Source: Pseudomonadota bacterium
Lineage (GTDB): Bacteria; Pseudomonadota; Gammaproteobacteria; Burkholderiales; Burkholderiaceae_C
Length of the DNA: 41,864 nucleotides
Direction: 5' to 3'
Assembly (NCBI GenBank): GCA_021845505.1
Contig: JAJZVU010000031.1
Coordinates: 1-41,864 of the forward strand
Shown: one piece after another, positions 1-41,864 of the stretch
Position numbering within the stretch: position 1 is the stretch's first letter
How the letters are laid out: every line of letters starts with the position of its first letter
Notes under the pieces: model-generated
Database searches by the model: none
The model's input: the letters and a program-made list of their open reading frames with translations, nothing else
Told to the model about the DNA's origin: nothing
Program-made: the position numbers and the translations under genes

Positions 1-106
1 GCTGCCGCGGGTCGACCAGCGTGACCGCGAAGCCGCAGCGCTGCAGCTCCAGCGCGCAAGCGGTGCCGACCATTCCGGCTCCGAGGACAGCGACCGATCG
101 TTGCAT
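1..106 (-). CDS. FAD-dependent oxidoreductase, N-terminal fragment (D-amino-acid dehydrogenase-like)
   Basis: Only the first 35 codons lie in the window; the gene continues past the left edge. The translation opens with VAVLGAGMVG, followed by a long helix and a closing acidic residue (VTLVD). This is the dinucleotide-binding beta-alpha-beta fold (GxGxxG) at the N-terminus of DadA/glycine-oxidase-type flavoenzymes. Such enzymes oxidise amino or imino acids and pass electrons to quinone or oxygen. The exact substrate cannot be told from 35 residues. It lies downstream of, and on the same strand as, the saccharopine-dehydrogenase-like gene, 232 bp away, so the two may be cotranscribed. NAD(P)-linked Rossmann enzymes remain possible, but the final aspartate and the position at the extreme N-terminus favour FAD. 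Confidence 0.6.
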   Translation of the reverse strand, partial: MQRSVAVLGAGMVGTACALELQRCGFAVTLVDPRQ

Positions 107-180
107 GGAATCGTTGGGATGCAGGCACGCGGCGGCCCGGCGCGGTGCGCACCGGCGGCGCCCGGGGCAAGCGCAAGATA

Positions 181-300
181 CACCAGGCGGCGTGTTCGCC
201 GCTGCGTGTGCACCAGGCGGCGTGTTCGCCGCTGCGTGTGCACCAGGCGGCGTGTTCGCCGCTGCGTGTGCACCAGGCGGCGCGTTCGCCGCTGCGTGCC
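181..300. repeat. Four tandem copies of a 30-bp unit
   Basis: Units occupy 181-210, 211-240, 241-270 and 271-300. The first three are identical. The fourth differs by a T-to-C change in the middle and by its last two bases. Each unit begins CACCAGGCGGCG and contains the inverted pair GCGGCG-TGTT-CGCCGC (6-bp stem, 4-base loop), so the array can fold as four consecutive hairpins. It lies between two same-strand (minus) genes. There is no spacer between units, so it is not a CRISPR array. The rest of 107-338 shows no gene. Confidence 0.9.
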
Positions 301-338
301 GGCGTTGCGCAGGCAGCGGCGAGCGCGCGTGGGCAGCC

Positions 339-1475
339 TCAGGCCGCCAGCGGCGCGGGCGCCTGCGCCGGTGCCTGCCCCGGTGCCTGCAGCGGCTGGT
401 AGTAGCGCCCGGCGCGGGTGCGCAGGAAGTCGCCGAAGGCCACGCTGTCCTGGCCGATGAAGCCCCGGTCGGCCAGCTTGCCGGCCAGCGCCAGCTCGAC
501 CACCCCGACCACGCCCGACGCGGTGCTCAGTTCGATGGCCGTGCGCGAGGCGCCGCGCAGCAGGGCGCCGTACAGTCGCGCCGAGCGCGTGCTCTGCTCG
601 AGGCGGCCGTCGCGCAGCCCCTGCGCCGACGCGAACACGATGACCAGGTCCTCGCGGCTGTGCGGGACCGCGTTCTCCAGCACCTGGCGCAGCAGGTCGC
701 GGCGCTCGATCAGCCGCAGGTCGTGCAACAGCAGCGCCATCGCGTCGCGGTGGCCGACATGGCGGATGGTCTTGTAGTCCAGGTTGCGCACCCGACCGAG
801 CAGGCTCTCGGACAGCGTGCCCAGGCCGCCCGAGGTGTTGAAGGCCTCGAACTCCTCGCCTCCCAGGCTGAAGGTCTCGTAGCCCTCGAGCGCCTGCACG
901 CTGCACGGCTGGCCGTGGACGATCGCCTGGCAGGGGTTGCAGTACTCGTTGATCACCCCGTCGATGCTCCAGGTGAAGTTGTAACGCAGCGAGTTGGTCA
1001 CGTTGCGGGTGAGGGCCCCGACCCGCAGGCGCAGGTCGTGCAGGGTGTCGAACGCGTTGGCCAATTCATTTCCCAGCATGCCGATCACACCCGGCGCGAG
1101 CCCGCACTGGGGCATCACGATGCTGCGGGCATCGGCTGCCATCCGGCGCATCGCGGAGGTCGCGGCGACATCCTCGGTGAGATCGAAGTAGTGCACCCCG
1201 CGCTCGATGGCCACCCGCGCGACCTGGGCCGCCAGGTAGTACGGCAGCGCATTGATCACCAGGTCGTGGCCGGCCAGCGATGCGGCCAGCGCCGCGGCGT
1301 CGCCGGCATCGAGCGACTGCCTGCGCACCAGCGGGTCGACGGCTGGCCGCGGTTGCGCGACGCGGTCGGCCAGCGTCACCTGCGCCTGCAGGAATTCGGC
1401 CAGCATGTCGGCCACCGCGCTGCCGACCTTGCCCGCGCCGAGGACCAGGACCCTGGGGGTGCTGCGCTCGCCCAT
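339..1475 (-). CDS. Saccharopine dehydrogenase-like NAD(P)-binding oxidoreductase
   Basis: 378 aa. The N-terminal Rossmann motif VLVLGAGKVGSAVADML starts about residue 8. The central part carries MPQCGLAPG and a YNFTWSIDGVINEYCNPC stretch, typical of the saccharopine dehydrogenase / lysine 6-dehydrogenase superfamily. These enzymes reduce or oxidise the C-N bond between an amino acid and a carbonyl compound. The last 15 residues are a Pro/Ala/Gln-rich tail. An in-frame ATG at 1487 lies 12 bases upstream, but the ATG at 1475 is preceded by TGGAGG at good spacing, and that motif overlaps the upstream ATG; I therefore chose 1475. A divergent amino-acid-type solute-binding protein and a downstream flavin oxidoreductase suggest uptake and catabolism of an amino acid. 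The substrate is not determined. Confidence 0.75.
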   Translation of the reverse strand: MGERSTPRVLVLGAGKVGSAVADMLAEFLQAQVTLADRVAQPRPAVDPLVRRQSLDAGDAAALAASLAGHDLVINALPYYLAAQVARVAIERGVHYFDLTEDVAATSAMRRMAADARSIVMPQCGLAPGVIGMLGNELANAFDTLHDLRLRVGALTRNVTNSLRYNFTWSIDGVINEYCNPCQAIVHGQPCSVQALEGYETFSLGGEEFEAFNTSGGLGTLSESLLGRVRNLDYKTIRHVGHRDAMALLLHDLRLIERRDLLRQVLENAVPHSREDLVIVFASAQGLRDGRLEQSTRSARLYGALLRGASRTAIELSTASGVVGVVELALAGKLADRGFIGQDSVAFGDFLRTRAGRYYQPLQAPGQAPAQAPAPLAA

Positions 1476-1654
1476 GATGGCCTCCATTCGTAGCTGTCGG
1501 ACGATGCTAGGGCGGGGCGCAGGCAGGCGGAAGCCGGCAATGCGTCGAGGTCGGCGGCAATTGCGTCGTTTCGACGGCAGCGCTCGACGGATTGCATGAT
1601 CGCCCAGGCGATATCGTGGGATCGCAGCGCCCGCGCCGCCGGGTGTTCGCGCGA

Positions 1655-1683
1655 TTGTCAGCGCCTGGGGCGGGGCTTAGACT
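1655..1683 (+). promoter_or_regulatory. Predicted sigma70 promoter of the solute-binding protein gene
   Basis: TTGTCA (1655-1660), a 17-bp spacer and TAGACT (1678-1683) match the sigma70 consensus at 5/6 and 4/6 positions. Transcription would begin near 1690, giving a leader of about 50 bases before the ATG at 1742. The promoter lies in the 266-bp region between divergent genes. No equally good promoter was found for the minus-strand gene. Confidence 0.5.
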
Positions 1684-1741
1684 GCCGGCGGGGGTGTTTT
1701 CGCTCGCCGCCAGACCATTGCCCGAAAACCGAGGAGTTCCC

Positions 1742-2572
1742 ATGAATAAACGCGATTTCTGCAAGACGCTGTTCGCGCTCGCCGGTGCCACCACGACCCG
1801 GCTGAGTTTCGCCGAGGACACCGACGCGGTGCTGCACGAGGTCCTGCACACCGGGGTGCTGCGCACCGGCGCGGTGGCCGCCGCGATTCCCTATTTCGAG
1901 AAGAACCAGAAGACCGGCGAGTGGGAAGGCTTCTGCCCCGATTTCGCGCGGAGTTTCGCCAAGAGCCTGGGAGTGAAGGTCGAGTTCGTCGAGACGACCT
2001 GGGGCAATGCGGTGCTCGACCTGCAGTCGCGCAAGATCGACGTGATGTTCGGGGCGGGCCCGACTCCGGCGCGCCGCAAGGTGCTGGACTTTTCCAATCC
2101 CTTGTTCCACAACACCTTCACCGCGGTCTGCAGGAAGGGAGTCGCGGTGAAGACCTGGGCGGAGTTGAACCAGCCCCACATGCGCATCGCGGTGGATCTG
2201 GGGTCGAACCAGGATGCCTTCGCGACGGCGACCCTGCCCAAGGCGCAGATCATGCGCTTCGCCCAGTCCAGCGAAGCCACGCTGGCGGTGCAGACCGGCC
2301 GCGCCGATTGCCAGGTGCTGGTGGTGCTGCTGGCGGCACCGCTGCTCAAGCTGCAGCCCCAGGTCGGGACCATGTACATCCCCGATCCGGTCAGTACCTC
2401 GGACGTGACGGCAGCCGTCGACAAGACCGTCGGCGATACCCTGCTGCAGCACATGAACGCCTGGATCGCCGGTGCCCGGGCGAAGGGGGAGATCCAGGCC
2501 GACATCCTGAAGAACATGCAGAACCTGGTCGGCATCCCTCCGGCCCGCTTCCCGTCCCAGGTGAAGTTCTGA
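1742..2572 (+). CDS. Amino-acid-type ABC transporter solute-binding protein (SBP_bac_3 family)
   Basis: 276 aa. The start is set by GAGGAG six bases before the ATG. The first 24 residues form an export signal (KRDFCK, hydrophobic stretch, likely cleavage after SFA). The K-R-x-F-x-K pattern is Tat-like with Lys in place of the first Arg. The mature part has family-3 features: WEGFCPDFARSFAKSLGVKV near the start, then VEFVETTWGNAVLDLQSRKIDV and a C-terminal helix. It should bind a polar amino acid or a related small molecule in the periplasm. No permease or ATPase gene is present in the window, so it is either an orphan or works with a transporter elsewhere. Divergence from the saccharopine-dehydrogenase-like gene suggests a shared substrate; this is inference. 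Confidence 0.82.
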   Translation: MNKRDFCKTLFALAGATTTRLSFAEDTDAVLHEVLHTGVLRTGAVAAAIPYFEKNQKTGEWEGFCPDFARSFAKSLGVKVEFVETTWGNAVLDLQSRKIDVMFGAGPTPARRKVLDFSNPLFHNTFTAVCRKGVAVKTWAELNQPHMRIAVDLGSNQDAFATATLPKAQIMRFAQSSEATLAVQTGRADCQVLVVLLAAPLLKLQPQVGTMYIPDPVSTSDVTAAVDKTVGDTLLQHMNAWIAGARAKGEIQADILKNMQNLVGIPPARFPSQVKF

Positions 2573-2580
2573 CCCCGGGC

Positions 2581-2606
2581 GGGCGGCGCCGCGACCGGTG
2601 CCGCCC
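2581..2606 (+). terminator. Strong hairpin after the solute-binding protein gene
   Basis: An 11-bp stem (2581-2591 with 2596-2606, one G-T pair) closes a 4-base loop, 8 bases after the stop codon. There is no T-tract, so it may act as a weak or Rho-assisted terminator or as a 3'-end stabiliser. From 2607 to the next gene I see no other clear element; the short stretch 2710-2790 is less GC-rich and probably holds the promoter of the next gene, but I cannot place it. Confidence 0.4.
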
Positions 2607-2809
2607 GAGGCGGCGCTGGCCGGACCGCCTGCGCGCGCCCGCGCGGCGACCCGGCGCTCGGCCGGCGAGCCTGGCCGCGCGTGTGGCCGGGCGACGACGC
2701 GCCCGATCAGCTGTGACAAATAGTTTGGCTTCCGCCGTGAAATACCTCACGTAGCACGGCAAGCGCCAGCCCATTCGAGCACTAAGCTTGGAATCGAGCC
2801 GGGCGGCAG

Positions 2810-5800
2810 ATGCCGCGGCGCCGGGCGGCCCGCGCCATGCCGGCCGCCGCGCGTCCCACGCCGCGGCAGGGCATCGCGCCGCCACTTTCGGCGCAGGGCC
2901 GCCAGCTGACGGGCATGACCAGATACCTCGATTCCTTGCAGCGCTGGGTCGCTTCGCGCACCGGAGCGCGCTACACCCTGTTCGTTGCGCTGGTGCTGCT
3001 GGCCGTGCTGGCCGCCTGGGGCGCGATCACCGGGCGCTCCGAGCTGCCGATGGCATCGGCGATGGCCCTGCTGCTGGCGCTGGTCGCCGCGTCGGCGTGG
3101 CGCATGACCTCGCTGCTGCGCCAGCTGGCGCGACGCAACGACGAGGTGGTCCTCGCGTCGAAGATGCTGGCGCGCATCGGTGAACTCCAGGCCTTCCTGG
3201 CCCAGGTCAACCAGGCCGCCGCGCAGCTCGAGGACGAAGGGCTGTTCCTGCAGGCCGTGTGCGATCTGGCGGTCGACGAAGGCAAGCTGGCGCTGGCGCT
3301 GGTCGCCCGGCCCGACGCCCAGGGCCGGTTTCAGGTCGAGGTGGCCACCGGGCGCACCAGCTATTCGGACGGGCTGTCGATGTCCATCGACCCCGACCGG
3401 CCCGACGGCCAGGGGCCGGCCGGATGCGCCTGGCGCGAGAGCCGCTCGCATTTCAACTCCGACTTCCGCGCCGACTGGCTGGCGCCGTGGCGCCAGCGCG
3501 CGCACGCGCTGGGCCTGAAGGCCAGCGCCACGCTGCTGGTGCGGCGCGGCGGCCAGCGCTGGGGGTTGTTGATCCTGTACCGCGGCGACGACGTGGCTTT
3601 CGACCCGCCGATGCAGCGGGTGCTGCGCGAACTCGCCGACGACGTGGGCCACGGCCTGGATCGAATCGCGCGCAGCCAGCGGCTGCACCTGCTCGACACC
3701 GCGGTGGCGGCGCTGTCCGACGGCTTGTCGATCCTCGACGCCCGGCGCGATGTCATCCAGGTCAATCGCGCCTTCAGCTCGATCACCGGCTACCTGCCCG
3801 AGGAGGTGATGGGGCGCAGCCTGGCGCTGCTGCACGCGCCCGATGCCGACCCGGCCAGCCTGGGCGCGCTGCGCGAAGCGGTGGCCGCGGGACGGAGCTA
3901 CGACGGCCAGATCCGCAACCTGCGCAAGGACGGAACACCCTTCTGGAACCAGTTGCACGTCGACCCGGTGCTCGACGCGCAGGGATGCCCGAGCCACTTC
4001 GTCGCGGTGCTGCGCGACGTCACGCGGGAGCGCGAAGCGCTGGACCTGCAGCACGCACTGCTGGAAAACACCACCTCGGGAATCCTCGTCGCGCGCGAGC
4101 GGACCATCGTCGCCTCCAATACCGCGATGGGTCGCCTGCTGGGGCGCGACCCCGGCGACTTCCTGGGGCGCAGCGCGCGCATGCTCTACCCGGACGACGC
4201 CGAGTTCGCGCGCGGCGTGCCGGCCTACGCCGAGCTGCAGGCCACCGGGTCGACCAGCCATGCCAACGTGCGCCTGCTGCACGCCGACGGCAGGACCGTG
4301 CTGTTCGACGTGCGCGGCCGCCTGCTGCCCGATGGCCAGACCGCGGTGTGGACCTTTTCCGACGTGACCGAGCGCGAGGCGCAGGCGCAGCGGCTGCAGC
4401 GTGCGCAGGCGGTCTATCGGGCGCTGGCCGCGGCCGGCAATTCCCTGCTGCAAAGCGCCACCGAGGCCGCGATGATCAGCCGCTTGTGTCAGAGCCTGGT
4501 CGAGGGCACCGAGTTCTCGTCGGTCTGGCTGGGCTGCCTGGACGCCGAAGGCGCGCTGCACGCCCTCGGCCGGGCCAGCGAGCAACCCCAGGAGCTGGTG
4601 TTTCGCGACGGCCGCGGCGTCGACCCCGGGGACCCCGACGCGGCGGTGGCCCGGGCCTGGCGCGCACAGGCCACGCTGGTGCACCAGGCCGGCGACGCGC
4701 CGGGTCGGCAGGGCGCGGCGGCACCGATGCTGCGCCCCGGCCAGTGGGTCGCGTTGCTCGACACCCCGGTGCGGCGCAACGGCCGCATCTGGGGGGTGCT
4801 GGAATTCGTCGCCGGGCGCGAGGGGCTGTTCGACCAGACGACCCGCGATGCCTGCGAGCAGGTGGCTGCGCTGCTCGGCCACGGCCTGGACGAACTCGAC
4901 CGCAAGCGCACCTTGCAGCACCTGCAGGCCAGCGAGAGCCGGCGCGCCCGCACCGACGCGTTGACCGGCCTGCCCAACCGCCTGGCGCTGGAGGAGCACC
5001 TGCCGAGGGCGCTGGCGCATGCCCAGAGGCGCCAGAGCGCGCTGGCCATCGGCATGCTCGACCTGGACGACTTCAAGCGGGTCAACGACCGCTTCGGCCA
5101 CTCCGCCGGCGACCTGCTGCTGCAGCGACTCGCGCAGGCGCTGCGCGAGCGCGTGCGGCAGGCGGATTTCCTGGTGCGCCTGGGTGGCGACGAGTTCGTC
5201 GTGCTGTTCGAGAACCTGCGTCCGGACAGCGCGCTGGCCGAGCTGCACGCCGCGTTGGAGCGCCTGCATGGTGCGGTGCAGCATGGATTCGACCTGGGCG
5301 AGGGCCGCCATGTCGACGTGGGCATGACCATGGGGCTGGCGCTGTACCCCCAGGACGCCGACGAGCCGGACACCTTGTTGCGGCTGGCCGATGCGGCGAT
5401 GTATTCGTGCAAGTCGCAGAAGTTCGATCGCCAGGCGTGGTGGCGCATCGGCCCGGCGCTCGAAGAGGCCCGCGACCGACGCACCGAGCACACGCTGGAC
5501 GCCTTCGACGAGCGCGCGCAGGCCTTGCTGCGCGCGCTGGATGCGCCATCGCTGGAGCGGGTGGCGACGGCGTTCGCCTCGTCGTTCTACGAGGAACTGG
5601 CGCAGCACCCGGAGCATGCGCAGATCCTGGGCTGCCTGGAAGGCGACGAGATGCAGGCCTTGCGGTCGGCGCAGGCGGCCCATCTGCGCTTCCTGCTGCA
5701 CCCGCAGACGACGGCCCAGGCGCTGCAGGACAGGGCGCGCGGGCTCGGCCAGGTGCACGCGCTGGTCGGGTTGTCGGGGGCGAGCATCGAGAGGACCTTC

Positions 5801-7510
5801 GCGCTGTACGAGGACCTGCTGCGCGGGCAACTCGAGCAGTCGCTGCTGTCGGCGCGGCAGCGCTACCTGATCCTGCGCGTGGCCACGGCCAGGCTGCGGC
5901 TGGACGTGCAGACCCAGCTGAGCGCCATCGATCGCACGATGGACGCCTACGCCGCGATCCTGCGCGCGCCGATCAACCCCCGGGCGCGCTGGGTGGACGA
6001 GCTGCCCGCCGCGCTGCAGGCGCTGTGCGGCCTGCCGGGCATCTGCCTGGCGGTGGTGTTCCGCCCCGACGAGCATGGAGTGCTGCGAGTCGAGGCGGGG
6101 GCCGGAGCCGGCCTCGCCGAGGTGCTGGACACCCTGCAGGCCGGCCACCTGCACCCCAACCTCAACCCCGACCCCGACCCCGACGCCCAGCGCGGGCCGT
6201 TGTCGCTGGCCTGGTTCGTGCGCGAGGTCCAGGTGGTGGACGCCTACCTGCGCGACCCGCGCCTGCAGCGCTGGCGTGCGATGGCGCTGCGCCACGGCTG
6301 GCGCAGCGCGGCGACGCTGCCGATCGCCGATGGCGACGACACCGACAGCGTCGTGATGCTGTTCGGCCGCCATGTGCACCAGTTCTCGTCGACCTGGGCG
6401 CGCTCCTGGCTGGAGTTGCTGCGCAGCCGTTTCGACTCGCTGTTCGCTGCCACCGCTCGCGGGCACCGCCCGATGGAGCCGGCGCAGGTGCGCTGCCTGC
6501 GCGAATGGCTGTACGGCCAGGGATTGAGCATGTGGGTGCAACCGATCGCCGACCTGCGCAGCGGCGAGCTCGGCAAGGTCGAAGCGCTGGCGCGACTGCA
6601 GGCCCCCGACGGCAGGATCTACACCCCGGGGGAATTCCTGCCCGCCTTCGGCGAGCAGGAGTTGCACGCGCTGTTCCGCCAGGGGCTGCGCCAGGCGCTC
6701 GGTCTGCTGCGGGACTGGCGCCAGGCCGGCATGGATCTGGACATCGCGATCAACGTGTCGCCGGTCACGCTGGCCCATCCGGATTGCACGGACTGGATCC
6801 AGCAGGCGCTGCGCGTTGCCGAGGTGGCTCCGCGCCACTTGACCCTGGAGGTGCTGGAAAGCGAGGAAATGGAAGTCGAGCGCGGCGGCGAGGCGATGCA
6901 CGGCGTGGACGCGCTGGGCGTGCGGCTGGCGCTCGACGACCTGGGCTCGGGCTACAGCAGCCTGACCCGGCTGGCCTCGCTGCCCATCGATACCGTGAAA
7001 ATCGACCAGGGGCTGATCCGGCAATTGCCGCGCCAGCCGGTGAAGACCATCCGTCTGCTTGCGACGCTGATCGGAATCGGCCACGAGTTCGCCCGCAGCA
7101 CGGTGGTCGAGGGGTTGGAGGACGAGGGGCTGATCGAGGTCGCGCGGCTGCTCGGTGCGCATCTGGGGCAGGGATTCGGCCTGGCGCGCCCGATGCCCGC
7201 CGCGGACTTCCCGGGCTGGGTCGCGGGTCGGCGCATCCTGCCCGTCGCCGGCGGCGAGATCCGGACCTGGGCCGGGGCGCTGGCCTGCCACTGGGCCGGC
7301 ATGCGCGAGCCCGGGCCGCTGGCGCAGGACTCGGAGCTGGAGCGCTTCCTGCAGGCGCACTCGGCAAGCGACGGCCAGGCGCTGGCGCTGCACCGGCGTT
7401 GCACCCAGGTCGATCAGCCGCGGCAGCGCCTGCATGCGCGCAACCTGCTGCTGCAGTGGCTCGAGCGGCGCGTGAGCCGGCATTACGCGCGACCGGCCCC
7501 GCTCGCCTGA
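2810..7510 (+). CDS. Membrane-bound GAF-PAS-PAS-GAF-GGDEF-globin-GAF-EAL c-di-GMP protein
   Basis: 1566 aa from the ATG at 2810; an ATG at 2915 (M36) is equally possible because residues 1-35 look like translated leader. Order: two membrane helices (about 55-73, 82-99), GAF-like (121-297), PAS (294-411), PAS (417-529), GAF-like (542-697), GGDEF (712-874), globin-sensor-like (904-1050), GAF-like (1059-1224), EAL (1224-1471), tail of unknown fold. The cyclase signature GGDEF (792-796) and the inhibitory RQAD site (783-786) are intact. The phosphodiesterase keeps E1258-A-L, the Asn of NVSP, DDLGSGYSS and VKID, so both activities look possible. The globin-like part aligns by eye with E. coli DosC: FY (Y927, distal Tyr) and VH (H983, proximal His) are kept, implying haem and oxygen sensing. 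Such a domain is usually N-terminal. The gene appears monocistronic. Confidence 0.9.
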   Translation: MPRRRAARAMPAAARPTPRQGIAPPLSAQGRQLTGMTRYLDSLQRWVASRTGARYTLFVALVLLAVLAAWGAITGRSELPMASAMALLLALVAASAWRMTSLLRQLARRNDEVVLASKMLARIGELQAFLAQVNQAAAQLEDEGLFLQAVCDLAVDEGKLALALVARPDAQGRFQVEVATGRTSYSDGLSMSIDPDRPDGQGPAGCAWRESRSHFNSDFRADWLAPWRQRAHALGLKASATLLVRRGGQRWGLLILYRGDDVAFDPPMQRVLRELADDVGHGLDRIARSQRLHLLDTAVAALSDGLSILDARRDVIQVNRAFSSITGYLPEEVMGRSLALLHAPDADPASLGALREAVAAGRSYDGQIRNLRKDGTPFWNQLHVDPVLDAQGCPSHFVAVLRDVTREREALDLQHALLENTTSGILVARERTIVASNTAMGRLLGRDPGDFLGRSARMLYPDDAEFARGVPAYAELQATGSTSHANVRLLHADGRTVLFDVRGRLLPDGQTAVWTFSDVTEREAQAQRLQRAQAVYRALAAAGNSLLQSATEAAMISRLCQSLVEGTEFSSVWLGCLDAEGALHALGRASEQPQELVFRDGRGVDPGDPDAAVARAWRAQATLVHQAGDAPGRQGAAAPMLRPGQWVALLDTPVRRNGRIWGVLEFVAGREGLFDQTTRDACEQVAALLGHGLDELDRKRTLQHLQASESRRARTDALTGLPNRLALEEHLPRALAHAQRRQSALAIGMLDLDDFKRVNDRFGHSAGDLLLQRLAQALRERVRQADFLVRLGGDEFVVLFENLRPDSALAELHAALERLHGAVQHGFDLGEGRHVDVGMTMGLALYPQDADEPDTLLRLADAAMYSCKSQKFDRQAWWRIGPALEEARDRRTEHTLDAFDERAQALLRALDAPSLERVATAFASSFYEELAQHPEHAQILGCLEGDEMQALRSAQAAHLRFLLHPQTTAQALQDRARGLGQVHALVGLSGASIERTFALYEDLLRGQLEQSLLSARQRYLILRVATARLRLDVQTQLSAIDRTMDAYAAILRAPINPRARWVDELPAALQALCGLPGICLAVVFRPDEHGVLRVEAGAGAGLAEVLDTLQAGHLHPNLNPDPDPDAQRGPLSLAWFVREVQVVDAYLRDPRLQRWRAMALRHGWRSAATLPIADGDDTDSVVMLFGRHVHQFSSTWARSWLELLRSRFDSLFAATARGHRPMEPAQVRCLREWLYGQGLSMWVQPIADLRSGELGKVEALARLQAPDGRIYTPGEFLPAFGEQELHALFRQGLRQALGLLRDWRQAGMDLDIAINVSPVTLAHPDCTDWIQQALRVAEVAPRHLTLEVLESEEMEVERGGEAMHGVDALGVRLALDDLGSGYSSLTRLASLPIDTVKIDQGLIRQLPRQPVKTIRLLATLIGIGHEFARSTVVEGLEDEGLIEVARLLGAHLGQGFGLARPMPAADFPGWVAGRRILPVAGGEIRTWAGALACHWAGMREPGPLAQDSELERFLQAHSASDGQALALHRRCTQVDQPRQRLHARNLLLQWLERRVSRHYARPAPLA

Positions 7511-7543
7511 GCCGGCGGCGGCCGTGGCGGTCCGACCTTGCGC

Positions 7544-7969
7544 TCAGTCGCCGGTCGCCGCGCGGCGCACGCAGTCGATGTAGGCCGCGCCGTCGGGCGG
7601 CAGGCCGTTGCGCTGGGCCGTCCACAGCATCTGGCCCAGGCATTCCATGACCGCATGGTGGGCCTGGTGCTCGCCCCGGCGAGCCGCCAGCAGTTCGAGG
7701 GCCTGGCGGATTCCGGCCGGCTGGTCGATCGACGCCTGTTCGCTGATCGACAGATGCATCGACAGGTGCAGGAAGGGGTTGCTGCGGCCGGCCTGCACGC
7801 TGTAGTCGCGCTGCAGCGCGTCGGGCGCCTGCAGCTCGTCGTGGTATTCGGGATGTTCGTCGATCCAGCGCAGCGCCAGCGCCTCCAGCGGGGTCAGCAC
7901 CCCGCTGTCGCGTTTGCGCCAGGTGTCGATGAAAAAATGGCGGACCTGGTCCTTGCTGGGGTTGAACAT
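7544..7969 (-). CDS. DUF1841 family protein
   Basis: 141 aa beginning MFNPSKDQVRHFFIDTW, the characteristic opening of DUF1841 proteins, whose usual length is about 140 residues. The frame stays open upstream to 8101, but the family start and residue composition support the ATG at 7969. It contains repeated His (LHLSMHLS, EHQAHHAVME) and a conserved HPEYH segment; the function of the family is not known to me. No signal peptide or membrane helix is evident, so it is probably cytoplasmic. It converges on the c-di-GMP gene with 33 bp between the stops and diverges from the ParA gene. Confidence 0.85.
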   Translation of the reverse strand: MFNPSKDQVRHFFIDTWRKRDSGVLTPLEALALRWIDEHPEYHDELQAPDALQRDYSVQAGRSNPFLHLSMHLSISEQASIDQPAGIRQALELLAARRGEHQAHHAVMECLGQMLWTAQRNGLPPDGAAYIDCVRRAATGD

Positions 7970-8161
7970 GGCTGGCGGGTCTCGAAGGCGCGGCCGCTGC
8001 TGTCGCGGCCACGCACATTGTGCCGCGGCGCCGGCCGCGCCGCAGGTCGCGCGCACGCGCGGCGAAGGCCCGCGGGCAGGCTGTCGCGATCCCTCCGGCA
8101 TTGCGGCAGCCTGCTAAAGTGGCCGGGCCGTCCGCGATGCCCCGGATCCGCGGCGGCGGCC

Positions 8162-8185
8162 AGTCCGGGAGTCCGGGAGTCCGGG
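8162..8185. repeat. Three tandem copies of AGTCCGGG
   Basis: Three exact, contiguous 8-bp units lie 21-45 bases before the ParA start, within its probable 5' leader and just ahead of its ribosome binding site (GGGGAGGG). The array is short and may be a simple slippage product. Its position leaves open a role in binding or expression. Confidence 0.7.
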
Positions 8186-8206
8186 AATTCGACCGGGGAG
8201 GGTGTC

Positions 8207-8827
8207 ATGCCGGTTCTGGTGGTGGCCAATCCGAAGGGTGGCGCGGGCAAGTCGACCCTGGCCACGCAGATCGCTGGTTATTGGGCCCGGCGCGGCCACC
8301 GGGTGATGCTCGGTGATGCCGATCGCCAGCAGTCTTCCCGGCTGTGGCTTTCGCTGCGCGGCCGGCAGCTGCCGGAGATCGCCGGCTGGAAGGTCGGGCC
8401 CGACGAGGTGGCCCGTCCGCCGCAGGGTACGACCCATGCGGTGATCGACACCCCGGCCGGGTTGCACGGACGACGCCTGAGCGCGGTGCTGCAGGCCGCC
8501 GACCACCTGCTGGTTCCGGTGCAGGCCTCGGTGTTCGACATCTATGCCGCGCAGGATTTCCTCGACCGCGTCGCCGGCGAGCGCAAGCTGCAACGGCTGC
8601 GCATCGGGCTGGTGGGGATGCGGGTCGACGAGCGCACACGCGCGGCCGAGCAGTTGCGCGAATTCCTGCAGGGCTTGCCGTACCCGCTGCTGGCGATGCT
8701 GCGGCCGACGACCAACTACGCCCATATGGCAGCCCACGGCCTGACGCTGTGGGACCTGCGCGACGCGCAGGCCGAGCGCGACCTGCAGCAGTGGCAGGGC
8801 ATCGTCGACTGGGCCGACGCGGCCTGA
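8207..8827 (+). CDS. Orphan ParA/MinD-type ATPase
   Basis: 206 aa. The deviant Walker A box KGGAGKST (about residues 10-17) and the downstream GDADRQQSS mark the ParA/SIMIBI class of dimerising ATPases. VIDTPAG is the Walker B region and LVPVQAS follows as in ParA. GGGGAGGG just upstream sets the start. No ParB, no parS-like palindromes and no replication gene are adjacent, and DUF1841 is the divergent neighbour, so this is not a classic chromosome or plasmid partition locus. Orphan ParAs position cargo such as chemoreceptor arrays, flagella or enzyme complexes on the nucleoid or membrane; which applies here cannot be read from sequence. It converges on the FNR-like gene with 33 bp between stops. 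Confidence 0.85.
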   Translation: MPVLVVANPKGGAGKSTLATQIAGYWARRGHRVMLGDADRQQSSRLWLSLRGRQLPEIAGWKVGPDEVARPPQGTTHAVIDTPAGLHGRRLSAVLQAADHLLVPVQASVFDIYAAQDFLDRVAGERKLQRLRIGLVGMRVDERTRAAEQLREFLQGLPYPLLAMLRPTTNYAHMAAHGLTLWDLRDAQAERDLQQWQGIVDWADAA

Positions 8828-8860
8828 CGCGGCCTGCGGGGCGCGCCGCGCCGACGCCGC

Positions 8861-9685
8861 TCAGGCGGCCAGCCGACTGGGGCTGATCAGGTCCTGCAGC
8901 GCCTGCCGGTTGACCCGGAACAAGCGCGGTCCCACGTGTTCGAGCAGCCCGCGGCGTTCGAAGTCGGCGATGGTCCGGCTGGCCGTCTCCAGCGCGACAC
9001 CGAGCATCGCGCCCAGGTCGCTGCGCTTGGGCAGCACGATGGTGTCGTTGAGTTCGGGTTCGGCCAGCCGCAGAAGCAACCGGGCCATGCGCGAGGCCAT
9101 CGCGCCGGAGCCCAGCAGCAGCGCCCACTCGTCGGTTTCGCGCAGCGCGCGGTGCCAGCGCTCGAGGAATTCCAGCCGCAGGTTGGGCACCCGCTCTTCC
9201 AGCGAGCGGATCAACTCCACCGGGATGCGGCACAACCGCACGGTTCCGATGGCCGACGCATGGTGCATGTAGGGCTGTGCGATGAAGGCCTCCAGGCCGA
9301 TGAGGTCGCCGCGCCGGGCCACCCGGGTGATGCGGCGCGTGCCATCGGGAAGCAGGCGCTCGAGTTTGACAAAGCCCGTCTTGACCGTATAGAGGTACTG
9401 GCCCTGCTCGCCTTCGCGGAACACGTTCTGGCCCGACGCGTACTGCATGTCGTCGATGACCTGGTGGATCTTCTCGAAGTCGTCGATCGCCAGCGCTCCG
9501 AACAGCGCGATGCGCCGAACGCCGCAATTGCGGCAGTCGGCCGCGCCGCGCCAGGCGCCCAGCAGCTCGCGGCGGCCGATCGGCGCGACTGCGCAAGCCG
9601 TGGGTTGCGCCGGGGTACAGGCGGACGGATGGGCCGGCTGGGGCGGCCTGCGATCGAGTCGAGGCAAGTCTACGGCCTGGGTCAT
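8861..9685 (-). CDS. FNR/CRP-family transcription regulator with an atypical cysteine set
   Basis: 274 aa: an N-terminal Pro/Ala-rich segment (1-45), a cyclic-nucleotide-binding-like beta roll (about 58-170) and a winged helix-turn-helix (about 195-265). The recognition helix reads ETASR, keeping the E..SR triad that in FNR contacts TTGAT half sites. Classic FNR binds [4Fe-4S] through three clustered N-terminal Cys and one central Cys. Here there are C51 and C54 (CRNC) plus scattered C23, C31 and C152, but the usual three-Cys cluster is absent. An oxygen-labile cluster is therefore uncertain; haem/NO or redox sensing are alternatives. It diverges from nadC across a promoter region with a 20-bp palindrome, a likely point of autoregulation or control by another factor. 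Confidence 0.85.
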
Positions 9686-9712
9686 GGCGGTTTCTCGGGT
9701 TGCGCTGGGTCA

Positions 9713-9732
9713 ATATTAGTATTTACTAATAT
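9713..9732. promoter_or_regulatory. Perfect AT-rich palindrome, probable operator
   Basis: ATATTAGTA-TT-TACTAATAT is a perfect 9-bp inverted repeat with a 2-bp centre, in a genome region where such AT-rich stretches are otherwise absent. It covers the -10 region and most of the spacer of the predicted minus-strand promoter of the FNR-like gene, and touches a possible plus-strand -10 (TATACT, 9730-9735) for nadC. It does not fit the FNR box TTGAT-N4-ATCAA. The ATTAG-N6-CTAAT layout recalls operators of ArsR-type winged-helix repressors, from memory; the true binder is unknown. Confidence 0.7.
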
Positions 9733-9743
9733 ACTGTTGTCAA
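9715..9743 (-). promoter_or_regulatory. Predicted promoter of the FNR-like gene
   Basis: On the minus strand TTGACA (9738-9743) is a perfect -35. After a 17-bp spacer comes ACTAAT (9715-9720), a 4/6 match to the -10. Transcription would start near 9708, about 23 bases before the ATG. The palindrome at 9713-9732 overlies the -10 and most of the spacer. Confidence 0.6.
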
Positions 9744-9865
9744 GGCTCGGCACCCCTTTCCGTATCAGGGGAAACCCTGTACAACCGCCAGTGTTCGAGC
9801 CTGCGCGAGAGGCGCCGGGCCGGCGCGCCTACACTTGTTCCTTTGCACTTCGTCGACCCAGCGCA

Positions 9866-10735
9866 ATGGACGCTTCCAGCCTACCCGCCAGCCAGCCGCC
9901 GGATCTGCCGGACATTGCCGCGCGCGATGCGCGCGGAGCGCTCGCCGAGGACGTCGGCAGCGGCGACCTGACCGCCCAGCTGATCGACCCGCAGCAACAG
10001 GGGCAGGCGCGGGTGCTGGCGCGCGAGCCGGCGCGGGTCTGCGGCAGGCCCTGGGTCGACGCGGTGCTGCGCCAGGTCGATGCGCGGGCGCAAGTGCGCT
10101 GGCTGGTCGCCGAGGGCGCGCAGGTGCAGGCCGGCGACGTGGTGCTGGAGTTGCACGGCGCGGCACGCTCGCTGCTGACCGCCGAGCGCAGCATGCTCAA
10201 TTTCCTGCAGCTGCTGTCGGGGGTGGCCACGCGCACCGCGGCCTACGTCGCCGCGGTCGCGGGGACGCGGGCGCGCATCGTCGACACCCGCAAGACCCTG
10301 CCGGGGCTGCGGTACGCGCAGAAGTACGCGGTGCGCGTCGGCGGGGGGCACAATCACCGCATGGGCCTGTACGACGGCATCCTGATCAAGGAAAACCACA
10401 TCGCCGCGGCCGGTGGCATCGCGGCGGTGCTCGAGCGCGCGCATGCCCTCGCGCCTGCCGGGGTGTTCGTGCAGATCGAGGTCGAGAGCCTGGAGCAACT
10501 GCGGCAGGCGCTCGATTCCGGCGCACGCATGGTCCTGCTGGACAATATGGACCTGCAGCAAATGCGGGACGCGGTCGCGATCAACCGCGGCCGCGCCGAA
10601 CTGGAGGTGTCGGGGGGCGTCGACCTCGGCACCGTGGCGGAGATCGCGCGCACCGGAGTCGACCGCATATCGATCGGCAAGCTGACCAAGGACGTCGTCG
10701 CCACCGATTACTCGATGCGCTTTGCCGGAGCCTGA
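9866..10735 (+). CDS. nadC: Nicotinate-nucleotide pyrophosphorylase (quinolinate phosphoribosyltransferase)
   Basis: 289 aa, the usual length. It converts quinolinate and PRPP to nicotinate mononucleotide, CO2 and PPi in de novo NAD synthesis. Visible family landmarks are [29 protein letters not shown], the TRKTLPGLR loop with substrate-binding Arg and Lys, [24 protein letters not shown] and the C-terminal LEVSGG...DRISIGKLT phosphate-binding strands. All look intact. The start at 9866 has only a weak ribosome binding site. The stop is followed after two bases by the nadA ATG, so the genes are translationally coupled. The upstream divergent region carries the palindrome described separately. 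The shared region could link NAD synthesis to the FNR-like regulator, but no FNR box is present. Confidence 0.97.
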
Positions 10736-10737
10736 AC

Positions 10738-11835
10738 ATGCCCGCGATTTTTCCCATCGATGTGCCGAGTCCGCTCGCCGGCACCCAGCAGGCCTGGGCG
10801 CAGGTGCCCGAGGAGCCCGGCGAGGCCGAGCGCGAGACCCTGCTCGCCCGGTGCCGGCAGTTGCTGGCCGAGCGCGACGCCGTGCTGGTGGCGCACTACT
10901 ACGTCCATCCGGACCTGCAGGACCTGGCCTTGCAGACCGGCGGAACGGTCGCCGATTCGCTGGAAATGGCCCGCTTCGGCGCTGCGCATCCGGCATCGAC
11001 GCTGGTCGTCGCCGGCGTGCGTTTCATGGGCGAGACCGCGAAGATGCTGTCTCCCGACAAGCGGGTGCTGATGCCCGAGCTGGAAGCGACCTGTTCGCTC
11101 GACCTGGGCTGCCCGGCGCCTGAGTTCTCCGCGTGGTGCGATGCCCACCCGGACCGCACCGTGGTGGTCTACGCCAACACCAGCGCGGCGGTCAAGGCCC
11201 GCGCCGACTGGGTGGTCACCTCCAGTTGCGCGCTGGACATCGTGTCCGCGCTGCACCGCGAAGGGCGCAAGCTGCTGTGGGCGCCCGACCGCCACCTGGG
11301 CGACTACGTCCGCCGCGAGACCGGCGCGGACATGATGCTGTGGCAGGGGGCGTGCATCGTGCACGAGGAGTTCAAGTCGCTGGAGCTCGAGCTGCTGCGC
11401 CAGCAATACCCGGGCGCGATGGTGCTGGTGCACCCGGAGAGCCCGGCCGGGGTCATCGCGCTGGCCGACGTGGTCGGCTCGACTTCGCAGATCCTCAAGG
11501 CGGCGCGGGAGTCGCGGGCCGACACGCTGATCGTGGCGACCGACACCGGCATGTTCCACGCGTTGCAGCAGCAGAACCCCGGCAAGCGTTTCATCGCCGC
11601 GCCGACCGCCGGCAACGGCGCGACCTGCAAGAGCTGCGCGCATTGCCCGTGGATGGCGATGAACGGCCTGCGCGGCCTGGAGCACGCGCTGCGCAGCGGC
11701 AGCGGCGAGATCACGCTGGATGCCCAACTCGCCGCGCGCGCCAGGGTTTCGGTGCAGCGCATGCTCGACTTCACCGCCCGCCATCGCGGGGCGCAGGCTC
11801 CCGGCTCGCTGGTGCCGGGCCTGGGCGCGGCGTAG
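10738..11835 (+). CDS. nadA: Quinolinate synthase
   Basis: 365 aa. It condenses iminoaspartate with dihydroxyacetone phosphate to quinolinate using a [4Fe-4S] cluster. The three cluster ligands are visible at C119 ([10 protein letters not shown]), C206 ([11 protein letters not shown]) and C303 ([10 protein letters not shown]). Their spacing equals that of E. coli NadA (113, 200, 297). [12 protein letters not shown] near the start and GSTSQILKA are further family motifs. It lies two bases after nadC. No nadB or aspartate dehydrogenase gene is in the window, so iminoaspartate comes from an enzyme encoded elsewhere. The last 65 bases of the gene overlap the end of mnmC on the opposite strand. 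Confidence 0.97.
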
Positions 11836-13825
11836 CGTCCGCGGCGGGCGCAGCGCGGCGGCGCAGCGCAGCGCGCAACGGGTGCACCGCCTGCAGCAGG
11901 TCGTCTTCCAGAGGCGCGGGTTCGCCTTCGATGTCGCTGGCGATGCACTGTGCGGCCAGCGCGGACAACAGCAGGCCGCGCGAGCCCATGCCCAGGCTGA
12001 GGTACAGGCCGCGGTCCGTGTCGTCGCGGCCGGCGGGCCAGTCGCCGACCAGCGGCAGGCGGTCTGCGGCGCCGGCCCGCTCGCCGCGAAAACTCCAGCC
12101 CTGCCGCGGCGGATGCGCGGGCCAGCCGCCCGCGGCGCCGGGGTCGGCGCCGAGCCAGGGGCGCAGCCCGGCGCCGATGTGCTCCCACGCCTGCTGCTGC
12201 GACCAGGCCGGATGGCCCGCGTGTTCGTAGGTCGCGCCGACGAACAGCCAGCGGCGCTCGGGGTCGAGCGCGGCGGCCGCGACCGCGGCGGCCGGCAACG
12301 GCAGCGCATAGCAGCCCGACATCACCCCGGCGCGCAGCCCGCGCAGCGCGCCCAGCGCGTCCGCAGCGACGAGGAAGCCGCGCCCGGCCTGCAGGTGCAG
12401 GGTCGGGATTCCCGGTGCGTCGAGCCCGCTGGCCCGCAGCAGCTGCGGGCCGCCCGCGGCGCAGGCCAGCACGCACACCTCGGCCTGCGCCAGCAGCGCG
12501 CCCTGCTCGTCGAGTGCCTGCCACATCCGGCTGGCGCGGTCGCGCCGCACGGCGTGCACGCGGCGGCCGGCGCTCAGTTCGATGCCCTCGGCGCGCAGCC
12601 ACTCCCGGCACAAGGCCCCGGCCGCGACCACCGAGCCGGCCGTCCACCAGGCGCGCGGCGCATCGGCCAGCCCGCTGGCTGCAGCGGCCTGCGCCGGCTC
12701 GAGCAGCCGCAGCCAGCGAGCGTCCCAGTCCTGCGCGTGGCGGTGCAGCGCCGCCAGGCGCGGCTGCTGCGCCGCCATCAGCACGGCGTCGCCGCACAGC
12801 AGCGCGGCGGCGGACTGCGGCGGCAGCGCCAGCCGCAGCCAGTCCAGGCCGCTGCGGCTCAGGCGTGCCAGGCGCTCGTCGAGCGCCGCGGGGCGCAGGT
12901 GCGCCAGCCCGGCGGGCAGCGCGGAGGTCGCGCCGGCGGCGCCGTTGTCGTCCAGCACCCGCACCTGCCATCCGCGGCCGGCCAGCGCCTGCGCGCAGGC
13001 GGCGCCCGCGAGCCCCGCGCCGATGACCAGCGCGCTGCCCGGCGCGCCGCGGGGCGAGCGCGCGCGCGAGGACGCGCCCGGCGCGCGCAGCCGGGCCTGC
13101 AGGCGCTGCGCCTTGCCGGCGTAGCCGGGCAGCTTGCGCCACTCCCAGCCGGCCTCGTCCAGCGCGTCGCGCACCGGGCGAGCCACGCTGTAGGTCGCCA
13201 GCCGGGCGCCCGGCCTGCACAGCCCGGTCAGCGCCAGCAACGCTTCGCGGCTCCACATGCGCGGGTTGCGCGCCGGTGCGAAGCCGTCCAGGTAGACCGC
13301 ATCGGCCCCCAGGCGCAGCCGCGGCAGCAACTGCCCGATGTCGCCGAAGGCCAGCAGCAGCTGCACGCTGCCGCCGTCGAGCGAAACGGGGTGCAGCCCG
13401 GGCAGCGCGGCCGGCCACTGCGCCGCCAGGTGTCGTGCGAGTTCGGCCAGTTGCGGGTCGGCGCACTCGCGCAGCAGGTCCGGCGCCGACAGCGGGTGGA
13501 GTTCGATCCCCACGTAGTGCAGCCGGTGCGGCCGTTGCGGGTCGTCGCGCCAGGCCCGCCAGGTGGCCAGGAAGTTCGTTCCCAACCCGAAACCCGCTTC
13601 CAGCACGACGAACTGGCGCAGGCCGCACCACGCCGCGGGACGCTCGAGCAGTCCGCAGCCCTGCAGGAAGACCGCCCGCGCCTGGCCCGCGGCGCCGCTG
13701 CGACTGGCGTACACATCGCCGTAGCGCGCGCTGTAGGGCTGGCCCTGCGGGGTGTGTTGCAGGGTTTCCGCGCGCAGCGCCGGGGGTTCTTGCGGCTGCT
13801 CGGGCGTGCTGGCGGGCCGGTGCAT
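11771..13825 (-). CDS. mnmC: Bifunctional tRNA mnm5s2U biosynthesis protein MnmC
   Basis: 684 aa in two domains. Residues about 20-250 are the SAM-dependent methyltransferase (GFGLG at 78-82; [12 protein letters not shown] from 180). Residues 265 to about 655 are the FAD oxidoreductase ([15 protein letters not shown] near 267). The oxidoreductase removes the carboxymethyl group of cmnm5s2U34 in tRNA and the methyltransferase makes mnm5s2U. Both active-site regions look complete. The ATG at 13825 begins the family-like region; the frame stays open upstream to 14290 but there overlaps the cyclo-ligase gene. A Pro/Ala/Arg-rich tail of about 25 residues extends into the 3' end of nadA on the other strand. 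It lies 44 bases after the cyclo-ligase gene and is probably in the same transcript. Confidence 0.93.
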
Positions 13826-13869
13826 GGCAGGCTGTGCAGGGGACGGAACGGGTCGACCCGGCGGCGCCT

Positions 13870-14466
13870 TCAGCGCGCGGGGTAGCGGCCGCTTTCGGTC
13901 AACACCAGGTCGAGCAGGCGATCGTGGGGTTGCGGCAGCAGGCCCTCGACACGGCAGGCGTCGAAGGCCAGGCCGATGGTTCGCACCACTTGCCGGTGCT
14001 CCAGGTAGCGGTCGTAGTAGCCGCCGCCATAACCCAGCCGCAGCCGCGCGGCCGTGAAGCCCAGGCAGGGCAGCAGCAGCAGGTCGGGTTCCACCACCTC
14101 GGTGCAATCGGCCGGCTCGTCGATGCCGTAGGCGCCGCGGCGCAGCGCCTGGCCCGGCTGCCACGCGCAAAAACGCATTGCGCGGCGCTCGGCCTGCACC
14201 ACCGGCAGCGCGATGCGCCAGGGCCAGCGCAGCTCGGCGCCGACTCGCTGCAGCACCGCCAGCGCGTCGTATTCGCCGCGGCTGCGGCAATACGCGCCGA
14301 TGCAGTGCGCCGCGGTGGCGCGCAGTTGGGCGGCCAGCGCGGTGTCCAGCGCGCGCTCGCGCGCGACGCGCTGCGGCAGGCCGTCGCGCAGGGCGCGCAG
14401 CGCCTGACGCAATTGCTCACGGCTGCGGTCGCCAGCCGGCAGCGCGTCGGGTGTCGCAAAGTCCAT
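13870..14466 (-). CDS. 5-formyltetrahydrofolate cyclo-ligase family protein
   Basis: 198 aa, the family length (E. coli YgfA/Fau, human MTHFS). It uses ATP to convert 5-formyl-THF to 5,10-methenyl-THF. The hallmark LGYGGGYYDRYL lies near residue 150. The N-terminal REQLRQALRALRDGLP helix corresponds to the usual R..R..R.....P opening, and LLLPCLGFT precedes the signature. Start codons of this gene and the divergent lytic transglycosylase are only 21 bases apart, so its promoter must lie inside the neighbouring coding region or the neighbour's true start is further downstream. In many bacteria this gene lies next to 6S RNA and zapA; that is not the case here. Confidence 0.93.
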   Translation of the reverse strand: MDFATPDALPAGDRSREQLRQALRALRDGLPQRVARERALDTALAAQLRATAAHCIGAYCRSRGEYDALAVLQRVGAELRWPWRIALPVVQAERRAMRFCAWQPGQALRRGAYGIDEPADCTEVVEPDLLLLPCLGFTAARLRLGYGGGYYDRYLEHRQVVRTIGLAFDACRVEGLLPQPHDRLLDLVLTESGRYPAR

Positions 14467-14487
14467 GCTCACGTTAAGCTTGAGGTT

Positions 14488-16737
14488 ATGGCGCCAGGGA
14501 AGGGTTCGGGGGATATTGTGCCGGTCGAGGGGGTGTGCGGTTGGGCGGCTTCGCTGCGCGTGGCCGCGGCAGACCTGGCCGGGCGTCTTGTGGCGCAGCG
14601 CGCAGCGCGTGCTCGCGACCCGCTGCGGTATTGCAGCGGGCTGCTGGTGGCGCTGGGCCTGTCGGCGGTGTTCGCTCCGGTGCAGGCGGCCTCGGCACCG
14701 GGCGGCGCGGTTGCGTCGGCGGTGTCCGCTGCGGCTTCGGCCACGGCTTCGGCCACGGCCACGGCCACGGCCGCGTCGGCGGCTGCGCCGCTGCGACCCG
14801 CGGCGCCGCCGCGCGTGGCCTTGCCGGCTGCGGCCCGCCTGGACGCGCAGGCCGAGTCGCTGGCGCGCCAGGCCTGGCAGGGCTTCCAGCGCGGTGACGC
14901 GCAGCCCGCGCTGTCGGCGTTGCCGGCGTTGCGCGGCAGTCCGCTCGAACCGTGGGTCGCCTACTGGGCGCTGCAGCCGCGGCTGCAGCAGGCGAGCGAA
15001 GCCGACTTCGACGCCTACGCCAGCGCCTGGCCGGGCAGCCTGCCGCTGCGGCTGCTGCGCGAGCAGTGGTTGAAGCAACTTGCGCAGCGCCGCGACTGGC
15101 CGCAATTCCTGAGTGTGTACGCCGGGTACCACGGCGACGATTCCCAGCTCGAATGTTTGGCGGCGCAAGCGCGCCACGCAGCCCAAGGGCTCGACACCAG
15201 CCAGCAGGTGCTGCAGCTGTGGCGCAGCGACCCGGCTGGCGGATATGGCTGCAACGCCGCGGCGAAGGACTTGCTGCGAGCCGGATTGATCGACCAGCAG
15301 CAGCTGTGGCAGCGCTTGCGGGACTTTTTCGCCGCCGACCGGCAGTCACAGGCGATGGACTTCCTGCCGTGGCTGCCGGCCGCTGCCGCGGCTGCGCTGA
15401 GGCGCGCGGCGGACGATCCGCTGGGGGTCGCGCTGCACGCGGTGCGCCACGGCATCGGCGCCGGTGCGCTGCAGCGGCGCATGCTGGTGCTGGCGTTGCT
15501 GCGCATGGCGCACGCCGATCCGCGGCAGGCCATGCAACTGATCCAGGGACCGTTGCGCGAGCTGCCGGTGGCGCGGCGCACCCAGATCGCCTGGGTGGCA
15601 GCGCGCACCGCGTCGGTCGAACTGCTGCCACAGGCCGATGTGCTGTTCGGCCAGGCGCGCGCGCTGGGCGCGGCGTGGCAGCCCGACACCGAGACCTGGA
15701 AATGGTGCCTGCGCGCGGCGCTGCGTGCGGCCGACTGGAAGCTCGCGGTTGCGGCCACGCGCGCGCTGCTGCAAGCCGACGGGCAGGACGCCGAGGCGCT
15801 GTACTGGCACGCGGTGGCGCTCAGCCGCACCGGCCACGTCGCGCGCGCCAGGCTGTTGTGGCGCGGCCTGGCGCAGCCCTGGAGCTACTACGGCCAGCTC
15901 GCCACCGAGGCCCTGGGCCGGCCGCTGCGCATCCCGGCGGGGCCGCTGCCGGTGCTCGACGGCGGACAGATGCTGGCGCAAAGCCGCAACGTCGACGTGC
16001 AACGCGCGCTGCTGCTGTATCGCATCGGGGCGTACGCGCCGGCTGCCTGGCAATGGAACTTCGCGCTGCGTTCGGCGGGCGACCCGCAGTTGCATGCGGC
16101 AGCGCAACTGGCGTGTTCGCGCCGTGCCTGGCTGCTGTGCATCTGGGCCAGCGACCGCATGCAGCATGCGGTGGACTGGCGGCAGCGCTACGTGATGCCC
16201 TTCCGCAGCGCCGTGCAGGCGGCGTCGCGCAGCAGCGGAGTCGGCCAGGCCCTGATCTACGGCATCATGCGCCAGGAGTCGCGTTTCGCAGCCGGCATCC
16301 GCTCGTATGCCGGAGCCGACGGCCTGATGCAATTGATGCCCGGTACCGCCGACTGGGTGGCTCGCAAGCTGGGGCTGGCGCGCCCCGACCCCGATTCGCT
16401 GAGCGACGTGCGCACCAACCTGATCCTCGGCTCGGCCTACCTGGGCATGCTGCTGCAGCGTTTCGACGGTTCGCAGGCGATGGCCGCGGCGGGGTACAAC
16501 GCCGGTCCGGTGCACTCGCAGCGCTGGCGCGCGATGCCGCTGCCGGGGCATGCGGCGCTGGATGGCCCGGTGTTCGTCGAGAGCATTCCCTTTACCCAGA
16601 CGAGGAACTACGTCAAGCGGGTGCTGGCCAACGCGACCGTATACGCCGCCTTGCTGGACGGTCGTTCGCAATCCCTACAATCGCGGCTGGCGCTGGTCGA
16701 CCCGCGGCGCCTGTCCGACACGCAGCCCATGCCCTGA
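14488..16737 (+). CDS. Soluble lytic murein transglycosylase (Slt70-like)
   Basis: 749 aa from the ATG at 14488. It cleaves the peptidoglycan MurNAc-GlcNAc bond to give 1,6-anhydro-muropeptides in the periplasm. The signal peptide core (GLLVALGLSAVFA) only begins near residue 50, too late for an ordinary signal. A GTG at 14518 behind GGGGGA, or a later GTG, is therefore more likely to be the real start. An Ala/Ser/Thr-rich run follows, then an alpha-helical superhelical U-domain, then the catalytic domain. There GIMRQESRF holds the catalytic Glu (E597 in this numbering), with GLMQLMPGTA and the AAAGYNAGP motif, all intact. The C-terminal part is normal for Slt70. The epimerase gene follows 70 bases downstream. 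Confidence 0.93.
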   Translation: MAPGKGSGDIVPVEGVCGWAASLRVAAADLAGRLVAQRAARARDPLRYCSGLLVALGLSAVFAPVQAASAPGGAVASAVSAAASATASATATATAASAAAPLRPAAPPRVALPAAARLDAQAESLARQAWQGFQRGDAQPALSALPALRGSPLEPWVAYWALQPRLQQASEADFDAYASAWPGSLPLRLLREQWLKQLAQRRDWPQFLSVYAGYHGDDSQLECLAAQARHAAQGLDTSQQVLQLWRSDPAGGYGCNAAAKDLLRAGLIDQQQLWQRLRDFFAADRQSQAMDFLPWLPAAAAAALRRAADDPLGVALHAVRHGIGAGALQRRMLVLALLRMAHADPRQAMQLIQGPLRELPVARRTQIAWVAARTASVELLPQADVLFGQARALGAAWQPDTETWKWCLRAALRAADWKLAVAATRALLQADGQDAEALYWHAVALSRTGHVARARLLWRGLAQPWSYYGQLATEALGRPLRIPAGPLPVLDGGQMLAQSRNVDVQRALLLYRIGAYAPAAWQWNFALRSAGDPQLHAAAQLACSRRAWLLCIWASDRMQHAVDWRQRYVMPFRSAVQAASRSSGVGQALIYGIMRQESRFAAGIRSYAGADGLMQLMPGTADWVARKLGLARPDPDSLSDVRTNLILGSAYLGMLLQRFDGSQAMAAAGYNAGPVHSQRWRAMPLPGHAALDGPVFVESIPFTQTRNYVKRVLANATVYAALLDGRSQSLQSRLALVDPRRLSDTQPMP

Positions 16738-16807
16738 TGCACGCTGCCGTGCCTGCCTCGCGGCGCAGCGTGTTTGCGGCATGGCCTTCCACCAACCGGC
16801 CACATCC

Positions 16808-17797
16808 ATGCCCAACTTCGTTGTCTTCGGCGGTTCGGGGTTCATCGGTTCGCAGCTCGTGGCGCGGCTTGCCGCGACGGGCAGCCGCGTGCTGGTGCCC
16901 ACGCGCCGCCGCGAGCGCGCCAGGCACCTGCTGCCGTTGCCCACCGTCGACCTGGTGCAGATCGACACCTTCGACAGCGCGACGCTGCAGCGCCTGGTGC
17001 AGGGCAGGGATGCGGTGGTCAACCTGGTCGGCATCCTGCACGGGCGGCGCGGCCGCCCCTACGGCGCCGATTTCGCGCGCGCGCACGTGCGGCTGCCGCA
17101 GAAGCTCGCCGAGGCCTGCGCGGCGTGCGGCGTGCCGCGACTGGTGCACCTGAGCGCGCTGGGCGCCGACAGCCACGGCCCTTCGATGTACCTGCGCTCC
17201 AAGGGCGACGGCGAGGCCGCCGTGCGCGCCGACGAGCCGGGATTGCAGTGGACCATCTTCCGCCCGTCGGTGGTGTTCGGCGAGGGCGACCGCTTCCTCA
17301 ACCTGTTCGCCTCGCTGCAGCGCCGCCTGCCGCTGCTGCCGCTGGGCGGCGCGTCGCAGCGCTTCGCCCCCGTCCACGTGGGCGATGTCGCCCAGGCGAT
17401 CGCCGCCTCGCTGGTCGGCGCACGCCGTCGCGAGACCATCGGGCGCATCTACGAACTCGGCGGACCGAAGGTCTACACCCTCGGTGAGCTGGCGCGGCTG
17501 GCCGGCGCGATGGCCGGCGTGCGCGGCGGCCGCGGGCGCCCGGTGATCGGGCTGCCGCATGTCGCTGCGGTCGCGCTGGCGTGGCTGATGGAATGGGCTC
17601 CCGGCGGTCCGCTGATGAGCCGCGACAACCTGGACTCGATGCGCGTGCCCAGCGTGCCATCGGGTACGCTTGCGGGTTTCGCGCCCGAGCTGGGAGTGGC
17701 CCGCCCGGCCAGCATCGAGGCGCTGGCCCCGGTGTGGCTGCGCAGGCTGGGGCAGCAGGCCGAGTACGACAGCTGGCGCACCCACGCCGGGCGCTGA
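16808..17797 (+). CDS. NAD(P)-dependent epimerase/dehydratase, complex I NDUFA9-like subfamily
   Basis: 329 aa. VVFGGSGFIGSQLVARLAA at the N-terminus is the extended-SDR nucleotide-binding motif; the ATG at 16808 places it where the family has it. An in-frame ATG at 16781 would add nine residues. The atypical SDR features (NLVGIL, LSALGAD, Y-x-x-x-K as YLRSK, FRPSVVFGEGDRFLN) match the bacterial relatives of the mitochondrial complex I subunit NDUFA9 / YbjT. The bacterial role is unclear, with quinone- or complex-I-related functions suggested by homology only. It follows the lytic transglycosylase gene and precedes rep on the same strand. No signal peptide is present; a hydrophobic stretch near residue 245-265 (VAAVALAWLM) could associate with the membrane. 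Confidence 0.85.
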   Translation: MPNFVVFGGSGFIGSQLVARLAATGSRVLVPTRRRERARHLLPLPTVDLVQIDTFDSATLQRLVQGRDAVVNLVGILHGRRGRPYGADFARAHVRLPQKLAEACAACGVPRLVHLSALGADSHGPSMYLRSKGDGEAAVRADEPGLQWTIFRPSVVFGEGDRFLNLFASLQRRLPLLPLGGASQRFAPVHVGDVAQAIAASLVGARRRETIGRIYELGGPKVYTLGELARLAGAMAGVRGGRGRPVIGLPHVAAVALAWLMEWAPGGPLMSRDNLDSMRVPSVPSGTLAGFAPELGVARPASIEALAPVWLRRLGQQAEYDSWRTHAGR

Positions 17798-17896
17798 GCG
17801 CTCGCCGCGGCGGGCGGCGCCCGCGCGGGCGGCGCGGCCGGCGCGACCCGACGCCGCGCCCGGCGCGGCCCATCCCTTCGTTCGAGGAACTCTCGC

Positions 17897-19879
17897 ATGC
17901 TCAATGCCGCCCAGGAACTCGCCGTGTCCCATCTCGGCGGTCCCTGCCTGGTGATCGCCGGCGCGGGCAGCGGCAAGACCCGGGTGATCACCCACAAGAT
18001 CGCGCGCCTGCTGCGCGTCGGCTATGCACCCGGGGAAATCGCCGCCATCACCTTCACCAACAAGGCGGCCGCCGAAATGCGCGAGCGCGCCCGCGAGCTG
18101 CTCGACGATCGCAAGGCGGCGCAGCAACTGGTGATCTGCACCTTTCACGCGCTGGGGGTGCGCATCCTGCGCGAGGACGCCGAGGTGCTGGGGCTCAAGC
18201 CGCAGTTTTCCATCCTCGACAGCGACGACGTCGCGGGGCTGCTGCGCGAGGCCGGAGGCACGACCGAGATCAAGCAGGCGCGTGCCTGGCAATGGCGCAT
18301 CAGCCAGTGGAAAAGCGCGCTGCTGCAGCCGCAGCAGGCGGCGCAGCAGGCGGCCGATTCCGAGGAGCTGCAGGCGGCGCGGGTGTGGGAGCGCTACCAG
18401 CAGGCGTTGGCGGCCTACCAGGCGGTGGATTTCGACGACCTGATGGTGCTGCCGCTGCGCTTGTTGCAGCAGCACGAGGCGGTGCGCAGCCGCTGGAACC
18501 AGCGGCTGCGCTACATCCTGGTCGACGAATACCAGGACACCAGCGACGCCCAGTACCAGTTGCTGCGGCTGCTCGCGGGCCAGGACGCGCGCTTCACCGC
18601 CGTCGGCGACGACGACCAGAGCATCTACGGGTGGCGGGGAGCGACACTGGACAACCTGCGACGATTGCCCGAGGACTACCCGGACCTGCGGATCATCAAG
18701 CTGGAGCAGAACTACCGCTCGACCAACGCCATCCTGCGCGCCGCCAACGCGGTGATCGCCAGCAATCCCAAGCTCTATCCCAAGCGCCTGTGGAGCGAGC
18801 ATGGCGAAGGCGAGCCGGTGCAGTTGCGCGAGGCCGAAAGCGAGGACGACGAGGCCGAGTGCATCGTCGCTCGCCTGCAGGCGCTGCGCGGCGGGCGCGG
18901 CTGCAAATGGTCGGAGGTGGCCGTGCTGTACCGCGCCAACCACCAGTCCAGGCCGATCGAGCAGGCGCTGCGCAGGGCCAACATTCCCTATCTGGTCAGC
19001 GGCGGGCAGAGCTTTTTCGAGCGCGCAGAAATCCGCGACGTCTGCGCCTACCTGCGGCTGCTGGCCAATACCGACGACGACCCGGCGTTCCTGCGCGCGG
19101 TGACGACGCCGCGGCGGGGCATCGGCGCCTCGACCTTGAAGTCCCTCGGGGCCTTTGCCTCGCAGTGGAAGGTGTCGATGTTCGAAGCGTTGTTTCGCGA
19201 CGCCGTGGTCGCCGCGGTCGGCGCGCGGCAGTCCGACGCGCTGCGCGAGTTCGCGCGCCTGCTGCACGACATCGAATGGCGTGAGCGCAGCGAGCCGGCT
19301 GGCGAACTGCTGCGCGAACTGCTGCAGGCCATCGGCTACGAGGCGTGGCTGCAGGACAGCGCCGACAACCCGCGCGAGGCCGCGCAGCGCTGGTCGAATG
19401 TCAACGATCTGTGCGACTGGATCGGGCGCAAGGCGGCGGAAGACGGCGTCGGGCTCAAGCGCATCGCGCAGACGGTGGCGTTGATCACCCAGCTCGGCGA
19501 ACGCGGCGAACAGCAGGACGCGGTGACCCTGTCGACCCTGCATGCCGCCAAGGGGCTGGAGTGGCCGCATGTCTGGCTGGCCGGCTGCGAGGAGGGCATG
19601 TTGCCGCTGTACAGCGACGAGCGCCCGCTGAGCGAAGCCGGGCTGGAGGAGGAGCGGCGGCTGATGTACGTGGGGGTGACCCGCGCGCGCCAGACCCTGA
19701 CGCTGAGCCACTGCCGCAAGCGTCGCGGCCGCGGGCGCGGCGGGCGGGCCTGCGAGCCCAGCCGCTTCCTCGGCGAACTGCGCAGCGAACTTCCGGCCAC
19801 CGACGGCAAGGCGCAGGCGCTGGCGCGGCTGCAGGCGATGCGACGGCGCCTGGCCGGCGCCGAGGAGCCGGCGTGCTGA
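17897..19879 (+). CDS. rep: ATP-dependent DNA helicase Rep (UvrD/PcrA superfamily 1A)
   Basis: 660 aa, close to E. coli Rep (673). It is a 3'-5' helicase that clears proteins from DNA ahead of replication forks. Motifs are in order: Q-motif LNAAQELAV, Walker A AGAGSGKT (21-28), TFTNKAA (Ia), VDEYQDTS (II; D210, E211), GDDDQSIYGWRGA (III), QNYRST (IV), VTLSTLHAAKGLEW (V) and YVGVTRAR (VI). All are intact. The C-terminus has a basic RKRRGRGRGGR patch before PSRFLGEL, a Rep feature. GAGGAA seven bases upstream supports the start. A 99-bp, extremely GC-rich gap with no recognised element precedes it. It converges on rsmI with 16 bp between stops. Confidence 0.93.
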   Translation: MLNAAQELAVSHLGGPCLVIAGAGSGKTRVITHKIARLLRVGYAPGEIAAITFTNKAAAEMRERARELLDDRKAAQQLVICTFHALGVRILREDAEVLGLKPQFSILDSDDVAGLLREAGGTTEIKQARAWQWRISQWKSALLQPQQAAQQAADSEELQAARVWERYQQALAAYQAVDFDDLMVLPLRLLQQHEAVRSRWNQRLRYILVDEYQDTSDAQYQLLRLLAGQDARFTAVGDDDQSIYGWRGATLDNLRRLPEDYPDLRIIKLEQNYRSTNAILRAANAVIASNPKLYPKRLWSEHGEGEPVQLREAESEDDEAECIVARLQALRGGRGCKWSEVAVLYRANHQSRPIEQALRRANIPYLVSGGQSFFERAEIRDVCAYLRLLANTDDDPAFLRAVTTPRRGIGASTLKSLGAFASQWKVSMFEALFRDAVVAAVGARQSDALREFARLLHDIEWRERSEPAGELLRELLQAIGYEAWLQDSADNPREAAQRWSNVNDLCDWIGRKAAEDGVGLKRIAQTVALITQLGERGEQQDAVTLSTLHAAKGLEWPHVWLAGCEEGMLPLYSDERPLSEAGLEEERRLMYVGVTRARQTLTLSHCRKRRGRGRGGRACEPSRFLGELRSELPATDGKAQALARLQAMRRRLAGAEEPAC

Positions 19880-19895
19880 GCACCGCGTCGCCTGC

Positions 19896-20891
19896 TCAGC
19901 GCTGCGGCGGCTCGTCGGCGTCGGCGTCGGCGTCGGCGTCGCGCAGCCCGGGCTGGCGCAGCAGCCAGTCGTAGAGCTCGCGCCGCGGCGCGCCGCTCAT
20001 CTCGGCGGCCAGCGCGCAGGCGCGCGAGGCCGGCAGCTCGCGCGCCAGGCGCAGTGCCCACTGCCGCGCCTGCGGCGACAGGGCCCGCTCGGCCGACGCG
20101 CCCGGCTGCGGCGCGATGACCAGCACGAACTCGCCGTGCGCATGCCGGGGGTCGGCGCGCAGCCACTGCAGCACCGCGGACGGGTCGCCGTCGACGTAGG
20201 TCTCGAACTGCTTGGTCAGTTCCTTGGCCAGCAGCAGCTGGCGCTGCGGCGCCAGCCGCAGCAACTCCTGCAGCGTGGTTTCGATGCGGTGGGGGGTTTC
20301 GAAACACACCAGGGTGCGCGAGCAGCCCAGCGCGCCGGCGAGGAAGTCGCGCCGCCGGCCCTCGCTGGCCGGCACGTAGCCGGCGAACACATAGCCGTCG
20401 TCGAGCTCCAGTCCGCTGGCGCTGAGCGCCGCGGTGACCGCGCTCGGCCCGGGCAGCGCCAGCACCGGGAAGCCGGCGGCGCGCGCGCAGCGCGCCAGCA
20501 GCGCCCCCGGGTCGCGGATCGCCGGCGTGCCGGCATCGCTGACAAAGGCCACCCGCCGTCCGGCCTGCAGTTCGGCCAGCACCGACTGCGCGGCTGCCTG
20601 TTCGCGATGGCGGTCGGCGCGCAGCAGCGGCAGATCCAGGCCCCAGGCGCGCAGCAGCCGTTGCGCCGCCCGCGTGTCCTCGGCGGCGACCAGGTCGCAG
20701 TGCTGCAGCCAGGCCAGGGTGCGCAGCCCCACGTCGGCCAGATTGCCGATCGGCGTGGCCACCATCAACAGGCAGGGTTTGGGGATTTGCTGGCCGGCGC
20801 ACAATGCATCGGCAGCGGCAAGCAGCGCGCGCAGCAGCTGCGGGCGTTCACCGCTGCTTGCGGGGGTGGCGGACGCTGGCGTGTCGGGCAT
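19896..20891 (-). CDS. rsmI: 16S rRNA (cytidine1402-2'-O)-methyltransferase
   Basis: 331 aa. It methylates the ribose of C1402 in the decoding centre with SAM. Family motifs in order are MVATPIGNLADV (near 43), AAEDTRAAQRLL, VSDAGTPAIRDPG, LPGPSAVTAALSASGL and FETPHRI; all tetrapyrrole-methylase-fold landmarks are present. The N-terminal 35 residues (Pro/Ala/Ser-rich plus LLRALLAAADAL) are longer than in E. coli, so a later start is possible, but no internal ATG fits better. The C-terminus ends in an Ala-Asp repeat coded by a TCGGCG microsatellite. It diverges from yraN, as in enterobacteria, where lpoA lies between them; here lpoA is missing. Confidence 0.95.
   Translation of the reverse strand: MPDTPASATPASSGERPQLLRALLAAADALCAGQQIPKPCLLMVATPIGNLADVGLRTLAWLQHCDLVAAEDTRAAQRLLRAWGLDLPLLRADRHREQAAAQSVLAELQAGRRVAFVSDAGTPAIRDPGALLARCARAAGFPVLALPGPSAVTAALSASGLELDDGYVFAGYVPASEGRRRDFLAGALGCSRTLVCFETPHRIETTLQELLRLAPQRQLLLAKELTKQFETYVDGDPSAVLQWLRADPRHAHGEFVLVIAPQPGASAERALSPQARQWALRLARELPASRACALAAEMSGAPRRELYDWLLRQPGLRDADADADADEPPQR
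19915..19938. repeat. Hexanucleotide microsatellite in the rsmI 3' end
   Basis: Four exact TCGGCG units (CGCCGA on the coding strand) encode an alternating Asp-Ala tail shortly before the rsmI stop codon. The unit length is a multiple of three, so copy-number change would keep the frame and only alter tail length. Confidence 0.9.
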
Positions 20892-20925
20892 GTCGGCAGG
20901 CGATCGTGGGGCTGGAGCGACGCGG

Positions 20926-21384
20926 ATGAATCTGCGGCAGGGTCGGGGCGGTCAGGGTGGTCGGCGCGGGCAGGGCGGGCAGGGCGGGCCGCTTCGGCAC
21001 GGCTCGGCGACCCCGGTCGAGGCCGCTCGTCAGCGCCTGGGGCGGCAGGTCGAGGAACTGGCACGGCGTCGCCTGCAGCTCCGGGGCCTGCTGCTGCTGC
21101 AGTGCAATTATCGTGCGCCGGGAGGGGAGATCGACATCATCGCCCGCGACGGCGACACGCTGGTGTTCGTCGAGGTGCGCTGCCGCAGCGGCGGCGCCGC
21201 CGGCGGTGCCGCGGCGAGCGTGGACGCGCGCAAGCGCGCGCGCATCGTGCGGGCGGCCAGGCATTTCCTGTGCGCCGCCGGCGCGGCATGGGCGCAGTCG
21301 CCGTGCCGCTTCGACGTCGTCGCGGTCGACGGCCCGCGCTGGCGCTGGATCCGCGGCGCGTTCGATGCGGCGGGCTGCGCCTGA
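20926..21384 (+). CDS. yraN: UPF0102 / YraN-family endonuclease-like protein
   Basis: 152 aa; GGAG lies eight bases before the ATG. The core is the small PD-(D/E)xK-like fold of YraN: GRQVEELARRRLQLRG, then NYRAPGGEIDIIARDGDTLVFVEVRCR, where GEID and VEVR hold the usual acidic pair and the basic position. The C-terminal RFDVVAVDG strand is typical. Function is not established; a nuclease or Holliday-junction-resolvase relation is inferred from the fold. About 20 residues at the N-terminus are Gly/Gln/Arg-rich and coded by a G-tract region (see the G4 entry). They are not part of the family core, so a later start is conceivable, though none with a better ribosome binding site is visible. The conserved neighbourhood is rsmI, yraN, SIS protein, BON lipoprotein. 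Confidence 0.92.
   Translation: MNLRQGRGGQGGRRGQGGQGGPLRHGSATPVEAARQRLGRQVEELARRRLQLRGLLLLQCNYRAPGGEIDIIARDGDTLVFVEVRCRSGGAAGGAAASVDARKRARIVRAARHFLCAAGAAWAQSPCRFDVVAVDGPRWRWIRGAFDAAGCA
20968..20988 (+). other. Potential G-quadruplex at the 5' end of yraN
   Basis: Five GGG tracts (20968, 20973, 20977, 20982 and 20986) are separated by loops of only one or two bases. In the coding strand, and hence in the mRNA, this fits the G3+N1-7 quadruplex rule in codons 15-21 of yraN, where it could slow early translation. It may equally be a by-product of the Gly/Gln-rich repeat. Confidence 0.5.
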
Positions 21385-21475
21385 ACGCTGCGCGCGCAGC
21401 CGTCCGCCGAACTGGCGGCGGCAGCGCAGCCGAATCGTGGAAGAATGCGTACCTGTCGTCTCCGATCCGCAAGCC

Positions 21476-22075
21476 ATGCTCGAACCCCGCATCCGCCAGC
21501 AATTCGAGGAAAGCGCCCAGCTCAAGCTGCAGGCGGCGTCGCTGCTGGCCGCGCCGCTGGCGCAGGCGGTCGAGGCGCTGGCCACGACCCTGGGCAACGG
21601 CGGCAAGATCCTGGCCTGCGGCAACGGCGGCTCGGCGGCCGATGCCCAGCATTTCGCCGCCGAGCTGGTCGGGCGCTTCGAGCGCGAGCGCCCCGAGCTC
21701 GCCGCGGTGGCGTTGAGCACCGACAGCTCGATCCTGACCGCGGTGGGCAACGACTACGGCTTCGAGCAGGTGTTCGCGCGCCAGGTGCGCGCGCTGGGCC
21801 AGCCCGGCGACGTGCTGCTGGCGATCAGCACCAGCGGTTCGTCGCCCAATGTCATCGAGGCCGTGCGAGCGGCCCAGGAGCGCGACATGCTGATCGTCGC
21901 GCTCACAGGCAAGGGGGGAGGCAAGCTGGGCGCCTTGCTCAGCGACGTCGACGTGCACCTTTGCGTGCCGCACGAGCGCACCGCGCGCATCCAGGAGGTG
22001 CATCTGCTGATGCTGCACTGCCTGTGCGACGGTGTCGACTGGACCTTGATGGGAAACCCGGAGGAATCGACATGA
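21476..22075 (+). CDS. SIS-domain protein of the GmhA/DiaA family (phosphoheptose isomerase)
   Basis: 199 aa with a single SIS domain: CGNGGSAADAQHFAAEL, STDSSILTAVGNDYGFEQVF, ISTSGSSPNVIEAV and RIQEVHLLMLHCLCD. By position this is diaA (yraN upstream, dolP-like downstream). E. coli DiaA binds DnaA and lacks the isomerase catalytic residues. Here the Glu and His that serve GmhA (E65 and H180 in E. coli) appear retained as E63 and H181, so sedoheptulose-7-phosphate isomerase activity for LPS heptose synthesis is plausible. Both roles may be combined. Its stop overlaps the next start as ATGA, showing translational coupling. The ribosome binding site of its own start is weak. Confidence 0.88.
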   Translation: MLEPRIRQQFEESAQLKLQAASLLAAPLAQAVEALATTLGNGGKILACGNGGSAADAQHFAAELVGRFERERPELAAVALSTDSSILTAVGNDYGFEQVFARQVRALGQPGDVLLAISTSGSSPNVIEAVRAAQERDMLIVALTGKGGGKLGALLSDVDVHLCVPHERTARIQEVHLLMLHCLCDGVDWTLMGNPEEST

Positions 22076-22782
22076 TGCAAGCCACCCACTCCGATCGCCC
22101 GGCGCGGCCCGCGGCGGCCGGCCGACTGCGGCGCGCCGGCTGGCTGCTGGCGCTGGCGCTGGCCGCCACCCAGTTGCAGGGCTGCTTCGTGCTCGGCGCA
22201 GCCGCGGTGGGCGGCACCGCGATGGTCGCCACCGACCGCCGCACCGCCGGCTCGCAGCTCGAGGACCAGACCATCCAGATGACCGCGTCGGGTCGCATCA
22301 GCGATCTGCTGGCGGGCCATGGCAACGTCAGCGTCGACAGCTACAACCAGCAGGTGCTGCTCACCGGCCAGGTGCCCACTGCCGCCGACAAGCAGCAGGC
22401 GCAGGCCATCGTCGCCGCGGTGCCCAACGTCAAGTCGGTGGCCAACATGCTGCAGGTCGGGCCCAGTTCGTCGCTCGAGCAGCGGGCGCGCGACACCTAT
22501 CTGACCTCCAGGGTGCGTGCGGCCTTCATCGCCGACCCGAAGCTGTACTCCCAGGCCTACCAGATCACCACGTCCGACGGCGTGGTGTACCTGCAGGGGC
22601 TGGTGACCCAGCAGGAGGCCCAGGAGGCCAGCTCGGTGGCCGCCGGGGTGTCGGGAGTCAGGAAGGTGGTCACGCTGTTCGATATGATCACCCCCATCCA
22701 GCTTCAGAACAGTTACCGCAACACCGCCCAGACGCCGGTCGTGCCGCCGGGCTCCGCGCCCGCGGTGCAGGCCACTCCCTGA
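22072..22782 (+). CDS. BON-domain outer-membrane lipoprotein (DolP/YraP-like)
   Basis: 236 aa. The signal peptide ends in the lipobox LQGC with lipidated Cys38. [21 protein letters not shown] follows, the typical DolP opening (GxxxG plus DRRT). Two BON domains lie at about 70-135 and 142-215, each with the V.L.G.V pattern ([20 protein letters not shown]). In E. coli DolP binds anionic phospholipid at division sites and supports outer-membrane integrity and BAM. GGAGGA lies six bases before the ATG at 22072, which overlaps the SIS stop; a second ATG at 22075 is also possible. The last about 20 residues are Pro/Ala-rich. A strong terminator follows directly. Confidence 0.92.
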
Positions 22783-22783
22783 C

Positions 22784-22842
22784 GGCGGCGCGGCGGCGCG
22801 CGGCCGCGCGCGGCCGCGCGCCGCGCCGCCGCCTGGTGTTTT
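22784..22842 (+). terminator. Intrinsic terminator of the yraN-SIS-BON operon
   Basis: Arms 22784-22805 and 22812-22833 pair over 22 bp with two mismatches around a GCGCGC loop, starting one base after the BON stop codon. TGGTGTTTT follows. This separates the operon from ppa 22 bases further on. Confidence 0.7.
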
Positions 22843-22864
22843 CCAGCAACGAGGACCGAGTGCG

Positions 22865-23404
22865 ATGAGTCTGCTGCAAGTCAGTGCCGGCAAGAGCCTG
22901 CCCGATGATTTCAACGTGGTGATCGAAATCCCGGCCGGGGCGCCGCCGGTGAAGTACGAGGTCGACAAATCCAGCGGCGCGCTGTTCGTCGACCGCTTCA
23001 TGTCGACCGCGATGCACTACCCCTGCAACTACGGCTACATCCCGCAGACGCTGTCGGAGGACGGCGACCCGGTGGACGTGCTGGTGGTCACGCCGATTCC
23101 CCTGGTGCATGGCTGTGTGGTGCGCTGCCGGCCGGTCGGGGTGCTCAACATGACCGACGAGGCCGGGCCGGACGCCAAGCTGATCGCCGTCCCGGTGGAA
23201 AAGCTGCTGCCGGTGTACCGCAACATCCGCTCGCCCGAGGACCTGGCGCCCGAGCTGCTGCGGCAGATCGAGCATTTTTTCAACCACTACAAGGACCTCG
23301 AGGCCGGCAAGTGGGTGAAGACCGACGGCTGGGCAGGGGTCGACGCGGCGCGCGCCGAGATCGCCGCCAGCGCCAAGCGCTACGCCGAGGTCGATCACGG
23401 CTGA
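22865..23404 (+). CDS. ppa: Inorganic pyrophosphatase (family I)
   Basis: 179 aa, a normal length. It hydrolyses pyrophosphate to drive biosynthesis. Motifs: [40 protein letters not shown], then the metal-binding [10 protein letters not shown] signature (D-x-D-P-x-D) and [23 protein letters not shown] and KWVK near the end are also conserved. All metal and phosphate ligands that can be recognised are present. GAGGA lies about ten bases before the start. It is separated from the upstream operon by a terminator and from the thiamin operon by the latter's own promoter, so it is probably monocistronic. Confidence 0.97.
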
Positions 23405-23464
23405 GCTGCGCCAGGCCGGGCCGCCGCGGTCCCGACTGCCCGGCGGGGTTTGCCCGAGGGCCGC

Positions 23465-23494
23465 TTCGCATTCCCGGCGCATGCGGTCTATACT
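23465..23494 (+). promoter_or_regulatory. Predicted promoter of the thiamin operon
   Basis: TTCGCA (23465-23470), an 18-bp spacer and TATACT (23489-23494; 5/6) precede the TPP riboswitch. The expected start of transcription, near 23501, falls right at the first base pairs of the aptamer, which supports the call. Confidence 0.6.
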
Positions 23495-23502
23495 GAACCA
23501 TG

Positions 23503-25531
<2,029 letters not shown>

Positions 25532-25541
25532 CCGCGGCGCA

Positions 25542-25572
25542 GGCGGGCAGGGCAGGCCACGCGCTGCCCGCC
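25542..25572 (+). other. Hairpin between thiC and thiO
   Basis: GGCGGGCAG (25542-25550) and CTGCCCGCC (25564-25572) form a perfect 9-bp stem around 13 bases, and flanking GC pairs can extend it past a small bulge. There is no T-tract. In the middle of an operon this is more likely an mRNA-stability or processing element that favours thiC than a full terminator. Confidence 0.45.
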
Positions 25573-25625
25573 GCCGCGATGGCCGCGACGGCAGGCGCGC
25601 GTATCCAGCGACGACGAGGTTGTCC

Positions 25626-26738
25626 ATGCAGGTCCATGTGGGAATTGCCGGCGCCGGACTGGCCGGGCGCTTGCTGGCCTGGCGGCTGCTGGCGCGCGGG
25701 GCGCGCGTCAGCCTGTTCGATGCCGCCGGCCGCGACGATCGCGGCAGCGCCGGGCCGACCGCCGCGGCGATGCTCTCGCCCACCGCCGAACTGGCGGCCG
25801 CCGATTCGCGCATCCACCAGCTCGGGTTGCGCTCGCTGCAACTGTGGGAGTCGTGGCTGGTCGAGCTGCACAGGCTCAGCGGGCAGCAGGTGTACTTTCG
25901 CCGCGAAGGCACGCTGGTCGTGGCCCATGCCGCCGATCGGGGCGCGCTGGCGCATTACCGCGGCTTGCTGCGCGCCCACCTGCCGGGCGAACCGTTCGAG
26001 CAGATGGTGCGGCCGGCCGATGCGCAGCGCATCGCCGAGCTCGAGCCGCTGCTCGGCGGGCGCTTCGCCGACGGGCTGTTCCTTCCGCTGGAGGGTCAGC
26101 TGGCCAACGACCAGTTGTACAGCGCGCTGGCTGCCGCGCTCGACGCGGCGCTGGCCGCTTGCGGCGGCGCCTGGCACGAGCGCTGCCCGATCGAGCGCGT
26201 GCTGCCCGACGCGCTGCTCGCGCGCGACGGCACGCGGCACCGTTTCGACCTCGCGGTGGATTGCCGGGGAGTCGGCGCCCGCGGCGACATCGCCGGGCTG
26301 CACGGGGTGCGCGGCGAGGTGCTGACCGTGGCCGCCCCGGGAGTGCGGCTGCGCCGGCCGGTGCGCCTGATCCACCCCCGCTACGCGCTGTACGTGGCGC
26401 CGCGGCCGCAGGGACGCTTTGTCGTCGGCGCCACCGAGCTCGACAGCGAGGACGATGCGCCGATCACCTTGCGTTCGACCCTCGAGCTGGGCAGCGCGCT
26501 GTACAGCCTGCATCCCGAATTCGGCGAGGCGCGGGTGCTGCGGCTGGCCGCGGCCTTGCGCCCGGCGCTGCCCGATCGCCAGCCGCTGGCCGCGCCCGAT
26601 GCCCAGGGGGTGTGGCGGATCAACGGCCTGTTCCGCCACGGCTACCTGATCGCGCCTGCGGTGATCGAGCAGGCCGAGGCCGGGGTGGCCGCACAGCTCG
26701 GGCTGGGCCGGGCCGGGGAGCTTCCCGATGCCGCCTGA
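25626..26738 (+). CDS. thiO: Glycine oxidase ThiO (FAD-dependent)
   Basis: 370 aa. It oxidises glycine to iminoglycine, which feeds ThiG for thiazole formation. The N-terminal [19 protein letters not shown] is the FAD-binding motif, followed by [14 protein letters not shown], the ThiO/DAAO-family segment after the Rossmann fold. The C-terminal [19 protein letters not shown] and the FRHGYLIAP stretch contain the expected flavin contacts. GAGG six bases upstream supports the ATG at 25626. The 3' end overlaps thiS by 11 bases. The DadA/DAAO family is broad, but the position between thiC and thiS makes ThiO firm. Confidence 0.95.
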
Positions 26739-26955
26739 AAGCCCACGCAGCCTGCAGCTGTCGGTCAACGGCCAGGTCGTTCGCAGCGGCGCGGCGACGC
26801 TGGCCGAGCTGCTGGCCGAGCGCCAGCTCGATAGCCGCGGCGGGGGCTTCGCCTGCGCCGTCAACGGCAGCTTTGTCGCGCGTGCACGCTGGGCGCAGCA
26901 GCCGCTGGCCGACGGCGACTGCGTGGACATCGTCGCGCCGGTGGTCGGCGGGTGA
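26728..26955 (+). CDS. thiS: Thiamin biosynthesis sulfur carrier protein ThiS
   Basis: 75 aa beta-grasp protein: [10 protein letters not shown] at the start, [11 protein letters not shown] in the helix, [13 protein letters not shown], and [14 protein letters not shown] ending in the essential Gly-Gly that is adenylated and thiocarboxylated. This passes sulfur to ThiG. GGGGAG seven bases before the ATG; the start lies inside thiO. The activating enzyme ThiF is not in this window, so a ThiF or MoeB elsewhere must serve it. It carries about nine residues more at the N-terminus than most ThiS (usually 66). Confidence 0.96.
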
Positions 26956-27019
26956 CCCCGCGGGCAGCGTCCCCCACCACCCACCCCCATCCACCGCCCG
27001 CCAGCGACCTGGAGACAGC

Positions 27020-27961
27020 ATGGAAACCGAAATCACCGCGGCTGCGGGCGTCGGCCAGCCGACCCCCGAGCCGCAGCCGCAGCCGCGATCGGCCGGCCAG
27101 CCCGGCCTTTCGGCCGCGTCCGCGACCGCGGCGGTCGCCGCGGCGCCGCCGTCCGATGCCTGGACGGTCGCCGGCGTGCGGCTGCATTCGCGGCTGCTGC
27201 TGGGAACCTCCCACTACCCCAGCCCGCAGGTGCTGGCGCAGGCGGCCGCCGCTTCCGGCGCCGAGGTGTTCACCGTCGGGCTGCGCCGCTTGCAGCCCGA
27301 GAGCGGCGGTGGCCAGGCGTTCTGGCAGAGGGTGCGCGAGCTCGGCGGCAGGCTGCTGCCCAACACCGCGGGCTGCCATGGCGCGCAGCAGGCGGTGAAC
27401 CTGGCCCGCATGGCGCGCGAGCTGTTCGCCACCGACTGGATCAAGCTGGAGGTCATCGGCGACGACTACACGCTGCAGCCCGATCCCTTCGGCACGCTGG
27501 AGGCGGCGCGGGTGCTGGCAGCCGAGGGCTTCGCGGTGTTCGCCTACACCACCGACGACCTGGTGCTGGCGCGCCGGCTGCTCGACTGCGGGGTCGCCGC
27601 GGTGATGCCGTGGGCGGCGCCCATCGGCTCGGGGCGCGGGCCGCAGAACCTGCAGGCGCTGCGCACCTTGCGCGAGCGCCTGCCCGACGCCGTGCTGGTC
27701 TGCGACGCCGGCCTGGGCCGTCCGTCGCACGCCGCGCAGGTGATGGAAATCGGCTTCGACGCGGTGCTGCTGAATACCGCGGTCGCCGAAGCCGCCGATC
27801 CGGTGCGCATGGCCGGCGCCTTCGCCGCCGCGGTGCGCGCCGGGCGCGACGGCTGGCTGGGGGGCATCATGCCCGAGCGCCAGACCGCCCAGGCATCGAC
27901 CCCGGTCGTCGGCATGCCTTTCTGGCACGAGGCCGGCCAGCAGGCCCGGCAGGGGAGCTGA
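27020..27961 (+). CDS. thiG: Thiazole synthase ThiG
   Basis: 313 aa. It joins deoxyxylulose phosphate, iminoglycine and ThiS thiocarboxylate into the thiazole carboxylate phosphate. The catalytic Schiff-base Lys is K142 in [60 protein letters not shown] and [17 protein letters not shown] are all family motifs. The first about 46 residues are a Pro/Gln/Ala-rich extension not found in typical ThiG (about 256-270 aa), with no fold visible. GGAG five bases before the ATG sets the start. A 64-base gap from thiS is present; the stop codon is followed almost at once by thiDE. Confidence 0.96.
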
Positions 27962-27963
27962 GC

Positions 27964-29481
27964 ATCGCGACCGCGCTGCTGAGCATCGCCGGCCACGACC
28001 CCAGCGGCGGCGCCGGGCTGGGGACCGACCTCGCGGTATGGCAGGCGATGGGGCTGCACGGCTCCAGCGTGTGCACCGCGCTGACGGTGCAGGACCGCGG
28101 CGGGGTGCGACGCATTTCCTCCACCCCGCTGGCGACGCTGCGCGCTGCGTTGGCGGTGGTGCGGCGGCAGGCGCCGCCGGCGGCGATCAAGCTGGGCATG
28201 CTGGGCAGCGACGCCGTCGCGACCGAGGTGGCCGGGCTGTGCGAGGCGCTCGACGTGCCGGTGGTGTGGGATCCGGTGCTCGGCGCGGCAGCCGGGTCGC
28301 GCGCCTTGCTGCGCGCGCAGCCGCACACCTTGCTGCGGCTGGCTCGCGCCAGCCATGTCATCACCCCCAACCGCGTCGAGGCGGCCGAGTTGCTGGGCCT
28401 GGATCCCTGGCAGCTCGAAGGTCCGCCGCCGCCGGCCTGGCTGCGCGCGGTGCGCCAACGATGGTTGCGGCACGGACGCACGCAGGCGGTGGTGCTCAAG
28501 GGCGGGCACGCACAGGGCGGGAGCAGCATCGACTGGGTGTGTACCCGCGAGCGGCTGGTGGCGCTGGCCGTGCCGCGGCTGGCCGACGGCGCCGGCGGCC
28601 GGGTGCATGGCACCGGCTGCGTGCACGCCTCTGCACTGGCCGGTGCGCTGGTGCAACGCGGCGACCTGCTGCAGGCCGCGGTGGAGGCGCAGTCGCGCAC
28701 CCACGCGGCGATCGCCGGGGCCTGGATCGCGGCCGACGGCCGGGCGATGGCCAACCCCGCCGCTGCGCCCGACAGCTCCGACCTGCCGCAGCTGCACGAC
28801 GAACTGGCGCAGACCGAGGCCTTCGCGCCGCTGCTTCGAGCGCCGGCGTGGTACCCGGTGCTGCCCGACGCCGACTGGGTGGCGCGCGCGCTGCGGGCCG
28901 GCGCGCACACGGTGCAGCTGCGCGCCAAGGGGCTGCCCGAGGCCGAGCTGCGCGCCCAGGTGCGCGCGGCGGTGGAGGCCGCGCGCGCACACGGCGCGCA
29001 GCTGCTGGTCAACGACCACTGGCGGCTGGCACTGGACAGCGGAGCCTTCGGCGTGCACCTCGGGCAGGACGACCTGCCGCGCCCGGCCGACCTGGCGCGA
29101 CTGCGCCAGGCCGGGTTGCGGCTGGGGGTGAGCGCCCACAACCCGGCCGAAATCGCGCGCGCGCACTCGCTGCGTCCCAGCTATATCGCCCTCGGCCCGG
29201 TGTGGCCGACCAGCGGCAAGCTGCTCGCCCACCCGCCGCTGGGCCTGGCGCGCCTGCGCCGCTGGGTCGGGCGCTGCAAGCCCCTGTATCCCGTGGTGGG
29301 AATCGGGGGAATCAGCCTGCAGCGGGCCGCCGCCGCGCTGGATTGCGGTCTCGACGGCGTCGCCGTGATCGGCGCGGTGCTCGACGCCGCCGATCCCGAG
29401 CAGGCGCTGCGCCAGGGGCAGGATATCGCGCAGGCTGGCCTGCGCTGGCGGGGGTTGGCGGCGGCCGAACCCGCGGGCTGA
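27964..29481 (+). CDS. thiDE: Bifunctional HMP-P kinase / thiamin phosphate synthase (ThiD-ThiE fusion)
   Basis: 505 aa. Residues 1 to about 270 are ThiD: SIAGHDPSGGAG, KLGMLGS, VWDPVLGAA, TPNRVEAAELLG, VLKGGH and HGTGC with C219. Residues about 295-490 are ThiE: YPVLPDADW, VQLRAKG, VHLGQDDLP, LGVSAHNP, YIALGPVWPTSGK and VVGIGGI. ThiD phosphorylates HMP-P to HMP-PP and ThiE couples it with thiazole phosphate to thiamin phosphate. ThiD homology begins within a few codons of the thiG stop, but there is no ATG, GTG or TTG there. ATC at 27964 stands six bases after AGGGGAG and is the best start; CTG at 27958 is too close to it. The gene is in another frame from thiG. ATC initiation is rare, so a sequence error cannot be excluded. 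Confidence 0.9.
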   Translation: MATALLSIAGHDPSGGAGLGTDLAVWQAMGLHGSSVCTALTVQDRGGVRRISSTPLATLRAALAVVRRQAPPAAIKLGMLGSDAVATEVAGLCEALDVPVVWDPVLGAAAGSRALLRAQPHTLLRLARASHVITPNRVEAAELLGLDPWQLEGPPPPAWLRAVRQRWLRHGRTQAVVLKGGHAQGGSSIDWVCTRERLVALAVPRLADGAGGRVHGTGCVHASALAGALVQRGDLLQAAVEAQSRTHAAIAGAWIAADGRAMANPAAAPDSSDLPQLHDELAQTEAFAPLLRAPAWYPVLPDADWVARALRAGAHTVQLRAKGLPEAELRAQVRAAVEAARAHGAQLLVNDHWRLALDSGAFGVHLGQDDLPRPADLARLRQAGLRLGVSAHNPAEIARAHSLRPSYIALGPVWPTSGKLLAHPPLGLARLRRWVGRCKPLYPVVGIGGISLQRAAAALDCGLDGVAVIGAVLDAADPEQALRQGQDIAQAGLRWRGLAAAEPAG

Positions 29482-29517
29482 CTTGCGGCGGGCGCGCAGT
29501 GGCGCACAATCGCCCGC

Positions 29518-30213
29518 ATGGCACGCCAAGCCCGCCTCTGCCTCGCCGGCCAGCCGCACCTGGTGCTGCAGCGCGCCAGCGCCACCGCCTTCGGCGAGGC
29601 CGCCGACTACCAGGACTACCTGCAGCGCCTGGCGCAGACCGCTGCGCGCAGGGAAGTGCAGGTGCACGGCTACTGCCTGCTTCCGCAGGCGGTCTGGCTG
29701 GTGCTGACGCCGCGCGACTGCTCGGCGCTGTCGAGCTTGATGCAGACCCTGGCGCGCTGCGCCAGCCGGCGGCGCGGCCAGCGCGCGCCGCTGTGGCAGG
29801 GGCGTTACCGCAGCGCGTTGCTGCAGCCGCAGCGCTGGCTGCTCGCGGCGCTGTGCGCTGTGGACCTGGCCGCCGAGCTCGAGGGTGTCGCCGCCGATGC
29901 GGCGAGCTGGCCGTGGAGCAGCCTGGGGCACCACACCGGGCGCCACAGCAGCAACTGGCTGCGCGAAGCCGCGCCGTACTGGGATCTGGGCAACACCCCC
30001 TACGCCCGCGAGGCCGCCTACGCCGGGCTGCTGGCCGCCGCGGCGGCGCGCCAACCCTGGGCTCAGCTGCAGCAGGCGCTGCGCGGCGCCGGGGTGCTGG
30101 GCGATGCGGGCTACCTGGCGTGGGCGAGCCAGCAGATCGGCCGCGACCTGCAGCCCAGGCGGCGGGGCCGGCCGCGCAGCGCGGAGCCTCGCAGCGGGGA
30201 GCCTCGCAGCTGA
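29518..30213 (+). CDS. REP-associated transposase (RAYT/TnpA_REP)-like protein without the HUH motif
   Basis: 231 aa. The framework is that of RAYT proteins (IS200/Y1 transposase fold): MARQARLCLAGQPHLVLQR opening, YQDYLQRLAQTA, VQVHGYCLLP at 48-56, LWQGRYRSALL from 92 and WPWSSLGHHTG later. Where active members read N-H-V-H-L (the metal-binding HUH motif), this one reads Q57-A58-V59-W60, so both His are gone. It cannot be a normal nicking transposase; it is either decayed or co-opted for another task. The reading frame is nevertheless intact over full length, and codon use matches the neighbours. It lies 36 bases after thiDE. Its TGA stop forms the first three bases of the inverted repeat 30211-30271. 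Confidence 0.75.
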   Translation: MARQARLCLAGQPHLVLQRASATAFGEAADYQDYLQRLAQTAARREVQVHGYCLLPQAVWLVLTPRDCSALSSLMQTLARCASRRRGQRAPLWQGRYRSALLQPQRWLLAALCAVDLAAELEGVAADAASWPWSSLGHHTGRHSSNWLREAAPYWDLGNTPYAREAAYAGLLAAAAARQPWAQLQQALRGAGVLGDAGYLAWASQQIGRDLQPRRRGRPRSAEPRSGEPRS

Positions 30214-30271
30214 TCCGTCCCCATTTAGTGCTCGCTGGCGGCAGCCTCCGGCAATAAAAGGGGACGGATCA
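30211..30271. repeat. Long inverted repeat beside the RAYT-like gene
   Basis: TGATCCGTCCCC (30211-30222) and GGGGACGGATCA (30260-30271) are perfect 12-bp inverted copies. After one mismatch TTTA and TAAA continue, giving 17-bp arms. The 27-base centre contains a smaller GCTG-GCGG-CAGC hairpin. GGGGACGGATC-type palindromes are, from memory, common partners of RAYT genes (REP-like elements). The structure may also end transcription of the thi-RAYT transcript before the gltB promoter. Confidence 0.85.
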
Positions 30272-30283
30272 ATGAAACGAGGC

Positions 30284-30312
30284 TTGCCCGGTCTGCTGCA
30301 TTGCAGTAGATT
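30284..30312 (+). promoter_or_regulatory. Predicted gltB promoter
   Basis: TTGCCC (30284-30289), a 17-bp spacer and TAGATT (30307-30312) lie 36 bases before the gltB ATG. Transcription would start near 30319. No NtrC-type or other binding site was recognised. Confidence 0.5.
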
Positions 30313-30347
30313 GTTCGCTCCAGCCATTCCCCAGCGTGGAGCAGACC

Positions 30348-35081
<4,734 letters not shown>

Positions 35082-35090
35082 CACCGACGC

Positions 35091-35111
35091 GGGCCGGCGG
35101 CGCGCCGGCCC
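35091..35111 (+). other. Perfect hairpin between gltB and gltD
   Basis: GGGCCGGCG (35091-35099) and CGCCGGCCC (35103-35111) form a 9-bp stem with a 3-base loop, nine bases after the gltB stop. No T-tract follows and gltD starts 21 bases later, so it probably sets relative mRNA stability of the two subunits instead of ending transcription. Confidence 0.5.
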
Positions 35112-35132
35112 GGCAGCGAACAAGGAAACGAC

Positions 35133-36620
35133 ATGGGAAAGATCACCGGCTTCATGGAGTTCGAACGGCAGGAGGAGAGCTACGAGGCGCCTGCCGCGCG
35201 GCTGAAGAACTGGAAGGAATTCGTCCACCAGCTGCCCGACGACAAGGCCAAGCTGCAGTCGGGGCGCTGCATGGACTGCGGCATCCCGTTCTGCAACAAC
35301 GGCTGCCCGGTGAACAACGTCATCCCGGACTTCAACGACCTGGTATGGCGCGGGCAGTGGCGCGAGGCGCTGGCGGTTCTGCATTCGACCAACAATTTCC
35401 CCGAGTTCACCGGCCGCATCTGCCCGGCGCCCTGCGAGGCCGCCTGCACGCTGGGGATCAACGCTGCGCCGGTGGGAATCAAGTCCATCGAGCACGCGAT
35501 CATCGACAAGGGCTGGGAGATGGGCTGGGTGCAGCCGCAGCCGGCGCCCAGGCGCAGCGGCAAGCGGGTGGCCGTCGTCGGTTCCGGGCCCGCCGGGCTG
35601 GCCGCCGCGCAGCAACTGGCGCGCGCCGGGCATGACGTGACGGTGTTCGAGAAGAACGACCGGATCGGCGGCCTGCTGCGCTACGGCATTCCGGATTTCA
35701 AGCTGGACAAGGGCCATATCGACCGCCGCATCGAGCAGATGCGCGCCGAAGGCGTCGGCTTCGAGCCCTCCACCCTGGTCGGCGACATGCCCGCCGACGG
35801 TCCGGGGGCCAGCGTGACCAACCTGGCGCGCAAGCGGCGCGGCGCGCGCGAACTGCTCGACGACTTCGACGCCGTGCTGCTGGCCGGCGGCTCCGAGCAG
35901 CCGCGCGACCTGCCGGTCCCCGGGCGCGATCTCGACGGCATCCATTTCGCGATGGAATTCCTGCCCCAGCAGAACCGGGTGAACGCCGGCGACAAGCTGC
36001 GCGGCCAGATCCACGCCGCGGGCAAGCATGTGGTGGTGATCGGCGGGGGCGATACCGGCAGCGACTGCGTGGGCACCAGCAACCGCCACGGCGCGGCCAG
36101 CGTGACCCAGTTCGAGCTGCTGCCGCAACCTCCCGAGCAGGAAAACAAGCCCCTGGTGTGGCCGTACTGGCCGATCAAGCTGCGCACCTCGAGCAGCCAC
36201 GAGGAGGGTTGCGCGCGCGACTGGGCGGTGGCCACCAAGGCCTTCCTGCCCGGCACCGGCAAGGACAAGGCCCGGGTGCGCCAGTTGCAGGCCTGCCGGG
36301 TGGAGTGGAAGGACGGCCGCATGCAGGAAGTGCCGGGCAGCGAGTTCACGCTGCAGGCCGACCTGGTGCTGCTGGCGATGGGTTTCGTGCACCCGCTGCC
36401 GACTGTGCTCGAGGCCTTCGGCGTGCAGCGCGACGCCCGCGGCAACGCGCAGGCCGGCACCGAGGACGCCGGCGGCTATTCGACCAACGTGCCCAAGGTG
36501 TTCGCCGCGGGCGACATGCGCCGCGGCCAGAGCCTGGTGGTGTGGGCGATCCGCGAGGGCCGACAGGCCGCCCGCGCGGTCGACCGCTTCCTCATGGGAT
36601 CGACCGAACTCCCCCGCTGA
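35133..36620 (+). CDS. gltD: Glutamate synthase small subunit
   Basis: 495 aa. It transfers electrons from NADPH through FAD and two [4Fe-4S] clusters to GltB. The N-terminal cysteine pattern is complete: [15 protein letters not shown] and [17 protein letters not shown] is bound at [24 protein letters not shown] and NADPH at [34 protein letters not shown] closes the flavin site. AAGGAA before the ATG at 35133. It follows gltB by 51 bases in one transcript. Length and motifs are normal. Confidence 0.98.
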
Positions 36621-36656
36621 GCGCCTTGGCCACGGGCCCTTCCGACACCAGCAGCG

Positions 36657-37295
36657 ATGGACGAACTGGCAGCACTCCGCAAGGACTACACCCGCGCCGA
36701 ACTCGACGAGGAGCACGCCGACCCCGACCCGCTCAGGCAGTTCGAGCGCTGGCTGGCCGAGGCCGTGCAGGCGCGGCTGGCCGAGCCCAACGCGATGACC
36801 CTGGCCACCGTCGGGGACGACGGCAGGCCGTCGACCCGCGTGGTGCTGGTCAAGGGGGTGGATGCGCGGGGGATCGTCTGGTACACCAACTACCACAGCC
36901 GCAAGGGGCGTGAACTGCAGCAGCACCCTTTGGCCGCGCTGCAGTTCCACTGGGTCGAACTCGAGAGGGTGGTGCGCATCGAGGGCCGGGTCGAGCAGAC
37001 CTCGGCCGAGGAGTCGGACGCCTACTTCGCCAGCCGCCCGCTGGCTTCGCGCATCGGCGCATGGGCCTCCGAGCAGAGCCAGCCGATCGCCGACCGCGGG
37101 GTGCTGGTCAAGCGCGCGGCGTCGTTCGGCGCGCGTTTCGGCCTGCACCCGCCGCGCCCGCCGCATTGGGGAGGCTACCGGCTGCTGCCCGAGGCCTGGG
37201 AATTCTGGCAGGGCAGGCCGTCGCGGCTGCACGACCGCCTGGCCTATCGGCTCGCCCCCCAGGGGGGATGGACGCGCCAGCGGCTGGCTCCCTGA
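36657..37295 (+). CDS. pdxH: Pyridoxamine/pyridoxine 5'-phosphate oxidase
   Basis: 212 aa. An FMN enzyme that oxidises PNP or PMP to pyridoxal phosphate. [53 protein letters not shown] and [19 protein letters not shown] are the FMN and substrate regions. The C-terminal [15 protein letters not shown] and ending WTRQRLAP are diagnostic. The gene lies 36 bases after gltD and may be cotranscribed; glutamate and PLP both feed transaminases, though a functional reason for the pairing is speculative. The ribosome binding site is weak. Confidence 0.97.
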
Positions 37296-37387
37296 ACGCC
37301 CGGCTGCCGCGCGCGTTCGGGTGCGCGCTGCGCGAACTCGCGGGCGATGCCACAATGCGTGGCAGCGCCCTGAACGGAGACTCGCCG

Positions 37388-37990
37388 ATGCCCCGGCCCT
37401 GCAGCCATCCTGCCATCAGCCGCCGCGCGTGGCTGCGCTCGCTGCTCGCGGGCGGCCTGGCGCTGCCGCTGGCCGAGGCCGCGCGAGCGCAGTCCGAGCC
37501 GCGCGCCGCCTCGCTGCTGGCCGCGCTGGCCGGCGCGACCACCATCCGGCAGGGCGGCGGCCCCCACCGCCTGTACGTGTTCTTCGATCCCAATTGCCCC
37601 TATTGCCACCACCTGTACCTGGAATTGCAGCCGCTGGTGGCCGGCGGCGGCCTGCAGGTGCATTGGGTGGTGCTGGGCATGCTCACCGCCAGCAGCCTGC
37701 CCAAGGCCGCGGCGATGCTGCAGGCCCCCGACCGCCTGCGGGCCTTCGAGACCAACGAGCGCGACTACGACTTCGCCGCCAATGGGCAGCCCGGAGGGGG
37801 CATCGAGCCGGCGCGGACCATCGAGCCGGCGACGCGCCGGCTGTTGCAGCGCAACCTGGAGATCTACCGCGGCCAGCGGCTGTTCGGGGTGCCCGTGATG
37901 GTCTGGAAGACCCGTGGCGGGCAGGCGCGCATGTTCATCGGGGTGCCGTCGCGCAGCCAGTTGCGGGGCTGGGTCGCCGACCTGGCCTGA
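37388..37990 (+). CDS. Secreted thioredoxin-fold protein, DsbG/DsbC-like catalytic domain
   Basis: 200 aa. The signal peptide contains SRRAWLRSLLAGG, close to the Tat motif S-R-R-x-F-L-K, with likely cleavage after ARA. The active site is CPYC in FFDPNCPYCHHLYLEL, followed by a thioredoxin fold with the cis-Pro loop GVPVMVW. It resembles the catalytic half of DsbG/DsbC, but the N-terminal dimerisation domain is missing: only about 25 residues separate the signal from the first strand. It may thus act as a monomeric thiol oxidase or reductase in the periplasm. GGAGA seven bases before the ATG; an in-frame ATG at 37355 is less likely. It converges on msrA, a methionine-sulfoxide repair gene, so the pair may serve oxidative protein quality control. 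Confidence 0.82.
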   Translation: MPRPCSHPAISRRAWLRSLLAGGLALPLAEAARAQSEPRAASLLAALAGATTIRQGGGPHRLYVFFDPNCPYCHHLYLELQPLVAGGGLQVHWVVLGMLTASSLPKAAAMLQAPDRLRAFETNERDYDFAANGQPGGGIEPARTIEPATRRLLQRNLEIYRGQRLFGVPVMVWKTRGGQARMFIGVPSRSQLRGWVADLA

Positions 37991-38018
37991 GCGCGGTGCG
38001 CCGGCGGTGCCGGCCGGC

Positions 38019-38594
38019 TCAGTCCTGCTGCGCCAACTGCCCGGCGAAATTCCTGCGCAGCTTGGCCATCTTCGGGGCGATCACCACCTGGCAGTAGCCC
38101 TGTTCGGGGTGCTGTTCGAAATAGCGCTGGTGATACGGCTCGGCGGGCCAGAATACCCTCAACGGCTCGACCTCGGTGACAATCGGCTGCGAGCCGTAGA
38201 CGCCTTCGTTGCGCAGCTCCTGCAGGTACTCGAGCACCGCCGCCCGGTGCTGCGGCTGCTCGAAGTAGATGCCCGAGCGGTACTGCGGGCCGACGTCGGC
38301 GCCCTGGCGGTTCAGGGTCGTCGGGTCGTGGATGGTGAAGAACACATCGAGCAGCCGTCGCAGGCTGAGCCGGCTCGGATCGAATCGCACCCGCACCGCC
38401 TCGGCGTGCCCGGTGCGGCCGCCGCACACCTGTTCGTAGGTCGGCTGCTCGACATGGCCCTGCGCGTAGCCGCTGGTGGCCTCGAGCACGCCGTCGAGCG
38501 CCAGCATCGCGGCCTCGACGCACCAGAAGCAGCCCCCGGCCAGCGTGATGGTCTCGAGCATCGGAGCCGTGTCGATCGGGTCTTCGGCATGCAT
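38019..38594 (-). CDS. msrA: Peptide methionine sulfoxide reductase MsrA
   Basis: 191 aa. It reduces methionine-S-sulfoxide in proteins. TLAGGCFWCVEAAML carries the catalytic C22. Downstream SGYAQGHVEQPTYEQVCGG, GHAEAVRVRFDP, FFTIHDPTTLNRQGADVGPQYRS and EPYHQRYFEQHPEQGYC are classical MsrA segments; the Cys in GYC may act as resolving residue. CAGGAG nine bases upstream favours the ATG at 38594; the frame is open further up to 38747, but that part lies in the predicted untranslated leader. No signal peptide, so cytoplasmic. No msrB is next to it. Confidence 0.96.
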   Translation of the reverse strand: MHAEDPIDTAPMLETITLAGGCFWCVEAAMLALDGVLEATSGYAQGHVEQPTYEQVCGGRTGHAEAVRVRFDPSRLSLRRLLDVFFTIHDPTTLNRQGADVGPQYRSGIYFEQPQHRAAVLEYLQELRNEGVYGSQPIVTEVEPLRVFWPAEPYHQRYFEQHPEQGYCQVVIAPKMAKLRRNFAGQLAQQD

Positions 38595-38827
38595 GGCGTC
38601 GAACTCCTGGCTGCGCGGCAGCATGCAGCATGCATGCGCCGGATCGGCCGATCCAAAAGGAAGGCTGCACGCAAGAAGGCCGCGCGCCATCGAAGGCGAC
38701 GCGGCCCGGTTCACCGCGATGCCCGGGTTTGCTGCCGGGTATCGCACCCGGCACCGAGTGCCGGGCTTGGCTTGCCTGGCCCGAGCTGGACCCGGGCCGT
38801 GCGCCGCGGTGGCTGCACCTCCGCGAC
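38595..38827 (-). other. Long structured leader (or small RNA) upstream of msrA
   Basis: From the predicted start of transcription (about 38827) to the msrA ATG are some 230 bases without a convincing coding frame. On the minus strand there are several strong hairpins: CCCGGCAC-TCG-GTGCCGGG (8-bp stem, 3-base loop), neighbouring CCCGG/CCGGG segments that could pair in alternative ways, and the 14-base palindrome GGATCGGCCGATCC. It matches no riboswitch class I can recall. The rest of the gap, 38863-38949, is the 3' flank of the DUF748 gene with small GC hairpins and no T-tract. Confidence 0.45.
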
Positions 38828-38833
38828 GGTTCC

Positions 38834-38862
38834 AATCTAGATCCGCGGCAGTGCCGAGTCAA
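38834..38862 (-). promoter_or_regulatory. Predicted promoter of the msrA leader
   Basis: On the minus strand TTGACT (38857-38862; 5/6), a 17-bp spacer and TAGATT (38834-38839; 4/6) form a good sigma70 promoter in the gap between the DUF748 gene and msrA, with the start of transcription near 38827. Confidence 0.6.
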
Positions 38863-38949
38863 GAGGCCATCGGCCACCCGGGACGGGGATTTCCCCGGGG
38901 CTTGCTCCCGCGCAAGTCCGGGCCTCCCGAAGGCCTGCGCGCCGGCCGC

Positions 38950-41864
38950 TCAGGGCAGGCTGACGCTCAGCCGCGCGCTGGGCTGGCAGTCCTTGTGCGA
39001 GGCGTCGAGCAGCAGCGGCGCGGCGATGAACTGGCGCAGCGCCGGCACCCCCAGGTCGTTCAGCGCGTCGCGCAGCGCCACCGCGCGGCGCATCGCCAGC
39101 GCCTGCAGGTAGCTGCTGCCGTCGGGGATGGACTGCAGCAGCAGGCGCTCCATCGTCGCCGGCGGCACGCTGCGCGCCAGCCCCAGCACGTCGTGCGGCT
39201 TGTCCGGCAGCGCGGTGCTGCGGTACAGCGCCGCCAGCGCCTGCTCGCGCGCCGAGGCCGGGACCTGCGTGGCCTTGGCATGGGCGTACAGCTCGGCGCG
39301 CGGTGCGTGGCTCTTCCACTGCGCGAGCAGGCGGCGCTCCAGCACCTGCTGGCGATACGCCAGTGCCTCGCTGGCGCCGCACACCTGGCCGGTGATGGTC
39401 ACCACCAGCTGCGGCTTGGCCTTGAGCAGGGTGGCGATGTCGGCCAGCTTCGGCCGCTCGGCGGCTTGCAGGCGCGCCGAGCCGGGGGGGAAGTCGACCA
39501 CGTTGAGCCGCGGCGGCGGGGCCTTGCCCTGGAACACATGGGCCATCAGCGAGAACGGGGCCGTCACCGCGCGCAACAGCAGCTTGCCGACCGCCTCGGC
39601 GATCACCGAGCCCAGGTTGAATTCCGGGTCGCGCAGCGACCCGGAGATCGGGATGTCCAGGTGGATGTTGCCGTTGCGGTCCTTGAGCAGCGACACCGCC
39701 AGCAGCAGCGGCAGCTTGGTCGCGCTCGGGCTGGGCACTTGCGGGCCGAAGGTCAGTTGCCGCAGGATCAGCCGGTTGTCGGCCTGCAGCCGGCCGCCGG
39801 GGTCGATGTCGTAGTGCACGTCCATCGACAGCAGGCCGCGCTCGATGCCATAGCCGGCGTAGTGCACCGAATAGGGGGTCAGCGGAGCGAGCTGAAGGTC
39901 GTCGACCCGCCCGCGCAGGTCGAGCTGCGGCGGACTCAGCAGCGGGTTGACCTTGCCGGCGACGGCCACCGGAGCCGTGCCTTCGGCGATGCCCCGCAGG
40001 TCGACCTCGGCCTGGCCCGGGGAGTCGGAGGCAAAGCCGCCGATGTGCCCCTGCACCTTGGTCAGGCTGGCCGAGTAGTTCGGCTGCACGAAATGGTCGC
40101 TCCAGTCGATGCGTCCGCCGTCCAGCGTGATGCCGCCGATGCGCACCTGCATGCCGCCGGACTTTCCGCCGGACTGGCCGCCGGAGCCGTGTGACGGCGG
40201 CGCGGCGGCGGAGCGCGGCGCCGAGCCCCCGGGCGCCGGCGCGGCCGCGCCCGGGTGGAGGATTTCAGCGACGTTCAGCCGCGCCTGGCGGCTCAGCGCC
40301 AGCCGGGCATGGAAGGTGTGCAGCACGACCTGGCCGATGTCCAGCCGGGTCGCCGGGGTGGCCCGCGGCCGCATGCGCAGCCGCAGCTGCTGCAGCTGCA
40401 GCGAGCGCCAGCCGAGCAGGCTGGATTCGGGATGGATCGTGTCGACCGCGACGTCGCGCAGGCCCACCGTGCCGGCGAAGGACACCGCCGGCCCGCCCTT
40501 GGCCAGGCTCAGGTCGAGCTGGCCGTCGGCGCTGGCGCTGGCGCGCAGCAGGCGGGCGTTGACCGGCGGCAGGTAGTTGGCCACCACCTGCGCCGGCAGC
40601 GACTGCGCGTGCAGCGTGGCGCGCACCCGCCAGGGCGCGGCCTGCAGCTGGCCTTGCAGCCGCAGCAGGCCGCCCGTCGGCGCGCTGCCCCGGGCCGCGG
40701 GCGCCTGGCGGGCATCGCGGATGCGCGCCTGCAGGTCGAAAGCCGCCGGGCCGTGCATCGGCCATTGCGCGTGGCGCAGATCGGCGTCGATTCCGCTGAG
40801 CGCCAGCACCACCGGCTGCGCCGGGTAGGTGTCCGACAGGTACGCGCTGCCGCCGCGTACCTGGGCATGGTCGAGTACCACGCTCCACGGCTTGGCGGGC
40901 GCGCCCGCCCGCCCGGACGGTGCGGCCGGCCGTGCGGCCGGCGCGGCGGCCTTGCCGAGCAGGCCGGGCGGAAGCAGCTGGGCGAAGCTCCAGCGGCCGC
41001 TGGAGTCGCGTGCCAGCGAGGCCTGCGGGCGCAGCACCTGCAGCATGCCCAGCTGCACGACATGGGACTGCAGGTCGATGCTGGCGTGCTGCAGCTGCAC
41101 GTCGGCCGCGCGCACCCCCGAGCCCGGTCCGCTGGCCGGTTGTTGCACGTCGAGGTCGCCGACGCGGATGCGCAGTGGCTGCGCGCGGCTCCAGTCCACT
41201 CGAGCCTGGCGCAGCACGATGCGGCTGGCGCGCGGTCCGCTGCCGGCGGCCGCCGTGCCGGGCTGCCAGCTGAAGCGCTGCCATTGCGCGTCGGCGATGT
41301 CGACGCGCAGAGTCGGCGCGGCCCAGTGCAGGTCCAGGCGCGCGTCCAGCGTGCCCGACGGAACCGCCCCGCCGTGCAGCAACGCGGCGGCGTAGGGTCG
41401 GGCCAGCCGAGGATCGAGGCCTTGCAGCTCGACCTGCGCGTCGTCGCCCGTGGCGCTGGCGTAGCCCTGCAGTCGCAGTTGCAGGCCGTGCGGTCCCTGC
41501 AGCGCCGCGCTGGCCTGCACCTTGCCCGCCAGCGGCCACGCTGCGGGTCCCACCTGCAGGCGGGGCATGCCCAGTTGCCAATCGACGGCCGGGCTGACCG
41601 TGGCGTCCTGCCAGCGCAACTGCGCGTCTTGCATCCGCAAGCCTCCCAGGCGCAGCTGCCAGCCCGGCGCGGCGCCGGGCCGGGCCGCCGGCGCGGCCGC
41701 TGCGGCCGCCGCTGGCTCCCGGCGTGTGTCGGCCGCGCTGGCACTCGAGGCCGCAGGCGGGGCGCTCGATGCCGCGGCGGGGGCGGAGGCGGGGGCGGGG
41801 GCGGAGGGCGGTTGCGGCTGCGCCGCCGCGGCCGGCTGGGGCGCGGCCAGAGGCCCGAGCAGGT
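38950..41864 (-). CDS. DUF748-domain AsmA-like envelope protein (N-terminus beyond window)
   Basis: About 971 residues are visible; the frame is still open at the right edge, so the start and any membrane anchor lie outside. The body is a long run of amphipathic beta repeats (LRLQGYAS, VDLRGIAEG, LDLRGRVDDL) like AsmA/TamB-type envelope proteins. The DUF748 core is near PYSVHYAGYGIERGLLSMDV, LPLLLAVSLLKDRNGNIHLDIPISGSLRDPEF and GKLLLRAVTAPFSLM. Such proteins are thought to move lipids between membranes, or to shape the periplasm; this is by family analogy. Two Pro/Ala/Gly-rich linkers interrupt it (around 40180-40250 and 40890-40950), and a third Pro/Ala stretch lies at the edge. The C-terminal 170 residues (VVDFPPGSARLQ, then a helical region) look OmpA-like. 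Only the conserved region is certain. Confidence 0.82.
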   Translation of the reverse strand, partial: LLGPLAAPQPAAAAQPQPPSAPAPASAPAAASSAPPAASSASAADTRREPAAAAAAAPAARPGAAPGWQLRLGGLRMQDAQLRWQDATVSPAVDWQLGMPRLQVGPAAWPLAGKVQASAALQGPHGLQLRLQGYASATGDDAQVELQGLDPRLARPYAAALLHGGAVPSGTLDARLDLHWAAPTLRVDIADAQWQRFSWQPGTAAAGSGPRASRIVLRQARVDWSRAQPLRIRVGDLDVQQPASGPGSGVRAADVQLQHASIDLQSHVVQLGMLQVLRPQASLARDSSGRWSFAQLLPPGLLGKAAAPAARPAAPSGRAGAPAKPWSVVLDHAQVRGGSAYLSDTYPAQPVVLALSGIDADLRHAQWPMHGPAAFDLQARIRDARQAPAARGSAPTGGLLRLQGQLQAAPWRVRATLHAQSLPAQVVANYLPPVNARLLRASASADGQLDLSLAKGGPAVSFAGTVGLRDVAVDTIHPESSLLGWRSLQLQQLRLRMRPRATPATRLDIGQVVLHTFHARLALSRQARLNVAEILHPGAAAPAPGGSAPRSAAAPPSHGSGGQSGGKSGGMQVRIGGITLDGGRIDWSDHFVQPNYSASLTKVQGHIGGFASDSPGQAEVDLRGIAEGTAPVAVAGKVNPLLSPPQLDLRGRVDDLQLAPLTPYSVHYAGYGIERGLLSMDVHYDIDPGGRLQADNRLILRQLTFGPQVPSPSATKLPLLLAVSLLKDRNGNIHLDIPISGSLRDPEFNLGSVIAEAVGKLLLRAVTAPFSLMAHVFQGKAPPPRLNVVDFPPGSARLQAAERPKLADIATLLKAKPQLVVTITGQVCGASEALAYRQQVLERRLLAQWKSHAPRAELYAHAKATQVPASAREQALAALYRSTALPDKPHDVLGLARSVPPATMERLLLQSIPDGSSYLQALAMRRAVALRDALNDLGVPALRQFIAAPLLLDASHKDCQPSARLSVSLP
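41779..41808 (+). other. G-tract cluster, potential G-quadruplex
   Basis: Runs of five G (41779, 41791 and 41797) and a GGG at 41806 are separated by one to seven bases on the plus strand, which is the template strand of the DUF748 gene. They fit the quadruplex rule, but they also simply encode a Pro/Ala linker on the other strand. Confidence 0.4.

Follow-up and report, generated by a model that had tools for sequence, protein, structure and literature searches.

A sensor-type globin predicted between the GGDEF and EAL domains of a bacterial protein, and its recurrent family

DcpG is a globin-coupled sensor (GCS) whose globin is N-terminal. It comes from Paenibacillus dendritiformis and, like the protein described here from the window (the whole stretch of DNA that was analysed, 41,864 nucleotides), combines GGDEF and EAL in one polypeptide; O2 and NO are reported to drive opposite activities in DcpG, and haem gas sensors in general are described there with the sensor at the N-terminal end and the output domain behind it, and the passage on DcpG mentions no GAF between its globin and EAL, unlike what we find in the window protein (PMC10882959). 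DosC/YddV (EcGReg) and BpeGReg are like the window protein in the predicted globin fold and in the link to c-di-GMP, but are described with an N-terminal globin, a middle domain and then GGDEF (PMC5549716), whereas the window globin comes after GGDEF and before a GAF-EAL pair. In DosC, His98 is the proximal haem ligand and Tyr43 steadies bound O2 (PMC5549716).

A similar domain set has been described in Acidithiobacillus, a bacterium of acid, metal-rich places, where 80 of 387 GGDEF-EAL proteins are stated to carry Protoglobin and AFE_1712 is written as Protoglobin-GGDEF-EAL-CZB (PMC6416229), and where the sensor domains are placed in the N-terminal regions (PMC4331095). Compared by published description only, that order has Protoglobin first, unlike the window protein (PMC6416229). 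A CZB-like zinc-binding tail also follows EAL in one paralogue from the window's own genome (L008:2777-7681, on C21; 21.7 bits, below the cut-off of 29.4). Among the open-access papers that our searches listed, we came across none that describes a globin placed between these two domains; the family may be in print elsewhere.

The open reading frame at 2810-7510 (+) encodes 1566 aa, and all residue numbers used here are counted from its start at 2810, not from Met36. Its GC content by codon position (0.765/0.489/0.924) is of the coding type; a minus-strand frame at 2747-7483 shows the mirror image of these values (0.92/0.49/0.762) and was set aside as a shadow frame. The start at 2810 that had been assumed in the earlier note is probably to be replaced by Met36 at 2915, because in L011, a relative with 90% identity over residues 2-864, an in-frame TAG lies four codons 5′ of the equivalent methionine. 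Just upstream and co-directional lies a gene for an SBP_bac_3 solute-binding protein (window 1592-2572, +), and a CRP-family regulator with cNMP_binding and Crp-like HTH domains is encoded at window 8861-9685 (-). The host genus is probably Thiomonas, a name carried by 4 of 26 related loci; several other loci of the genus have cores that agree in length and scores with those of the loci so named (L015 and L072, for example). The features of the locus are as follows:

2915..7510, + strand: likely coding sequence of 1531 aa and a stop codon, starting at Met36, placed by the upstream TAG of the relative L011
2972..3100, + strand: a probable pair of membrane helices at residues 55-73 and 79-97, where 19-residue Kyte-Doolittle windows reach 2.39 and 1.87
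3245..3658, + strand: GAF domain 1, residues 146-283, Pfam GAF_2
3719..4024, + strand: PAS domain 1, residues 304-405, Pfam PAS_9
4040..4384, + strand: PAS domain 2, about residues 411-525, a second stretch of Pfam PAS models with limits set by eye
4487..4879, + strand: GAF domain 2, residues 560-690, Pfam GAF
4949..5428, + strand: GGDEF domain, residues 714-873, Pfam E 1.3e-40, with GGDEF at 792-796 and the I-site RQAD
5423..5491, + strand: residues 872-894, linking GGDEF to the globin and corresponding to residues 173-195 of the AlphaFold2 core model, pLDDT <50
5504..5920, + strand: Protoglobin-family domain, residues 899-1037, from Pfam, AlphaFold2, Foldseek, the DosC alignment and column counts
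within 5504..5920, + strand: pocket residues Y927 (5588-5590), Q955 and H983 (5756-5758), from the DosC alignment
5984..6415, + strand: GAF domain 3, about residues 1059-1202, in the interval between globin and EAL, from the family profile with a weak Pfam GAF_2 match
6509..7192, + strand: EAL domain, residues 1234-1461, Pfam E 2.1e-46, catalytic residues intact by residue check
7247..7507, + strand: C-terminal tail, residues 1480-1566, no family match in the Pfam search, dN/dS 0.35 against L058

Both catalytic domains keep the residues that the earlier note had read as intact. The GGDEF motif stands at 792-796 with its RQAD inhibitory site ending 5 residues ahead of it, and the EAL residues checked (E, N, E, D, D, K, E, Q) are all present; at the level of sequence the protein has both sets of active-site residues expected of a bifunctional GGDEF-EAL enzyme. 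Where four GAF/PAS domains had been counted before, we count five, namely GAF-PAS-PAS-GAF ahead of GGDEF and a further GAF between globin and EAL. This last domain is detected by the family profile, and Pfam GAF_2 gives it E 0.00094 on the isolated piece, which is below the cut-off.

The globin between the catalytic domains, previously proposed from an alignment by eye, is confirmed by Pfam, AlphaFold2 and Foldseek. Pfam Protoglobin (PF11563) matches residues 899-1037 with 31.0 bits, above the curated cut-off of 25 (E 2.9e-7). When the 331-aa piece is searched on its own the score is 35.7 bits (E 1.1e-8), and in the whole-genome search the domain reaches 37.2 bits. With 26 aligned sequences, AlphaFold2 folds residues 879-1062 into a confident, all-helical globin model of eight helices (pLDDT 87.1, pTM 0.80), and the first Foldseek match of the model in the PDB is the DosC globin (4zvb_A, E 6.6e-5, TM 0.56/0.67). 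Ranks 1-22 of that search are occupied by the globins of DosC, BpeGReg, AfGcHK, HemAT and a Geobacter sensor and by one Thermosynechococcus globin, with E values up to 0.014; AfGcHK and HemAT we take to be globin-coupled sensors. Against the sequences of the PDB, the profile found 8h17 (E 0.00066) and 2w31 (E 0.082), the former a second sensor-type globin that shares the FY and GxVH motifs in the alignment, and a single-sequence phmmer search of the same sequences gave nothing significant, its best match being an anti-anti-sigma factor (E 0.15). A chance or false globin hit is ruled out by Pfam, the relatives' profile, AlphaFold2 and Foldseek taken together.

We conclude that the internal domain is a genuine globin of the globin-coupled-sensor type, which most likely binds haem through H983. 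By prediction it has the sensor-type globin fold, with a proximal His and a distal Tyr. The N-terminal globin with C-terminal output that characterises such sensors is not found in the protein as a whole but is present when the globin-GAF-EAL half is considered alone, and instead of the DosC-type order of globin, middle domain and GGDEF we see GGDEF, globin, GAF and EAL. The unusual internal position pointed out in the earlier note is thus supported, as GGDEF (714-873) precedes the globin (899-1037), and we regard the window protein as one that works like a GCS and is a variant by domain order.

When the family is aligned with E. coli DosC, F926 corresponds to Phe42, Y927 to Tyr43, L951 to Leu65, Q955 to Met69 and H983 to His98. 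The distal Phe-Tyr, the Leu and the proximal His of DosC thereby find counterparts in the window globin, including the distal Tyr and proximal His that had been singled out by eye, and the hhalign match to DosC is weak when taken alone (E 0.018, probability 2.6). Y927 would lie on the ligand side of the haem pocket and Q955 is probably there too. Such a distal Tyr-Gln pair would also fit a globin that senses NO or redox state and not oxygen: the column of Q955 is Gln in 55 of 73 collected cores, and the structural matches include a putative NO dioxygenase, RmaNOD, at rank 23 (E 0.019). The sensor globins outrank RmaNOD in Foldseek, however, and Tyr is the O2-steadying residue of DosC (PMC5549716); we consider sensing of NO or redox state in place of oxygen quite improbable.

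After duplicates were removed, our collection held 87 distinct globin-bearing open reading frames, 64 of them with both Tyr and His. In the full cores (n = 73, with near-duplicate relatives counted separately) His is kept in 67, Tyr in 58 and both in 57. GG[DE]EF is intact in 64 of the 73 and RxxD in 61; the nine without GG[DE]EF include L058 and L089, in which the motif was unread or read in part. The checked EAL residues are intact in 72, and the remaining core is cut by the end of the fetched stretch. The spacing of the domains is narrow, with medians of 19 residues from GGDEF to globin (6-28), 11 from globin to GAF (10-21) and 29 from GAF to EAL (28-35). Between the window protein and L058, the globin has a dN/dS of 0.18, above the values of GAF (0.08), EAL (0.045) and the GGDEF end with the linker (0.06), and the C-terminal tail reaches 0.35. 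This indicates that the globin is constrained, though less so than its neighbours, and that the tail is the least constrained of the five parts.

Since pocket residues are absent from some cores, the core can persist without the full pocket, and the globin fold could be retained above all for dimerisation, as a spacer or to bind a different ligand, with gas sensing lost or secondary. His is missing in 6 and Tyr in 15 of the 73 cores whose EAL residues are intact in all but the truncated one, the own-genome paralogue C18 lacks both pocket residues, and the globin is more variable than EAL (mean identity across cores 0.35 vs 0.50). What speaks against a mere structural role is that the window copy retains both Y927 and H983 and that the pocket columns are well conserved, with F in 62 of the 73 cores at F926, Y in 58 at Y927, L in 66 at L951, Q in 55 at Q955 and H in 67 at H983. 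We find it rather unlikely that the fold has been kept chiefly for such a role.

To which half of the protein the globin belongs can be approached from the trees and from the model of the core. In a quick, midpoint-rooted tree of 85 globin-GAF-EAL regions, most proteins that lack GGDEF are separated from those that carry it, with 3 label changes; the nested GGDEF-less exceptions, L044 (the C7 paralogue) and L142, look like later losses of GGDEF. On the same tree the pocket His changes 7 times and the Tyr 15 times, each figure maybe one too high because the row of L029 has the pocket label of the second open reading frame at its locus, which leaves the topology unaffected. The EAL tree has 75 rows, with 11 other EALs of the own genome as the intended outgroup and after exclusion of 23 of the 85 rows that were near relatives of kept rows or were cut by the end of a contig or fetched stretch. 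Here the 63 EALs that directly follow a globin (GAF) module form one clade (98/90), inside which the GGDEF-less L095/L135 is the first branch; the outgroup row L158 fell across the root and grouped with the globin-first L114 beside this clade. The rest of the EAL tree is mixed and the GGDEF-less label requires 5 changes on it, so that it does not establish one single fusion.

In the core model, the only inner stretch with pLDDT <50 is the linker between GGDEF and globin (872-894). The last globin helix (1015-1052) reaches the first GAF helix within eight residues at a pLDDT of about 78, and the stretch from GAF to EAL is of moderate confidence (pLDDT about 64); with a pTM of 0.56 for the core model, the arrangement of the domains is unsure. 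Correlations between distance matrices are 0.91 for GAF/EAL, 0.88 for globin/EAL and globin/GAF and 0.78-0.82 for pairs with GGDEF (globin/GGDEF 0.82; permutations ≤0.21), values that differ little between the domain pairs. Because GGDEF-less relatives exist and one pair of them branches first in the EAL tree, because the GGDEF linker has low pLDDT and because the distance correlations are lower with GGDEF, we favor the globin as the sensor of the EAL half. The trees lean towards a globin-GAF-EAL unit, a phosphodiesterase with an N-terminal globin, in front of which a GGDEF was placed. The short spacing between GGDEF and globin, and the fact that both domains stay together, would also fit a coupling to GGDEF.

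Coupling to both sides would amount to a true two-way switch, in which a single haem placed between the two active modules turns the protein from synthesis of c-di-GMP to its breakdown and back. The active sites are both intact in the window protein and likewise in most of the 73 cores, GGDEF remains joined to the globin by a short linker, and DcpG, a GCS with GGDEF and EAL, behaves in this way, with O2 promoting breakdown and NO promoting synthesis (PMC10882959). On the other hand, that linker is predicted with pLDDT <50, GGDEF has a four-domain input stack of its own, and globin-GAF-EAL exists without any GGDEF; we judge the two-way switch unlikely. Of the interpretation offered in the earlier note, the identity of the globin, its pocket residues and its internal position stand; the switch from making to breaking is possible, with the evidence leaning to a sensor of the EAL half.

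The option we favor, with a probability of about 0.5, is that the window protein integrates two inputs, joining a gas-gated globin-GAF-EAL phosphodiesterase, with haem on H983, to a separately driven GGDEF. As the trees lean to a globin-GAF-EAL unit with an added GGDEF, gas control of the EAL half via GAF is the most likely route. A gas ligand (oxygen, or NO/CO) would bind the globin haem through the H983 pocket, the signal would travel along the long last globin helix and through GAF to EAL, and oxygen (or NO/CO) would set the rate of c-di-GMP breakdown. The membrane-anchored GAF-PAS-PAS-GAF stack would chiefly drive GGDEF, as the order of the domains suggests, and other signals would thereby set the rate of synthesis. 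We infer the binding of haem and gas in the window protein, and the direction of control; the globin probably ties c-di-GMP breakdown to oxygen or another gas.

The window copy is one of several in its genome. The globin+GAF profile has 18 matches there, nine over the full profile (C12, the window copy; C25; two on C21; C46; C7; C19; C41; C18) and nine restricted to its GAF part. The genome totals 25 EAL and 33 GGDEF matches; 9 of the 25 EAL domains come after a globin-GAF pair, 7 of these with an upstream GGDEF, and the distance from GGDEF to EAL is 1044-1080 nt in the seven proteins with globin-GAF and 57-72 nt in nine proteins. His is kept in 8 of the 9 globins and Tyr in 5, both being present in C12, C25, C46, C7 and C19. 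Since C41 (L119) and C7 (L117) are globin-GAF-EAL proteins without GGDEF, the canonical and the internal-globin forms coexist in one genome. The open frame of the C7 paralogue has 450 residues ahead of the globin; this stretch was rejected by eye as a protein of its own, and the protein was judged to begin just before the globin. Pfam Protoglobin was not seen in C7, C19 and C18 of this genome and was below the cut-off in C21:21852, so that these four globins, which Pfam alone misses or underscores, rest on the family profile, itself weak for C18 (38 bits).

Some copies depart further from the window protein. C18 (L120:3526-5901) has a degenerate GGDEF (GADSV) and neither Tyr nor His, with intact EAL residues, and is possibly a natural gas-blind form. 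An N-terminal hemerythrin accompanies the internal globin in L007:3250-6969 (C25), L009:3221-7072 (C21) and L138:1-3513, and each of these proteins may combine two distinct metal centres that bind oxygen; L009 has Arg at the position of the distal Tyr.

Outside the genus, the genome counts are lower bounds because few candidates were scored per genome (the best 5, 6 and 7 in the phylum, class and order samples, respectively). The globin+GAF profile was found in at least 13 of 369 genomes of the class sample (E 1e-25) and at least 17 of 300 of the order sample (E 1e-15), the window's genome included in each, and in at least 1 of 398 of the phylum sample (E 1e-15), namely the window's own; among the candidates scored in the phylum sample, none of the 11 genomes from other genera of the same family had it (E 1e-15). 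Not every profile match is a core: in G875 only the GAF part is matched, G848 and G227 carry globin-GAF-EAL, G247 carries two such proteins, and G320 has the globin first. A search for the same domain order in other genomes had been proposed, and GGDEF-globin-GAF-EAL does recur in ten other genus codes (g166, g169, g174, g176, g220, g491, g492, g529, g532 and g560), counted from fetched loci by the family profiles, with only a partial GGDEF match in g220; in L116, one of the g166 proteins, GAF was not detected by these profiles. Pfam Protoglobin lies between GGDEF and EAL in 6 of 6 non-genus proteins of one set (two below the cut-off), and it was found in 7 of 8 of a second set (three below the cut-off), with none in L131; L102 and L105 likewise have it between GGDEF and EAL. 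At L029:4410-5441, 356 nt after a core gene, we observed a short globin-GGDEF protein with Ala/Tyr in the pocket and EGDRF replacing GGDEF.

In the plasmid collection three records matched, that of Caballeronia alone over most of the query, and a longer core query gave nothing there at E 1e-60. The Caballeronia protein LDZ27_RS23445 is a globin-GAF-EAL protein (Protoglobin 20.9 bits, below the cut-off of 25), and it shares this unit with the own-genome C41 and C7; unlike the window protein, the three have no GGDEF ahead of it. A globin inside a GGDEF/EAL protein is a repeated, conserved family and not a one-off.

The arrangement is less surprising than it looked in that the globin probably serves the EAL half as its usual N-terminal sensor, and more surprising in that it recurs as a conserved family. 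One could go further and propose that the core, present in several lineages and multiplied in Thiomonas, is a two-sided gas switch that supplies each cell with many differently wired oxygen-responsive copies, some with an added N-terminal hemerythrin; this is speculative and we hold it to be unlikely. An earlier Thiomonas genome paper describes an island with many GGDEF and EAL proteins (PMC2829063), and our findings suggest a prominent place in this genus for gas signals acting on c-di-GMP breakdown. With several copies per genome, the recurrent internal-globin family forms a test series for how one gas sensor is connected to a single enzyme or to two that oppose each other, and the series includes natural variants without Tyr, without His or without GGDEF.
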